From assembly GCA_947632515.1 (NCBI GenBank), contig CANRPO010000013.1, forward strand, positions 23,124 to 87,123: a DNA stretch of 64,000 nucleotides, given 5' to 3'. Both the position numbers and the translations under genes were made by a program. Under the pieces are notes generated by a model. That model was not told where the DNA came from. It saw only the letters and a program-made list of their open reading frames with translations, and ran no database searches. Shown here one piece after another: positions 1 to 64,000 of this stretch. The stretch's first letter is position 1. Each line of letters begins with the position of its first letter. This stretch comes from an uncultured Lachnospiraceae bacterium (GTDB lineage Bacteria > Bacillota > Clostridia > Lachnospirales > Lachnospiraceae).

Positions 1-1561
1 GCTGAAAAACCAGCTCTGGTGGACGACGACGATCAGACCGGAATTTAAACGGTTAAAATACTATTTTGAGCTGCAGACGGACGACGAGAAGTGGTTTTAT
101 TTCGAGGACGGTTTCGTGTCGGAAGAGCAGCTGCAGCTGGCGGGGAGGAGCAGACAGTGTTTTGTGTTCCCGTGGATGAATCCGGCGGATATTCCCACGA
201 CGCCCGCGTGGGTGAACGAGACGATCTGGTATCAGATCTTCCCGGAGCGGTTCTGCAACGGCGATCCCTCCAACGATCCCGAGGGGACGCTGCCGTGGAG
301 AAACAGCGGCCCGGTGACAAACCAGGAGTTTTTCGGCGGGGATCTGCAGGGCATCATCGACAAGCTGGACTATATCAAAGGGCTGGGGGTATCGGGGCTG
401 TACCTGACGCCGGTCAACGAGGCGCCCTCCTCCCATAAGTACGATACCACCGACTACACGAAGATCGATCCGCATTTCGGCACGGAGGAGACGATGATCG
501 CGCTTGTACAGGGGGCGCATGACAGAGGGATCCGTGTGATGCTGGACGGTGTCTTCAACCACAGCGGGCCGGACTTCGCGCCGTGGCTGGATGTGAAGGA
601 GAAAGGGCCGCAGTCGGCATACTGGGACTGGTTCATGGTCAACGAGTGGCCTTTCAGGGAGGACGGCGGCTGCGCTTGGGCGAAACAGTACTATACATTT
701 GCGTTTTTCGACCGGATGCCGAAGCTGAACACGAACAATCCGAAGGTGCGGGAGTATCTGATCGGCGTGTGCGAAAACTGGGTGAAAAACTATGATGTGG
801 ACGGGATCAGGCTCGATGTGGCGAACGAGATCTCCCACGCTTTCTGCAAGGAATTGCGCGCGCGCTTAAAAGCGATCAAGCCGGACCTCTATATTCTGGG
901 CGAGATCTGGCATGACGCCATGCCGTGGCTGAGGGGCGACGAGTTCGACGCGGTCATGAACTATCCGCTGGGGGAGAGCATCAAGGACTTCTGGATCGAC
1001 AAGAGCCTGACCAACGAGGATTTCGAGTTTACGATCAACCGCTGCTACACGGGCTATATGCAGCAGACCAACGATGTGCTGTTCAATCTGCTCGACTCCC
1101 ACGACACCAAGAGGCTGCGCAGCGAAGTGAAGAATCTGGACGAATATTTTCAGCAGCTGGCGGTGTTGTTTACCATGCCGGGATCGCCGTGCATCTACTA
1201 CGGCACGGAGATCGCCATGGAGGGCGGGCACGATCCGGACTGCAGACGCTGTATGCCGTGGGAGGAGATCGAGGAAGGCGCCTTTGACGAGCGCATCCGG
1301 ATCGTCAGAAGTCTGCTGCAGCTCAGGCAGAGAGAGCCGCTCCTTCGCAGCAGGAACTTCCATTTCCCGAACAGGATCAACAGGCCGCGGGTGATCGAGT
1401 TCAACAAGATCGGCTGGCTGGACAACTATGTGGAGGTGATCATCAACTGCGAGGAGGAGGACGTGGAGATCCCGAGAGAGGGGGAGATCCTGTTCTCAAG
1501 GCATTATATTGACGCCACGCTTCTCAGAAACGGCATTCTGATCCGAAAGATCCACGGCTGA
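1..1561 (+). CDS. Alpha-amylase family glycoside hydrolase (GH13, neopullulanase/cyclomaltodextrinase-like), 5' truncated by window edge
   Basis: Frame +2 is open from the window start (LKNQLWWTTTIRPEFKRLKYYFEL...), then WYQIFPERFCNGDPSNDP, GIRVMLDGVFNHSG, DGIRLDVANEIS, LGEIWHDA, LLDSHDTKR: GH13 motifs. Confidence 0.93.
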   Translation, partial: LKNQLWWTTTIRPEFKRLKYYFELQTDDEKWFYFEDGFVSEEQLQLAGRSRQCFVFPWMNPADIPTTPAWVNETIWYQIFPERFCNGDPSNDPEGTLPWRNSGPVTNQEFFGGDLQGIIDKLDYIKGLGVSGLYLTPVNEAPSSHKYDTTDYTKIDPHFGTEETMIALVQGAHDRGIRVMLDGVFNHSGPDFAPWLDVKEKGPQSAYWDWFMVNEWPFREDGGCAWAKQYYTFAFFDRMPKLNTNNPKVREYLIGVCENWVKNYDVDGIRLDVANEISHAFCKELRARLKAIKPDLYILGEIWHDAMPWLRGDEFDAVMNYPLGESIKDFWIDKSLTNEDFEFTINRCYTGYMQQTNDVLFNLLDSHDTKRLRSEVKNLDEYFQQLAVLFTMPGSPCIYYGTEIAMEGGHDPDCRRCMPWEEIEEGAFDERIRIVRSLLQLRQREPLLRSRNFHFPNRINRPRVIEFNKIGWLDNYVEVIINCEEEDVEIPREGEILFSRHYIDATLLRNGILIRKIHG

Positions 1562-1595
1562 TCTGCGGAGCGGATAGAATGGCAATAATTTTTCG

Positions 1596-1624
1596 TTGCA
1601 AAAATAAGGGATTGCTTTTATACT
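1596..1624 (+). promoter_or_regulatory. Putative sigma-A promoter (TTGCAA-N17-TATACT) for the HPr-like gene
   Basis: TTGCAA 1596-1601, 17-nt spacer, TATACT 1619-1624. Confidence 0.55.
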
Positions 1625-1711
1625 AATGTGGGTGGAATTCCGGAGATGGAAGTGACTGCAGGATGGTCATTCCGGCTATGACTGAAAAAGAAGAGGGATG
1701 AGGTATGCGGA

Positions 1712-1948
1712 ATGAAAAGTTACTTATTGGATCTGCACTCCATTGAGAGGGTCAAGGGTTTTGTCACCGCGATCATAGGATTTGACGGATATTTCGATCT
1801 GGTGTCCGGCAGATATGTGATCGACGCAAAATCCATCATGGGCATTTTTTCCATGGATCTGTCCAAGAACGTGGAGTTCAGGATCTTGGAGACGAATGAC
1901 AGGATCGCGGAGGTGGAAGACGCGATCGCGCCGTATCTGGCACGATAG
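1712..1948 (+). CDS. HPr-family phosphocarrier-like protein
   Basis: 78 aa; MKSYLLDLHSIERVKGFVTAI...VSGRYVIDAKSIMGIFSMDLSKNVEFRI resembles HPr-fold proteins; canonical phospho-His motif not obvious. Confidence 0.7.
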   Translation: MKSYLLDLHSIERVKGFVTAIIGFDGYFDLVSGRYVIDAKSIMGIFSMDLSKNVEFRILETNDRIAEVEDAIAPYLAR

Positions 1949-1976
1949 AACGGAATCGCATAGGACACGGACAGAA

Positions 1977-2016
1977 GACTGCCGGCATATGAGTAAATCG
2001 TATGCCGGCAGTTTTG
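1977..2016 (+). terminator. Rho-independent terminator
   Basis: CTGCCGGCATA...TATGCCGGCAG followed by TTTT. Confidence 0.75.
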
Positions 2017-2131
2017 AAAACAGGCGGGACGCCGGAGACGTCAGCGCGGCATTTGCGAACCGCGCGATTCTGTGGTATGATATGCTAATAGGTTTCCTGC
2101 GGGAAGGGACGTATGGAGACAGAGCATAGGA

Positions 2132-3673
2132 ATGAGGAAACTATTTCATATTGCGTTAAACAGAGTGGTGATCACAGGCCTGCTCGTGGTTTTGCAGATC
2201 GGCTTTTTTATGCTGGAGATATTTCGGTGGGGCAACTACTATGTGGCGATCGCGATCGCTCTGCGGCTGATCAGTTTCGGCGCGGTCATTGCGATCATTC
2301 TCAGAACGAGCGACCCCGCGATAAAGCTGGCGTGGATCGTCCCGATCCTGATGTTTCCGCTGTTCGGCGGGATCATGTATCTCGCGTTCGGACATGTCTT
2401 CCTGCCGGGCAGGCTGCGCAGGGCATGGGAGCGGACATCCTTTCAGATCAGGCAGAGTCTGCATCAGGAGCAGGCGGTCATGGACAGGCTGAGAGCGGAG
2501 TCGCCGGAGGTCGCCAACCAGTGCGGGTATCTGGCGCGCTACGCGGGAACGCCCGTGTGGGACAGGACGAAGGCCGTTTACTATGAGGACGGACTGCCCT
2601 ATTGGAAACAACTGCTCGAGGATCTGGAGCAGGCGCAGCATTTTATCTTTCTGGAATATTTTATTGTGGGCGAGGGCGTGATGTGGAACGCGGTCCTTGA
2701 GGTGCTTGAGCGCAAGGTCAGGGAGGGCGTGGAGGTGCGCCTGATCTATGACGATGTGGGAAGCGTCTTTGTCCTTCCGAAGAATTACAATGAGATCATG
2801 GAAAAAAAGGGGATCAAATGCGTTGCCTTCAACCGGATCATTCCGTTTATGGCGCTGATCCTGAACAACAGGGATCACCGGAAGATCGTCGTGATCGACG
2901 GCCGGATCGGCTATACCGGCGGCATCAATATGGCGGACGAGTATATCAATTATACGCATCCCCACGGCGACCACTGGAAAGACGCGGGGATCCGCATCGA
3001 GGGGGAGGCCGTGAAGAATTTTACGGTCATGTTTCTTCAGATGTGGAATATGTGCCGCTTTACGGAGGAGGATTACAGCCCGTACTTCTACCGTTTCGAC
3101 GACGCCCGGGAGCGGGAGACGGTTTCAGGGTATGTGCAGCCCTATATGGATTCCCCGCTGGACAGCGAGCTGATTGGCGAGAGCGTCTATCTGAATATGA
3201 TAGGACATGCCGGGAAGTATATCTATATCTACACGCCGTATTTTGTCACGGATAACGAGGTGGTCACGGCGCTCAAGCTGGCGGCAAAGCGGGGCGTGGA
3301 TGTGCGCATCGTGACGCCCGGCGTGCCGGATAAGAAGACGATCTACTGGCTGACGCAGTCCAACTACCGGACATTGATCGAGGCGGGAGTCAGGATCTAC
3401 CAGTATACGCCCGGATTCCTGCATTCCAAGTGCGTGCTCTGCGACGATGAGACGGCGGCGGTGGGCACGGTGAACTTCGACTACCGCAGTTTCTATCATC
3501 ATTTCGAGTGCGGGGTCTTCCTGTATCGCGTGGAGGCTTTGCGCGACATCAGGAAGGACATGGAAGAGGCGTTTGCCGTATCGGAACTGATCACCGTGGA
3601 GTGGTGCAGGAAGAAATTTGTGAAGAGCAACGTGATCGGTCCGATCTTGAAATTGTTTTCACCGCTGCTGTAG
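2132..3673 (+). CDS. cls: Cardiolipin synthase (two PLD motifs)
   Basis: 513 aa; N-terminal TMs; HRKIVVIDGRIGYTGGINMADEY and HSKCVLCDDETAAVGTVNFDYRSF HKD-type motifs. Confidence 0.93.
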   Translation: MRKLFHIALNRVVITGLLVVLQIGFFMLEIFRWGNYYVAIAIALRLISFGAVIAIILRTSDPAIKLAWIVPILMFPLFGGIMYLAFGHVFLPGRLRRAWERTSFQIRQSLHQEQAVMDRLRAESPEVANQCGYLARYAGTPVWDRTKAVYYEDGLPYWKQLLEDLEQAQHFIFLEYFIVGEGVMWNAVLEVLERKVREGVEVRLIYDDVGSVFVLPKNYNEIMEKKGIKCVAFNRIIPFMALILNNRDHRKIVVIDGRIGYTGGINMADEYINYTHPHGDHWKDAGIRIEGEAVKNFTVMFLQMWNMCRFTEEDYSPYFYRFDDARERETVSGYVQPYMDSPLDSELIGESVYLNMIGHAGKYIYIYTPYFVTDNEVVTALKLAAKRGVDVRIVTPGVPDKKTIYWLTQSNYRTLIEAGVRIYQYTPGFLHSKCVLCDDETAAVGTVNFDYRSFYHHFECGVFLYRVEALRDIRKDMEEAFAVSELITVEWCRKKFVKSNVIGPILKLFSPLL

Positions 3674-3702
3674 CGGTGAGCGCAGAGGGAGAAGGAAACA
3701 GT

Positions 3703-4413
3703 ATGTTACGATTTATACAGGTGATCGTGTGTAATCTGCCGAGGATCTATATGATCCCGAAGATGCGGTACAAGGCGAACAGCAGCAGGTATACCGAAGA
3801 ACAGCGGTATGCGTACGCGAGACTGACGGTGGAGCGCATGAAACGTTCGGGGCATATCAGGACGCGCAGCTTTGGCACGGAAAATCTGCCGAAGGAAGGC
3901 GGTTACGTCATGTTCCCGAACCATCAGGGCAAATATGACGCGCTCGGCATCATAGCCACCCACGACAAGCCGTGCACCGTCGTGATCGACGATGCGAAAT
4001 CCCATATGATACTGACCACGCAGTTTGTAGACATGCTGCACGGCAAACGCCTGATGAAGGACGATATGAGGCAGTCGGTCCGCCTGATCTCGGAGGTGGC
4101 CGCGGAAGTCGCGCAGGGGCGGCGCTATATCATTTTTCCGGAGGGCGGTTATTTTCATAATCACAATGAGGTGCGGGAGTTTAAGCCGGGCTGTTTCAAG
4201 AGCGCGATGAAGGCGAAGGCGCCGATCGTCCCGGTGGTGTTGATCGACTCCTACAAGGTGTTCGAGGAGTGGTCGCTCAAACCGGTCGCCACACAGGTCC
4301 ATTACCTGCCGCCGCTCACCTACGAGCAGTACAAGGGCATGAGTACTCTGGAGGTGTCCGATCTGGTTCACGATCAGATTAAGAGCTATATCGCGAAAGT
4401 TACGAGACAGTGA
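3703..4413 (+). CDS. 1-acyl-sn-glycerol-3-phosphate acyltransferase family (PlsC-like)
   Basis: FPNHQGKYDALGI (NHxxxxD-like) and FPEGGYFHNHNEVREFKPGCFKSAMKAKAPIVPVVL; ATG at 3703. Confidence 0.88.
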   Translation: MLRFIQVIVCNLPRIYMIPKMRYKANSSRYTEEQRYAYARLTVERMKRSGHIRTRSFGTENLPKEGGYVMFPNHQGKYDALGIIATHDKPCTVVIDDAKSHMILTTQFVDMLHGKRLMKDDMRQSVRLISEVAAEVAQGRRYIIFPEGGYFHNHNEVREFKPGCFKSAMKAKAPIVPVVLIDSYKVFEEWSLKPVATQVHYLPPLTYEQYKGMSTLEVSDLVHDQIKSYIAKVTRQ

Positions 4414-4436
4414 CATGACGATGGGAGATAAGGGTT

Positions 4437-6629
4437 ATGCAGATAGTATGGCTATGGATTCATATATTTGGAGTGCTGGTGTCCTTCTTCCTTCTGGCCT
4501 CCATACTGAAACAGAAGGACTCGGCTTACAAGAACAGGCTGATCATGACGGTCAGCTGCTGTCTGATCGCGCTTGTCTCCCGCACGCTGTTTATCATGGC
4601 CGGGCCGGATATGCGGGAGCTTGTGGCGCTCGGCAAGACGGAATATCTGGGGAAATGTTTCGCCAATTTTCTGGCGCTGGCGTTCGTGCTTTCCTACTAT
4701 AAGATCCAGTGGCCGCGCAAGCTGATGCTCACGCTCTTCGGGATCAATCTGGCATTCTTCGGGATCATTATGACCTGCGATCATCACAGTCTTTACTACA
4801 CGTCCTATGAGATCGCCTCCACTTCCAACGGCAACATCCTTATCCTGGGCAAAGCGCCGCTCTATTATTTCTATATGCTGTTCTGTCTGGTGGAGATGAT
4901 ACTGTATCTGTATGTGTGCGTGAATCCCGCCTACCATCCGGTCAAGAAAGGGACGCGGACGATCCAGGGACTTCTGATCGCGGCGGGAGTCATACCGTTT
5001 TTTATGCTGCTGCTCTATCTGAGCGGCGTCACGGGCGGGTTTGACACGACGCCCCTCGGCATCTGGTGCTCTGTGCTCTGCCTCTTTACGGCGGTCAACC
5101 GGTACGGGCTGTTCGATCTGGTGCAGAACGCCAAGGAGGCGGTGATCGAGAGCATGGACGAGGGCATCATCGTGTCCGACAATCAGATGAAATTCCTCTA
5201 CGCGAACCCGGCCGCCTGCGAGCTGTTCCCGGATATGCGTCTGGGGGAGGGCAGAGTCAGCGAGTCCGAGATCCAGGCCATCTATGAGCAGACGGGCACG
5301 GTGATCGAGCTGAAAGACAAGAGTTATGAGATCAGAAACGCGGAGATCCGCGACGAGGTGCAGGTGCAGGGCTACATGCTGTCGGTCATCGACGTGACCG
5401 ACGTGATGGCGCAGGCGAGGCTTATGCGCGAGTTAAAGGAGAAGGCGGAGAACGCCTCCCGTGTCAAATCCGCGTTTCTGGCCAACATGAGCCACGAGAT
5501 CAGAACGCCGATGAACGCGATCTTAGGCATGACGGAGATCGCGCTCAGGGGGAAACTGGACGAGCAGCAGAGGGATGCCATCGAGCAGATCAAGTCCGCC
5601 AGCACGACGTTACTCACGATCATCAACGACATATTGGATTTCTCCAAGATGGAGTCGGGCAAACTGGAGATCGTGGAGGCGGACTATGACGTGAAAACGC
5701 TGGTGCAGGATGTGTACCATATCTTCTCGGGCAAGGTGGAGGAGAAGAATCTGCGGCTGGAGATCGGGCTGGATCAGACCATGCCCAAGGGACTGCACGG
5801 CGACGAGATCCGGCTGAAACAGGTGCTGATCAATCTGGTAAACAATGCGGTGAAATTTACGGAGACAGGCAGCATACAGCTGAACGTCGGCTATGAGAGA
5901 GCGGAGGACGGGATACTGCTCAAAGCGTCGGTACAGGATACGGGCATCGGCATCAAGCCGGAGGATCTGGAGCGCATCTTTAACTCCTTTGAACAGTCCG
6001 ACACATTCAGGAACCGCAAAAAGGAGGGGAGCGGTCTGGGTCTGGCGATCTCCCGGCAGCTCATCAGCCTGATGGGCGGCGACATCCATGTGGAGAGCGT
6101 CTATGGGCAGGGCAGCCGTTTCTTCTTCGAGGTGCCGCAGCGTGTCGTTGACGAAACGCCGTGCGGCGCCCTGGAGCTGAGCGAGAAACTGCAGCGCACG
6201 CAGCAGGCGGTCAGATATGAGGATTTCCGCGCGCCGGGGGCGAAGGTGCTTATCGTGGACGACAATCTTGTCAACAGGAAGGTGGCGGTGGGCCTGATGC
6301 GGCCCTTCGCCATGCAGGTGGACACCGCCAAGAGCGGTAAGGAGGCTCTCGAGATGATCCGGGAAAAAGAGTATCATCTGATCTTCATGGATCACATGAT
6401 GCCGGACATGGACGGCGTGGAGACGACCCATCTTATCCGGCAGATGGAGGGGGATTACTATCGGAACGTGCCGATCATCGCGCTGACGGCGAACGCGATC
6501 AACGGCGTCAAGGAGATCTTTTTGAAGGAGGGCATGAACGATTTTATCCCGAAACCCATCAACATGAAGGAGCTGAGCGAGAAGATCCTCCGGTGGCTGC
6601 CCTTTGAATTGTTGGAAAATGCGGAATGA
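4437..6629 (+). CDS. Hybrid sensor histidine kinase/response regulator with N-terminal 7TM-like region and PAS
   Basis: 730 aa; NMSHEIRTPMNAILG (H-box), NLVNNAVKFTETG (N-box), DTGIGI, GSGLGLAISRQL, LIVDDNLVNRKVA...MDHMMPDMDG (REC); all catalytic motifs intact. Confidence 0.92.
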   Translation: MQIVWLWIHIFGVLVSFFLLASILKQKDSAYKNRLIMTVSCCLIALVSRTLFIMAGPDMRELVALGKTEYLGKCFANFLALAFVLSYYKIQWPRKLMLTLFGINLAFFGIIMTCDHHSLYYTSYEIASTSNGNILILGKAPLYYFYMLFCLVEMILYLYVCVNPAYHPVKKGTRTIQGLLIAAGVIPFFMLLLYLSGVTGGFDTTPLGIWCSVLCLFTAVNRYGLFDLVQNAKEAVIESMDEGIIVSDNQMKFLYANPAACELFPDMRLGEGRVSESEIQAIYEQTGTVIELKDKSYEIRNAEIRDEVQVQGYMLSVIDVTDVMAQARLMRELKEKAENASRVKSAFLANMSHEIRTPMNAILGMTEIALRGKLDEQQRDAIEQIKSASTTLLTIINDILDFSKMESGKLEIVEADYDVKTLVQDVYHIFSGKVEEKNLRLEIGLDQTMPKGLHGDEIRLKQVLINLVNNAVKFTETGSIQLNVGYERAEDGILLKASVQDTGIGIKPEDLERIFNSFEQSDTFRNRKKEGSGLGLAISRQLISLMGGDIHVESVYGQGSRFFFEVPQRVVDETPCGALELSEKLQRTQQAVRYEDFRAPGAKVLIVDDNLVNRKVAVGLMRPFAMQVDTAKSGKEALEMIREKEYHLIFMDHMMPDMDGVETTHLIRQMEGDYYRNVPIIALTANAINGVKEIFLKEGMNDFIPKPINMKELSEKILRWLPFELLENAE

Positions 6630-6632
6630 TCC

Positions 6633-7871
6633 TTACATAACAACGATCTGTCTGCTGTATTCGCAAGGCGGAGCGCCGCCGAATTTCTGCTGTATCGGAA
6701 GAGAATAGATCTGTGCCGCGCGAATGTCGGCGGCGAGCATTTTTCTGCCGTCTGCGGAGACGATCAGGCGGTCGGCGTCCGCGAGCTTGGAGAGAAGCGG
6801 GACCTCTGAATGCTCTTTGACAGAGCTTAAGAGAGGTTCCTTTTCTTTTTTGAAACCCAGCATTCTGGCGTAGTATATGTAGTCTTCCCGGCGGTAAGTG
6901 TCCACGTCCCGCCGGTAGATGTTCAGCAGGATGTGCAGGAGGTTTCTGGACACTCTGGTGTAAGTCATATTCTTCGTCTTGAGTCTGTCGCAGAAAGCGG
7001 AAAAGCTCTCGCAGGAGGACAGCATGCCGAGCAGCCTGTCGGAGAAGGCCTGATCCACGTCCAGGTATGCCCGGTAGCCCTGTTCCTGCTCCAAGAGCAG
7101 CTTGTAGGACAGGAGCGCGGAGAAGTCGTCGGGAAAGATGGGGAATGTGCGCCCGAAGGACGCCTCCATCGCAGCGTAGACGGAGGAAGGGATCTGCTCT
7201 TTCACATGGCGGATGTGGCCGCACTCCCGGATAGATTCTCTGATGGCGAGAGCGGAGCTGTAGGATGGCTCCAGATCTGCCGCGTGATAGCCGGAACCGC
7301 GCCGGCGCAGCGTGTACGGTTGTATGCGGCTATGGCGTCTCATGAGCGCCTTGAGGTATTCCAGACCGAGAATGTTGTTCGGGGACTGCAGCACGCTGAG
7401 CGCGCCTGTCAGGTGGGGCGCGGTCGCACAGAGCGCCTGGTTGCGCGCCTGCGGATAGGTGAGCCCCTCTTTCATCCGCTGCCGCAGAGCGCTCTTGAAC
7501 GCAGGAGTCTCGGCAAGCAGTTCTCGCGCAAGCAGGGACAGCGTCTCGATGTCTCCGCACTCGCTGCCAAAGCAGAGCGCGTCTACCACGCCCAGCTTGT
7601 CGAGCAGGGCTACTGCGCCGGAGGCGAAATATTCCGCGCTGCCGACAGCATAGCAGACAGGCAGCTCCAGCACCAGATCGGCGCCGTTCTCCAGGGCGGA
7701 CTGCGCGCGCAGATACTTGTCCATGACGGCGGGAATACCCCGCTGCACGAAGTCGCCGCTCATGACGACCACGCAGCGGTCCGCGCCGGTGATCCTCTTC
7801 GCCTCGGCGATCTGATAGGCATGTCCGTTGTGAAACGGGTTGTATTCTGCGATGATTCCCACTGTTCTCAT
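6633..7871 (-). CDS. tmcAL: tRNA(Met) cytidine acetate ligase / nucleotidyltransferase (TmcAL, YlbM family)
   Basis: MRTVGIIAEYNPFHNGHAYQIAEAKRITGADRCVVVMSGDFVQRGIPAVMDK; start ATG (cat) at 7869-7871. Confidence 0.93.
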   Translation of the reverse strand: MRTVGIIAEYNPFHNGHAYQIAEAKRITGADRCVVVMSGDFVQRGIPAVMDKYLRAQSALENGADLVLELPVCYAVGSAEYFASGAVALLDKLGVVDALCFGSECGDIETLSLLARELLAETPAFKSALRQRMKEGLTYPQARNQALCATAPHLTGALSVLQSPNNILGLEYLKALMRRHSRIQPYTLRRRGSGYHAADLEPSYSSALAIRESIRECGHIRHVKEQIPSSVYAAMEASFGRTFPIFPDDFSALLSYKLLLEQEQGYRAYLDVDQAFSDRLLGMLSSCESFSAFCDRLKTKNMTYTRVSRNLLHILLNIYRRDVDTYRREDYIYYARMLGFKKEKEPLLSSVKEHSEVPLLSKLADADRLIVSADGRKMLAADIRAAQIYSLPIQQKFGGAPPCEYSRQIVVM

Positions 7872-7990
7872 AGTGTATTCCCTTTCCCATAAGCGGCACG
7901 CCGTTTTTCCCAGTGTATCACAAAAAAGGAGTCTTGTGTGCGCGACGGTGAAAATTATGGAAAAATCTTTTGCCAAAAGAGGAATATATC

Positions 7991-8019
7991 TTGTACAAAA
8001 TCAATAAATTCTGTATAAT
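7991..8019 (+). promoter_or_regulatory. Putative promoter (TTGTAC-N17-TATAAT) for pta
   Basis: TTGTAC 7991-7996, TATAAT 8014-8019. Confidence 0.6.
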
Positions 8020-8080
8020 TTTACATGTATGGAAAACTGCCATATGATCAGTCACAATGATGTATTAGGAGGGAAAGAAT

Positions 8081-9082
8081 ATGAGTTATATCGATGTGAT
8101 CAAAGAGAAGGCAAAAAGTGACAAAAAGAGCATCGTTCTGCCGGAGACGAACGACAAGAGAACGCTGATCGCGGCCTCGAACATTCTGAAGGACGGCATC
8201 GCGGACATCATCATGATCGGCAACGAGGAGAAGATCATGGACGGCGCGGGCTGGCTGGAGGTAGAGCTGGACGGCGTCAAGATCGTGGATCCCGAGCGGA
8301 CGGACAAATTTGACGAGTACGCGGATCTCTTGTACGAGACAAGAAAAAATAAAGGGATGACGCCGGAGATGGCGAGAGACATCCTTCTGAAAGATTACCT
8401 CACCTTCGGCGTTGTCATGGTAAAGGCCAACGATGCGGACGGCATGGTGGCCGGCGCGTGCCACGCCACGGCGGACACGTTAAGGCCTGCGCTGCAGATC
8501 TTAAAGACCGCGCCCGGCGTCAAGCTGGTCTCCGGTTTCTTCATCATGGATGTGCCGGACTGCGAGTTTGGAGAGCACGGCACGTTCCTCTTCGCGGACT
8601 GCGGTCTGAATCAGGATCCCACCGCGGAGGAGCTGGCGGCGATCGCCGATACTTCCGCCAAGAGTTTCAAGAGTCTGGTGGGCGCGAAACCGATCATCGC
8701 CATGCTGTCCCACTCCACCAAGGGGAGCGCGAAACATCCTCTCGTGGACAAGGTCGTGGAGGCCACGAGGATCGCTCACGAGCAGTACCCGCATCTGTGT
8801 CTCGACGGCGAACTGCAGACCGACGCTGCGCTGGTTCCGCAGGTGGCGAAGTCCAAGGCGCCGGGCAGCGAGGTGGCAGGCAAGGCGAACGTGCTCATCT
8901 TCCCCAATCTGGACTGCGGCAATATCGGCTACAAGCTCGTGCAGAGACTCGGCAAGGCGGAGGCCTACGGTCCCATGCTGCAGGGGATCGCGAAACCCGT
9001 CAACGATCTCTCCAGAGGCTGTTCCTGGGAGGACATTGTGGGCGTCGTAGCGCTCACGGCGGTGCAGGCGCAGCTGTCATAG
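8081..9082 (+). CDS. pta: Phosphate acetyltransferase
   Basis: 333 aa; KSIVLPETNDKRTLIAA, HSTKGSAKHPLVDKV, DGELQTDAALVPQVA, VLIFPNLDCGNIGYKLVQRLG. Confidence 0.96.
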   Translation: MSYIDVIKEKAKSDKKSIVLPETNDKRTLIAASNILKDGIADIIMIGNEEKIMDGAGWLEVELDGVKIVDPERTDKFDEYADLLYETRKNKGMTPEMARDILLKDYLTFGVVMVKANDADGMVAGACHATADTLRPALQILKTAPGVKLVSGFFIMDVPDCEFGEHGTFLFADCGLNQDPTAEELAAIADTSAKSFKSLVGAKPIIAMLSHSTKGSAKHPLVDKVVEATRIAHEQYPHLCLDGELQTDAALVPQVAKSKAPGSEVAGKANVLIFPNLDCGNIGYKLVQRLGKAEAYGPMLQGIAKPVNDLSRGCSWEDIVGVVALTAVQAQLS

Positions 9083-9204
9083 TCTTATGGCAGCTGACGG
9101 CATACATACGCGGAGAAAGATAAGATCCGAATGCCGGAGAGAGGCGGGATGCCGGAAACGAGAGGCAAGGCAGGAGATCAGAGGATAAAATGTGAATTTA
9201 GTGG

Positions 9205-9233
9205 TTGACAAACCATATACGCATCAGTATAAT
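9205..9233 (+). promoter_or_regulatory. Perfect consensus sigma-A promoter (TTGACA-N17-TATAAT) for yceD-rpmF
   Basis: TTGACA 9205-9210, 17-nt spacer, TATAAT 9228-9233, just upstream of ATG 9260. Confidence 0.85.
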
Positions 9234-9259
9234 AGTTTGAGTGTGGATAGGAGTCGGTT

Positions 9260-9778
9260 ATGTTCGTGAACTTGACTGATGTGTTTACAAGCGAGGGCAA
9301 GACAGTTGCGGTCGAGGCGGAGACAGAACTTCGGCAGATCGAAGTTGCCGATGAGGTGATTCCGTTTACGGATGTATCGCCGGTCAGTCTGACGTTTACC
9401 AATATCGGTAAGGGGCGGGCGCGTATCGTCGGTCACGCGAAAGTTACGCTCGCCATGCGCTGCGACAGATGCCTGAGACCCGTGGAAGAGACGCTGGATC
9501 TCTCGTTCGACAGAGAAGTGTTCGCACCTGACATATCGGGTGTGCCGCAGGACGATCAGGAGTTTATGAACGGCTATGAGATGGATGTGGACGACTTTTT
9601 GCACATTGAGATCGTGATCAACTTGCCTATGAAGGTTCTGTGCAAGCCTGACTGCAGAGGGATCTGCCGTCAGTGCGGCAGGGATCTGAATACGGGAACA
9701 TGTGACTGTGACACCTTTGTTCCTGATCCAAGGATGGCGGCAATAAAGGATATTTTTAACGGGAATAAGGAGGTGTAA
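9260..9778 (+). CDS. DUF177 domain protein (YceD family)
   Basis: CDRCLRPVEETLDLSFDREVF...CKPDCRGICRQCGRDLNTGTCDC; directly upstream of rpmF. Confidence 0.92.
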   Translation: MFVNLTDVFTSEGKTVAVEAETELRQIEVADEVIPFTDVSPVSLTFTNIGKGRARIVGHAKVTLAMRCDRCLRPVEETLDLSFDREVFAPDISGVPQDDQEFMNGYEMDVDDFLHIEIVINLPMKVLCKPDCRGICRQCGRDLNTGTCDCDTFVPDPRMAAIKDIFNGNKEV

Positions 9779-9780
9779 CG

Positions 9781-9960
9781 ATGTCTATTTGTCCTAAGAA
9801 CAAATCTTCTAAAGCCAGAAGAGACAAGAGAAGAGCAAACTGGAAAATGTCTGCTCCCACATTGGTAAAATGCAGCAAGTGCGGCGCTTTGATGGTACCT
9901 CACAGAGTTTGTAAGAAATGTGGAACATACAACAAAAAAGAGATTATCTCTGTGGATTGA
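9781..9960 (+). CDS. rpmF: 50S ribosomal protein L32
   Basis: MSICPKNKSSKARRDKRRANWKMSAPTLVKCSKCGALMVPHRVCKKCGTYNKKEIISVD (read from sequence; below the ORF-track length cutoff). Confidence 0.97.
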   Translation: MSICPKNKSSKARRDKRRANWKMSAPTLVKCSKCGALMVPHRVCKKCGTYNKKEIISVD

Positions 9961-9974
9961 TTGTTGTGAAAACG

Positions 9975-10010
9975 GGCTTTTCGGGATATTCCGAAAAGCC
10001 TTCTTTTTTG
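9975..10010 (+). terminator. Rho-independent terminator after rpmF
   Basis: GGCTTTTCGG-GATATT-CCGAAAAGCC-TTCTTTTTTG. Confidence 0.85.
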
Positions 10011-10113
10011 TTGCAAAAACTGTTTCCCCGTTCTTTTAGAACTTGATTTTTGCAGGTATATTTAGTATAGTAGAGATGATATTTTAGCAGCGGCGGGAGG
10101 GTGCGGTATCATC

Positions 10114-11145
10114 ATGAGCGAATGGATCAAAGTAGCGGTAGATGGGATGGGCGGAGACAACGCGCCGGGAGAGATCGTGAAGGGCGCGGTGGAGGCCGTC
10201 AATGAAAGTGAGAAGGTAAAGGTTTATCTGACAGGCCCGCAGGACGTTTTGGAGAGGGAGCTTGCCGGTTATACCTATCAGAAAGACAGGATCGAGATCG
10301 TTCAGGCATCGGAGATCATCGAGACGGCGGAACCGCCTGTCATGGCGATCCGCAAGAAGAAGGATTCCTCTCTGGTGAGGGCGTTGAATTTGGTGAAGGA
10401 CGGCATCTGCGATGCGTTCGTGTCCGCCGGGAGCACCGGGGCGACTCTGGTGGGCGGACAAGTCATCGTCGGGCGCATCAAGGGCGTGGAGCGGCCCCCT
10501 CTCGCCCCGCTTATCCCGACGGAGAGAGGCTGTTCGCTGCTCATAGACTGCGGCGCCAACGTGGACGCAAGACCGTCCCACCTCGTACAGTTTGCCAAGA
10601 TGGGTTCCGTGTATATGGAGCATGTCATGGGCGTGAAGAATCCCAAAGTCGGCATCGTGAACATCGGAGCGGAGGAGGAGAAGGGAAACGCGCTTGTGAA
10701 GGAGACGTTTCCGCTCCTTAAGAACTGTCCTGACATCAACTTCATCGGCAGCGTGGAGGCGCGGGATATTCCGGCGGGCGCGGCGGATGTGGTCGTGTGC
10801 GAGGCGTTTGTGGGCAACGTGGTGTTGAAGACTTATGAGGGCGTGGGCAGCACGCTCATTAAGAAAGTCAAGGAGGGCATGATGACGAGCCTGCGCAGCA
10901 AGATCGGGGCGCTGCTTGTGAAACCGGCCCTGAAACAGACATTGAAGGCGTTTGACTTAGAGCAGTACGGCGGCGCGCCTTTGCTTGGCCTGAAAGGTCT
11001 GGTCGTCAAGACGCACGGAAGTTCCAAGTCCGTCGAGATCAAGAATTCGATATTGCAGTGCATCACCTTTACGGAACAGAAGATCAACGAGAAGATCAGA
11101 GAGATGCTCTTGACGGAAGAGATCGTATCCGAAGAGGATCAGTAG
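10114..11145 (+). CDS. plsX: Phosphate acyltransferase PlsX
   Basis: IKVAVDGMGGDNAPGEIVKGAVEAV; upstream of acpP. Confidence 0.96.
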   Translation: MSEWIKVAVDGMGGDNAPGEIVKGAVEAVNESEKVKVYLTGPQDVLERELAGYTYQKDRIEIVQASEIIETAEPPVMAIRKKKDSSLVRALNLVKDGICDAFVSAGSTGATLVGGQVIVGRIKGVERPPLAPLIPTERGCSLLIDCGANVDARPSHLVQFAKMGSVYMEHVMGVKNPKVGIVNIGAEEEKGNALVKETFPLLKNCPDINFIGSVEARDIPAGAADVVVCEAFVGNVVLKTYEGVGSTLIKKVKEGMMTSLRSKIGALLVKPALKQTLKAFDLEQYGGAPLLGLKGLVVKTHGSSKSVEIKNSILQCITFTEQKINEKIREMLLTEEIVSEEDQ

Positions 11146-11178
11146 ACGATAGAGAAGAGGAAGGGAGAAACTGCAGGC

Positions 11179-11409
11179 ATGGAGTTTGATAAATTAAAGG
11201 AAGTCATTGCGGACGTGTTGAGCGTAGACCCGAATGAGATAACGCCTGAGACAACTTTTACGGAAGACTTGGGAGCGGATTCGCTTGACGTATTCCAGAT
11301 CATTATGGGGATCGAGGAGGCTTTTGAGATAGAAATTCCGGCCGACAAGGCGGAACATATTACGACGGTAGGGGAAGCGGTGGCCTTGATCCAAAATTCT
11401 ATGTCATAA
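11179..11409 (+). CDS. acpP: Acyl carrier protein
   Basis: 76 aa; TEDLGADSLDVFQIIMGIEEAFEIEIP (4'-phosphopantetheine Ser in DSLD). Confidence 0.96.
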   Translation: MEFDKLKEVIADVLSVDPNEITPETTFTEDLGADSLDVFQIIMGIEEAFEIEIPADKAEHITTVGEAVALIQNSMS

Positions 11410-11420
11410 TAAAGCAGGGA

Positions 11421-11447
11421 AACCCTTTCTGCAGGAAAGGGTTTTTC
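11421..11447 (+). terminator. Terminator-like hairpin between acpP and rnc
   Basis: AACCCTTTC-TGCAG-GAAAGGGTT followed by TTTC; ends about 16 nt before the rnc ATG. Confidence 0.75.
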
Positions 11448-11462
11448 TATGTGGAGGGTTTC

Positions 11463-12164
11463 ATGTTGGGGGATCGGATAGAGGAACTGGAACAAAAGAT
11501 ACGGTATTCCTTTCGTGATAAGCGGCTTTTGGAGCGTGCGCTGACCCACAGCTCCAGCGCTAACGAGCGTAAGATCAATAAGACCGAAGATTATGAGCGG
11601 CTGGAATTTCTGGGCGACGCCGTGCTGGAGCTGGTCAGCAGCGAGCATATATACAGGGAACACCCGGAGATGCCGGAGGGGAAGATGACCAAATTCCGCT
11701 CGTCGATCGTCTGTGAGCCTGCGTTGGCGTTCTGCGCCAGAGAGATCGGGGTGGAACGGTATATTCTGCTCGGCAGGGGCGAGGAGGCTACCGGGGGAAG
11801 GACGCGGGATTCCATCATCTCCGACGTCATGGAGGCCATCATAGGGGCGGTCTATCTGGACAGCGGTCTCGAGGAGGCACGGGATTTTATTCATCGCTTT
11901 ATCCTGTCCGATCTGGAGAACAAACAGCTTTTCTATGACGCCAAGACGATCCTGCAGGAGCTGGTGCAGAAGGAGAACATGGGAGCGCTGCGCTACGAGC
12001 TCGTGCGCGAGGACGGGCCGGAGCATGACAAGACCTTTGTGGTGGAGGCGTTTATCGGGGAGAAAAAGGCCGGGGACGGGACCGGACACTCTAAGAAAGC
12101 GGCGGAGCAGAAAGCCGCCTATGAGGCGCTTGTGCGCATGGACAGAGGCAGACAGCCGCACTGA
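11463..12164 (+). CDS. rnc: Ribonuclease III
   Basis: ERLEFLGDAVLELVSSEHIY and C-terminal dsRBD; ATG 11463 preceded by GGAGG (GTG 11451 is an alternative upstream start). Confidence 0.95.
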   Translation: MLGDRIEELEQKIRYSFRDKRLLERALTHSSSANERKINKTEDYERLEFLGDAVLELVSSEHIYREHPEMPEGKMTKFRSSIVCEPALAFCAREIGVERYILLGRGEEATGGRTRDSIISDVMEAIIGAVYLDSGLEEARDFIHRFILSDLENKQLFYDAKTILQELVQKENMGALRYELVREDGPEHDKTFVVEAFIGEKKAGDGTGHSKKAAEQKAAYEALVRMDRGRQPH

Positions 12165-12186
12165 GGCTGCGAGACGAGAGGTACGT

Positions 12187-15100
12187 ATGTATTTAAAAAG
12201 CATTGAAGTGCACGGATTTAAATCCTTTGCAAATAAGATCACCTTTAAATTCCACAACGGCATCACGGGCATCGTGGGGCCAAACGGTTCCGGAAAGAGC
12301 AATGTGGCGGACGCCGTCAGATGGGTCCTGGGGGAACAGCGCATCAAGCAGCTGCGCGGCGCGAGCATGCAGGACGTCATCTTTTCGGGGACGGAGCTGC
12401 GCAAGCCTCTGGGCTATGCCTACGTGGCGATCACCCTCGACAACACCGACCATCAGTTGGCCATCGACTACGACGAAGTGACCGTCTCCAGAAGACTGTA
12501 CCGCTCCGGCGAGAGCGAGTACATGATCAACGGCACGGTCTGCCGCCTGAAGGATGTCAACGAACTGTTCTACGACACGGGTATCGGCAAGGAAGGCTAC
12601 TCCATCATCGGGCAGGGACAGATCGACAAGATCCTGAGCGGCAAGCCGGAGGAGAGGAGAGAACTGTTCGACGAGGCCGCCGGCATCGTGAAGTTTAAGC
12701 GCAGGAAGTATGCGGCGCAGAAGAAACTGGAGGACGAGAAACAAAATCTGGTCCGCGTCAACGATATTCTGGCTGAGCTGGAGAATCAGATCGGGCCGTT
12801 GGAAAAACAGTCCGAGAAGGCGAGAGTCTACCTGAAAAAGAAGGAGGAACTAAAGACCCTCGACGTCAATGTGTTCCTGCTGGAGAATATACGTGTGAGA
12901 CAACAGCTTGACGAGGTGGACGGCAAGTTAAATATCGCCGGCACAGACTTGGAGGAGACGACGAAGAAGTACGAGCAGATCAAGGACGAGTACGAGCAGA
13001 TCGCCGGCCGTATCGAACTGCTGGATCAGGAGATCGAGGCGGCCCGCGCTACGCTGACGGACACGGGCGTGACGCGCTCCAAGCTGGAAGGGGAGATCAA
13101 TGTCTTAAAAGAGCAGATCCGCTCCGCGGAAGGCAACGAGGAACATCTGCAGACCCGCATTCGGAACATTCAGGAGCAGATCGACGGGCGCACCGCAGAG
13201 AGAGAGCAGATCCTCTCGGAGAAGGCGGGGACCGATGAGAAACTGGAACAGCTCGAACAGGCGAGAAGCGAGGCCCGCAGACTCTTGGAGGAGACGCAGG
13301 GTAGGATCGAGGAACTGAACAACAACATTGAGAGCGGCAAGAATACGATCATCGACGCCCTCAACAACCGGGCTACGATCAAGTCCAAGCTGGGACGCTG
13401 CGACACGATGTTAGAGCAGATCAATATCCGCAAGGCGGAGCTGAATTCCAGGCTGCTGCGCGTCAAGTCAGACGAGGCTGAACAGGCCGAGAATATCAGG
13501 AAACTGGAAGAGGAATTCGAGGCTGTCAACGCGGTGATACGCGAACTGAGCGACAGACAGGCGACCATGGAGGAACAGCTTGTGGCGATCAGGGAAGAGC
13601 TGTCCGGCAGGGATCAGAAACTGCGCGACACGCAGGTGCTCTACCATCAGGAGAAGTCCAAGCTGGAGGCGTTGTCCAACCTGACGGAGCGCTATGAGGG
13701 CTATGGCGGCAGCGTCAAGGCGGTCATGGAGCAGAAGGGGCAGGAGAAGGGGATCATCGGCGTCGTGGCCGACATCATTCAGGCGGAGGCCAAGTACGAG
13801 ACGGCCATCGAGACGGCTCTGGGCGGCAACATCCAGAATATCGTCACCGAGGATGAGGAGACGGCCAAGCGCATGATCGGCTATCTGAAGAAGACGCGGG
13901 CGGGGCGGGCCACGTTCCTGCCGCTCACAAGCATCACGCACCCGCAGGAGTTCAAGACCCCGGAGGTTCTGGACGAGGAGGGCGTCATCGGCATGGCGGA
14001 CGAGCTGGTGAAGATCGAGAAGAAGTACCGGAACGTGGCGAAAGCGATGCTGGGGCGCATCGTGGTCGTCGATCATGTGGATCATGCCGTAAAGATCGCC
14101 AGAAAATACGATTACGGTATCCGCATGGTCACATTGGAGGGAGAGCTTCTCGTGCCCGGCGGCGCCATCAGCGGCGGCGCGTTCAAGAACAACTCCAATC
14201 TGCTCGGCAGACGCCGCGAGATGGAGGAACTGGAGAAAAAAGTAAAGCAGTACGTCGTCGAGATCGACAAGCTGCTCAACGACATAGAAGATACGAAGAA
14301 GAGAAGAAACAAGCTGCGCCTCGACGTGGAGGATGTGAAGGGACAACTGCAGCGCAGGTTCATCGAGCAGAACACCGCCCGGATCAACGTGATGCAGGCC
14401 AGAGACAAGAAGAGCGAGACGGAGGAAGGTTTCGGCGAGCTGAAGAGCGAGGAGCAGGAGATCGAGCTGCAGATCAGGGAGATCCAGGTGGGGAAGGACG
14501 AGATCGCCAGGGAGCTGGAGGATTCCGAGACGCTGGAGAAAAACGTGGGACTGCAGATCGAAGAATTCCGGAAACAGTTGGAAGAGCGGCGCGCGGAGGA
14601 GTCCGGGCAGGCGGCGAAGGTCTCCGAGTGGGATGTGGAAGTCGAGAAGATGCGTCAGAGCGAGGAGTTCCAGAGACAGAATCTGGAGCGTGTGGAGGGC
14701 GAGATCGCCAGACATACGGAGGAGCTCGACGAGGTGCGGGAGGGCCTGCATCTGGGCAAGGAGGAAGTGGAGCGCAAGAGGGAGAGCATCGTCGAGATCG
14801 AGAAGACCATCGCCTCCTCCTACACGGCGCAGAGCGATGCCGCGAGGAAACTGCAGGAAGACACCGCGGCGAAGGAGGAATTATCCGGCAGACAGAAGAA
14901 TTTTTTCAATTCCAGAGAAGAACTGTCGGAGCGCATGGCGGCGCTGGATAAGGAAGTGTATCGTCTGGAGAGCCAGAAGGAGCGCATGCAGGAATCCATA
15001 GAGTCCCAGATCAACTACATGTGGGACGAGTACGAAATCACGCTGTCCGACGCGGAATCGCTCAAGGATGAGTCCATGACCGATCTTCCCGCCATGAAGA

Positions 15101-15747
15101 GGGAGATCGCGGCCCTCAAGGATGCCATCAGGAAACTGGGCGACGTCAACGTCAACGCGATCGAAGACTACAGAAATCTGATGGAGCGCTATACGTTCCT
15201 AAAGACGCAGCACGACGATCTGGTGGAGGCGGAGAAGACGCTGCTTGGCATTATAGACGAGTTGGACGCCTCCATGCGAAAGCAGTTTAACGAGAAGTTT
15301 GCCGAGATCAACAGAGAGTTTGACAAGGTGTTCAAGGAGCTGTTCGGCGGAGGCAAGGGAACGCTGGAACTGATAGAGGACGAGGACATACTGGAGGCGG
15401 GCATCCGCATCATTGCCCAGCCCCCGGGCAAGAAACTGGTCAACATGATGCAGATGTCGGGAGGCGAGAAGTCGCTGACGGCGATCTGTCTGCTGTTTGC
15501 CATCCAGAATCTGAAACCGTCCCCCTTCTGTCTTCTGGATGAGATCGAGGCGGCTTTGGATGAGAACAATGTGGGAAGATTTGCAAAGTATCTGCATAAA
15601 CTGACCAAGAATACACAGTTTATTGTTATCACCCACAGGCGCGGAACCATGGAGAAGGCCGACCGTCTGTACGGTATCACCATGCAGGAGAAGGGCGTTT
15701 CGACGCTGGTGAGCGTCAATTTGATCGATAAGGAATTGGATGACTGA
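12187..15747 (+). CDS. smc: Chromosome segregation protein SMC
   Basis: MYLKSIEVHGFKSFANKITFKFHNGITGIVGPNGSGKSNVADAVRWVLGEQ; coiled coils, hinge, C-terminal MSGGEKSLTAICLLFAI; real start is downstream of the ORF-track start. Confidence 0.97.
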   Translation: MYLKSIEVHGFKSFANKITFKFHNGITGIVGPNGSGKSNVADAVRWVLGEQRIKQLRGASMQDVIFSGTELRKPLGYAYVAITLDNTDHQLAIDYDEVTVSRRLYRSGESEYMINGTVCRLKDVNELFYDTGIGKEGYSIIGQGQIDKILSGKPEERRELFDEAAGIVKFKRRKYAAQKKLEDEKQNLVRVNDILAELENQIGPLEKQSEKARVYLKKKEELKTLDVNVFLLENIRVRQQLDEVDGKLNIAGTDLEETTKKYEQIKDEYEQIAGRIELLDQEIEAARATLTDTGVTRSKLEGEINVLKEQIRSAEGNEEHLQTRIRNIQEQIDGRTAEREQILSEKAGTDEKLEQLEQARSEARRLLEETQGRIEELNNNIESGKNTIIDALNNRATIKSKLGRCDTMLEQINIRKAELNSRLLRVKSDEAEQAENIRKLEEEFEAVNAVIRELSDRQATMEEQLVAIREELSGRDQKLRDTQVLYHQEKSKLEALSNLTERYEGYGGSVKAVMEQKGQEKGIIGVVADIIQAEAKYETAIETALGGNIQNIVTEDEETAKRMIGYLKKTRAGRATFLPLTSITHPQEFKTPEVLDEEGVIGMADELVKIEKKYRNVAKAMLGRIVVVDHVDHAVKIARKYDYGIRMVTLEGELLVPGGAISGGAFKNNSNLLGRRREMEELEKKVKQYVVEIDKLLNDIEDTKKRRNKLRLDVEDVKGQLQRRFIEQNTARINVMQARDKKSETEEGFGELKSEEQEIELQIREIQVGKDEIARELEDSETLEKNVGLQIEEFRKQLEERRAEESGQAAKVSEWDVEVEKMRQSEEFQRQNLERVEGEIARHTEELDEVREGLHLGKEEVERKRESIVEIEKTIASSYTAQSDAARKLQEDTAAKEELSGRQKNFFNSREELSERMAALDKEVYRLESQKERMQESIESQINYMWDEYEITLSDAESLKDESMTDLPAMKREIAALKDAIRKLGDVNVNAIEDYRNLMERYTFLKTQHDDLVEAEKTLLGIIDELDASMRKQFNEKFAEINREFDKVFKELFGGGKGTLELIEDEDILEAGIRIIAQPPGKKLVNMMQMSGGEKSLTAICLLFAIQNLKPSPFCLLDEIEAALDENNVGRFAKYLHKLTKNTQFIVITHRRGTMEKADRLYGITMQEKGVSTLVSVNLIDKELDD

Positions 15748-16733
15748 TGAGTGAAGAGAAGAAAGGTTTTTTCAGCAGGCTGAAAGACGGCCTGACTAAG
15801 ACGCGGGACAACATCGTACACGGGATCGACGCCGTGTTCGGCGGTTTTTCCGGGATCGACGAGGATTTCTATGAGGAGCTGGAAGAAGTTCTGATCATGG
15901 GCGACATCGGCGTGCAGGCCACAGAGGCGATCCTTGAGAAACTGCGGGCACAGGTGAAGGAGAACCACATCAAAGAACCGGCGGACTGCAAGCAGTTTCT
16001 GATCCGGAATATCGTCGAACAGATGCAGGTAGGCGAGACGGCGTACGAATTTGAGCACAGGCAGTCGGTGGTGCTTGTGATCGGCGTCAACGGCGTCGGC
16101 AAGACGACTACGGTGGGGAAACTCGCAGCCAAACTGAAGGCGCAGGGACGCAGGGTGATCCTGGCGGCGGCCGACACTTTCCGCGCGGCGGCGGGAGAAC
16201 AGCTTGGCGAGTGGGCGCACCGCGCGGGCGTGGACGTGATCGGCGGCAGCGAGGGCTCTGATCCCGCCAGCGTGATCTATGACGCGTTGAGCGCGGCCAA
16301 AGCGCGGGGCGCGGACGTGCTGCTGTGCGATACGGCGGGCAGGCTGCACAACAAGAAAAACCTGATGGAAGAGCTGAAGAAGATCGACCGCATCATCGAC
16401 AGGGAGTTCCCGGACGCACACAGGGAAAATCTGGTGGTGCTGGATGCGACGACGGGGCAAAACGCGCTGCAGCAGGCGAAAGAGTTCGGCGAGGCCGCGG
16501 ATCTGACAGGCATCATACTCACCAAGATGGACGGCACGGCCAAGGGCGGCATCGCGGTGGCGATCCAGTCGCAGCTGCAGATCCCCGTAAAGTATATCGG
16601 GGTCGGCGAGTCCATAGACGATCTGCAGAAATTTGATGCGGAGCAGTTTGTGAACGCGCTGTTCGATGTGCCTAAGGGCGAAGGAGAATCGGAGGAGGAG
16701 ACTGAGGAAGAGGTATGGAGAGGGATAGAATAG
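15747..16733 (+). CDS. ftsY: Signal recognition particle receptor FtsY
   Basis: [57 protein letters not shown]; overlaps smc stop (TGATGA). Confidence 0.96.
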   Translation: MSEEKKGFFSRLKDGLTKTRDNIVHGIDAVFGGFSGIDEDFYEELEEVLIMGDIGVQATEAILEKLRAQVKENHIKEPADCKQFLIRNIVEQMQVGETAYEFEHRQSVVLVIGVNGVGKTTTVGKLAAKLKAQGRRVILAAADTFRAAAGEQLGEWAHRAGVDVIGGSEGSDPASVIYDALSAAKARGADVLLCDTAGRLHNKKNLMEELKKIDRIIDREFPDAHRENLVVLDATTGQNALQQAKEFGEAADLTGIILTKMDGTAKGGIAVAIQSQLQIPVKYIGVGESIDDLQKFDAEQFVNALFDVPKGEGESEEETEEEVWRGIE

Positions 16734-16744
16734 AGGAGGAAACC

Positions 16745-17962
16745 ATGAAGGAGTTGACATTGGATAAGTTTGAGGAGGCATACGAGGTAGTCAGGGAGGT
16801 CGCCTCGGAGACAAAACTGGTGTACAGCGATTACTTCAGTGCACAGACAGAGAACAAAGTGTATCTGAAACCGGAAAATATGCAGCTGACGGGCGCGTAC
16901 AAGCTGCGCGGCGCATACTATAAGATCAGTACGCTGACAGAGGAAGAGCGGAAGAAAGGGCTGATCACGGCGTCGGCGGGCAACCATGCGCAGGGCGTCG
17001 CCTACGCCGCGAAGTGCTATGGCGTGAAGGCGGTCATCGTGATGCCTACGACCACGCCGCTCATCAAGGTAAACCGCACGAAGAGCTATGGGGCCGAGGT
17101 GATCCTGAGCGGGGATGTGTATGATGAGGCGTGCGCGTACGCATACCGGCTTGCGGAGGAGAAGGGATATACCTTCGTGCATCCCTTCGACGATCTGGAC
17201 GTGGCCACGGGACAGGGCACGATCGCCATGGAGATCATCAAGGAACTGCCGCTCGTGGATTACATACTCGTGCCCATCGGCGGCGGCGGGCTTGCCACGG
17301 GCGTGTCCACGCTGGCGAAACTGCTGAATCCCAAGATCAAGGTGATCGGTGTGGAGCCGGCGGGCGCAAACTGTATGCAGGAGTCTATCCGCGCGGGCAA
17401 GGTGACGACGATGGAGCATGTGAGCACCATCGCGGACGGCACGGCGGTGAAGACGCCCGGAACGAAGATTTTCCCTTATGTCAGCAGGAATCTGGACGAC
17501 ATCATCACTGTGGAGGACGAGGAGCTGGTGGTGGCGTTCCTTGATATGGTGGAGAATCACAAGATGATCGTGGAGAACTCGGGACTTCTCACGGTGGCGG
17601 CGTTAAAGCACCTCCCTGTGAAGAACAAAAAGATCGTCTCCATCCTGAGCGGAGGAAACATGGACGTGATCACCATGTCCTCGGTGGTACAGCAGGGGCT
17701 TGTGCTGCGGGACAGGATCTTTACGGTGTCGGTGCTGCTGCCGGATAAGCCGGGAGAGCTGACCAGAGTGAGCGGCATCATCGCCAAACAGAACGGCAAT
17801 GTCATCAAGCTGGAGCACAACCAGTTCGTGTCCATCAACCGCAGCGCGGCGGTGGAGCTGCGCATCACGCTGGAGGCGTACGGCACGGAGCACAAGGAGC
17901 AGATCATAGAGGCGCTTCATGAGAATGGGTACCAGCCGAAGGTCGTGCGCGCAAGCATCTGA
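16745..17962 (+). CDS. ilvA: Threonine ammonia-lyase with C-terminal ACT domain
   Basis: LKPENMQLTGAYKLRGAYYKI (PLP Lys), SAGNHAQGVAYAA, PIGGGGLATGVST; C-terminal ACT-like region. Confidence 0.93.
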   Translation: MKELTLDKFEEAYEVVREVASETKLVYSDYFSAQTENKVYLKPENMQLTGAYKLRGAYYKISTLTEEERKKGLITASAGNHAQGVAYAAKCYGVKAVIVMPTTTPLIKVNRTKSYGAEVILSGDVYDEACAYAYRLAEEKGYTFVHPFDDLDVATGQGTIAMEIIKELPLVDYILVPIGGGGLATGVSTLAKLLNPKIKVIGVEPAGANCMQESIRAGKVTTMEHVSTIADGTAVKTPGTKIFPYVSRNLDDIITVEDEELVVAFLDMVENHKMIVENSGLLTVAALKHLPVKNKKIVSILSGGNMDVITMSSVVQQGLVLRDRIFTVSVLLPDKPGELTRVSGIIAKQNGNVIKLEHNQFVSINRSAAVELRITLEAYGTEHKEQIIEALHENGYQPKVVRASI

Positions 17963-18009
17963 TGAGGCGTGTGCAGATACCGATGTGACGTAAAACAGGA
18001 GAGACGGCT

Positions 18010-19308
18010 ATGGAAGGGCAGTTAAAAAGCGGGACGGCGCTCACTTCCGAGAGCGGCTGCAAATACAGAGTGACAAAGCTCTTGGGCTCGGGCGGACAGG
18101 GCGAAGTGTACGAGGTGGAGTCGCGCGGCAAGACTTACGCGATGAAGTGGTACTACAGGAACACCGCCACGGAGAATCAGAAAGAGATCTTGGACAATCT
18201 GATCCGGAAAGGACAGCCGGACGTGTCGTTTTTGTGGCCGCAGGATATGATCTTCCGCGCTTACGGGGAGTCCTTCGGCTACGTTATGCCGCTCAGGCCG
18301 AAGAATTATAAAAGTATCGTAGATATGATGAAGAGAAGGGCGGAGCCTTCTTTTTACTGCCTGTGCAGGGCTGCCTACAATCTGACAAAAGGGTACAACG
18401 CGCTGCACGCCAAGGGGTACAGCTACCGGGATATCTCCTTCGGCAATGTGTTTTTCGATCCTGATACGGGGGACGTCCTGATCTGTGACAACGACAATGT
18501 CTCCTACAACGGCGACAAGAGCGGCGTCTATGGAACGCCCCGTTTCATGGCCCCCGAGATCGTTCTCGGCAAGGCGAAACCGTCGAGAAACACGGATTTG
18601 TTTTCCCTCGCGGTGCTGCTCTTCTATATGTTTATGCTGAACCATCCGCTGGAGGGCAAGAGAGAGGCGCAGATCAAGTGCATGGATATTCACGCGATGA
18701 ACAGGCTGTACGGGACGGACCCGCTTTTTATCTTCGACCCGGACAACAGGGACAACAGGCCGCTTGCAGGCTATCAGGACAATGCCCTCGTCTTCTGGGA
18801 TCTGTACCCGCAGCAGCTGAGGGATCTGTTCATCACGTCGTTTACGGTGGGGTTGAGAGAGCCGAACCGCAGGATCACGGAGACGAAGTGGCTGGAGACT
18901 TTCGCGAACCTGATGTCGGGCATCATCCTCTGCCCGCACTGCGGCTCGGAAGTGTTCTACGACGCGAAGAAAGAGGAGAACGGCGTGGCCCACACATGCT
19001 GGAACTGTCAGAAACCTGTGACGGTTCCCGCAAAGATCGTCATCGGCAGGAGTACGGTGCTTTTGCATGCGGCGACGAAACTCTACAGGCACCACACGGA
19101 CGGCGGTTACGATATGGAGACTGTGGTCGGCGAGGTCGTGCAGAATCCCAACAATCCGAATATCTGGGGCATCAAAAACCTCACGAAGGAGAACTGGACT
19201 TACAGCAAGCCGGACGGAACGCAGATCCCCGTCGGGGAGGGCCGCTCCGCTGCCATCGCCAAAGATGTAAAGATCGATTTTGGCCAGTTGAAAGGAGAAT
19301 TCTGTTAA
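18010..19308 (+). CDS. Ser/Thr protein kinase with C-terminal zinc ribbon and beta-rich tail
   Basis: LGSGGQGEVYEVESRGKTYAMKWY, GYSYRDISFGNVFFD, VLICDNDNVSYNG, GTPRFMAPEIVLGKAKPSRNTDLFSLAVLLF; CPHCGSEVFYD...CWNCQKP Zn ribbon. Confidence 0.9.
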   Translation: MEGQLKSGTALTSESGCKYRVTKLLGSGGQGEVYEVESRGKTYAMKWYYRNTATENQKEILDNLIRKGQPDVSFLWPQDMIFRAYGESFGYVMPLRPKNYKSIVDMMKRRAEPSFYCLCRAAYNLTKGYNALHAKGYSYRDISFGNVFFDPDTGDVLICDNDNVSYNGDKSGVYGTPRFMAPEIVLGKAKPSRNTDLFSLAVLLFYMFMLNHPLEGKREAQIKCMDIHAMNRLYGTDPLFIFDPDNRDNRPLAGYQDNALVFWDLYPQQLRDLFITSFTVGLREPNRRITETKWLETFANLMSGIILCPHCGSEVFYDAKKEENGVAHTCWNCQKPVTVPAKIVIGRSTVLLHAATKLYRHHTDGGYDMETVVGEVVQNPNNPNIWGIKNLTKENWTYSKPDGTQIPVGEGRSAAIAKDVKIDFGQLKGEFC

Positions 19309-19309
19309 A

Positions 19310-20485
19310 GTGGTTTTGATGGAAGATCACAGGATCCTGGCAAGGATCATAAAAGATTATCCTGACGCCCTTTCAGACCGAAAGAAACTGCAGGCGCTGT
19401 TCGCTGATTTTTTCCCGGAGGACAGACTGAAAAGAAATATCCTGCTGATGGTCTTCGACGACGGCGCGGTCGAGAAGATGAGGGAGCTGACAAGGCTTGA
19501 CAGAATGGAATTGCACCGTTTCGTCAGGTCCATAGGACAGGGGTACGGCGTCGCGGACGAGAAGGCGGAGACGGCGGTCCTCACGTGGGCGAGGGCGCTT
19601 GGCGTTTCCCTCGACACGGGGGACAGAACGGCGGCGGAAGAAGAAGGGAGCGGCCTTTTGGAGGAGCCGTTCGCACCTGTGAATGGCGACGGCGCTTACG
19701 AGTATGAAGATACGCCGCGCGGCGTCAAACTTTTGCGGTATATCGATTTCGATGATGAGGTCGTGACGGTCCCGAACAGGATCGGCGGCAAGCGGGTCGT
19801 GGAGGTAGGAAACCACGCGTTTAAGGGCTGTGTCGGTATCGGGAAGATCATTGTGTCGGAAGGGATCGAGATATTGGGAAACGGCGTATTCTTGAATTGC
19901 AGGGAGCTGCGGGAAGTTGTTTTGCCGGGCACGCTGAAGCGTATCGGCACATCGGATCCGACGGGCTGCCCGAAGATTCTGGGGACCATGACGAAGCTGG
20001 AGGGGACCTTCGAGTACACCGGGCTGGAGAGCATCACCGTGCCGGACAGTGTGAAGTACATCGGCGAATACGCCTTTTCTGGATGCGCCAAGCTGAGAGA
20101 GGCGGTCCTTCCGGCGGAGTTAAAAGAGATCAGAGAGTATGCGTTCTGCTGGTGTAAAAATCTGCGGGAGGTGACGTTCCCGCAAGCGTTAGAATCGATC
20201 AGGACGGAGGCGTTCGAGGGCTGCGAGTCGTTAGAGACGGTGATCCTGCCCGAGGGTGTGGAGCGCATCGAGCAGGGAGCCTTCGCAGGCTGCAGAAACA
20301 TGCGGAGCATCTATCTGCCAGATTCCGTCAGTGAGATCGACGGCGGGCGGGGAAGCGGCTTTCTTCGGACGTTCGGACAGCCGGAGGACAGGCATCAAGA
20401 TTTTACCATACTGTGCAACGCCGGCTCTTACGCTATGAGCTATGCGAGAAAACAGCAGATCAAATGTGCGAAGGCACAATTTTAA
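19310..20485 (+). CDS. Leucine-rich-repeat protein (BspA/LRR_5 type) with N-terminal helical domain
   Basis: Repeats such as LESITVPDSVKYIGEYAFSGCAKLREAVLPAELKEIREYAFCWCKNLREVTFPQALESIRTEAFEGC; no obvious signal peptide; GTG start one base after the kinase stop. Confidence 0.88.
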   Translation: MVLMEDHRILARIIKDYPDALSDRKKLQALFADFFPEDRLKRNILLMVFDDGAVEKMRELTRLDRMELHRFVRSIGQGYGVADEKAETAVLTWARALGVSLDTGDRTAAEEEGSGLLEEPFAPVNGDGAYEYEDTPRGVKLLRYIDFDDEVVTVPNRIGGKRVVEVGNHAFKGCVGIGKIIVSEGIEILGNGVFLNCRELREVVLPGTLKRIGTSDPTGCPKILGTMTKLEGTFEYTGLESITVPDSVKYIGEYAFSGCAKLREAVLPAELKEIREYAFCWCKNLREVTFPQALESIRTEAFEGCESLETVILPEGVERIEQGAFAGCRNMRSIYLPDSVSEIDGGRGSGFLRTFGQPEDRHQDFTILCNAGSYAMSYARKQQIKCAKAQF

Positions 20486-20496
20486 GGAGGGATATT

Positions 20497-21219
20497 ATGG
20501 CAGCAATGAAAAGACCGGGCGGGGAACTGGCGAGCAGACCGCTGCATTTCTTCTGGATCGTGGACTGCTCCGGCTCCATGCACGGGGAGAAGATCGGCAC
20601 CGTAAACCACGCGATCCAGTCCACGATCCCCGAGATGGCGGCGGCGGCGGAGAACAATCCCAACGCGCAGCTTATGATCCGCACGCTGAAGTTCTCCACG
20701 GGCGCGTCATGGGTGACGGGCAATCCCGTGAATGTGGAAGATTTCGCGTGGGACGATCTGGAGGCGGAGGGCGTGACCGATCTAGGCAAGGCGTTTGAGC
20801 TTCTGGCGGCGCAGCTCACCATACCGCCCATGTCCGACAGGGCGCTGCCGCCCGTGCTCGTCCTTCTGTCGGACGGACAGCCCACGGACGATTACAAGAA
20901 GTCTTTGGCCGAGCTGAAGAAACTGCCCTGGGGTAAGAAGGCGGTCAAGATCGCCATCTCCATCGGACAGGACGCAGACGACGCGGTTTTGGAAGAGTTT
21001 ACGGGAAATAAGGAGCTTGTATTGCAGGCGAACAACGCGGCGGCTCTCACGAAGATGATCAAGTGGGCCTCCACTGCGGCCTCTCTGGTGTCCGCTCCCG
21101 CCAGCGTCGCGGCGGATACCTCAGACGGCGGAACGGGCGGTGCGAACGCGCCGATCATTGTGGATATGGGAGGCAGACTGCCCGATCCGGACGATATTCA
21201 GGAAGGAGACGTTTGGTAG
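20497..21219 (+). CDS. vWA domain protein (TerY-like)
   Basis: FFWIVDCSGSMHGEKIGTVN (intact MIDAS DxSxS), GVTDLGKAF, VLLSDGQPTDD. Confidence 0.9.
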   Translation: MAAMKRPGGELASRPLHFFWIVDCSGSMHGEKIGTVNHAIQSTIPEMAAAAENNPNAQLMIRTLKFSTGASWVTGNPVNVEDFAWDDLEAEGVTDLGKAFELLAAQLTIPPMSDRALPPVLVLLSDGQPTDDYKKSLAELKKLPWGKKAVKIAISIGQDADDAVLEEFTGNKELVLQANNAAALTKMIKWASTAASLVSAPASVAADTSDGGTGGANAPIIVDMGGRLPDPDDIQEGDVW

Positions 21220-21233
21220 AGAGGGTGTTATCT

Positions 21234-22052
21234 ATGGCGCGAAGTATATTCGGGGAGTCCGTGCGGGGAGCATCACATATCAGAAACGGCAGGGAATGTC
21301 AGGATAGTCTGAAAAAGGTCGAGAAGGACGATGACACGGTCATCCTGTCGGTAGCCGACGGTCACGGGAGCGAGGCGTGTCCCTACAGCAGGACCGGGGC
21401 GGATGTGGCGGTGAACGTGTTCTGTAAGATCATGGAAGATTATCTGGACACCTACGCCGGGCAGCGGGAGTTGCTGCTGACTTTCCTGAAACGTGAGGGC
21501 GACACAAAGGTGGCGCAGGCGATCGATGCGGAGTGGAAACGCAGAATACTGAAGATCCATGCGAACAATAAGCGCGAAGTCACAGCGGACGCGGAGGGCA
21601 ATAAGGACAAAACGGCCGTCTACGGACTGTATGGGAGCACGCTGTTAGGGCTTGTTCTCACGAGAGGATTCCTCTTCGCATTCCAACTTGGAGACGGAGA
21701 CATTGTGGAGGTGTCCAAGAAAGGCGTGCAGAGCGTGATCGAGGCTGACAGGATCCTCGGGACAGAGACGCACTCGCTCAGCAAGCCGGAGTCCTGGAGG
21801 AAAGCCGTCACCTGCGCCGCAAGGACAGAGGAGGCGCGGGAGAGGCCCGTACTTTATATGCTCTCCACGGATGGTATGGCAAACAGCTACAAGAATGAAG
21901 AAGAATTTCAGAGGACCTGTAAAGACTACTATGAGCTGCTCAAAAAGCACGGAGCAAAGGCCGTGTCCGACAGTCTGAAAGGCTGGCTGGAGGAGACCAG
22001 CGAGCTCGGCTGCGGGGACGACGTCACGGCGCTCTTTGCCTATCTCGACTAA
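21234..22052 (+). CDS. PP2C-family serine/threonine phosphatase
   Basis: SVADGHGSEACPYSRTGADVAV, FQLGDGDIVEV, MLSTDGMANSY, ELGCGDDVTALFAYLD. Confidence 0.9.
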   Translation: MARSIFGESVRGASHIRNGRECQDSLKKVEKDDDTVILSVADGHGSEACPYSRTGADVAVNVFCKIMEDYLDTYAGQRELLLTFLKREGDTKVAQAIDAEWKRRILKIHANNKREVTADAEGNKDKTAVYGLYGSTLLGLVLTRGFLFAFQLGDGDIVEVSKKGVQSVIEADRILGTETHSLSKPESWRKAVTCAARTEEARERPVLYMLSTDGMANSYKNEEEFQRTCKDYYELLKKHGAKAVSDSLKGWLEETSELGCGDDVTALFAYLD

Positions 22053-22161
22053 AAAGAAACGGTCGCATATCATGACATGAATTGCCGGAAACGGGACATG
22101 CTAATCATTGACCCGTAACCATATCGGCAGGGAAAATGCCACAGCGAGGAGCGAACAGGAT

Positions 22162-23055
22162 ATGTCGATCATAAAAAAGAAAAAAGAAAAGACAGGGACA
22201 GGAAAAACAGACAACCTAAAGAAATATATTGTTATAACGGCAGCCTCCTTCGTCTACGCGGCGGGAGTCAGTCTGTTCATCGATCCGAACAGCATCGCGC
22301 CCGGCGGGGTCACGGGCATATCGATCATTTTGAGCAGACTGGTTCCGGTGAATACGGGAACGCTGATCCTTCTTCTGAACATACCGATCCTGCTTTACGC
22401 TGTGTGGAAATTCGGCCTCAAGCTGGCAGTATCGACGGTCTATGCCACGGCGCTCATATCGGTCTTTACCAATCTGCTGGCGGTTTTCCCCAAAGCTACG
22501 GGCGACAGGCTGCTGGCGGCTGTAGCGGGCGGCATCCTGTCGGCGGTGTCCATCGGCGTGATCTTTAAGGAAGGAGCCACCACGGGCGGCATGGATATTG
22601 TGGTGAAAGCGCTGCGCCTGAGGCTGCCGCATCTGCGGACAGGGAATCTGTTCTTTCTTGCGGACGCCGTGGTCGTGACCCTGTCCGGCATTGTCTTCCG
22701 GGATGTGGACGCGGCGCTGTATGCGGCGATCACGGCCACCTGTACCTCGGTGGCCCTGGATGTGGTACTCTACGGAAGGGACGAGGCAAAACTTCTGTAT
22801 ATCATAAGCGGCAGGCCGGAGGAGATCACAGCGCGCATACTGAAGGAACTGGACATCGGGCTGACTCTGATCGACGGCCGCGGGGCTTACAGCGGGGACA
22901 GGAAACAAGTGCTCATGTGCGCCATGAAGAAGACGGTGTTTCCCCGCGTGGAGCGCATCGTGCGGGAGGAGGACGCGGATTCCTTCATGATCGTGACGAG
23001 CGCCTCTGAAATCTTCGGGGAAGGCTACAAAAGTTATTTCAGCGAAAGAATATAA
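22162..23055 (+). CDS. YitT family membrane protein (DUF2179 C-terminus)
   Basis: SFVYAAGVSLFIDPNSIAPGGVTGISIILSRL...GRPEEITARILKELDIGLTLIDGRGAYSGDRKQVLMCAMKK. Confidence 0.92.
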   Translation: MSIIKKKKEKTGTGKTDNLKKYIVITAASFVYAAGVSLFIDPNSIAPGGVTGISIILSRLVPVNTGTLILLLNIPILLYAVWKFGLKLAVSTVYATALISVFTNLLAVFPKATGDRLLAAVAGGILSAVSIGVIFKEGATTGGMDIVVKALRLRLPHLRTGNLFFLADAVVVTLSGIVFRDVDAALYAAITATCTSVALDVVLYGRDEAKLLYIISGRPEEITARILKELDIGLTLIDGRGAYSGDRKQVLMCAMKKTVFPRVERIVREEDADSFMIVTSASEIFGEGYKSYFSERI

Positions 23056-23103
23056 AGGCAGAGTACATGGGAATGACGCAGAAAAGAAATATGGGGAGCG
23101 GCT

Positions 23104-24228
23104 ATGCGGGAATATCATTTGCAGAGTAAGAGACATAAGAAAAAGCGAAAAAGAAGTGAGAACGGCATCCTGTTAGGATCGATCATCCTGTGCGTGGTCA
23201 CGCTGTTCGCGATCACCATCTGTCTGATGATGGTGTTTAAATACCGTGCCGTACAGATGGAGAATGCGGTCGTCATGGATGAGCTGGAGGCCATCCGCAT
23301 GGACGAGACGGTCACCTACACGCAGAGCGAGGTGGACGCCATGCTCGCCCGGACAACAGAGGAAGTCTCGCAGCGCACGGCGGAGGAAACGCAGCGGGAA
23401 TTTCTGAATAAAATGAAAGAGTTCGCGCTGTCCGACGAGAGCACCACGGCCATGTTCCGCTATTTCTATCCGGACGAGATCGTGCTGGCGGATGCGGGGG
23501 AATACTATTTCTTTCCGATTTCGGATGAGCTGAGACACAATACATACAGCCAGGAGCAGTTCGTCCTGGACGAAGACCGGATCATGGCCTACTATGACGG
23601 GGACGGCCGGCGGATCTCCCACAAGGGGATCGACGTGTCCAGATACCAGGGAGAGATCGACTGGGAGAAGGTGGCGCAGGACGAGGTGGAGTACGCTTTT
23701 ATCAGACTTGGCATCAGAGGGTACACGGAGGGCGCGATCCAGGAAGACGAACAGTTTGAAAAAAATATCAGGGGCGCGCGCAATAACGATATTGCCGTGG
23801 GCGTGTATTTCTTCACCCAGGCCACCAGCGTGGAGGAGGCCGAGGAGGAGGCGCAGTATGTGCTGGATAAGATAGCGCCGTACAAGGTGGACTATCCTGT
23901 GGTGATCGACGTGGAGGCGGTGGCCAACAGGCGCGCGCGGACAAGGGAGCTTACGAAGGAGGAGCGCACGCAGTACTGCATCGCCTTCTGCGAGAAGATC
24001 AGGGCCGCCGGATATACGCCGATGATCTACGGCAATCTGAAGACCTTCATGCTGATGCTCGACCTGGAACAGCTTGAGGACTACGACAAGTGGTTTGCCA
24101 ACTATGACGACCGGTTCTATTATCCCTATGATTTCAAGATATGGCAGTACACGGACGAGGGCAGCGTGGACGGGATCGACGCGGCTGTGGACCTGAATAT
24201 CAGTTTCGAGGATCCGACGGATGAGTGA
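23104..24228 (+). CDS. Membrane-anchored glycosyl hydrolase family 25 lysozyme
   Basis: N-terminal TM then KGIDVSRYQGEIDWEKVAQDEVEYAFIRLGIRGYTEGA...VDYPVVIDVEAV...FKIWQYTDEGSVDGIDAAVDLNI. Confidence 0.92.
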   Translation: MREYHLQSKRHKKKRKRSENGILLGSIILCVVTLFAITICLMMVFKYRAVQMENAVVMDELEAIRMDETVTYTQSEVDAMLARTTEEVSQRTAEETQREFLNKMKEFALSDESTTAMFRYFYPDEIVLADAGEYYFFPISDELRHNTYSQEQFVLDEDRIMAYYDGDGRRISHKGIDVSRYQGEIDWEKVAQDEVEYAFIRLGIRGYTEGAIQEDEQFEKNIRGARNNDIAVGVYFFTQATSVEEAEEEAQYVLDKIAPYKVDYPVVIDVEAVANRRARTRELTKEERTQYCIAFCEKIRAAGYTPMIYGNLKTFMLMLDLEQLEDYDKWFANYDDRFYYPYDFKIWQYTDEGSVDGIDAAVDLNISFEDPTDE

Positions 24229-25096
24229 GACACTGGGAAAAGAGAGCGGAGCGGCAGAGTTTGAGCGCTATGAGAAGACGGGTTATCTGGTGGAACCGTT
24301 CAAAATTTTTCATTTGAGAGACTGCACGGATCGGGAATTTGACTTCCACTATCACGAATTCTACAAGATCATTTATTTCGTAGATGGCAAGGTGGACTAC
24401 AAGGTCGAGGGAAAGACCTATCACCTGAAACCGCATGACTTCGTGCTGGTGGGCGCCAACGTCATTCACAGGCCGGAGATCGACAGATCCACGCCCTATG
24501 AGCGCTACATCGTCTATCTGTCGGAGGCGTTTGTGGCGGAGGAGAACGAGCGCGGCGAGAGCCTGAGATTCTGTTTCGAGGAGGCAGGGCGGCTGCAGAA
24601 CCGCGTCGTCCATTTCGCGCCTGAGAGCTGCGAACAGATCGTGGGCTGTCTGATGCGCATGGAACAGATCGAGGGGCAGAAGGACGCCTATATGGGAGAT
24701 CTGCTCTTGAAGAGCGCCTTTCTGGAATTTATGGTGCTGTTCAACAGGAACGTCGTCGAGCAGCCGCAGTCGTTTATCACCACAGCCGCGTACAATGAGA
24801 AAGTGATCGACGTGATCGCATATATCCGCGAGCATCTTTCGGAGGAGCTCAGTGTGGATATTCTGGCAAAGCAGTGTTATCTCAGCAAGTACCATCTGAT
24901 GCGGCAGTTTAAGGAGGCGACGGGTTATTCGATCCACCGGTACATCAACGAGAAACGGATCCAGGCGGCGCGCAGGATGATCCTGTCGGGCATGCCGGCG
25001 TCAAAGGCGTGTTACGAGTGTGGGTTTCGGGATTACTCCACTTTCGCAAGACGTTTTAAGATGATCGTCGGCAGAGCGCCGTCGAAACCGGAGTAA
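24221..25096 (+). CDS. AraC-family transcriptional regulator
   Basis: N-terminal cupin-like region; C-terminal LAKQCYLSKYHLMRQFKEATGYSIHRYINEKRIQAARRMI...GFRDYSTFARRFKMIVG double HTH. Confidence 0.92.
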   Translation: MSETLGKESGAAEFERYEKTGYLVEPFKIFHLRDCTDREFDFHYHEFYKIIYFVDGKVDYKVEGKTYHLKPHDFVLVGANVIHRPEIDRSTPYERYIVYLSEAFVAEENERGESLRFCFEEAGRLQNRVVHFAPESCEQIVGCLMRMEQIEGQKDAYMGDLLLKSAFLEFMVLFNRNVVEQPQSFITTAAYNEKVIDVIAYIREHLSEELSVDILAKQCYLSKYHLMRQFKEATGYSIHRYINEKRIQAARRMILSGMPASKACYECGFRDYSTFARRFKMIVGRAPSKPE

Positions 25097-25225
25097 GGCG
25101 GTAATTTTCTCTTTCCTGTGCCATGGATCTGTGTTATAATATGCACGGAAACGATGAGCTGCGCGAAGACGATGGACGGAGCGACGGCGGCTTACAGATG
25201 ATTTATAAAGAAAGGCGGGGTTACA

Positions 25226-25897
25226 ATGAAATACGAGTTTGAAGGTACGGTGGAATTTCGAGAGAACGAGAACACGATCGCTGTGCCGTTTAACGTGTGG
25301 GAGGTGTGCGAGAAGGTAGGAGACGCGCCGGTCAGGGTCTGCTTTGACGACGTCTGCTTTATCTGCGATCTGGTGCCTAAGGGACAGGGCTACTATGATA
25401 TTCCCATCAACCAGGAGACGCTGTCGAAGGTGGAGCTTGGCAAGAGGTACACCATATCCATCGAGATCGTGGGCAATGTGACGGCGCTGAGCGGGAACAG
25501 CCCCTACAGCACGGAGAATCCGATCCGTAAGATCGACGGCATCGATCTGGTGACACAGCCGTGGGACGGCCTGTGCGGGCAGTCCTGTATCGCCATGATC
25601 GCGGGCACTACGCTGGATGAGGCCTGCGATATCATGAAATGCCGCGAGTGGCAGGCGAACATGAGCAAGATGATCGCCACCCTGGAATATCTCGGCATCC
25701 GCCATGCGGACAAGATCGTATATACGTTAGGCAAGACCGTGGAGTTGCCAAAGTGCTGCATCATCATGGAGAAGATGGGGAGATACAGCCACTATCTGGT
25801 AGGGTATGACGGACAGTATTACGATCCGAATCTCGGCGTGCTCAAGGAGTTTGACCACGAGAAGATGGTGGGTTATCTGGAGGTTGTCGCGCAGTAG
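25226..25897 (+). CDS. DUF1905-like domain fused to a C39/papain-like cysteine peptidase domain
   Basis: N-term VRVCFDDVCFICDLVPKGQGYYDIPINQETLSKVELGKRYTISIEI (DUF1905-like); C-term QPWDGLCGQSCIAMIAG (Cys), SHYLVGYDGQYYDPNLG (His/Asp). Confidence 0.7.
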   Translation: MKYEFEGTVEFRENENTIAVPFNVWEVCEKVGDAPVRVCFDDVCFICDLVPKGQGYYDIPINQETLSKVELGKRYTISIEIVGNVTALSGNSPYSTENPIRKIDGIDLVTQPWDGLCGQSCIAMIAGTTLDEACDIMKCREWQANMSKMIATLEYLGIRHADKIVYTLGKTVELPKCCIIMEKMGRYSHYLVGYDGQYYDPNLGVLKEFDHEKMVGYLEVVAQ

Positions 25898-25918
25898 AAC
25901 AAGAGTTGCGTTAAATGG

Positions 25919-25950
25919 AAAAGAGCTTGCCGATCGGCAGGCTCTTTTGT
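25919..25950. terminator. Bidirectional terminator between convergent genes
   Basis: AAAGAGC-TTGCCGATCGGCA-GGCTCTTTT palindrome. Confidence 0.75.
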
Positions 25951-25967
25951 CTGACGTTTTGCGATGT

Positions 25968-26432
25968 TCAGTTCAATCTGAATATCATAAAATTCAGATA
26001 CGCCGCGAACAGGCACCACAGCAGATACGGGATCTGCAGATAGGCGGCTTTCGGGCTGATCCGGTAGAACTCGCGGATCATTTTGACGATCAGGAAGATC
26101 AGAGCCAAAAGCCACACGAAGGATGTAAAAAACAGATTCAGCCGAAAGAAGAGAATGCTCCAGAAAAAATTGAAGAAAAGCTGGAGCGCGTAAGTTCTCA
26201 GCGCCTCTTCGCTGTTGGGGTCGCCGGACGTATAGATGATGTAGGAGGAGACGCCCATGAGTATGTACAGGACCGTCCAGACGATCGGAAAGAGAACGCC
26301 CGGCGGGCTGAGCGGAGGCTTTGTGATCTCCGAGTAGATCGCCGTATTTCCGGCAAAGAATGCCGAAAGTGTGCCCACGGCGATCGGAATAAGAATGGCT
26401 AGGATCAGGGTGCTTTTATCTTTTATTTTCAT
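25968..26432 (-). CDS. TspO/MBR family protein
   Basis: 154 aa; KPPLSPPGVLFPIVWTVLYILMGVSSYIIY...LQLFFNFFWSILFF; Trp/Phe-rich 5TM. Confidence 0.93.
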   Translation of the reverse strand: MKIKDKSTLILAILIPIAVGTLSAFFAGNTAIYSEITKPPLSPPGVLFPIVWTVLYILMGVSSYIIYTSGDPNSEEALRTYALQLFFNFFWSILFFRLNLFFTSFVWLLALIFLIVKMIREFYRISPKAAYLQIPYLLWCLFAAYLNFMIFRLN

Positions 26433-26677
26433 GCTGACGTCCTATAGGTTCTTTATGCTATGATATGCAGGCGGAAATCAAAATATGGCTGATATTATTC
26501 ATGACAGGCTGTGTACCACACAACTGTCCGGAGGAAGGGAGAATACGATGATACTCTGTATTGCAAAGGCTCCATGCAGAGCGTGAGGAGAATGCATGGA
26601 GCGACGGCGCTGTGGCGCATTCCTCGGGCTTTGCTCTCGATTGTATCAAAGAGAAGAAGACAAAAGGAGCAAAGACA

Positions 26678-27967
26678 ATGAAAAATATGGAAAAAAACAA
26701 AACCTCTGCGCTGCGGGATTTCCTGATCCTGTGGAGCACCCAGAGTATCTCCCAACTCGGGAGCAGTATCACGGCGTTTGCGCTGACCCTGTGGCTGTAT
26801 GAGAGGACAGGGTCGTCGCTCAGTACGGCGGCGCTCGCCATATGTTTTTACGGGCCGTACGTGCTTATGAGCATCTTTGCCGGCGCATTGGCGGACCGAT
26901 GGGACAAGAAACGCACGATGCTCGTCTGCGACCTGATCGCAGCCTTGTGTACGGTTCTCGTGTACGTGCTGTTTCGGGCCGATCGTCTGGCGGCGTGGCA
27001 TCTGTATATTATGAACGGTATCTATGGGTTGATGAATACGGTGCAGCAGCCCGCGTCCGAGGTTGCCATGACGCTTATCGTCCCCGAGAAGGATTACCAG
27101 AAGACGAGCGGACTCAGATCTCTGTCAAGGTCGCTGATCGACATATTGAATCCGCTGATCGCGACGGCGCTGTACTCTCTGGCGGGGCTTACCGCCGTCA
27201 TAGCGGTCGATCTTGGCAGTTTTGCGGTGGCGTTTGCCGCGCTGTTTCTTTTTATCAGGATCCCGGAAAAGCAGTGTGAACAAGAGGAACCGCTGCTTGA
27301 TCTTGCGCGGGAAGGACTTGTATTTTTAAGGGATAATCCGCTGATTATGACATTGATCCTGTTTATGGCGGGCGTCAACCTGACGGCGTCGGCTTTCGAC
27401 GCGGCGCTGCCGGGTTATGTGATTCCCAATCCGAGAGGCGGCACATCCATGCTGGGTATCGTTACGTCCTGTGCGGGGGCTGCGATGGTCATTGGCAGTC
27501 TGCTGGTTTCCGTCCTGCCGAAACCGAAGGACAGAGTGCGCGTCATTTACCTCACGATGCTGTTTTCCCTCGGCAGTGAGAATTTCCTGCTGGCTTTTGC
27601 CAGAGAGCCTGCGCTGTGGTGTGTGGGGCAGATCATCGGCTGGATCCTGGTGCCGATCATGGACGCCAATCTGGACGTGACGCTCAGAACGAACATTCCC
27701 ATAGAACTGCAGGGACGGGTCTACGCGTGCCGCAATACGCTGCAGTTTTTTACCATACCGATCGGGCTGTTTCTGGGCGGTTTCATGGTGGACCGGGTGT
27801 GCGAGCCGTTCATGGCGGCTTACGGAGACTTGGCGGCCTTTAAGCTGTGTTTTGGGACGGGCAAGGGTTCCGGGGCGGCGCTGGCGATGTTTCTGCTCGG
27901 CGCAGGCGGCAGCCTTCTGTGCGTCGTCACGGGCAGAAGACTGCGGAAATACCGGCAGCAGAAATAG
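26678..27967 (+). CDS. MFS transporter
   Basis: Multi-TM; LWSTQSISQLGSSITAFALTLWLYERTGS, GALADRWDKKRTMLVCD (MFS motif A-like). Confidence 0.92.
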   Translation: MKNMEKNKTSALRDFLILWSTQSISQLGSSITAFALTLWLYERTGSSLSTAALAICFYGPYVLMSIFAGALADRWDKKRTMLVCDLIAALCTVLVYVLFRADRLAAWHLYIMNGIYGLMNTVQQPASEVAMTLIVPEKDYQKTSGLRSLSRSLIDILNPLIATALYSLAGLTAVIAVDLGSFAVAFAALFLFIRIPEKQCEQEEPLLDLAREGLVFLRDNPLIMTLILFMAGVNLTASAFDAALPGYVIPNPRGGTSMLGIVTSCAGAAMVIGSLLVSVLPKPKDRVRVIYLTMLFSLGSENFLLAFAREPALWCVGQIIGWILVPIMDANLDVTLRTNIPIELQGRVYACRNTLQFFTIPIGLFLGGFMVDRVCEPFMAAYGDLAAFKLCFGTGKGSGAALAMFLLGAGGSLLCVVTGRRLRKYRQQK

Positions 27968-28054
27968 ATGGAAATTGGCGGGCATTGCCGCTATAATATC
28001 ACAAGCGGAAAAAATCAATTCCGCAGACTTTGTAAATGTAAAGGAGAGATTGCC

Positions 28055-28627
28055 ATGAAGAAAGATTTAGGAGTAAAACCGTATCTGTTTCCTATGCCGA
28101 CTTATATGATAGGAACTTACAATGAGGACGACACTGTTGACGTCATGATGATGGCGTGGGGCGGTATCTGTGCTGAAGATATGGTCGCGCTCAACCTCGA
28201 GGCGGAGCATAAAACGGTTGCCAATCTTGAAACGCGAAAAGCGTTTACCCTTGCCGTGCCGGGAACGGATACCCTGAAAGAATCCGACTTTTTTGGGATT
28301 GCAACGGCGAACAAAATGGCGGACAAATTTGAGCGCACCGGACTTCACGCCGTTAAGAGCGGGCGCGTCGACGCGCCGGTTATCACAGAATATCCCCTGA
28401 CCCTTGAATGCGAGGTGGCGGAGATCCAGAGACAGCCTTACGGCCTGCGTGTTCTCGGCAGGATTGTCAATGTGATCGCGGACGAAAAGGTCCTGGATGA
28501 TGCGGGAAAGATCGATGCCGCTAAATTAAACGCTTTTGTGTTTGACCAGATGCAGAACGGGTATTATGCGCTCGGGGAAAAAGTCGGGCAGGCATGGCAC
28601 AGCGGCGCAGAGCTGATGAATAAATAA
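28055..28627 (+). CDS. Flavin reductase family protein
   Basis: KPYLFPMPTYMIGTYNEDDTVDVMMMAWGG...KTVANLETRKAFTLAVPG. Confidence 0.88.
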   Translation: MKKDLGVKPYLFPMPTYMIGTYNEDDTVDVMMMAWGGICAEDMVALNLEAEHKTVANLETRKAFTLAVPGTDTLKESDFFGIATANKMADKFERTGLHAVKSGRVDAPVITEYPLTLECEVAEIQRQPYGLRVLGRIVNVIADEKVLDDAGKIDAAKLNAFVFDQMQNGYYALGEKVGQAWHSGAELMNK

Positions 28628-28762
28628 TGTGCCTGTTGCAGTTCTTATAGGGACCGGATTGTTTTACTCTTTCCCGGTACAAGCCATTTTGGATCAGAGC
28701 CAAACAGAAGTGATAAGCTGTCAGTGTGAGGCGTGGAAAGCACCCCGGAAGAAAGGAGTAAG

Positions 28763-28912
28763 TTGATAGATCAGACAAGCATAGACAAGACCTATTCCAT
28801 GCCGAAATCATACGTTACTTACCGTAAGCCGAGAAAGATAAGCGATGAGCAGAGGGAGCAGGCAAGGCAGATGATGATTGCAGAGAATAAGGGAAGATTA
28901 AGCAAAATTTAA
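28763..28912 (+). CDS. Short ORF (49 aa), possible phage/ICE-derived relic
   Basis: TTG-started LIDQTSIDKTYSMPKSYVTYRKPRKISDEQREQARQMMIAENKGRLSKI*; below ORF-track cutoff, preceded by AAAGGAG. Confidence 0.4.
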   Translation: MIDQTSIDKTYSMPKSYVTYRKPRKISDEQREQARQMMIAENKGRLSKI

Positions 28913-28983
28913 TGGAATTGTGTGTGCGGTTGTGATAAAATATCAGCGTTGAACAATTAAGAATCGGGATTGGAGTTGGAAAT

Positions 28984-29304
28984 ATGGCATCAAGCAAGGA
29001 ATACTTAGAATTTATTTTAGGGCAATTATCCGAATTGGATGAAATCACATATCGGACTATGATGGGAGAATTTATCATCTATTACCGTGGCAAAATCGTA
29101 GGCGGTATCTATGACGACAGGTTGCTTGTAAAACCGGTAAAAGCAGCAATCAGCTATATGCCAACAGCTCAGTATGAAAACCCTTATGAGGGAGCAAAAG
29201 AGATGTTGTTGGTAGACGAAGTTGACAACAGAGCGTTTTTGACAGGCTTATTCAACGCCATGTATGAGGAACTGCCGGCGCCAAAACCGAAAAAGAAGAA
29301 ATAG
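28984..29304 (+). CDS. TfoX/Sxy N-terminal domain protein
   Basis: YLEFILGQLSELDEITYRTMMGEFIIYYRGKIVGGIYDDRLLVKP. Confidence 0.85.
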   Translation: MASSKEYLEFILGQLSELDEITYRTMMGEFIIYYRGKIVGGIYDDRLLVKPVKAAISYMPTAQYENPYEGAKEMLLVDEVDNRAFLTGLFNAMYEELPAPKPKKKK

Positions 29305-29314
29305 GCAGCTTCTT

Positions 29315-29566
29315 GTGGCAGAAACCCAAAATGAGCAACAGCCCCACAGTTTCAAAAGGAAGTTGGGGAATACCACTTACAACGTCAAAGTGCATTTCAG
29401 TAAAGACACTGACAAAACCTTTAAGGGCAGAGTGCAAAAGCTGATTATCAATGAGTGTCTTGAAAAAAATCAGAAATCATCCACGTCAACACTTTACAAC
29501 TCTTATCAGAGATTAGCAGACCGGGAGTTATCGGAAGGGAATTATAAAATTGGATATAGAATTTAG
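29315..29566 (+). CDS. TnpW-like transposon-encoded protein (mobile-element relic)
   Basis: AETQNEQQPHSFKRKLGNTTYNVKVHFSKDTDKTFKGRVQKLIINE resembles the TnpW family; probable GTG start 29315; C-terminus looks out of frame or divergent. Confidence 0.65.
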   Translation: MAETQNEQQPHSFKRKLGNTTYNVKVHFSKDTDKTFKGRVQKLIINECLEKNQKSSTSTLYNSYQRLADRELSEGNYKIGYRI

Positions 29567-30062
29567 GAAAATAACGGAATTTCCCCGCGGAACACTTGCG
29601 GCGCTCCTCCAAGACGGGTATTCATTTGAGCCGAGATTTGAGTCATATTGGAAAAATCAATGGACAGAGTTTGACAACTTTTTTTATGATAATCCCCATA
29701 TCGCCGATTTCAGCGGTTTCATGACTGTGTTGGATGGCGAACCCATCGGTTTTGTTTCATGGAATCCGACCCATCTGCCCGAATTCACGGAAGTCGGGCA
29801 TAATTGTATCGCAACGAAATATAAGGGGAACGGCTATGGAAAGACGCAGATGAGGGAGGCGGTTCGGCGCATCAAAAAGCAAGGGGCGAAGAAGATTATC
29901 GTTTGGACGAATGAACGTTTGGCGGCTGCCCGTCACACTTATGAAAGCGCGGGCTTTCATTTTGTGAAGAAGAGCGAAGAGACCGTTTGTCCGGAATGCG
30001 CGGGATCAAGAATACACTATGAGATGACGGTTAAAGCAAACGAGGTCCCGGGAGGTGATTGA
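29550..30062 (+). CDS. GNAT family N-acetyltransferase
   Basis: GEPIGFVSWNP...VGHNCIATKYKGNGYGKTQMREAVRRIKKQGAKKIIVWTNERLAAARHTYESAGF. Confidence 0.88.
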   Translation: MDIEFRKITEFPRGTLAALLQDGYSFEPRFESYWKNQWTEFDNFFYDNPHIADFSGFMTVLDGEPIGFVSWNPTHLPEFTEVGHNCIATKYKGNGYGKTQMREAVRRIKKQGAKKIIVWTNERLAAARHTYESAGFHFVKKSEETVCPECAGSRIHYEMTVKANEVPGGD

Positions 30063-30064
30063 TT

Positions 30065-30222
30065 ATGAATAAGAAATGGTCCGAGCTTAATAAAAGGATA
30101 CAAATACAAAGCAAATCGAAGACATTGTTGCGCATACGTTGATAAACGGTGATGATCAGGTATTCTTTGCGGGCAATTATCAGAAACGTATGGAGGGAAA
30201 ATGTGCGATACATACTTTCTAA
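30065..30222 (+). pseudogene. Truncated/frameshifted DinB-like protein remnant
   Basis: MNKKWSELNKRIQIQSKSK in one frame, then EDIVAHTLINGDDQVFFAGNYQKRME in another frame, then unrelated sequence; the intervening domain is missing. Confidence 0.6.
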
Positions 30223-30805
30223 AATGAGTGTTTTCGGCTGTTTTCTTTTTATTGTTGGCGCTGTCTTTACAATACAAGGTATTATAGTCAGATACAATGT
30301 GACGAATATCAAAGAATCCTACCGTAAGTCCGAAATAAGCAAGGGACGATATATCGAATATGATATATCAAAGGAAGATCTGATAGGAAGCTATTATACG
30401 AATCCCGGCGGATCGATCGGCTATGGGCCTTATTGTACTGAGTTTGGCTATATGGCGGCTCAGACATATATCGTTTCTATCAATGAGGATTCAGATTATT
30501 ACGTGCCACTGGTTGTTACGGATAAATATATTAAAAAATTTAGTAAAACAAGCTACGGCGACGAAAGTTACCATGTATTTGGCAAATTTGAAAAATTAGC
30601 GTATGCATTGGATTATGACAGGATCGCTGAATGCTTAGGGACAGATAATCAATCTGAGATTGATGCATTGATATCTTCTGATTATCAAATCAGGATTGTC
30701 GATTTAGAAGACGAGAAAAAGCTATTGTACAAAGGTCTTTCCTTTTTCATAATAGGGATGCTTATTTTTCTCGTTACATTGGAGAGAAAAAAGATGAAGG
30801 CATAG
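30149..30805 (+). CDS. Hypothetical membrane protein (DUF6709-like), N-terminus uncertain
   Basis: TM near N-terminus (CFLFIVGAVFTIQGIIV) and C-terminus (GLSFFIIGMLIFLVTLERKK); first ~18 codons overlap the DinB-like remnant. Confidence 0.55.
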   Translation: MMIRYSLRAIIRNVWRENVRYILSKMSVFGCFLFIVGAVFTIQGIIVRYNVTNIKESYRKSEISKGRYIEYDISKEDLIGSYYTNPGGSIGYGPYCTEFGYMAAQTYIVSINEDSDYYVPLVVTDKYIKKFSKTSYGDESYHVFGKFEKLAYALDYDRIAECLGTDNQSEIDALISSDYQIRIVDLEDEKKLLYKGLSFFIIGMLIFLVTLERKKMKA

Positions 30806-30836
30806 CACGTCTCTCATATCTGTCAAGAAAAAATAC

Positions 30837-30865
30837 TTGACACCCATCTTATTTTATTATAGAAT
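30837..30865 (+). promoter_or_regulatory. Strong sigma-A promoter (TTGACA-N17-TAGAAT) for ylxM-ffh
   Basis: TTGACA 30837-30842; TAGAAT 30860-30865. Confidence 0.75.
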
Positions 30866-30906
30866 GCATAAGTCGGGATGCGGGGAATATCCCATTGGGG
30901 TTTATC

Positions 30907-31260
30907 ATGGAGTGGATCGTAGAACAGGGCTTATTATATGATTTCTATGGAGAACTGCTGACAAAGCATCAACGGCAGATCTACGAGAGCGTTGTGTACG
31001 ACAATCTCTCTCTGGGCGAGATCGCGCAGGAGGAGGGCATCAGCCGTCAGGCGGTGCACGACATCGTGAAACGCTGTGACAAGGCGCTGCAGGAATACGA
31101 AGAAAAGCTCAGGCTTGTGGCAAAGTTCACCCATATCAAGGACAAGGTGTCCCGCATCAATCGGCTGTCAGAGCAGTATGAAAAAGGTGAATTGGCGGAT
31201 CAGGCGGCATACAGTAGACAGATGAGACAACTGTCTGCGGAGATTCTGCAGGAGTTGTAG
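30907..31260 (+). CDS. ylxM: YlxM family putative DNA-binding protein
   Basis: LTKHQRQIYESVVYDNLSLGEIAQEEGISRQAVHDIVKRCDKAL; directly upstream of ffh. Confidence 0.93.
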   Translation: MEWIVEQGLLYDFYGELLTKHQRQIYESVVYDNLSLGEIAQEEGISRQAVHDIVKRCDKALQEYEEKLRLVAKFTHIKDKVSRINRLSEQYEKGELADQAAYSRQMRQLSAEILQEL

Positions 31261-31292
31261 AGACTTAATCGCTTTGAAAGGGCAGAATGCAT

Positions 31293-32669
31293 ATGGCATT
31301 TGAGAGTCTTACAGATAAATTGCAGAATGTGTTTAAGAATCTGCGGAGCAAGGGCCGTCTCACGGAGGAGGACGTCAGGACCGCTTTGAAGGAAGTGAAG
31401 ATGGCGCTCCTGGAGGCAGACGTCAACTTTAAGGTCGTCAAGCAGTTCGTCAAGTCCGTGGAAGAGCGCGCCATCGGCGCGGACGTTCTGAACGGGCTGA
31501 ATCCCGGACAGATGGTGATCAAGATCGTCAACGAGGAGATGATCGCCCTGATGGGTTCCGAGACGACGGAGATCACGCTGCAGCCGGGCAAGTCGGTCAC
31601 GGTCATCATGATGTGCGGTCTGCAGGGCGCCGGCAAGACGACCACCACGGCGAAGATCGCGGGCAAGCTGAAACTGAAGGGGAAGAAACCCCTGCTTGTG
31701 GCCTGCGACGTCTACAGGCCGGCGGCGATCAGGCAGCTGCAGATCAACGGGGAGAAACAGCAGGTGGATGTGTTCTCCATGGGAGAGAATCACAGGCCTG
31801 TGGATATAGCGAAGGCGGCCATGGAGCACGCGGAGAAAAACGGGCACAACGTTGTGATCCTGGATACGGCGGGACGCCTCCACATCGACGAGGAGATGAT
31901 GGAGGAGTTAAAAGAGATCAAGGATAATGTGACGGTGCACCAGACGCTCCTCGTGGTGGACGCCATGACGGGACAGGACGCCGTCAATGTGGCCAAGGAT
32001 TTCGACGACAAGATCGGGATAGACGGGGTAGTCCTCTCCAAGATGGACGGCGATTCCAGAGGCGGCGCGGCGCTCTCGGTGAAGGCCGTGACGGGCAGGC
32101 CGATCCTCTACATCGGTATGGGCGAGAAACTGTCCGATCTGGAACAGTTCTATCCGGAGCGCATGGCGAGCCGCATCCTCGGCATGGGCGACGTGCTGAC
32201 GCTGATCGAGAAGGCGCAGCAGAATATAGACATCGACGAAGAGAAAGAAAAGCAGATGGCTGCCCGCATGAAGAAGGGCAAGTTCGACTTTGAGGACTAT
32301 CTGGAGAGCATGAAACAGATGCGCAACATGGGCGGTCTGTCGAGCCTGATGGGGATGCTGCCGGGCATGGGAAAGCAGATGGGCGACATCGACTCCATGG
32401 TGGATGAGAGACAGCTCGCGCGGATGGAGGCCATCGTGCTGAGCATGACGCCCGCAGAGCGGCAGAATCCCAAACTCCTGAATCCAAGCCGCAAGGCGCG
32501 CATCGCGCGGGGGTCCGGTGTGGACATCTCTGTTGTCAACCGCTTTATCAAGCAGTTTGAACAGTCCCAGAAGATGATGAAACAGATCCCGGGCATGATG
32601 GGCGGCAAAAAAGGGCGCGGTCTGTTCGGCGGCATGGGCGGTTTAGGCGGTATGAAGTTCCCGTTTTAG
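31293..32669 (+). CDS. ffh: Signal recognition particle protein Ffh
   Basis: [47 protein letters not shown], Met-rich C-terminal M domain. Confidence 0.97.
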
Positions 32670-32716
32670 GGTTTCATCATAAATCTTTTAATTATTTTAC
32701 ATGGAGGCAAAGAAAA

Positions 32717-32962
32717 ATGGCAGTTAAGATCAGATTGAGAAGAATGGGACAGAAGAAATCTCCTTTCTACAGAATTGTAGTAGCGGATTCCAGAGCGCCG
32801 AGAGACGGCAGATTCATCGAGGAGATCGGCACATACGATCCGAACACGGATCCCAGCACCTACAAGGTTGACGAGGAGGCCGCTAAGAAGTGGCTCAACA
32901 ACGGCGCGCAGCCGACAGAGATCGTCAGCAAAATTTTCAAGAGCGTAGGCATAACAAAATAG
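32717..32962 (+). CDS. rpsP: 30S ribosomal protein S16
   Basis: [42 protein letters not shown]. Confidence 0.98.
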
Positions 32963-33015
32963 TGACTTGCCGGTACGGATAAGTACGCAGGCAGCAAGGC
33001 TTTTGGAGGTGGACT

Positions 33016-33243
33016 ATGAAAGAATTGGTTGAAGTGATCGCAAAAGCTCTTGTCGAAAATCCCGATGAAGTGGTTGTGACCGAGAAAGAGGAAGGCAGGC
33101 ATATTGTTGTGGAGCTTCATGTCGCGGCCTCGGATATGGGGAAGGTGATCGGCAAGCAGGGACGTATTGCCAAGGCAATCCGCTCCGTGGTAAAAGCGGC
33201 GTCGTCGAAAGACAACAAGAGAGTGGATGTGGAAATCGTCTAG
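33016..33243 (+). CDS. khpA: KH-domain RNA-binding protein (KhpA/YlqC)
   Basis: VAASDMGKVIGKQGRIAKAIRSVVKAA; rpsP-rimM context. Confidence 0.93.
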   Translation: MKELVEVIAKALVENPDEVVVTEKEEGRHIVVELHVAASDMGKVIGKQGRIAKAIRSVVKAASSKDNKRVDVEIV

Positions 33244-33249
33244 TCTGGC

Positions 33250-33282
33250 GGCCTCATGGAATATCCCGTGAGGCTGTTTTAT
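33250..33282 (+). terminator. Hairpin with T-tract after khpA
   Basis: GCCTCATGG-AATATCC-CGTGAGGC-TGTTTTAT. Confidence 0.6.
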
Positions 33283-33319
33283 ATCTGCCGTAGAGCCGGA
33301 ACAATGCGCGGAGGAGAGT

Positions 33320-33826
33320 ATGGTATCTGAAATGCAGGTGGGCGTCATCACGCAGACGCACGGAATCAGAGGGGAAGTCAAGGTGTTTCCCACGACGGAC
33401 GACGCGGGCCGTTTCAAAAAACTGAAGGAAGTCATCTTGGACAACGGCAGGGAACGCCTGACGCTTGAGATCGAGGGAGTCAAGTTTTTCAAGCAGTATG
33501 CCATTCTCAAATTCAAGGGATACGACTCCATCAACGACGTCGAGAAGTACAAGGGCGCGAAACTCTGTATCAGGAGAGAGCAGGCGGTAAAGTTACAGAA
33601 AGACGAATATTTTATCGCGGATCTGATCGACATGGAAGTGGCGACGGAGGACGGCGCGCATTTCGGCAGGATCAGGGATGTGCTTGTCACGGGGGCGAAC
33701 GATGTCTACGTGGTGGCGAGAGAGGACGGGACGGAAGTCCTGCTGCCAGCGATACGGGAGTGCGTGAAAGCGATCGATGTTGAGGAAGGCAGAGTGACCG
33801 TCCACATCATGGACGGGCTGCTGTAG
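33320..33826 (+). CDS. rimM: Ribosome maturation factor RimM
   Basis: QVGVITQTHGIRGEVKVFPTTDDAGRF; upstream of trmD. Confidence 0.95.
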   Translation: MVSEMQVGVITQTHGIRGEVKVFPTTDDAGRFKKLKEVILDNGRERLTLEIEGVKFFKQYAILKFKGYDSINDVEKYKGAKLCIRREQAVKLQKDEYFIADLIDMEVATEDGAHFGRIRDVLVTGANDVYVVAREDGTEVLLPAIRECVKAIDVEEGRVTVHIMDGLL

Positions 33827-33873
33827 CGGGAGGCTATGGCGGGCGGATAGCGTGTTAGGGAGCAGACGGCAGG

Positions 33874-34605
33874 ATGCATTTTTATATTTTGACACTTTTT
33901 CCCGAGATGGTCATGCAGGGGCTTGGCACGAGCATTCTGGGAAGGGCTGCGGAGAGGGGACATATCTCCATAGAGGCGGTGAATATCAGGGATCACACGT
34001 TGGACAGGCACGGCAAGGTGGACGATTACACCTACGGTGGAGGCGCGGGTATGCTCATGCAGGCGCAGCCTGTCTACGACGCGTGCATGGCGGTGCAGGA
34101 GAAGATCGCCGCTGCGGACGGAGAGAAAAAGGCGAGGGTCGTCTATGTGACGCCGCAGGGAGAAATTTTTCGGCAGGAGATGGCGAGGGAGTTCGCGAAG
34201 GAGGAAAATCTGATCTTCCTGTGCGGTCATTACGAGGGGATTGACGAGCGGGTCTTGGAGGAGGTCGTCACAGACTATGTCTCCATCGGCGACTATGTGC
34301 TGACAGGCGGCGAACTGCCCGCCATGGTGATGGTAGACGCCATCGCCAGACTGGTCCCCGGGGTGCTGCACAACGCCGACTCCGCGGTGACGGAGACATT
34401 TCACGACGGACTGCTGGAGTATCCGCAGTATTCCCGCCCGGAAGTGTGGCGCGGCAGGAAGGTGCCTGAGATCCTTCTCTCCGGCGACCACGCGAAGGTG
34501 GACCGGTGGAGGCGCGATCAGTCCCTGGAGCGCACGAAGAGGCTGCGCCCGGATCTGTATGCGGCGTATGTCGAGACGCATCCGGATGCGGCCGAAGATA
34601 AATAA
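33874..34605 (+). CDS. trmD: tRNA (guanine-N1)-methyltransferase
   Basis: MHFYILTLFPEMVMQGLGTSILGRAAERGHISIEAVNIRDHT...LCGHYEGIDERV. Confidence 0.97.
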   Translation: MHFYILTLFPEMVMQGLGTSILGRAAERGHISIEAVNIRDHTLDRHGKVDDYTYGGGAGMLMQAQPVYDACMAVQEKIAAADGEKKARVVYVTPQGEIFRQEMAREFAKEENLIFLCGHYEGIDERVLEEVVTDYVSIGDYVLTGGELPAMVMVDAIARLVPGVLHNADSAVTETFHDGLLEYPQYSRPEVWRGRKVPEILLSGDHAKVDRWRRDQSLERTKRLRPDLYAAYVETHPDAAEDK

Positions 34606-34720
34606 AGGAACAGATGCTTGCAATTTGCTCGGATCTATGCTAAATTATTAATGTTGCGAAAAAAGATGGTCCTCTGTTACAGAAGGTATTAAGAACATCC
34701 GAATCAATAGGAGGCAGATT

Positions 34721-35068
34721 ATGAACGATATTATCAGAGAAATCGAAGCAGAGCAGTTGAAAGAGAACGTCAGCGACTTCCGTGTCGGCGATACCGTTAA
34801 GGTGTACGGCAAGATCAAGGAGGGTAACCGCGAGAGGATCCAGGTGTTTGAGGGCACCGTATTGAAGATCCAGGGCGGCAGCAACAGGGCTACTTTCACT
34901 GTGAGAAAAGTATCTAACGGCGTCGGCGTCGAGAAGACATGGCCTATGCATTCCCCCAACGTGGAAAAGGTGGAAGTGGTGAGAAGAGGTAAGGTGAGAC
35001 GCGCGAAACTGAATTACTTAAGACAGCGTGTCGGCAAGAAGGCTAAGGTCAAAGAGGTCGTAAGATAA
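34721..35068 (+). CDS. rplS: 50S ribosomal protein L19
   Basis: [60 protein letters not shown]. Confidence 0.97.
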
Positions 35069-35126
35069 TGCCGGTGGACGCGGAAGGAAAATAAGTGACA
35101 CGGCAGCGGCATTGAGAGCGCGTAAG

Positions 35127-35166
35127 ACAGATACCCTGAAGGGATTTGGGGTATCTGTTTTTGTGT
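35127..35166 (+). terminator. Rho-independent terminator after rplS
   Basis: ACAGATACCC...GGGTATCTGT-TTTTGTG. Confidence 0.8.
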
Positions 35167-35221
35167 GTAATTGCTTTTGCGCCCGTTTATTGGTATAATG
35201 TAAATTCGGAGGAAATATTCC

Positions 35222-35806
35222 GTGCCAAGAAGAAAAGGATTGACTTTCTATCAGAAGAAAAATAAATTGAATCCTGCGCTGATCAAAGACGTTTTCGAGA
35301 TGCTGATCGGCTCTGTTATCGTCATCTTTCTGGCGTTTGTGATTGTGTTTTCGGTGGGAATGAAAACCAGCGTCGTGGGCGATTCTATGGAGCCGGGCCT
35401 GAGTAACGGGCAGGAGGTCTTAGTGAACAGAGTCACGTACAGGCTGTCTGTGCCTAAGCGCGGGGATGTGATCGTATTCCTGCCAAACGGCAACCGGAAT
35501 TCGCATTATTATGTAAAAAGGGTAGTGGGACTGCCGGGGGAGACGATACAGATCGTGGACGGCAGCGTGTATGTGGACGGCGTTCTGCTGAATGAGGGAG
35601 ACTCTTTCGACAGGATGGCGGATGCGGGGATCGCGGAGAACGAGTTGCCTCTCGCGGCCGACGAGTACTTTGTGCTGGGAGATAACCGCAACAGCAGCGA
35701 GGACAGCAGATCGGGCAATATCGGCGCGGTCAGGCGTGATAACATTGTAGGGAAGGCGTGGTTTCGATTGTCTGAGGACTGGGAGAATATCGGACTGATC
35801 GAGTAG
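35222..35806 (+). CDS. lepB: Signal peptidase I (copy 1)
   Basis: VVGDSMEPGLSNGQEVLVNRVTYRL (catalytic Ser), RGDVIVFLPNGNRNSHYYVKRVVGLPGE (Lys), LGDNRNSSEDSR. Confidence 0.94.
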   Translation: MPRRKGLTFYQKKNKLNPALIKDVFEMLIGSVIVIFLAFVIVFSVGMKTSVVGDSMEPGLSNGQEVLVNRVTYRLSVPKRGDVIVFLPNGNRNSHYYVKRVVGLPGETIQIVDGSVYVDGVLLNEGDSFDRMADAGIAENELPLAADEYFVLGDNRNSSEDSRSGNIGAVRRDNIVGKAWFRLSEDWENIGLIE

Positions 35807-35818
35807 ACGTGAAGGGGT

Positions 35819-36730
35819 TTGGTACATATGAGTCATTATCAGTGGTATCCGGGTCACATGACCAAGGCGAAACGAATGATGCAGGAGAACATGGGGCTGA
35901 TCGATCTTGTGATCGAGCTGGTCGATGCGCGGGTCCCGTTCAGCAGCCGCAATCCTGATATAGATGAGCTGGGCAAAAATAAAGCCAGACTGATCCTGCT
36001 CAACAAAGCAGATCTGGCGGACGCGGAGGCGAACCGCATCTGGATGGAACACTTTCGGGGAAAGGGGTATCATGTGCTGGAAACGAATGCCAAGAGCGGG
36101 CAGGGATTGAAGGCGATCCACGGCGTTGTCAGGGAGGCGTGCAGGGAGAAGATCGAGCGCGACAGAAAGCGCGGGATCAAAAACAGGCCGATCCGGGCGA
36201 TCGTGGTGGGGATCCCGAACGTGGGAAAGTCCACTTTTATCAATTCCTTTGCGGGCAAGGCATGCACTAAGACCGGAAATAAGCCGGGCGTCACGAAGGG
36301 CAAGCAGTGGATCCGCATGGACAGGGAGCTTGAACTTTTGGATACGCCGGGCATCCTGTGGCCGAAATTCGAGAGCGAAGAAGTGGGGAAAAACCTTGCG
36401 CTGATCGGCTCCATAAACGACGAGATCCTGGAGATGACGCAGCTTGCCTCGGATCTGATCGTCTATCTTTTGGAGCATTACAGAGAGCAGCTTGCGTGTC
36501 GGTATCAGATCGACGATCCTGACGATGGGATGACGCCCCTTGCGGTGCTCACGCATATCTGCGGGGTACGGGGGTGCTATAAGAAGGGGCAGGAGCCTGA
36601 CTATGAGAAGGCTGCCTCGGTCCTGATGGACGATTTCAGGAGCGGCAGGATGGGCAGGATCACGCTGGAGCTGCCACCGGACGTCGGTGGAAGTGCAGAC
36701 TATGATGAAATCGAGGAAACAGAGCCATGA
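35819..36730 (+). CDS. rbgA: Ribosome biogenesis GTPase RbgA/YlqF
   Basis: YPGHMTKAKRMMQENMGLIDLVIELVDARVPFSSRNPDI; GIPNVGKSTFINSF, circularly permuted G motifs. Confidence 0.95.
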   Translation: MVHMSHYQWYPGHMTKAKRMMQENMGLIDLVIELVDARVPFSSRNPDIDELGKNKARLILLNKADLADAEANRIWMEHFRGKGYHVLETNAKSGQGLKAIHGVVREACREKIERDRKRGIKNRPIRAIVVGIPNVGKSTFINSFAGKACTKTGNKPGVTKGKQWIRMDRELELLDTPGILWPKFESEEVGKNLALIGSINDEILEMTQLASDLIVYLLEHYREQLACRYQIDDPDDGMTPLAVLTHICGVRGCYKKGQEPDYEKAASVLMDDFRSGRMGRITLELPPDVGGSADYDEIEETEP

Positions 36731-37266
36731 AAAAGGTGTTGAAAGAGGTGCTGAGCACCAGTATCTATATATTGTTTGTCCTGTGCGCAGTCTATCTTGT
36801 CATTCACTTTGTGGGACAGCGGACGCAGGTGCTCGGCAGTTCCATGGAGCCGAAACTGAGCAGCGAGGACAATCTGATCGTCGATAAGATCAGCTATCGG
36901 TTCCATGATCCGGAACGGTTCGACATCATCGTATTTCCCTTTCGGTATGAGGACAATACTTACTATATCAAGCGCATTATCGGGCTTCCGGGCGAGACGG
37001 TCCGCATCGACGAGGAAGGGAATATCCTGATCAATGGCGAAGTGCTTTCGGAGAACTACGGCAAGGAGGTCATTGAGAGCCCGGGGCGGGCTTACGAGGA
37101 GATCAAGCTTGGCGACGACGAATATTTCGTGATGGGGGACAACAGAAACAACAGCACAGACAGCAGGGACCCGTCGGTGGGGAACATCAGGCGGGAGGAG
37201 ATCATCGGCCGGGCGTGGCTGCGCATCTGGCCGCTCGACAAGTTCGGATTGATCAGACACAGATGA
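36727..37266 (+). CDS. lepB: Signal peptidase I (copy 2)
   Basis: VLGSSMEPKLSSEDNLIVDKISYRF, RFDIIVFPFRYEDNTYYIKRIIGLPGE, MGDNRNNSTDSRD. Confidence 0.94.
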   Translation: MKKVLKEVLSTSIYILFVLCAVYLVIHFVGQRTQVLGSSMEPKLSSEDNLIVDKISYRFHDPERFDIIVFPFRYEDNTYYIKRIIGLPGETVRIDEEGNILINGEVLSENYGKEVIESPGRAYEEIKLGDDEYFVMGDNRNNSTDSRDPSVGNIRREEIIGRAWLRIWPLDKFGLIRHR

Positions 37267-37278
37267 GGAAAGAGTATT

Positions 37279-38037
37279 ATGGCAGAGGCGATCGGAGTCA
37301 TCAAAGCAAAGCTACAGGCAGCCGGGATCAAAGAGCTGCCTGCGCTTTTTTCAGAGTATGAGCAGGACGGGCGCGCGGGGGTGAGAGCCGCCGTGGAGCA
37401 GGCGAAAAAACGGATTCTCGCCTATGAGAAGGAGGTGGCGCGCACTGAAACCCTCTGGAAGTATGAGCGGGAGTACGCCGCCTGCGCGCACATATGCGGC
37501 ATCGACGAAGTGGGGAGAGGCCCGTTAGCGGGGCCTGTGGTGGCGGGAGCGGTCATACTGCCGAAAGATTGTGATATTTTATATATCAACGATTCCAAGA
37601 AACTGTCCGAAAAAAAGAGAGAAGAGCTCTACGACGTGATTATGGAGCGCGCCGTCGCTGTCGGGCTCGGATACAGCGCGCCGGAACGGATCGACGAGAT
37701 CAATATCTTGCAGGCGACCTACGAGGCCATGCGGGAGGCGATCTCGCAGCTTGCGGTGGAGCCCGATCTTCTCCTGAACGACGCGGTCACCATACCGCAG
37801 GTGACGATCAGACAGGTGCCGATCGTCAAGGGGGACGCCAAGAGCATCTCCATCGGCGCGGCGAGCATCGTGGCGAAGGTCACCAGGGACCGTCTCATGG
37901 TGCGGTATGACGAGATCTATCCGGAATACGGGTTCGCGTCGAACAAAGGCTACGGCGCGCAGGCGCACATCGACGCGCTGAAAAAGTATGGGCCCTGTCC
38001 GATCCACAGGAGATCGTTCATCACACATTTTTGCTGA
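37279..38037 (+). CDS. rnhB: Ribonuclease HII
   Basis: CGIDEVGRGPLAGPVVAGAVILP, SKKLSEKKREELYDVI, KGDAKSISIGAASIVAKVTRDR. Confidence 0.96.
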   Translation: MAEAIGVIKAKLQAAGIKELPALFSEYEQDGRAGVRAAVEQAKKRILAYEKEVARTETLWKYEREYAACAHICGIDEVGRGPLAGPVVAGAVILPKDCDILYINDSKKLSEKKREELYDVIMERAVAVGLGYSAPERIDEINILQATYEAMREAISQLAVEPDLLLNDAVTIPQVTIRQVPIVKGDAKSISIGAASIVAKVTRDRLMVRYDEIYPEYGFASNKGYGAQAHIDALKKYGPCPIHRRSFITHFC

Positions 38038-38064
38038 CCATAGATGTGAGTAAGAGGGAAAAAA

Positions 38065-39834
38065 TTGAATCTGGGGAATATTTTAAAAAAGGATAACCAA
38101 AATATCAGATCTGCGGAAACGGCCAAAGCGCCGGAATCCATGTCAAGAGGGGAACTGGCCTATCGGATCCGGAACGGGATCCGCAATCTTGTGCCGGGGC
38201 AGACGATACAGGGCTCCGTTGTCAGCCGCGACGGCAATTCCGTACAGATCGCTCTCAGACAGAATATGCTGATCAATGCGCGGATCGATCAGAGTATCAG
38301 TCTGGCGCTGGGGCAGAATATGAGTTTTGAGGTGAAGGCGAACAACGGCTCCGTCCTCTCCCTGTCGCCCCTGTACGCCAACATGGCAGGCGAGGCCACG
38401 GTCATGCGGGCATTGAATGCGGCGGGTCTGCCCGAGACGGCCAACAACATAGAGATGGTGGCTGTCATGATGGAGGAGGGAATGCCGATCGACAGGGAAT
38501 CCCTGGCCAACATCAGCAGGCTTATGATGGAATTTCCCACGCAGGATCCCGCGACGCTCGTGCAGATGACGAGACTGGGGATCCCGGTCACTGAGGCCGG
38601 CATCGAGCAGTTTGAACAGTACATGAACGCAAACCATCAGCTGCTGGGGAGCGCGGAGACGATCATGAGCGAGCTGCCGCAGGTCTTTCAGGAATTGATG
38701 GGCGAGGGAAAGATCGACCGGGCATTTGCCTTTTATGGGAAGGTGCTGGATATTTTTTTGGACAATGCGGAAGGGAATGCGGAAGGGACAGTGTCGGTGA
38801 AAGGCGGGGCGCAGACCGCTGACGGCGCCGCCCCCACTGTGATCGCGGAGGACGCCGGAAAGGGCGCGGCGCTCTCTCAGACGGCGCAGGAGGCGGAGAC
38901 AGAGAATGGGGCTGTCCGGATGAAGGGCGACGCGGCGCAGACGGTGATCGACATGGCGAGGCCGGAGGAGGGGAACGCCCCACAGGAAGAAGGGACGGCG
39001 GCCGGCAGAGAGACGGTGCTCACCCACAGGCAGTGGAGTGCGCTGGGCGATCTGATGAGGGAGCTGGGTGTTGACGAGCATACGGCGGAGCAGATCAAAA
39101 ACGGAGAGCTGCCGCCAAAGGAGGCGCTCTCGCTGGTGCGGGAGTTTATGCCGAGGGCAGACACCGACGATCCCCGCGCCCCAATTATGGCCAGACTGCT
39201 TGGCAGCAGGGAGTTTGAATCGCTCCTGAAGGAAGAGATGGGAAAACAGTGGCTGATCGAGCCGAAGGACGTGGCCGACCCCCACAAGGTGGAACAGCTC
39301 TATGAGAGAGTGCGGGAGCAGACGATGCGTCTGCACGAGGCGATGCAGGACGTCGGCAAGGGCGATCTGCCCGTGGCGCGCAGCGTGCAGAACATGCAGA
39401 GCAACGTGGATTTTATGAACCAGCTCAACCATGTATTCACCTATATCCAGCTTCCTCTCAAACTGGCGGGAAACAATGCGCACGGCGATCTGTATGTATA
39501 CACGAACAAGAAAAATCTGGCGGCAAAGGACGGCAGTGTGAGCGCTCTGCTGCATTTGGATATGGAGCATCTGGGCGCGCTCGACGTCTATGTGACAATG
39601 CAGCAGGAGAGGGTAAACACCAGCTTTACCCTGCAGGACGAGAGCGCGCTGGATCTGATCGAAGAGCATATCCATCTGCTCGACGAGCGTCTTGCAAAGA
39701 GAGGCTACAGCCTGAAGGCTCAGTTCTCCGTGAAAGAGGAAGATGCGCAGGAGAGCGGCATCATGCAGACGATCTTGAATCAGGAGAAAAATATCTCTGT
39801 GCTCAGCAGAACGTCTTTTGACATGCGGGCATAA
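38065..39834 (+). CDS. FliK/YlqG-like protein (flagellar hook-length-control-like C-terminus)
   Basis: 589 aa; C-terminal IQLPLKLAGNNAHGDLYVYTNKK...VSALLHLDMEHLGALDVYVTMQQERVNTSF; located between rnhB and an FlhB-like gene, as ylqG in B. subtilis. Confidence 0.7.
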   Translation: MNLGNILKKDNQNIRSAETAKAPESMSRGELAYRIRNGIRNLVPGQTIQGSVVSRDGNSVQIALRQNMLINARIDQSISLALGQNMSFEVKANNGSVLSLSPLYANMAGEATVMRALNAAGLPETANNIEMVAVMMEEGMPIDRESLANISRLMMEFPTQDPATLVQMTRLGIPVTEAGIEQFEQYMNANHQLLGSAETIMSELPQVFQELMGEGKIDRAFAFYGKVLDIFLDNAEGNAEGTVSVKGGAQTADGAAPTVIAEDAGKGAALSQTAQEAETENGAVRMKGDAAQTVIDMARPEEGNAPQEEGTAAGRETVLTHRQWSALGDLMRELGVDEHTAEQIKNGELPPKEALSLVREFMPRADTDDPRAPIMARLLGSREFESLLKEEMGKQWLIEPKDVADPHKVEQLYERVREQTMRLHEAMQDVGKGDLPVARSVQNMQSNVDFMNQLNHVFTYIQLPLKLAGNNAHGDLYVYTNKKNLAAKDGSVSALLHLDMEHLGALDVYVTMQQERVNTSFTLQDESALDLIEEHIHLLDERLAKRGYSLKAQFSVKEEDAQESGIMQTILNQEKNISVLSRTSFDMRA

Positions 39835-39845
39835 AAATATGAGGG

Positions 39846-40151
39846 GTGACTGACGTGGCGAAAGAAGAGCATACAAAACCGAAACAGGCGATTGCGCTGG
39901 AGTACGATCCGTCGGATGAGGCGCCCCGCGTCATCGCCTCCGGGCGGGGCGCGCTGGCGGAGCGGATCATCGAGAAGGCGAAGGAGGCGGACGTGCCGAT
40001 CCACCGCGACGACAAGCTGGCGGATACGCTGTCCCGCCTGGAGATCGGAGATATGATCCCGCCGGAACTGTACGAGGTCGTGGCGGAGATTCTCGTCTTC
40101 GTGGATTCCATGGACAAGATCAAGGCGAAGATGGCCAAGGCGAATCAATGA
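39846..40151 (+). CDS. FlhB C-terminal domain homologue (YlqH-like)
   Basis: AIALEYDPSDEAPRVIASGRGALAERIIEKAKEADVPIHRDDKLADTLSRLEIGDMIPPELYEVVAEIL. Confidence 0.88.
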   Translation: MTDVAKEEHTKPKQAIALEYDPSDEAPRVIASGRGALAERIIEKAKEADVPIHRDDKLADTLSRLEIGDMIPPELYEVVAEILVFVDSMDKIKAKMAKANQ

Positions 40152-40169
40152 GAGGGCCGGGGATAAGAG

Positions 40170-40526
40170 ATGAATACACGCAGGATAGGGGCACAGAAGG
40201 AGGAAGAGGTCTGTGCCTATTTGTTGTCTGAGGGCGTCAGGATCACAGAGCGGAATTATCGGTGCAGACAGGGAGAGATCGACATTGTCGGGTACGACGG
40301 CGCTTTTCTCGTGTTCTTTGAAGTCAAGTACAGGAGCGGCGGGCGTTCCGGGAGCGCGGCGGAGGCGGTCGGGTCTGCGAAACAGAGAAGGATCTGCCGC
40401 GTGGCGGACTATTACCGCATGATGCATCACTGCGCGGAGGATGTGCCGATACGTTTCGACGTGGTGGCGGTCGACGGGCAGAGGATCCGGTGGATCAGGG
40501 ACGCTTTCTATTATATCCCCCGCTGA
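40170..40526 (+). CDS. YraN family endonuclease-like protein (UPF0102)
   Basis: RRIGAQKEEEVCAYLLSEGVRITERNYRCRQGEIDIVGYDGAFLVFFEVKYR. Confidence 0.94.
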   Translation: MNTRRIGAQKEEEVCAYLLSEGVRITERNYRCRQGEIDIVGYDGAFLVFFEVKYRSGGRSGSAAEAVGSAKQRRICRVADYYRMMHHCAEDVPIRFDVVAVDGQRIRWIRDAFYYIPR

Positions 40527-40609
40527 GCGTCCCGCCGCGGCAAAGTCGAAGCGCGGGAGAAGGCGTCGGCGGGTTGGGCGGAGGATGCGTGTGAAAGGGA
40601 AAACGGCTT

Positions 40610-41461
40610 ATGGAATTATACAGGCATGAAAACAGAATGAAAGTGCAGGTCAACAGAGCGGGCGAGGTGGAGTATCTCACGTTTCCGCTGCTCGAACAGA
40701 CAGGGATCGTGCGGCATCTTTTCTCCACAAGGGCAGGCGGCGTGAGCGAGGGGATCTACAGCTCCATGAACTTAAGCTATACCCGCGGCGACAGGAAGGA
40801 GGCCGTGGATGAGAATTTCAGACGGATCGCGGCCGTGCTGGGCTGCCGGGTGGAGGACATAGTCTGTTCCGACCAGACCCACACCGTGAATCTCAGGGTG
40901 GCGTCGAGGGCGGACGGCGGCAAAGGGATCGTCAGGCCGCGGGATTACACGGACGTCGACGGCCTTCTGACAGACGAGCCGGGGCTCGTCCTGGCGACCT
41001 TCTACGCCGACTGCGTGCCCCTCTACTTCGTGGATACGAGGAGGCGGGCGGTGGCGCTGGCCCATTCCGGCTGGCGGGGCACGGTGGCCCGCATGGGAAG
41101 ATGTGTGACAGAGAAGATGCGGGAGGTGTACGGTACTGATCCCGCGGACATTGTGGCGGCGATAGGCCCCTCCATCTGTCAGGAATGCTACGAGGTGGGC
41201 GAGGACGTGGCGGAGGCCTTCGCGGCGGAATTTCGCGGGGACGGACAGGCGGATGAGATACTGTCCGGCAAGGGAAAGGGCAAGTATCAGCTCGATCTGT
41301 GGCGCGCCAACGAGATCGTGCTTGCGGAGGCAGGGATCCCCGCAGAGCAGATTCAGGTGACGGATCTGTGCACATGTCACAACAGTTCCTATCTGTTCTC
41401 CCACAGGGCCAGTCATGGGAAACGGGGGAATCTGGGCGCATTCCTGGGACTGCTATCTTAA
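40610..41461 (+). CDS. pgeF: Peptidoglycan editing factor PgeF / multicopper-oxidase-like (YfiH family)
   Basis: LFSTRAGGVSEGIYSSMNLSYTRGD, DQTHTVNLRV, ADCVPLYFVDTRRRAVALAHSGWRGTVARMG. Confidence 0.93.
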   Translation: MELYRHENRMKVQVNRAGEVEYLTFPLLEQTGIVRHLFSTRAGGVSEGIYSSMNLSYTRGDRKEAVDENFRRIAAVLGCRVEDIVCSDQTHTVNLRVASRADGGKGIVRPRDYTDVDGLLTDEPGLVLATFYADCVPLYFVDTRRRAVALAHSGWRGTVARMGRCVTEKMREVYGTDPADIVAAIGPSICQECYEVGEDVAEAFAAEFRGDGQADEILSGKGKGKYQLDLWRANEIVLAEAGIPAEQIQVTDLCTCHNSSYLFSHRASHGKRGNLGAFLGLLS

Positions 41462-41574
41462 GAAAACATTAAAAATTTTCCCGGCTTTTCCTTTCGGATT
41501 TCATGTTTTAATAGAATCAGCACAGAAGAAGACAAACGCGCTGCGGGCGGCAGAGTGACGAGAGAGGTGAGGAC

Positions 41575-42267
41575 ATGGCGAATATACTGATATGCGACGA
41601 CGACAGGGAGATCGTGGACGCGATCGAGATCTATCTGCTGCAGGAGGGGTACACCATCTTTAAGGCCTATGACGGGGAGCAGGCGATCAAGGTTTTGAAG
41701 GAACAGCAGATCCATCTGCTGATCATCGACGTCATGATGCCGAAACTGGACGGCATACATGCGACGTTAAAGATCAGAGAGTACTCCAGCATTCCGATCA
41801 TTATCCTGTCGGCAAAGTCGGAGGACAATGACAAGATACTCGGTCTTAATATCGGGGCGGACGACTATGTGACGAAACCTTTTAATCCGCTGGAGCTGGT
41901 GGCGAGGGTGAAGTCGAATCTGAGAAGGTACACCACGCTCGGGAATCTGAACGTCGACAATAACGCGCTCTTTCAGGTGGGCGGCTTGTGCATTGACGAC
42001 GAGACGAAGGAAGTCACTGTGGATGGGGAGACCGTCAGACTGACGCCCATCGAATACAACATTTTACTTCTCCTCGTCAAGAACTGCGGCAGGGTGTTCT
42101 CCATCAATCAGATCTACGAGAGTATCTGGAACGAGGAGGCCATCGGCGCGGACAATACCGTGGCGGTACATATCAGACATATCCGGGAAAAGATCGAGAT
42201 CAATCCGAAGGAACCCAGATACCTGAAAGTGGTGTGGGGCGTGGGATACAAGATCGAGAAACAGTAG
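41575..42267 (+). CDS. OmpR/VanR-family response regulator
   Basis: ILICDDDREIVDAIEIYL...LLIIDVMMPKLDGIHA; C-terminal winged helix AVHIRHIREKIEINPKEPRYLKVVWGVGYKIE. Confidence 0.95.
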   Translation: MANILICDDDREIVDAIEIYLLQEGYTIFKAYDGEQAIKVLKEQQIHLLIIDVMMPKLDGIHATLKIREYSSIPIIILSAKSEDNDKILGLNIGADDYVTKPFNPLELVARVKSNLRRYTTLGNLNVDNNALFQVGGLCIDDETKEVTVDGETVRLTPIEYNILLLLVKNCGRVFSINQIYESIWNEEAIGADNTVAVHIRHIREKIEINPKEPRYLKVVWGVGYKIEKQ

Positions 42268-42298
42268 GCGGCATGAGGAAGAGCACGGGGATGCTTGG

Positions 42299-45235
42299 AT
42301 GGGAGTAAAGATGGGAAAAGACCACAGAGAGAACAGAGAGACGGCCGCAGCGGAGAATCTGCAGGCAGAGGAAACGCGGCGGCATGAGGCGGCAGAGACG
42401 GCAGAGAGGACGCAGGGCGCAGAGAGCGCCGACCGGGCGGAGGCCGAAGGGCGGACGGCAGACGAGGAGCAGACGGCAAGGAAAAAGGGAAAAAAGCGGG
42501 CGGGGAAAAGAAATGGAAGAGCCTTACAGAAATTCCTCGGTCTGATGCAGCACGTCGCGCTTGCGGTTTTGGTCATCGCAGTCTGTGTCGTGGCGGGCTA
42601 TTCCCGCATTCGCATTGATATGTTCCAATCGACCTTCACGACCGGACTGTACATGTATGAGCACGACCGCGAAGACCGCTATGAGGATTCCAATATGTTC
42701 AGGAATCTGTTTGGATATGTGTTGGCGGACGTGGTGCGCCATGGCGTGGTGAGCGGGCAGCTGGAGACGGACGGGCGGTTTGACGGATCTAAGGCGATCG
42801 ATGTGACAGCCTACAACTACCGTCAGACGGAGCTGCCGGCACAGTACGTGACCGCAGAATACTATCTGGAGGATCTGTTAAAGTGGCAGAGCTACGGATT
42901 CGAGACCAAGAGCGAGACGATGACGGCGGAGCAGGCGGCCGCGTTTCTGGCGCCGAGGACCAGATTGACCTTTGCCGGCTCAGACAACATCACGGACTCC
43001 GAAATGGCAGAGTATATATATGGAACGGCGCAGGATGACAGCGATGGGTTTCAGGCGGATGTGTCGGGCAATCAGCTGTGGGTCTATATGGGCGACGGCA
43101 AAGAGGCTCCGGGAGGCGAAGGGACAGAGGAGACGACGGATGCGACTGCTGTTGCGACGGATGCGATCGCTGTTGCGGACGAACCCTTGGCGGGGGTTGC
43201 GTATGAGGCGCTCGGGTACGACGGGGAATTGGAGAGGAATAACATTCTCGTCAACCGCTATCAGACAACAGAGGGCAAAAATCTGGAGGATTACGTATCA
43301 AATTGGGATCTGTACTATGAACTGTGCAACCAGGTGAAGACAGCGGCCAACGGTCTGGCATACAACTACAGGGAATATCTGAACTTCAACGATTTCTATG
43401 CGGCGAACAAAACAAATATGCGCTATATGATCGTGCAGGAGACGGGCGCGCAGCGGCAGATCTTTACGAATCTGACGGCGGCGGACGCCGATAATCCGGC
43501 CTTTGCGTATGCGGCAGAGCTGGCGGAGACAGGCGTCCTGCGCACGGAGGCTGCGAAGAATGCCCGGTATATCTATTACGATCCGTCGGATATGATCTAT
43601 GAAACCAACACGAGAATTGACGAAGAGATAGTAAGACAGACCGTTCAGGAATATGACTACGCTTATCCGGAGACGACGAAGATCTGGGTCGGCGTGGACA
43701 CGGCCTATCCGGTCTCGGACGGTTTCAGACAGGGATATGACGTTTTCAGCAACTATTCGCCGCATCTGTGGCAGAGCCTCGCCTTGGCGCTCGTGGCAGG
43801 GATCCTGTATCTGCTCATCTGGTTTTACCTGACCTGCGTCACGGGCCGGGACAGAGACGGGGAAGGACATAAATGCATCAGACTGCAGCCCTTTGACAAG
43901 GCGGTTCCCACGGAGGGCGCGCTGGTTCTGGCCTGCGGCGCTGTGGCGGTGGGGATCGGCGTGCTGGTCATGCTGACAGAATTTATGGGCGTAGACCCCA
44001 CCAGTCTCTTGTCTTTGTCGAACGCGCTGTTGGAATGGCCGCGGCTGTTTATCGGCCTGCTGGCGGTCTATGTGTTCGCAGCCGACTGCATCGCCATGTT
44101 CTTCTATTACAGTCTGGTCAGGAGGATCAAGGCGCGGACGCTCTGGAAAAACAGCTATCTCAACAGACTGTTCGGGTATGCGGCGCGGTTTGGATGGAAG
44201 GTGTACGACAACAGCGACATCGTGCTGCGCACCTGGCTGCCGTATGCGGCGTTCGTGCTGTTTAACATAGCCCTGCTGATGTTTGCCTTTGCGCATGACA
44301 ACAACGGCTTTCTGTGCCTGGTTACGCTGTTTGCGCTGCTGGCGGTGGATCTCTTCGTGGGGATCGTACTTTTCCGCAATGCGAAGGAGCAGCAGAAGAT
44401 CGTGGAGGGGATCGAGACAATCGCGGGCGGACAGCTGGAGCATCAGGTAGATACCTCCGGTCTGCACGGAGATAACCTGACGCTGGCCAACTCCGTCAAC
44501 AGCATCGGCAAGGGCATCCAGGAGGCGGTGGAGATCAGCATGAAGGACGAGCGCATGAAAGCGGATCTGATCACCAACGTGTCCCACGACATCAAGACGC
44601 CGCTCACTTCGATCATCAACTATGTGGATCTCATCAAGAGAGAGCAGGTGGACAATGAAAAGATCCGAAGCTACATCAACGTGCTGGACGAGAAATCACA
44701 GCGGCTGAAACAGCTCACCGACGATCTGGTGGAGGCGAGCAAGATCTCCTCCGGCAACATCAGCCTTCAATTTGAGAAGATCGATCTGACGGAGCTGATG
44801 AACCAGACCTTGGGAGAGTTTTCGGAGAAGTTTGAGAGAAGGAGACTCACCGTCGTCATGAACATCAATGTGAAGGGCGCTGTGATCGAGGCGGACAGTC
44901 GGAGAATATGGCGCGTGATCGAGAATCTCTTCAACAATATCTTCAAGTATGCGATGGAGGGGACGAGAGTCTATCTGGCGATAGACAGAGTGCCCGACAA
45001 GGCCGGATATATCGCGCTGTCCGTGAAGAATATCTCGGAGACGGCGCTGAACTGCGACCCCGATGAACTGACGGAGCGGTTTATCCGGGGAGACGAGTCG
45101 AGAACCACGGAGGGGAGCGGTCTGGGATTGTCCATCGCCAAGAATCTGACGGAGGCGCAGAAGGGCACCTTTGAGATAAAACTTGACGGGGATCTGTTCA
45201 AAGTGATCCTGACCTTCCCGCTGGCGGAGCCGTAG
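42299..45235 (+). CDS. Sensor histidine kinase (978 aa) with charged N-terminus and large extracytoplasmic domain
   Basis: NVSHDIKTPLTSIINYVDLI, VIENLFNNIFKYAMEGTRV, GDESRTTEGSGLGLSIAKNL; downstream of its likely partner RR. Confidence 0.93.
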   Translation: MGVKMGKDHRENRETAAAENLQAEETRRHEAAETAERTQGAESADRAEAEGRTADEEQTARKKGKKRAGKRNGRALQKFLGLMQHVALAVLVIAVCVVAGYSRIRIDMFQSTFTTGLYMYEHDREDRYEDSNMFRNLFGYVLADVVRHGVVSGQLETDGRFDGSKAIDVTAYNYRQTELPAQYVTAEYYLEDLLKWQSYGFETKSETMTAEQAAAFLAPRTRLTFAGSDNITDSEMAEYIYGTAQDDSDGFQADVSGNQLWVYMGDGKEAPGGEGTEETTDATAVATDAIAVADEPLAGVAYEALGYDGELERNNILVNRYQTTEGKNLEDYVSNWDLYYELCNQVKTAANGLAYNYREYLNFNDFYAANKTNMRYMIVQETGAQRQIFTNLTAADADNPAFAYAAELAETGVLRTEAAKNARYIYYDPSDMIYETNTRIDEEIVRQTVQEYDYAYPETTKIWVGVDTAYPVSDGFRQGYDVFSNYSPHLWQSLALALVAGILYLLIWFYLTCVTGRDRDGEGHKCIRLQPFDKAVPTEGALVLACGAVAVGIGVLVMLTEFMGVDPTSLLSLSNALLEWPRLFIGLLAVYVFAADCIAMFFYYSLVRRIKARTLWKNSYLNRLFGYAARFGWKVYDNSDIVLRTWLPYAAFVLFNIALLMFAFAHDNNGFLCLVTLFALLAVDLFVGIVLFRNAKEQQKIVEGIETIAGGQLEHQVDTSGLHGDNLTLANSVNSIGKGIQEAVEISMKDERMKADLITNVSHDIKTPLTSIINYVDLIKREQVDNEKIRSYINVLDEKSQRLKQLTDDLVEASKISSGNISLQFEKIDLTELMNQTLGEFSEKFERRRLTVVMNINVKGAVIEADSRRIWRVIENLFNNIFKYAMEGTRVYLAIDRVPDKAGYIALSVKNISETALNCDPDELTERFIRGDESRTTEGSGLGLSIAKNLTEAQKGTFEIKLDGDLFKVILTFPLAEP

Positions 45236-45236
45236 A

Positions 45237-46430
45237 TCACAGATCGAAGGCGCTCACCTCACGGTTGTTGTACTTGTTCAAAATCTGATGGATCTTGTCT
45301 GTCGGCGTATAGATGTTCGCCATGGACGCGTCGTGATTCATGAAGTCGATGATGGACGCGATGAACTTACTCATATCAGCCTCCACATAGTAGGGCTTTT
45401 CCTTGAGCTCCGGAGGCTGATAGCAGAGGTTCGTCGAGATGATCCTGTCAAAATAGCATTTCTCGTAAGCCTCGTCGAAGGCCTTCAGACCATCCGTAAA
45501 AAGGCCGAAAGTGCAGCAGACAAAGACGCGTTTCGCATTCATTCTCTTCAAGTGCATGGCGGTGTCGATCATGCTGCCGCCGGAGGAGATCATATCGTCG
45601 ATGATGATGGCGTCCTTGCCGTCCACGTTGTCCCCCAGAAATTCATGCGCCACGATCGGGTTCTTGCCGTTCACGATCACGGAGTAATCGCGGCGCTTAT
45701 AGAACATGCCCACGTCCACGCCGAGCACGTCCGCGAAGTAGACCGCCCTGTCCAACGCTCCCTCGTCGGGGCTGATGACCAGCGTGTGTTCCTTGTCGAT
45801 GATCAGATCGTTCTCCGTGCGCAGGAGCGAGCGGATGAACTGATAGGGCGGCGTGAAGTTGTCGAACCCCTTGATGGGAACGGAGTTCTGCACGCGGGGA
45901 TCGTGGGCGTCGAAGGTGATGAAATTGGACACGCCCATGTCCATCAGCTCCTTGATCGCGTAGGCGCAGTCCAGAGACTCTCTGCCGTTTCTCTTGTGCT
46001 GTCTGCCCTCGTAGAGAAAGGGCATGATCACGGTGACGCGGTGCGCCTTGCCGTTGATGGCTGAGAGGATCCTTTTCAGATCCTGATAGTGGTCGTCGGG
46101 GGACATGTGGTTCTCGAAACCGTTCATCCTGTAAGTGATGCTGTGGTTGCACACGTCCACAAGGATATAGATGTCCTTGCCGCGGACGGAGGAGGGGAGG
46201 ATCCCTTTCGCCTCGCCGGTCCCGAAACGGGGACATTCCACTTCTACCAGATAATTGTCTTCCATATAGCCGTGAAAGGCCGGGTCGTTCTTAAAGCTGT
46301 TGTCAAGGCTCTTGCGAAAATCCACCAGATAGCTGTTTACCTTGGCCGCAAGGGGCAGGGCGGACTTCGTCGTGAGGAGCTTGACCGGCGCGACCGGCAT
46401 GGCGGTTTTGAGCTGTTCTGTGTTAGGCAT
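45237..46430 (-). CDS. prs: Divergent ribose-phosphate pyrophosphokinase
   Basis: 397 aa; VTVIMPFLYEGRQHKRNGRESLDCAYAIKELMDMGVSNFITFDAHDPRVQNS, AIIIDDMISSGGSMIDTA (PRPP loop). Confidence 0.88.
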   Translation of the reverse strand: MPNTEQLKTAMPVAPVKLLTTKSALPLAAKVNSYLVDFRKSLDNSFKNDPAFHGYMEDNYLVEVECPRFGTGEAKGILPSSVRGKDIYILVDVCNHSITYRMNGFENHMSPDDHYQDLKRILSAINGKAHRVTVIMPFLYEGRQHKRNGRESLDCAYAIKELMDMGVSNFITFDAHDPRVQNSVPIKGFDNFTPPYQFIRSLLRTENDLIIDKEHTLVISPDEGALDRAVYFADVLGVDVGMFYKRRDYSVIVNGKNPIVAHEFLGDNVDGKDAIIIDDMISSGGSMIDTAMHLKRMNAKRVFVCCTFGLFTDGLKAFDEAYEKCYFDRIISTNLCYQPPELKEKPYYVEADMSKFIASIIDFMNHDASMANIYTPTDKIHQILNKYNNREVSAFDL

Positions 46431-46440
46431 GGTTCCCTCC

Positions 46441-46620
46441 TGTGAACTGTGGACATAGTACGTTCACCCCCGCGCCATTCGCAAAACCGCCCCTCCGGGG
46501 CTCTTCGCCGCGCTGCGGCTGTTTTTGCTCATAAGCGGGCGCTCTCCTCGTCAATCTGCCGTTCGCCGGGCCTTCATGCAAGCATGGGTCTGTCTCCGTG
46601 GATCGACGGGTGAACTGTAA
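46441..46620. repeat. Candidate palindromic intergenic element with several hairpins
   Basis: GTGAACTGT at 46442-46450 and 46610-46618; GTTCACCC/GGGTGAAC inverted arms; internal CCCCTCCGGGG, GCCGCGCTGCGGC, CATGCAAGCATG. Confidence 0.5.
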
Positions 46621-46714
46621 TGACATTTATTTTATAACATTACGCTAGTGACACGTCAAGAAATTTCTAGTAGAATGTAGATAGCGGTCAGACCGTGTGC
46701 GGGAGACAGGGATC

Positions 46715-48052
46715 ATGCAGAATCGAAAAGAAAAACAGCATGTTGTGCGGAGGGTGGAGCCGGATTCCGTGGCGCAGGAGATGGGGATCGAGGCAGGGGA
46801 CGTCCTGCTTGCCATAAACGGCGAGAAGATCACGGATATTTTTGATTACCAATACCTGACGCAGGACGAGTATGTGGAGGTACTGATCCGCAAAAAGAGC
46901 GGAGAGGAGTGGCTCTTAGAGATCGACAAGGAGTACGACGAGGACTTGGGGATCGTCTTCGAGAACGGGCTGATGGACGAGTACCGCTCCTGCCGCAACA
47001 AGTGTATTTTCTGCTTTATCGACCAGATGCCGAAGGGCATGAGAAAGACGCTCTACTTTAAGGACGACGACTCCCGACTGTCCTTCCTGCAGGGCAATTA
47101 CGTGACGCTGACGAACATGTCCGACGAGGACATAGAGCGCGTGATAAAGTACAGGCTGTCGCCCATCAACATCTCTTTTCAGACCACCAACCCCGAGCTG
47201 CGCTGCAAGATGTTAGGTAACCGTTTCGCCGGACAGGCGCTCGGTCAGGTCGGCAAGCTCTACGAGGCGGGGATCACCATGAACGGGCAGATCGTTCTGT
47301 GCAAGGGGATCAACGACGGGGCGGAGCTGGAGCGCAGTATAGCGGACTTGACAGCCTATCTGCCCCATCTTATGAGCGTGTCGGTGGTCCCCGTGGGGCT
47401 TTCCAGGTTTCGGGAGGGGCTGTACCCGCTGGAGCCGTTTGACAGGGAGGACGCGCGGGAAGTCCTTCGCTGCATCCACAGATGGCAGGACAAACTCTAT
47501 CCGGAGTACGGACTGCACTTTGTACACGCCTCGGACGAGTGGTATGCGCTGGCGGGGGAAGAACTGCCAGAGGCGGAGCGCTATGACGGCTATCTGCAGC
47601 TTGAGAACGGCGTGGGTATGCTGCGCCTGCAGATGGAGGAGTTCGACGAGGCCATGGCGCAGCTTGAGGAGGAGCCGGAGAAATACGAAAACTGCGGCGG
47701 GGAGCTGTCGGTTGCGACCGGCAAAATGGCCTATCCCTATCTGTCAGTTATGGCGGAGCGCATGACGGCGCGTTTTCCGCGCCTCACGATCCATGTCTAC
47801 GCCGTCAGCAACGACTTCTTCGGGGAGCAGATCACGGTGTCGGGACTGCTGACGGGGCAGGACGTCATACGCCAGCTTTCCGATAAGCGTCTGGGGGACA
47901 GACTGCTTTTGCCGCAGAATGTACTGCGCAGCGGAGAAGATTACTTCCTGGACGACGTCACCGTCGCACAGATGGAAAAGGCTTTACAAGTAAAGATAGA
48001 TATTGTAAAATCAAGCGGACATGATTTTGTACATACGGTGTTAGAGGTGTGA
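46715..48052 (+). CDS. PDZ-radical SAM-like-DUF512 protein
   Basis: PDZ-like VVRRVEPDSVAQEMGIEAGDVLLAINGEKI; RSCRNKCIFCFIDQMPKGMRKTLYFKDDDSRLSFLQGNYVTLTN; upstream of der. Confidence 0.9.
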   Translation: MQNRKEKQHVVRRVEPDSVAQEMGIEAGDVLLAINGEKITDIFDYQYLTQDEYVEVLIRKKSGEEWLLEIDKEYDEDLGIVFENGLMDEYRSCRNKCIFCFIDQMPKGMRKTLYFKDDDSRLSFLQGNYVTLTNMSDEDIERVIKYRLSPINISFQTTNPELRCKMLGNRFAGQALGQVGKLYEAGITMNGQIVLCKGINDGAELERSIADLTAYLPHLMSVSVVPVGLSRFREGLYPLEPFDREDAREVLRCIHRWQDKLYPEYGLHFVHASDEWYALAGEELPEAERYDGYLQLENGVGMLRLQMEEFDEAMAQLEEEPEKYENCGGELSVATGKMAYPYLSVMAERMTARFPRLTIHVYAVSNDFFGEQITVSGLLTGQDVIRQLSDKRLGDRLLLPQNVLRSGEDYFLDDVTVAQMEKALQVKIDIVKSSGHDFVHTVLEV

Positions 48053-48055
48053 TAT

Positions 48056-49393
48056 ATGAGTAAGAAGAGAGCCAAACCGATCGTGGCGGTGGTGGGGAGG
48101 CCGAATGTAGGCAAATCCACGCTGTTCAACGCTCTGGCGGGGGGAAATATATCGATCGTCAAGGACACTCCGGGGATCACGAGAGACCGCATCTATGCCG
48201 ACGTCTCTTGGCTTGATATGAATTTTACGCTGATCGACACGGGCGGTATCGAGCCGGACAGCAGCGACGTCATTCTCTCGCAGATGCGCGAGCAGGCTCA
48301 GATCGCCATAGACACGGCGGACGTGATCATCTTTATGGTGGATGTGAGACAGGGGCTGGTGGACGCGGACTCCAAGGTGGCGGATATGCTGCGGCGTTCC
48401 CGCAAACCGATCGTGCTCGCCGTCAACAAGGTGGACAATTTCGACAAATATATGGCGGACGTCTACGAGTTCTACAATCTGGGCATCGGGGAGCCTTATC
48501 CGATCTGCTCCGTCAACAAGCTGGGATTTGGCGAATTATTGGACGAAGTCGCCTCCTACTTTGACAGGGAGGCGGCCGGAGAGGAGGAGGACGACCGCGT
48601 CAAGGTGGCTGTCGTCGGCAAACCCAACGTGGGCAAATCCTCTATCGTCAATAAACTGATCGGTGAGAACCGCGTGATCGTGTCGGATATCGCGGGTACC
48701 ACGCGGGACGCCATCGATACGGAGGTGACGCACAACGGCAGGGAGTACGTTTTTATCGACACGGCGGGACTTCGCAGGAAGAACAAGATCAAGGAAGAGC
48801 TGGAGCGTTACATGATCATTCGTACCGTAGCGGCGGTGGAGAGGGCGGACATCGTTGTGCTCGTCATTGACGCCACAGAGGGCGTGACGGAGCAGGATGC
48901 GAAGATCGCGGGTATCGCGCATGACAGGGGCAAGGCGACGATCATTGCGGTCAACAAGTGGGACGCTGTCGAGAAGGACAATAAGACGGTGAACGAATAC
49001 ACGCAGAGGATCAGACAGATACTGTCCTTCATGGCGTATGCGGAGATCCTCTTCATTTCGGCCAAGACAGGGCAGCGGCTGACGAAACTGTATGATGTGA
49101 TCGATATTGTCAACGAGAACCACTCCATGAGGGTGGCGACCGGCGTGCTCAATGAGATCATGGCCGAGGCGGTGGCGATGCAGCAGCCGCCCACGGACAA
49201 GGGCAAGCGGCTGCGCCTGTACTATATCACCCAGGCGGCGGTGCGCCCGCCCACCTTTGTCATCTTTGTCAACGACAGGGAACTGATGCATTTTTCCTAT
49301 ACCAGATACCTGGAGAACCGGATCAGGGAGACCTTCGGTTTTCGCGGAACGCCGTTTAAGTTTATCATACGGGAGAGAAAGGAAAACAAGTAA
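48056..49393 (+). CDS. der: Ribosome biogenesis GTPase Der (EngA)
   Basis: Two GTPase domains: VGRPNVGKSTLFNALAGG and VGKPNVGKSSIVNKLIGE; C-terminal KH-like domain. Confidence 0.97.
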   Translation: MSKKRAKPIVAVVGRPNVGKSTLFNALAGGNISIVKDTPGITRDRIYADVSWLDMNFTLIDTGGIEPDSSDVILSQMREQAQIAIDTADVIIFMVDVRQGLVDADSKVADMLRRSRKPIVLAVNKVDNFDKYMADVYEFYNLGIGEPYPICSVNKLGFGELLDEVASYFDREAAGEEEDDRVKVAVVGKPNVGKSSIVNKLIGENRVIVSDIAGTTRDAIDTEVTHNGREYVFIDTAGLRRKNKIKEELERYMIIRTVAAVERADIVVLVIDATEGVTEQDAKIAGIAHDRGKATIIAVNKWDAVEKDNKTVNEYTQRIRQILSFMAYAEILFISAKTGQRLTKLYDVIDIVNENHSMRVATGVLNEIMAEAVAMQQPPTDKGKRLRLYYITQAAVRPPTFVIFVNDRELMHFSYTRYLENRIRETFGFRGTPFKFIIRERKENK

Positions 49394-49395
49394 AA

Positions 49396-50094
49396 GTGGA
49401 ACGTATCATATGTTTGTTGATCGGCTATGTGTTTGGACTGTTCCAGACCGCCTACATTTACGGAGAACTTCACGGCATTGACATCAGAAACTACGGCAGC
49501 GGGAACGCCGGAACGACGAACACCCTGCGGGTGCTCGGGAGAAAGGCCGGTGTGCTCGTGCTGTTCGGCGACATTGCCAAATGTATGCTGGCGGTCGGGG
49601 TGGCAAGTCTGCTCTTTGGCAGGACGCATCAGGACATGATCTATCTGCTGAAGATCTACGCGGCGGCCGGCGCTATTCTGGGACATAATTTTCCGTTCTA
49701 TCTGCACTTTAAGGGCGGCAAGGGCATCGCGGCCACGGCGGGGATGATCCTCTCTTTTCACCCGTACTTTATCCCTGTGGCGATTGTGCTGTTCTTCGGG
49801 GTGTTCTTTACGACCCACTATGTGTCTCTGGGATCGCTGTTTCTGTATGCGGGCTTTTTTGTGGAGATGATCGTGTTGGGGCAGGCGGGCGTGTTCGGCA
49901 TGTCGCAGCCGCATCTGATCGAATTGTATATCGTGACAGGGTTTCTCACGGTCATGGCATACTGGAAACACCGGGAGAATATCAGGCGGCTGCTTGGCGG
50001 CACGGAGCGGAAGACCTATCTGAGCCGCAAAAATAGAGAGGAAAACGCCGCGGGAGACAGCTCCGGCAGGAGAGAGGGAGGAGAAAATGGCTGA
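49396..50094 (+). CDS. plsY: Glycerol-3-phosphate acyltransferase PlsY
   Basis: GSGNAGTTNTLRVLGRKAG, GHNFPFYLHFKGGKGIAATAG. Confidence 0.95.
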   Translation: MERIICLLIGYVFGLFQTAYIYGELHGIDIRNYGSGNAGTTNTLRVLGRKAGVLVLFGDIAKCMLAVGVASLLFGRTHQDMIYLLKIYAAAGAILGHNFPFYLHFKGGKGIAATAGMILSFHPYFIPVAIVLFFGVFFTTHYVSLGSLFLYAGFFVEMIVLGQAGVFGMSQPHLIELYIVTGFLTVMAYWKHRENIRRLLGGTERKTYLSRKNREENAAGDSSGRREGGENG

Positions 50095-51106
50095 GATCGG
50101 TATCATAGGCGCCGGGAGCTGGGGAACTGCGCTGGCGGTGAATCTGCACAGGAACGGGCACCACATCACGGTGTGGTCCATCGTGGAGGCGGAGATCGAA
50201 ATGCTCCAAAAAGAGCATGAGCACAAGGATAAGCTGCCGGGAGTCAGACTGCCGGAAGACATAGAGTTTACGACGGATCTTGAGGCGGCGGCCACGGGGC
50301 GGGACGTGCTGGTTCTGGCGGCGCCGTCCCCCCACACGCGGAGCGCGGCGCACAGCCTTGCGCCCTATGTGGGCCGGGGACAACTGATCGTCAACGCCTC
50401 CAAGGGGATCGAGGAGAAAACGCTGATGACCATGTCGGCGGTAATCGAGGAGGAACTGCCCCAGGCCGAGGTGGCGGTGCTGTCCGGCCCGTCCCACGCG
50501 GAGGAGGTGGGGCGCGGTCTTCCCACGACCATTGTTGTGGGCGCGAAGAGAAAGGCTGCGGCGGAATATCTGCAGAATATCTTTATGAACGAAGTCTTTC
50601 GGGTGTATATCAGCCCCGATGTGCTGGGGATAGAGCTGGGCGCGGCGCTGAAGAACGTGGTGGCGCTGGCGGCCGGGATCGCCGACGGGCTGGGCTACGG
50701 AGACAATACCAAGGCCGCGCTGATCACGAGGGGGATCACGGAGATCGGCAGGCTGGGCGTGGCCATGGGCGGCAAGCTGGAGACTTTTTACGGGCTGACC
50801 GGGATCGGCGATCTGATCGTCACCTGCGCTTCCATGCACTCCCGCAACAGGCGCGCGGGCATTCTGATCGGGCAGGGCTATACGATGGAGCAGGCCATGG
50901 ACGAGGTCAAGATGGTGGTGGAGGGCGTGTATTCCGCCAAGGCGGCCATCGGGCTGGCGCGCAAGTACGACGTGCAGCTCCCCATCATTGAGGAGGTCAA
51001 CGCGATCCTGTTCGAGGGACAGCCCGCAGATGAGGCGGTGAAGAATCTGATGCTGCGCGACAAGAAAATAGAGAATCCCCTTCTCCCGTGGGGAGAAGAG
51101 GACTGA
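50087..51106 (+). CDS. gpsA: NAD(P)H-dependent glycerol-3-phosphate dehydrogenase
   Basis: IGIIGAGSWGTALAVNLHRNGHHITVW; GPSHAEEVGRGLPTTIVVGA; GLTGIGDLIVTCASMHSRNRRAG. Confidence 0.96.
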   Translation: MAEIGIIGAGSWGTALAVNLHRNGHHITVWSIVEAEIEMLQKEHEHKDKLPGVRLPEDIEFTTDLEAAATGRDVLVLAAPSPHTRSAAHSLAPYVGRGQLIVNASKGIEEKTLMTMSAVIEEELPQAEVAVLSGPSHAEEVGRGLPTTIVVGAKRKAAAEYLQNIFMNEVFRVYISPDVLGIELGAALKNVVALAAGIADGLGYGDNTKAALITRGITEIGRLGVAMGGKLETFYGLTGIGDLIVTCASMHSRNRRAGILIGQGYTMEQAMDEVKMVVEGVYSAKAAIGLARKYDVQLPIIEEVNAILFEGQPADEAVKNLMLRDKKIENPLLPWGEED

Positions 51107-51122
51107 TCCGACGGTTTCGGGT

Positions 51123-51989
51123 TTAGAAGGACGACTGCAGAGCACGACAGATCTCTGTGGTCGTCTTTACTTTGTTCATGGAATAGATGTGGACGCCGTC
51201 GACGCCGTGCTTTAACAGATCGCGGATCTGGTTTACGGCATAGTCGATTCCCGCCTTGCGCATATCCTCCCTGTCGTCCCCGTAGGTGGCGATGAGGTCC
51301 GCCAGTTTCTTGGGCACCGAGGAGCCGGAGAGGGACACGGTAGTGCCAAGCTGTCCGGCCGTCGTGATGGGCATGATGCCCGCGTGGATCGGCACCCGGA
51401 TCCCCATGGCGTCCGTCTTTTCGAGAAAACGGTAGAAATAGTCGTTGTCAAAGAACATCTGGGAGATCAGCGAACTCACGCCGGCGTCGACCTTCTCTTT
51501 CAGGCGGCGCAGATCCTCCTCGAAACTCGGCGACTCGAAATGTTTCTCGGGGTAGCATGCGCCGGAGATGGTGAGATCCGTGTGCCCTTTCAGATAGCGC
51601 ACGAGGTCGGCGGCGTAGTGGAATTCCCGCCTGTCGTACTGCTCGTCCGTCATGGTCTGCGGCCTGTCTCCGCGAAGGGCCAGCACATGATTGACGCCGG
51701 CTTTCTGCAGGGCCTCGCAATTCCTGTCGAGATCTTCCCGCGTGAATCCGACGCAGGTGATGTGCGCGACGGCGTCGATCTTAAGCTCCTTTTGGATAAA
51801 AGATGTGATCTCTATCGTCTTGCCGGCTCGGGAGCCGCCCGCGCCGTAGGTACAGCTGATAAAATCGGGGTGCAGCGAGCCAAGCTCCCGCAGGATTGGG
51901 TATACGTTCTCAAATTCCTCGTCCTTTTTCGGGGGAAATACCTCGAAGGAAATGCCGGTCTTTTTGTGGTTTGTCCGATTCTCTGACAT
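51123..51989 (-). CDS. metF: Methylenetetrahydrofolate reductase
   Basis: ISFEVFPPKKDEEFENVYPILREL, FISCTYGAGGSRAGKTIEI, HITCVGFTREDLDRNCEAL, LALRGDRPQ. Confidence 0.95.
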   Translation of the reverse strand: MSENRTNHKKTGISFEVFPPKKDEEFENVYPILRELGSLHPDFISCTYGAGGSRAGKTIEITSFIQKELKIDAVAHITCVGFTREDLDRNCEALQKAGVNHVLALRGDRPQTMTDEQYDRREFHYAADLVRYLKGHTDLTISGACYPEKHFESPSFEEDLRRLKEKVDAGVSSLISQMFFDNDYFYRFLEKTDAMGIRVPIHAGIMPITTAGQLGTTVSLSGSSVPKKLADLIATYGDDREDMRKAGIDYAVNQIRDLLKHGVDGVHIYSMNKVKTTTEICRALQSSF

Positions 51990-52119
51990 GCTTTTATGCC
52001 TCCGTGATTCTTACAACAAGTTCTTGCTTTTGCACTTGAAATATCGTAACATACATTTATAGGTAAGGCAAGAAATGAAATTTCCAAAACGACTATAAAG
52101 CACCGAAAGGATCAGAGAA

Positions 52120-52944
52120 ATGGGCGAACAGAATCAGAGTTTCAACAGCACCCCGGACTACGTTGCATCCGAGCAGCTTTTGGCGAGCGTCAATGTGGCC
52201 ATCGCATTGCAGAAACCGCTTCTCGTGAAGGGGGAACCCGGAACGGGCAAGACCATGCTGGCGCAGGCGGTGGCCAATTCCCTCGGGAAGAAACTGATCA
52301 TATGGAACATTAAATCCACGACGAAGGCACAGGACGGCCTGTATATGTACGATACGATCCAGCGTCTCTACGACGGACAGTTCGGTGAGGAAGGCGTGGA
52401 CGACATCGCGCACTATATCAAGCTGGGCAAGCTGGGAGAGGCTTTCGAGTCCGAGGAGCAGGTGATCCTGCTGATCGACGAGATCGACAAGGCCGATCTG
52501 GAGTTCCCAAACGACCTTCTATGGGAACTCGATCAGATGGAGTTCTATATCCATGAGACGAAGAGGACGGTCAAGGCGAAACACCGCCCCATCGTGATCA
52601 TCACTTCCAATGCGGAGAAAGAACTGCCGGACGCCTTTCTCAGAAGGTGCATATTCCACTATATCGACTTTCCGGATCAGGAGCTGATGGAGGAGATCGT
52701 GAGGACGCACTATCCCAATGTGGAGGAAAAGCTGCTGCACGACGCGATGGAGGTGTTCTACTGGATTCGGTCGATGAAGGATATTCGCAAGAAACCGAGC
52801 ACTTCGGAGCTGATCGACTGGATCAACGCCCTGCAGATCGGCGGCATCCCCACCGACAGGCTGCGGCAGGAACTTCCCTTTATCGGCGTGGTGGTCAAGA
52901 AGGACGAGGATCTGGAGACGGTAAGGAGCAAAAGGAATCTGTAA
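52120..52944 (+). CDS. MoxR-family AAA ATPase
   Basis: VKGEPGTGKTMLAQAVANSLG (Walker A), VILLIDEIDKADLEFPNDLLWELDQMEF (Walker B). Confidence 0.92.
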   Translation: MGEQNQSFNSTPDYVASEQLLASVNVAIALQKPLLVKGEPGTGKTMLAQAVANSLGKKLIIWNIKSTTKAQDGLYMYDTIQRLYDGQFGEEGVDDIAHYIKLGKLGEAFESEEQVILLIDEIDKADLEFPNDLLWELDQMEFYIHETKRTVKAKHRPIVIITSNAEKELPDAFLRRCIFHYIDFPDQELMEEIVRTHYPNVEEKLLHDAMEVFYWIRSMKDIRKKPSTSELIDWINALQIGGIPTDRLRQELPFIGVVVKKDEDLETVRSKRNL

Positions 52945-52953
52945 GAGGGCGCT

Positions 52954-54150
52954 ATGTTCAGTAAATTTTTTTATACCTTAAAGGAAAAGGGGCTCGACGT
53001 CTCGCTCAGCGAGTGGCTGACATTGCAGGACGCTCTGGACCGGGGGCTGTGCCACAGCAGCCTGACGGAGTTTTACTATGTGTCCCGCATGATCCTCGTG
53101 AAGTCGGAGACGGAGTACGACAAGTTCGACATGGCGTTCGACGAGGTGTTCAAGGGAATACAGTCGGAGAACGAGATCACGAAGAACATGATGCGGTGGC
53201 TGGATAAGCCGGAGATGCAGGAGGTCTTCGAGGAGCTGCGCCATGAGATGAATCAGGAAGTGATCAACATGGACAGCGAGGACGTGGAGAACAAGTTTAA
53301 GGACAGACTGCGGGACCAGGACGAGGAACACAACGGCGGCAGCTACTGGATCGGCACGATGGGGAAGACTTCTTTTGGCAACATGGGCGGCAATATGGGC
53401 GGCATCCGGGTGGGCGGCACGACGGGGTATCAGTCGGCCTTCCAGGTTGTCGGCGCGAGGAAGTACCGCGATTTCCGCAATGACAAGGTGCTGGACAACA
53501 GACAGTTCCAGGTGGCGCTCAGAAAGCTGCGCCAGTTCTCCGCAAGGCTCGACATCCCCAAGACGGAGCTTGACATAGACGGCACCATCGACGCCACCTG
53601 CAACAACGGAGGCTGTCTGCAGATCGTGATGGAGAAACCGCGCAAGAACGCGGTGAAACTTCTTTTGCTGATGGATTCCGGAGGCACGATGATCCCGTAC
53701 ACCACGCTTTTGAACGAGCTGTTCCACTCCGTACACAAATCCAATCACTACAAGGACGTCAAGACCTATTTCTTCCATAATTGTATTTACTCTAATCTGT
53801 ACAATACGCCGGAGTGCGAGAACGGGGACTGGATCGAGACGGAATGGATGTTCCGCAATCTGGACAGCGATTACAAGGTGATCATCGTGGGGGACGCGGC
53901 GATGGCGCCGGAGGAGCTGTACTCCACCACGGGCAATTACAGAGGGCCTAACGGCGGTCTGTCCGGCATGGACTGGCTGTTATTGATGAAACGCCACTAT
54001 AAGAAGATCGTGTGGCTGAATCCGAAGATGGCGCCCGGACATGCGCCGTGGCGGGAGGCGGAGACGGCGATCAAGGGGTTGTTTCCCATGTATAAGCTGA
54101 CGGTGGACGGATTGAACCAGGCGATGAACAAGCTGATGACGAACCGATGA
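52954..54150 (+). CDS. vWA-like (CoxE-type) protein partner of MoxR ATPase
   Basis: KLLLLMDSGGTMIPYTTLLNELFHSVHKSNHYKDVKTYFFHNCIYSNLY...YKVIIVGDAAMAPEEL; altered MIDAS-like motif. Confidence 0.85.
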   Translation: MFSKFFYTLKEKGLDVSLSEWLTLQDALDRGLCHSSLTEFYYVSRMILVKSETEYDKFDMAFDEVFKGIQSENEITKNMMRWLDKPEMQEVFEELRHEMNQEVINMDSEDVENKFKDRLRDQDEEHNGGSYWIGTMGKTSFGNMGGNMGGIRVGGTTGYQSAFQVVGARKYRDFRNDKVLDNRQFQVALRKLRQFSARLDIPKTELDIDGTIDATCNNGGCLQIVMEKPRKNAVKLLLLMDSGGTMIPYTTLLNELFHSVHKSNHYKDVKTYFFHNCIYSNLYNTPECENGDWIETEWMFRNLDSDYKVIIVGDAAMAPEELYSTTGNYRGPNGGLSGMDWLLLMKRHYKKIVWLNPKMAPGHAPWREAETAIKGLFPMYKLTVDGLNQAMNKLMTNR

Positions 54151-54196
54151 ACGCGGACGTTTGCAGACAAACACAGAGTAAGAGAGGGAGAAGAGT

Positions 54197-55261
54197 ATGT
54201 ATCGAGTGATGATCGTAGACGACAACATGGCCAATTTGATCATGGCGAGAAAGACACTGGAGGAGGAGTACGAAGTGATCCCGGTCTCTTCCGGCATCTC
54301 GGCGTTAGAGTGCTTAAACGATATGCCGGAGCTGCCGGATCTGGTGCTGCTTGACGTGGATATGCCTAATGTCAACGGCTTTCAGGTGATCTCGGAGATG
54401 AAGAATATTCCCAAACTGATGAATATTCCGATCATTTTTCTGACCGCACAGGACGACGACACCACGGAGCTTGAGAGTTATAATCTGGGCGCCATGGATT
54501 ATATCAGAAAGCCCTACACCGCCAATCTTTTGAAGAAACGGGTGGATATTCAGATCCAGCTCTTGACGCAGAGGAGAAAGCTGGCGGAGATGAACCATTC
54601 CCTGAACAACCTTGTGCAGGAGAAAAACAAGAAGAATCTGGAATTGCAATATTCCATTGTGGCGATGTTTGTGGACCTGATGACCAAGCGCGACGGTTTC
54701 AGCGGGGATCACGCGCGGCGCGTGGAACAGTACATGGATGTGCTCGTCAGCGCGCTGGTGAGGAGCGGCAAGTGCGGTTTGAGTGCGGACGACGGCTCCA
54801 CGATCTGTTTCGCGTCCAAGATCCACGACATCGGCAAGCTGTGTATCGCCGACCAGTATATCAATGATGCGCGCAAGGGAGGAGAAAGCGAATTTGAGCA
54901 CGAGGCATTGAAAACCCACACAACGCTGGGCGCCGACATGCTCTCCAAGGTGACGCAGCTGAGCGCGGGCGAGAACAATTTCATGAACTATGCCTACAAT
55001 ATGTGCCGCAGCCATCATGAGAGGTGGGACGGCAAGGGCTATCCCGACAGGCTGGAGGGGGAGAAGATTCCGCTGGAGGCCAGGATACTGGCGGTGGTCA
55101 ACACCTATGACAATCTGCGCAGCATCGGACAGGGAGGCAAGCAGTTCAGCCACCAGGAGGCGATGATGAAGATCAAATTTATGAAGTTTACCTGTTTTGA
55201 CCCGAACGTGGTGGACGTCTTTCTCTCTGTGGAGAATGACGTCAGAAATGTGGCGGGTTGA
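54197..55261 (+). CDS. Response regulator with HD-GYP domain
   Basis: REC: MIVDDNMANLIMARKTL...LVLLDVDMPNVNGF; HD-GYP: ASKIHDIGKLCIADQYIN, HHERWDGKGYPDRLEGEKIPLEARILAVVNTYDNL. Confidence 0.93.
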   Translation: MYRVMIVDDNMANLIMARKTLEEEYEVIPVSSGISALECLNDMPELPDLVLLDVDMPNVNGFQVISEMKNIPKLMNIPIIFLTAQDDDTTELESYNLGAMDYIRKPYTANLLKKRVDIQIQLLTQRRKLAEMNHSLNNLVQEKNKKNLELQYSIVAMFVDLMTKRDGFSGDHARRVEQYMDVLVSALVRSGKCGLSADDGSTICFASKIHDIGKLCIADQYINDARKGGESEFEHEALKTHTTLGADMLSKVTQLSAGENNFMNYAYNMCRSHHERWDGKGYPDRLEGEKIPLEARILAVVNTYDNLRSIGQGGKQFSHQEAMMKIKFMKFTCFDPNVVDVFLSVENDVRNVAG

Positions 55262-55285
55262 GGAAAAGAGAAGGGATAACCGAGT

Positions 55286-57400
55286 ATGACGGCTAAACAG
55301 CGACTGGATAAATATTTGGATATTGAACTGCCGGAGCAGCAGCTGTTGTTCCGCGTGTCGATGGTGCTCAGCCTGATCGCGTGTTTTTTTATGATGCTTT
55401 TTACCCTGATCCTGCGTATGCGCGTCTATGTGCCGCTCATGCTGTTTGGCGGCATCGTTCTGACGGTCGCGGGGATGTGGGCGGAGCGCCGGTTCGATCA
55501 TGTGGAGATCATGGCGGCGGGCTATCTCTTTGTGATGTTCTTTGTCCTGATCCCGATCATGTCCACCTTTGTCCCCTATGCGCTGTATGATTTTCCGATC
55601 TATTTTCTGACGGGGATCATCTTTGTGGCGGTACTGTTCAAGGGACAGTGGGCGGCGCTTTTTATTCTGGCCGACTCCCTGCTCGCCATCGGCTGCATGT
55701 ATGGGATGAGGGTGCGGGTCAACCGTTTTTCGCCCATGAGCAATGATTACAGCGCCATACTTTTAGCCAGAATCCTGGCGGCGCTTATCCTGTTAGGCCT
55801 TGTCAGCGGCGTGTTGACATCTTTCAGGACGAGGATTCTTCGCCGGGAGATCGCGAAGAGAGTCGAGATGGAAAAGCAGGCGGAACAGCTTAACTATGCG
55901 CAAAATATGTTCCTCGTCAACATGTCCCATGAGATCAGGACGCCGTTAAACGCGATTCTGGGCGTGTCGGAGCTTTTGCTCGAACAGACCGCGGACGAAC
56001 GCATCAAGGACAGCGCCTTTCATATCACCAATTCCAGCAAGGCTCTTCTGTCAATTACCAACGAGATCATGGATTTCTCAAAGTTTGACAATGTGGATCC
56101 TGTGATTCAGAACAAACCGTACTATGTGGGCGACATCGCCGACGAGCTGATCAATCTGATCTCCGTGCGGTTCGCGGATTATAATTTGGAGTTCTTTACG
56201 GATATTGCGCCGGATCTGCCGGAACAGATGATCGGCGATACGGCGCTGGTGCGCCAAGTCATGCTCAATATCATCACGGGCGTTGTGAAATCCATGCAGA
56301 GCGGACAGATGCATCTGCGGCTGTGCAGGGAGGAAACCGACGAGAGGCAGATCTGCCTGTTGGCCGAGATCAGGGCCATGGGCATGTTCCACTATTCCTA
56401 CGAGGAAATGCTGAAAAAAAAGGATAGTGCGGAGATGGAAGAGGAGGACGGCAACGGCGCGGTTTCGCCGATCCTGCACCGCCTCGTGCAGTTTTTGGGC
56501 GGCAGTATGCACATGGAGGAGACGGAGCATGAGCGCGTCTACTCTTTCGATCTGCGCCAAGGGTATGTGTCGCAGAAGAATCTGACCGATCTGACAGCTG
56601 CTAAGCATGCCAACGTGCTTTTCTATGAGAATACGACGATGCAGAGCAGCATGTTCGCCAAGGCGCTCCATGACATGTCGGTGTCTTTCTGTCAGGCGAT
56701 GTCGGATGAGATCTTCCTGGAGGAGTGCGCGAAGAAGAGCTATACGCATATCATGATCGCGGCCGAGCGCTATGTGTCGCTTAAGGAGCGGCTCGAAGAC
56801 ATTCTGCCTCCGCAGTCGCTGGTGTTAGTCGGGTCGGACATTATCACTTTTGACGATCCGCTGGTCAAAATGACTTTTGCAAGGCCTGTCAACTGTCTGA
56901 ATCTGGACGCGTTGTTTGAAGGCAGACAGAACAGTATGATCAGACGGCGGGAGTATACGGGCAGATTCCTCTGTCCCGACGCGCGCATTATGGTGGTGGA
57001 CGACAACATTGTGAATCTGGAGGTCGCCACCAGTATGCTGCAGCGGTATCAGGCGCAGGTCACGGTGGCGACCGGCGGCCGGGAGTGTCTCAGACTCTTG
57101 GGAGAGACGCCGGCAGACCTGATCCTGTTAGATTATATGATGCCGGAGATGGACGGTATCGACACGCTGAAGAACATTCGGGCGACGGGCGATCCGAAAT
57201 TGGAGACTGTGCCTGTAGTCGCGCTCACCGCCAACGCGGTCAGCGGGGCGCGGGAAATGTTTCTGGGCGCGGGATTCGACGAGTACATATCCAAGCCGAT
57301 CGAGCGCGATAAATTCGAGAAGGTGCTGAAACTTTGCCTGCCGGAAGAGTTGATCGTCTATGTCTCGGACAAGGAGGATCAGCCCGCGCAGACTGCCTGA
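55286..57400 (+). CDS. Hybrid histidine kinase homologue with degenerate ATPase domain and intact receiver
   Basis: VNMSHEIRTPLNAILGVSELL (H-box present); N-box-equivalent LNIITGVVKSM lacks the canonical Asn; DxGxG and GxGLGL not recognisable; REC IMVVDDNIVNLEVA...LLDYMMPEMDG intact. Confidence 0.85.
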   Translation: MTAKQRLDKYLDIELPEQQLLFRVSMVLSLIACFFMMLFTLILRMRVYVPLMLFGGIVLTVAGMWAERRFDHVEIMAAGYLFVMFFVLIPIMSTFVPYALYDFPIYFLTGIIFVAVLFKGQWAALFILADSLLAIGCMYGMRVRVNRFSPMSNDYSAILLARILAALILLGLVSGVLTSFRTRILRREIAKRVEMEKQAEQLNYAQNMFLVNMSHEIRTPLNAILGVSELLLEQTADERIKDSAFHITNSSKALLSITNEIMDFSKFDNVDPVIQNKPYYVGDIADELINLISVRFADYNLEFFTDIAPDLPEQMIGDTALVRQVMLNIITGVVKSMQSGQMHLRLCREETDERQICLLAEIRAMGMFHYSYEEMLKKKDSAEMEEEDGNGAVSPILHRLVQFLGGSMHMEETEHERVYSFDLRQGYVSQKNLTDLTAAKHANVLFYENTTMQSSMFAKALHDMSVSFCQAMSDEIFLEECAKKSYTHIMIAAERYVSLKERLEDILPPQSLVLVGSDIITFDDPLVKMTFARPVNCLNLDALFEGRQNSMIRRREYTGRFLCPDARIMVVDDNIVNLEVATSMLQRYQAQVTVATGGRECLRLLGETPADLILLDYMMPEMDGIDTLKNIRATGDPKLETVPVVALTANAVSGAREMFLGAGFDEYISKPIERDKFEKVLKLCLPEELIVYVSDKEDQPAQTA

Positions 57401-57425
57401 CGCAAATGATGGGGACGGAGAGATT

Positions 57426-60188
57426 ATGGCGTATAAACCGGGTAATTTGTTTGAAAAAAGACAGAGTGAGATGGAGCTTGGCGAGTTTAATCTGATCGTC
57501 CTGCTCACCGCCATTGTCATTGAAAATATTGTATTGCTGCCGATCGCTGTCTTCGCGGGGGATGCGGGTAAGCAGGGCATCTCTATGGCGATCGTCGCGC
57601 TGAGCGCCGCGCTGCTTCTGCTCTTGGATCTGCGCACGGGCAGGGCTAAGCTGACGGCGGTCCTCGCGCTGGTCATACTGAATGGCATCGCGATCCCGGT
57701 GGTGCTGCGGCCGGGCTATGTGATGTACGGTATGGCGGTCATGTGGTTTGTCTTAAGCATGCTCATCATCTACTGCGTTCTGGACGGGGCGCTGTTCGGC
57801 GTCGCCTTGGCTTTGTTCCTGTTCGAGCAGTGCTGTCTGTACAGTTATATTTTCTATCCGGCAAACGGCGGGAAATTCCGCGCGGAGCAGGTGTTTCATT
57901 TCACAGATCTGACGATCTGTTTTGTGAGTACCACGCTCCTTCTTGTGGCGCTTATCTTTTCACAGAAACAATTCTATTGCCAGCAGCAGCGCAAGATCGC
58001 CAAGAGCAGCCGCAAGATCGAAAATGTCGGCGCGGCGAAACGACAATTCCTGGAGAATATCTCCTACGAGATCAGGACGCCGATGAATTCGATCATCAGC
58101 CTGTCGGAGATCATGATGAAGGGAGATCAGGAAGGCGGGACGAAGAGCGCGGTGAACACCGTCAGGCAGGCGGCCTACGACCTTCTGACGATCATCGACG
58201 ACGTGCTTACCTACGCGAAACTTGACGCGGGAGATATGCGCCTGATCGAAGAGACGTACAGCTCCGGGGAGCTGCTGCAGGGGATCCTGCGCACGATCTC
58301 TGAGGAGATCCGGAAGAAACGCTTGTATCTGGACGTCAAATTCGACGGCAATATCCCCGGCCGGCTGTACGGGGACAGTGTGACGGTCAGACAGATCTTT
58401 CTCTATCTGCTCTTTATCTCCATCGACTTTACGACGAGAGGGCGCGTGATACTGGAGATAGACTGCGACAGGGACGAGGAGACGGGGGAGGCGGTCTTTC
58501 GCTGCACCGTTGCGGACACGGGGCGCGGACTGTCGCAGATCGATATACAGTCGCTTTTTGGCATGTATGACACCTACGATTCCAGACAGTCCAGCAATTT
58601 AAAAGGCATCGGCCTTAAATTCACGATCTGCAAAGAGCTGTTAGCCATGATGCAGGGCAGTATCAAAGTAGAAAGTATTGAGAATGTGGGACTCTCCACG
58701 ACTTTTACATTCCGGCAGAAGATCGTGGACGGTTCGCCGATGGTGTGTCTGGAGGAAGAACAAAAACCGAGCGTGCTCATCTATGCGGAGGATGATTTCA
58801 GCGTGGCCAAGTGGCAGGACATCATGGATGTATTCGGCGTGCGTCCAAGGTTCTGTTCCACCTACTACGGCTTTGACAAGGAGATACAGGATAAGCAGTT
58901 TGACTTTATTTTCCTGACGGACGCCGTCTACGAAAATCTGTCGAACATCATCTCGCTCTATCAGTGCGAAGAGTACACCTATGTCCTGTCTGACTTTGAC
59001 GCGGTATATGGGAATTTTGACAAATGCCGCCCGATCCACAGGCCCCTGTCCTGTCTGACCGTGGCGGAGGTGCTGAACCACCGTTGGAAGAAGGAGGATT
59101 ACAGGCAGAGGGCGGAGGAGACATTCACGGCAAAGAACGCCCGTGTTTTGGTTGTGGACGATAATGCGGTGAACCTGAAAGTGGCCGCCGGCATTTTCAG
59201 CAAGTACGGCATCGACATTGCCGTGGCAACCTGCGGCGAGGACGGTATCAGGAAGATCGAGGAGGAAGAGTACGATCTGGTACTGATGGATATGGTCATG
59301 CCGGACATGGACGGCGGCGAGGTGCTGCAGGCAATTCGCGCCAAGGAGGACAAATACTACAAAAAATTGCCGTTCGTGGCACTGACGGCGCAGAACGGCG
59401 CCACCGTGCGCGAGGAGATGTTGAAACTCGGATTTCAGGAATATCTGGCGAAACCGATCAAACGGCGTTATCTGGAGAAGTGCCTGTTAGAGTTTTTGCC
59501 GGAGGAGCTGATCGAGCACGTTAATGCCAAGGAGGGCGATGGCGCAAAGGGCGGCGATCAGGCGTCTGCGGGAACGGCTCAGAGTGTGCAGAGCGGCCTG
59601 AATACCGACAAGGGACTTCTGAATATCGGTTTCAATCAGGACGCCTATGCCGCGATCCTGAATACCTACTACACGGAGGGCGTCAAGTATCTGGATCTTC
59701 TGCCGAATCTTCTGGAGGCGGGGGACATTCAGCTCTTCACCACCGACGTCCACGGCATCAAGAGCTCCAGCGCGAGCATCGGCGCGATGGAAGTCTCCGC
59801 GCTGTTTAAGGAGCTGGAGTTTGACGGCAAGGCGGGGGATGTGGAGGCCATCAACCGGAAGTTTAACGGCTATCTGGAAAAGTTCAAGGATATTCTGGCG
59901 GAGGTTAAGAACTATCTGACCGGTATCGGCAAATTCAGCGAGGAGGAAGTACAGGACGACCTCGCGGACAAGGAAGTCGAGACGCTGACCGCTGAAATGC
60001 TGCAGAATCTCAAGACCGAACTCGACAAGATGAACATGAAGGTGACGGACGAGCTCGTGCCCGATCTCGCGGCCAGGAATTTCGGCGCGGAGATGAACGC
60101 GTCCATGAAGAAGTTAAAGGAGGCGTACGACATGTTCGACTTCCATCAGGTGAAGGCGATTTTGGGCGAGATGATGGAGAAGATGTGA
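57426..60188 (+). CDS. Hybrid histidine kinase homologue lacking the phospho-His, with pseudo-receiver, receiver and Hpt domains
   Basis: ENISYEIRTPMNSIISLSEIM (Tyr for His); VADTGRGLS and KGIGLKFTI present; REC VLVVDDNAVNLKVA...LMDMVMPDMDG; Hpt VHGIKSSSASIGA. Confidence 0.85.
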   Translation: MAYKPGNLFEKRQSEMELGEFNLIVLLTAIVIENIVLLPIAVFAGDAGKQGISMAIVALSAALLLLLDLRTGRAKLTAVLALVILNGIAIPVVLRPGYVMYGMAVMWFVLSMLIIYCVLDGALFGVALALFLFEQCCLYSYIFYPANGGKFRAEQVFHFTDLTICFVSTTLLLVALIFSQKQFYCQQQRKIAKSSRKIENVGAAKRQFLENISYEIRTPMNSIISLSEIMMKGDQEGGTKSAVNTVRQAAYDLLTIIDDVLTYAKLDAGDMRLIEETYSSGELLQGILRTISEEIRKKRLYLDVKFDGNIPGRLYGDSVTVRQIFLYLLFISIDFTTRGRVILEIDCDRDEETGEAVFRCTVADTGRGLSQIDIQSLFGMYDTYDSRQSSNLKGIGLKFTICKELLAMMQGSIKVESIENVGLSTTFTFRQKIVDGSPMVCLEEEQKPSVLIYAEDDFSVAKWQDIMDVFGVRPRFCSTYYGFDKEIQDKQFDFIFLTDAVYENLSNIISLYQCEEYTYVLSDFDAVYGNFDKCRPIHRPLSCLTVAEVLNHRWKKEDYRQRAEETFTAKNARVLVVDDNAVNLKVAAGIFSKYGIDIAVATCGEDGIRKIEEEEYDLVLMDMVMPDMDGGEVLQAIRAKEDKYYKKLPFVALTAQNGATVREEMLKLGFQEYLAKPIKRRYLEKCLLEFLPEELIEHVNAKEGDGAKGGDQASAGTAQSVQSGLNTDKGLLNIGFNQDAYAAILNTYYTEGVKYLDLLPNLLEAGDIQLFTTDVHGIKSSSASIGAMEVSALFKELEFDGKAGDVEAINRKFNGYLEKFKDILAEVKNYLTGIGKFSEEEVQDDLADKEVETLTAEMLQNLKTELDKMNMKVTDELVPDLAARNFGAEMNASMKKLKEAYDMFDFHQVKAILGEMMEKM

Positions 60189-60267
60189 GGGTCGTTGTTT
60201 GACTCCGGGTATCGAAGAAGAAAGAAATGCCGCATTGGTGCAGTGACTTACAAATAACGGATAAATT

Positions 60268-60310
60268 TAAAAAATGACCGACAGCTTCACGGCAGCCGGT
60301 CATTTTTTGC
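60268..60310 (+). terminator. Rho-independent terminator upstream of hipBA
   Basis: AAAAATGACCG...CGGTCATTTTT. Confidence 0.8.
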
Positions 60311-60358
60311 GCGGGCAGTGAGCTAGGCTGGCACGAAAATATTTAATGTAAATAAAAA

Positions 60359-60399
60359 TTGACAAAACATGATTTTATGTCTAATATAATAGACATAAA
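60359..60399 (+). promoter_or_regulatory. hipBA promoter with overlapping palindromic operator
   Basis: TTGACA 60359-60364, N17, TAATAT 60382-60387; inverted repeat TTTATGTCTA-ATATAA-TAGACATAAA 60374-60399. Confidence 0.8.
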
Positions 60400-60411
60400 G
60401 GAGAGCATAGG

Positions 60412-60744
60412 ATGCCTAAAAAATCAGTTGTGTTATTGCCGGAAACAATGGAAATACTTGAACAGATGGGAATGCAGATCAAATACGCCAGACTTAGGAG
60501 AAAAATTTCTTCTGCGCTTGCAGCCGAAAGAGCAGGGATCAGCAGAGCGACACTGGTTGCCATTGAAAAGGGAGCGCCGTCTGTCGCCATGGGATGTTAT
60601 GCCGCGGTGTTGCATGCGCTGAACTATATGGACAGGGATCTGCTGCTTGTGGCTAAGGATGACGAGCTGGGACGCAAATTACAGGATTTGGATCTGCCGA
60701 TCAGAAAACGGGTGGCCGGGAAAGGAAAAGCGCGTGGGAACTGA
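60412..60744 (+). CDS. hipB: HipB-like XRE-family antitoxin/repressor
   Basis: IKYARLRRKISSALAAERAGISRATLVAIEKGAPSVAMGCYAAVLHALNYMDRDLLLVAKDDELGRKLQ. Confidence 0.85.
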   Translation: MPKKSVVLLPETMEILEQMGMQIKYARLRRKISSALAAERAGISRATLVAIEKGAPSVAMGCYAAVLHALNYMDRDLLLVAKDDELGRKLQDLDLPIRKRVAGKGKARGN

Positions 60745-61999
60745 AAAGAAAATATATGTGTTTGCAGATTTTCTGCCTTTTCATAATGAATTGGTGGGTA
60801 TCGTTTATGTGACGCAGACAAAGGGCAGAGAATTGTATGCTTTTGCATATGACGAGGGCTGGCTTGGGAAGACAGATATGATACTGGATCCTGATCTGCG
60901 GCTGTACGGGGGAAGACAGTATACAGACAGTGACAGGGATATTTTCGGCGTCTTTGCAGATTCCTGCCCGGATCGATGGGGACGGCGACTGATGAATCGC
61001 AGAGAAGAGTTTCGGGCAAAGGAATTGGGAGAAAAGCCGAAGAAACTTTTGGAGAGCGACTATCTTTTGGGCGTATATGACGAGGCGCGCATGGGAGGAC
61101 TTCGCTTTAAGACGGAACCGGAAGGCGCGTTTTTATCGAATGACAGTGAATTTTCCGTTCCGCCATGGGCGTCTCTGCGGGAGTTGGAGCAGGCGGTGGT
61201 TTCCTTTGAAAATGATGATGGCAGGCTGGATGAAAAGTGGCTGAGACAGCTGCTGGCCCCCGGTTCTTCTCTGGGCGGAGCAAGACCGAAAGCATCGGTG
61301 ATGGCTCCGGACGGTACACTTTGGATTGCAAAATTTCCGTCCAAATACGATGATTTTAATTCGGGAGCCTGGGAGATGACAGTGCATGATCTGGCTGTAA
61401 GGTGCGGACTCAATGTGCCCGAAGCAAAGGCGGAGAGGCTTTCCAAGCTGGGAACGACATTTCTGGTTAAGAGATTTGATCGGGCTGGAAAGCAGCGGAT
61501 TCATTTTGCCTCAGCCATGACGATGCTCGGCAAAAAAGATGGAGCGAACGCCTCGGATGGGAGCAGTTATCTTGAAATCGCATCATTTTTAAAAGCAAAC
61601 GGAGCGAGACCGAAACGTGATCTGGCTGAATTGTGGAAACGGATCGTATTCAGCATGGCAGTATCCAATACAGACGATCATTTCAGAAATCATGGTTTTA
61701 TTTTATCTGATCAAGGTTGGGAATTAGCGCCGCTTTATGATGTGAATCCGGACATATACGGAGAGTATCTGTCGTTGAATGTGGATGCTAAAGAGGCTGG
61801 GATCGATTTTGCATTAGCGATAAACGCCGCGCCGTATTATGGGGTGTGCAGGGAAGAAGCGGCGAAGGCTGTGGATGCGGTTAAGAATATTGTGAAAAAT
61901 AACTGGAAAAGCCTGGCCCAAAAGTATGGCATCAGCCGTGGCGAGATAGACAGAATGGCGCCTGCGTTTATGATTTGCGAAGACTCGTCCCGTAAATAG
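60734..61999 (+). CDS. hipA: HipA-family toxin Ser/Thr kinase
   Basis: LGGARPKASVMAPDGTLWIAKFPSKYDDFNSGAWEMTVHDLAVRCGLNVPEAK, FLVKRFDR, SNTDDHFRNHGFILSDQGWELAPLYDVNP; GTG start overlaps hipB. Confidence 0.92.
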   Translation: MGTEKKIYVFADFLPFHNELVGIVYVTQTKGRELYAFAYDEGWLGKTDMILDPDLRLYGGRQYTDSDRDIFGVFADSCPDRWGRRLMNRREEFRAKELGEKPKKLLESDYLLGVYDEARMGGLRFKTEPEGAFLSNDSEFSVPPWASLRELEQAVVSFENDDGRLDEKWLRQLLAPGSSLGGARPKASVMAPDGTLWIAKFPSKYDDFNSGAWEMTVHDLAVRCGLNVPEAKAERLSKLGTTFLVKRFDRAGKQRIHFASAMTMLGKKDGANASDGSSYLEIASFLKANGARPKRDLAELWKRIVFSMAVSNTDDHFRNHGFILSDQGWELAPLYDVNPDIYGEYLSLNVDAKEAGIDFALAINAAPYYGVCREEAAKAVDAVKNIVKNNWKSLAQKYGISRGEIDRMAPAFMICEDSSRK

Positions 62000-62032
62000 C
62001 GGATGGGTTTTATAAAAGAAAGATGACTGTTT

Positions 62033-62070
62033 AAAAATGACCGACAGCTTTGGGCCGCTGGTCATTTATT
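62033..62070 (+). terminator. Terminator-like hairpin downstream of hipA
   Basis: AAATGACC...GGTCATTTATTG; shares AAAATGACCGACAGCTT with the upstream terminator. Confidence 0.65.
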
Positions 62071-62193
62071 GTTGTTCAGTTTCCTCGGTCTGTTCAAATC
62101 CAATATTTCACTGATTCGTAGCCGGATACCCATGCGATTTCTCCTCTGCCTAAGATTACAGATGGCTTAGTGCATCACGGACAGAGATTTTTG

Positions 62194-62222
62194 TTGCAAT
62201 TCAGGCTCGATTGTGCTATCAT
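62194..62222 (+). promoter_or_regulatory. Putative promoter (TTGCAA-N17-TATCAT) for the Rpn-family gene
   Basis: TTGCAA 62194-62199; TATCAT 62217-62222. Confidence 0.5.
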
Positions 62223-62423
62223 CAATTCATCAAAATCAGTTCGGAATTTGCGTTTATGGAGCAGTCTGCGGCGTATGGGAAAACGCAGCGCCCCATAGAT
62301 GTGATTCCGAATTGACGCAAACGCATATCTGGGAAGTCTGGCAGTTCTGGTCGCATATCTTGCATTTCTGTTCTGAGAGAATCCCTTATATGTACACAAA
62401 ACCAAATAAGGGAGGACGAGAGA

Positions 62424-63491
62424 ATGGGAAGAAAGGACCTGCGGAAGAAAGGCTATCTGTACGATCCGGCGCGTTTCGCCGATCTGGTCAACGGCGTGGT
62501 GTGCGCGGGCAGACAAGTGCTTGCGGCGTCGGATCTGACGGATATGGACACCCAGACGGGGCAGTTTGGTATCGCCGGATATGACGGAGGCGGGACTGGC
62601 GGCAGTCAGGCCGGTAGAAACGAAAATTGCAGCCAAAGTAAAAATGATAGCCTGAAGGACAGGCGCCGCGATTTGGTGCGGCGGGCGGCGTTTGGGGTGA
62701 ACTTTATGGTGATCGGGATCGAGAACCAGGAGGAGACGGACTACCTGATGCCTCTGCGGTGTATGTCTTACGACACTGCGGAGTATGAGAGACAGGCGGC
62801 ACAGATCGGGAGAGAGATCAGGAAGGCGGACAGAGATAAGAACGGAAGAAAAATCATGAGAGCCGAGTTTCTGTCGGGCTTTGCGAAGGACAGCAGATTG
62901 TCGCCCTGCGTGACGATTGTGCTTTACTATGGCGAGGATTGGGACGGAGCTACAGCGCTGCGGGAAATCCTGAATCTGGAAAATGTGCCATCGGAGCTGA
63001 GAGACAAAGTCAATGATTATAAAATTCAGCTGTGCGAAGTGCGGAAGTTCAGGAATACGGAAGTATTTAAAACAGATGTAAAACAGGTATTCGACTGCCT
63101 GCGGTATGCGGAGGAGCCGGACAAGCTGCAGGAGCTGATGGCAAATGATCCCGCATACCGTCGGATGGAGCCTGACACTTATGATGTGATAGCAGAGTAT
63201 ACAAAGACAAGCGAACTGATGAAGGTGAAGGAGTACAGCGAGAAGGAGGGCAAGGTAGATATGTGCAAGGCGATAACAGAACTGATAGAGAGAGGCCGCA
63301 GGGACGGACTGGAACAGGGCATGATGAAGGCCATCACCGAGCTCCTCGAAGACTTTGGGCAGGTTCCGCAGCGGGTGCTGGATCTGATTCAGCATCAGAA
63401 AGATCCGGCGACTTTAAGCCGTTGGCATAAGTTGGCCGCCAGAGCGGGCAGCATTGCGGAATTTGAACAGAATATCCAAATGGAGTTTTGA
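62424..63491 (+). CDS. Rpn-family recombination-promoting nuclease / PD-(D/E)XK putative transposase-like protein
   Basis: LYDPARFADLVNGVVCAGRQVLAASDLTDMDTQ...DLVRRAAFGVNFMVIGIENQEETDYLMPLRCMSYDTAEYERQ. Confidence 0.8.
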   Translation: MGRKDLRKKGYLYDPARFADLVNGVVCAGRQVLAASDLTDMDTQTGQFGIAGYDGGGTGGSQAGRNENCSQSKNDSLKDRRRDLVRRAAFGVNFMVIGIENQEETDYLMPLRCMSYDTAEYERQAAQIGREIRKADRDKNGRKIMRAEFLSGFAKDSRLSPCVTIVLYYGEDWDGATALREILNLENVPSELRDKVNDYKIQLCEVRKFRNTEVFKTDVKQVFDCLRYAEEPDKLQELMANDPAYRRMEPDTYDVIAEYTKTSELMKVKEYSEKEGKVDMCKAITELIERGRRDGLEQGMMKAITELLEDFGQVPQRVLDLIQHQKDPATLSRWHKLAARAGSIAEFEQNIQMEF

Positions 63492-63533
63492 GAGCAAGTA
63501 TAGTAATGTATAGTAATGTAAAAGAATTAGTGG

Positions 63534-63562
63534 TTGACAAAACGCCGGGATTCCGCTACATT
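63534..63562 (+). promoter_or_regulatory. Putative promoter (TTGACA-N17-TACATT) of the T-box transcript
   Basis: TTGACA 63534-63539; TACATT 63557-63562. Confidence 0.55.
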
Positions 63563-63576
63563 AGAATACAGTTAAG

Positions 63577-63875
63577 AGCATAAAGGCGATGAAGAGAACA
63601 AGTAGCGGATCACGGAACGCACAGAAAGCAGCCGGCTGATGAGAGGCGCGCGGGAAGTCCTCTGTGAATACATCTTGGAGCCGCGCGGAAGAACGGGTCT
63701 CCCCAAGTAGGCCGCGACGCGGAATGCGCGTTACAGCAGGAGAGTATGCGGGCGTATATACCGACAGGGTGGAGCGTACTCAGCGAGGCAGACAGTGTGA
63801 GCTGTCTGTGAAATTAGGTGGTACCACGAGACTATGGCCTCGTCCTATGGATATAGGACGGGGCTTTTTGCGCGC
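63577..63875 (+). ncRNA. T-box leader, candidate specifier UAC (Tyr)
   Basis: GATGAAGAGAACAAGTAG at stem I start; GTGAA-TAC-ATCTTGGAGC (TAC 63669-63671); T-box TTAGGTGGTACCACGAG; terminator CTCGTCCTATGGATATAGGACGGGGCTTTTTG. Confidence 0.88.
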
Positions 63876-63992
63876 ATAAGCAGAGTCGGAAAGCCTGCGA
63901 AAAGCGCGCCGTGCGGAGCACGAGCGAGCAGAGAGCAGGATTTACGACGAGCAACGCGAACGAGGGATGAAATCCCGAGTCTGCTTATGCGA
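63875..63992. repeat. Large imperfect palindrome with internal hairpins
   Basis: CGCATAAGCAGAGTCGG and the reverse complement of CCGAGTCTGCTTATGCG differ at one position; internal CGTGCGGAGCACG and GGGATGAAATCCC. Confidence 0.55.
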
Positions 63993-64000
63993 TAGCGATA

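Follow-up and report, generated by a model that had tools for sequence, protein, structure and literature searches.

Two adjacent hybrid histidine kinases with complementary motif losses, a probable phosphorelay pair in an uncultured Lachnospiraceae bacterium

Two adjacent genes of an uncultured Lachnospiraceae genome, here called A and B, encode hybrid histidine kinase-like proteins that have lost complementary parts of the catalytic core. Since the invariant acceptor histidine lies on A, which has lost its ATP site, and a conserved ATP-binding-like domain lies on the adjacent B, the two proteins probably form a pair that shares a single relay. The domain-level label "hybrid histidine kinase", which applies to both, hides that neither seems able to autophosphorylate. 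The parts and the principle are already known (split kinase, RcsC/D-like relay, pseudokinase partner), and no description of the A/B pair was found in the literature. The feature for which no earlier description was found is a family of neighbouring hybrid kinase pairs whose two members show complementary losses of catalytic parts, incurred twice and with intermediates still present.

The window analyzed is a stretch of 64,000 nucleotides of this genome. The genes at 52120-60188 all run in one direction with small gaps between them, and they are followed by a probable terminator:

52120-52944, plus strand: MoxR-type AAA+ ATPase gene, the first of the cluster (Pfam AAA_5/AAA)
52954-54150, plus strand: VWA (CoxE-like) gene, partner of MoxR (VWA_CoxE 24.3 bits, slightly below the cut-off of 26.4)
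54197-55261, plus strand: REC-HD-GYP response regulator (Pfam HD_5 and Response_reg; aligned with PA4781 and orthologues)
55286-57400, plus strand: gene A, hybrid kinase-like protein of 704 aa (membrane region, DHp, degenerate CA, pseudoreceiver, receiver)
57426-60188, plus strand: gene B, protein of 920 aa (membrane region, DHp, CA-like domain, pseudoreceiver, receiver, Hpt)
60268-60309, plus strand: probable intrinsic terminator 3' of B, a hairpin followed by a T run, at the end of the transcription unit

A sequence-only reading of this DNA had placed the two kinase frames at 55286-57400 and 57426-60188, and both were found there. The terminator hairpin has a stability of -17.8 kcal/mol (z -4.0), equalled in 0 of 200 shuffles, and it is absent from the list given by a simple consensus scan. 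The order MoxR, VWA, REC-HD-GYP, A, B is found in nearly all of 22 related loci, a few of which are cut by contig ends. Just 3' of the cluster, an HTH gene (60412-60744) overlaps a HipA-like gene (60647-61999; HipA_C, E 3e-48), likely a module of the hipBA toxin-antitoxin type.

Protein A has about six predicted membrane helices followed by the DHp, a CA-like region, a pseudoreceiver and a receiver. Pfam detects HisKA (E 2e-14) and the receiver (2e-23), and gives no HATPase_c match in A even at E 0.1. Its key features are the following:

55928-55930, plus strand: His215 of A, phospho-acceptor, invariant in 37/37 proteins
56123-56575, plus strand: degenerate CA (Bergerat-fold) region of A, residues 280-430, ATP-site motifs lost, fold predicted to be retained
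57131-57133, plus strand: receiver Asp616 of A, invariant in 37/37 proteins

The H-box had been read as kept and the DxGxG and GxGLGL motifs as missing, and both statements are confirmed. The N-box (LNIITGVVKSM) had been said to lack the canonical Asn, which holds for the second, Mg-binding and catalytic residue, replaced by Gly, but not for the first, which is present. A has the H-box His of a canonical HisKA kinase but not the combination of His with N-box Asn, DxGxG and GxGxG in a single protein. His215, Glu216, Thr219 and Asp616 are unchanging across the 37 A proteins, with an intact HExxT motif. Pfam finds HisKA in all 37 and HATPase_c in 14, with 0 of 23 in the window's clade, so A there has what characterizes one half of a split kinase, in which the acceptor His is present and a functioning ATP site is not. 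Judging from the motif table, the 14 positives are the ten canonical A proteins together with L053, L055, L058 and L111. In the AlphaFold model of A, the CA region folds as a Bergerat-type domain, with pLDDT mostly 80-93 except for a disordered stretch near residues 383-393, although the underlying alignment includes canonical relatives and may bias the model toward this fold. Judged by its sequence, A's own ATP site is dead.

Protein B has the domain layout of A, extended by an Hpt domain and a helical tail. Pfam detects HisKA, HATPase_c (5e-14), the receiver and the Hpt (1e-5; 25.8 bits, above the cut-off of 24.6). The corresponding features are:

58065-58067, plus strand: Tyr214 (TAC) of B at the phospho-His position, Y, D, Q, H, N, G, L or M in orthologues
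58263-58730, plus strand: CA-like domain of B, residues 280-435, N-box Asn lost (Y327, I331), DTGRG (D364) kept
59289-59291, plus strand: receiver Asp622 of B, Asn in L053, L055 and L058
59751-59753, plus strand: Hpt His776 of B, present in every aligned Hpt-bearing orthologue

The Tyr in place of the phospho-His, the altered N-box and the retained DTGRG are as previously read, and B therefore does not have the canonical H-box His. Both Asn are gone from the N-box (LYLLFISIDF). The KGIGL motif, reported as kept, retains two of the three G2 glycines, but the third is replaced (KGIGLK). The ATP-binding domain of B is thus recognized as HATPase_c in 33/33 proteins and keeps DTGxG, yet its N-box Asn is lost and its G2 box altered. 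In 32/33 the DxGxG box is intact, L112 having Glu in place of Asp. The Mg-coordinating Asn of the N-box is Ile or Val in 21/21 proteins of the window's clade, and the third G2 glycine there is Lys. Beside the altered G2 box, Tyr384, Asp385 and Ser386 (YDS) and Lys393 are invariant in 33/33; no claim of a wholly new ATP lid is made, since Asp-Ser is also found near the same place in ordinary hybrid kinases. Conservation of the Tyr and of the lost motifs in orthologues had been put forward as a check: the losses are kept in the 22 loci, but the Tyr itself varies, with eight different residues at that position, and a special role for Tyr214 was rejected. Glu215 (33/33) and Thr218 (30/33) are kept beside it. 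The claims of intact receivers in both proteins and of a plausible Hpt His in B (His776) were borne out across the window's clade.

The models of both A and B match the kinase cores of ShkA, GacS and RetS, including the RetS-GacS complex 7n0e, and DivL (4q20) is among the structural as well as the sequence matches of B. ShkA of Caulobacter differs from A and B in being a single complete kinase, and it is controlled by c-di-GMP through its pseudoreceiver; RetS of Pseudomonas aeruginosa modulates GacS and is encoded elsewhere from it. ShkA (PDB 6qrj) shares the DHp-CA-pseudoreceiver-receiver layout and is the top structural match of both models. RetS and GacS, the best match along with ShkA, are hybrid kinases that form a DHp-DHp heterodimer (PMC5992135, PDB 7n0e), but GacS is a complete kinase.

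The motif losses are not a general property of the genome, as the sequence-only reading had argued from the intact hybrid kinase at 4437-6629. This kinase is fully canonical, and so are the other hybrid kinases read from the genome (loci L115-L128), save that L127 has a substitution at one G2 glycine. Among those with intact motifs is a second tandem kinase pair, which adjoins an HD-GYP gene on contig C53. The kinase at 42299-45235 is of a different family, which has its own form of the G1 box.

Degenerate A proteins, and the matching losses in B, are found in the 22 related Lachnospiraceae loci, which come from more than twenty gut bacteria, with identities of 43-75% for A and 54-84% for B. 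Gene A is always directly upstream of B, and 31 of 32 junctions measure between -29 and +29 bp, often overlapping. Clear members of the kinase-pair family occur in about 8 of 397 Lachnospiraceae genomes. More distant pairs have a canonical A with intact motifs (L056, L057, L059-L061, L068, L071, L076, L112 and L114); their B proteins have the DHp His, have mostly lost the N-box Asn and carry Glu or Lys at the third G2 glycine.

Constraint on the two CA regions differs between these groups. In the window's clade, the mean pairwise identity of A is 0.44 (0.40-0.49) in the CA region vs 0.72 in the DHp, and that of B is 0.72 (0.68-0.77) in the CA region vs 0.76 in the DHp. In the canonical-A pairs the order is reversed, with 0.53 for the CA of A and 0.41 for that of B. 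Comparison of close pairs gave dN well below dS in all domains of A and B, including the CA of A, as expected for purifying selection. Since the same losses recur in 22 loci with conserved residues and open frames and with dN below dS, the degenerate state is old and kept and is no artefact.

Both the A tree and the B tree place L053, L055 and L058 as sister to the canonical L061, apart from the group formed by L111 and the window's clade; L111, L112 and L114 lie on long branches. From this arrangement we infer that the ATP site of A was lost at least twice, and the canonical motifs in all other kinases argue for loss and not gain. The His of B is present in all eight canonical-A pairs of the B alignment (lost in 0/8). 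It was lost only in the two lineages in which A has lost its ATP site, where it became Tyr, Asp, Gln, Asn, Gly, Leu or Met. Two loci, L046 and L047, are exceptions in that they keep it despite the loss of A's ATP site. The overall pattern is as expected if the His of B was once the substrate of A's ATP domain. Parsimony gives three changes for this His, or four if regain is barred, and the correlated-loss test has two or three independent pairs only, with a sign test p of 0.5 and no statistical power.

The group of L053, L055 and L058 has Asn622 in place of the B receiver Asp, while the receiver Asp of A, the Hpt His of B and the Mg-binding N-box Asn of B are kept. Since B has lost both its DHp His and its receiver Asp there, exactly one His(A)-Asp(A)-His(B) chain is left across the two proteins. 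The kinase split is, by its motifs, cleaner in this group because B keeps the N-box Asn. The family holds both pairs with one complete kinase and pairs with none, a natural series for studying the evolution of heteromeric kinases and for asking whether the ATP domain of a histidine kinase is able to function without the N-box Asn.

The sequence-only reading had suggested that the two proteins may act as a pair. This agrees with the adjacency at 31 of 32 junctions, with the complementary losses, with the tracking of B His loss and A ATP-site loss, and with RetS-GacS being among the closest folds. The reading that we favor, tentatively as a complete chain, is an obligate RcsC/RcsD-like hetero-pair with a shared relay in which the His of A is phosphorylated in trans by B. 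Proteins A and B would be produced together and dimerize via their DHp helices, and His215 of A would be the sole phospho-accepting DHp histidine of the pair. The CA-like domain of B, with its adenine-binding DxGxG box kept, would then act on His215 in trans. From His215 the phosphoryl group would pass to Asp616 of A, then to His776 of the B Hpt and probably to the REC-HD-GYP regulator of the same operon, as residue conservation and gene order suggest. The Glu and Thr of the HExxT motif of A, and of its His-less version in B, may permit the reverse, phosphatase activity.

The trans step is the weakest, since B has neither the N-box Asn nor one of the G2 glycines. In EnvZ-type kinases the second N-box Asn is needed for Mg-ATP. 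In the window's clade, where Ile or Val replaces it in 21/21 proteins and the third G2 glycine has become Lys, it is doubtful that B carries out ATP chemistry. Given pairing, phosphorylation of A by the B domain can be put at even chances or slightly better. It is favored by the shift in constraint together with two precedents. FasB and FasC of group A Streptococcus are adjacent kinase-like proteins that reportedly form a heterodimer, in which the kinase domain of one is dispensable and its His is the proposed target of the other; FasB was proposed to phosphorylate FasC from two-hybrid and mutant data (PMC12675982). In the part of that source consulted, the partner kinase domain is proposed to be active and loss of its N-box is not described, nor is a receiver or Hpt on FasB or FasC, and the output is a DNA-binding regulator. 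In Rhodobacter sphaeroides, CheA4 acts on CheA3, with the acceptor His and the ATP site on separate proteins of one complex, but these are of the CheA type with whole domains removed, whereas A and B keep their domains and lose motifs (PMC3591291). The same 2013 survey found HATPase missing from 3.66% of HisKA proteins (PMC3591291). That the CA of B, without any N-box Asn and with the invariant YDS...K, is a kinase domain of a new type whose only substrate is the His of A, so that neither protein acts alone, is a more speculative extension and rather unlikely.

The RcsC/RcsD system resembles A and B in having two membrane hybrid-kinase-like proteins, one with the DHp His and the receiver Asp and the other with an inactive ATPase-like domain and the Hpt (PMC7418988). 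The ATPase domain of RcsD, inactive, is less conserved than that of RcsC (PMC7418988). As in RcsD, the Hpt of our pair is on the partner with the degenerate kinase core, B, and pairs such as L060, L061 and L071 show the RcsC/RcsD division of labor. In the window's clade, however, the RcsC-like A is also without an active ATP site, and B retains a receiver. NCBIfam RcsD matches B at 2.2e-24, with a score of 85.5 vs a cut-off of 634; the scores are far below the cut-offs, and A and B are not orthologues of RcsC and RcsD.

It is quite possible, instead, that both proteins are true pseudokinases and use no ATP, forming a hub for phosphotransfer and phosphatase activity. His215 of A would be phosphorylated by a third kinase, or phosphate would run in reverse via the B Hpt to the A receiver and be hydrolyzed with help from the DHp Glu and Thr, a scheme near that of RetS and near the earlier proposal. 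The loss of the catalytic N-box Asn from both A and B in the window's clade points this way, as does the retention of Glu215 and Thr218 in B beside a position that tolerates eight residues. RetS has no kinase activity, takes phosphate from GacS and acts as a GacS phosphatase (PMC5992135), and the pseudokinase DivL keeps its boxes yet has neither kinase nor phosphatase activity (PMC4211667). In HrrS/ChrS, a CA-dead kinase is able to heterodimerize with a live one and to alter the output (PMC9491836). About thirty other HisKA kinases of the genome are possible donors, but the cluster itself encodes no partner kinase. The better conservation of the B CA is also left unexplained, unless it binds nucleotide allosterically. 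The strong conservation of this domain (0.72 vs 0.44 for A) suggests a retained function, which may be exerted on the His of A, and the earlier proposal that phosphate is received from elsewhere is unsupported in that form.

Signalling mainly through shape and not phosphate is improbable. Here, like DivL with DivK~P, B would bind nucleotide or a phosphorylated regulator and alter the A-B complex. DivL of Caulobacter has Tyr at the same place as B, is a weak binder of ATP and a sensor of DivK~P (PMC4211667), and it is among the matches of B, as noted above. However, DivL keeps all its ATP-site boxes (N, G1, F and G2), lacks both receiver and Hpt, and shares its Tyr with nearly every homologue (PMC4211667), whereas B has lost the N-box, has an altered G2 and varies freely at this residue. 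The invariant His215 and Asp616 of A and His776 of B further suggest real phosphotransfer.

Decay of the genes, with motif losses devoid of meaning, is hardly credible, and both it and sequencing error, which the sequence-only reading had named as a possible refutation, are rejected for the clade: the CA of A evolves faster than A's other cytoplasmic domains and the A gene is apparently split in genome G037, but the frames are open in 22 related loci with the same degenerate A, every domain of the close pairs has a dN far smaller than its dS, and no variation is seen at His215, Asp616 or the Hpt His. In G037 (L113, 5238-9254, minus strand), the A homologue seems split into separate frames and B is without the Hpt, which appears to be local decay or an assembly error.

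The likely output of the favored hetero-pair relay, the REC-HD-GYP protein (54197-55261), has an intact receiver, and Asn (VVNTYDN) stands where PmGH has the metal-binding D305. This Asn is found in all pair-associated HD-GYP orthologues except L040 and L049. The D305A mutation of PmGH lowered the activity without abolishing it (PMC4159591; PmGH ligand list). The output activity is accordingly uncertain on sequence grounds; weak hydrolysis and c-di-GMP sensing are both candidates. With 16 GGDEF domains encoded in the genome, use of c-di-GMP is probable. The suggestion that the pair feeds the adjacent HD-GYP regulator is thus plausible, but it is qualified by the metal-ligand Asn and by the absence of the HD-GYP gene beside the pairs L053, L055, L058 and L061. 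Since this gene is missing beside several pairs, the final target of the relay may differ between them.

MoxR is 87-97% identical across the loci of the window's clade, and VWA 92-98% in many loci. Of 397 Lachnospiraceae genomes, 76 have the MoxR-VWA pair; it also occurs without the kinases, most of the loci read having other genes 3' of it, and is thus no defining partner of A and B. The kinase pairs L057, L060, L071, L076 and L114 are located elsewhere, before a pseudouridine synthase and/or a DNA ligase gene where tested. A functional tie of MoxR-VWA to the kinase pair is weakened by both observations. Searches with NCBIfam and PADLOC gave only partial or far-below-cut-off matches for MoxR, with MadB and MadC, likewise far below the cut-offs, among the NCBIfam hits for MoxR-VWA, and PADLOC gave no match for VWA.

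Other kinase tandems were seen in other genomes. At L062-L067, L069, L075, L100 and L106, another Lachnospiraceae hybrid-kinase tandem, with intact motifs where read, stands with a REC-HD-GYP gene whose product has Cys-Asp (PLCDLGN) or Ser-Asp (PLSDLGN) in place of His-Asp; this HD-GYP domain is probably inactive, to judge from the motif. In a Lachnospiraceae MAG from cattle omasum, the hybrid kinase L096:1575-4625 has Tyr at the phospho-His position and a largely intact ATP site, as in DivL, and adjoins a near-canonical hybrid kinase. In a Clostridiales MAG (L073:5416-11560), a canonical hybrid kinase is followed by one that keeps the His and has no HATPase_c match, possibly another complementary pair.
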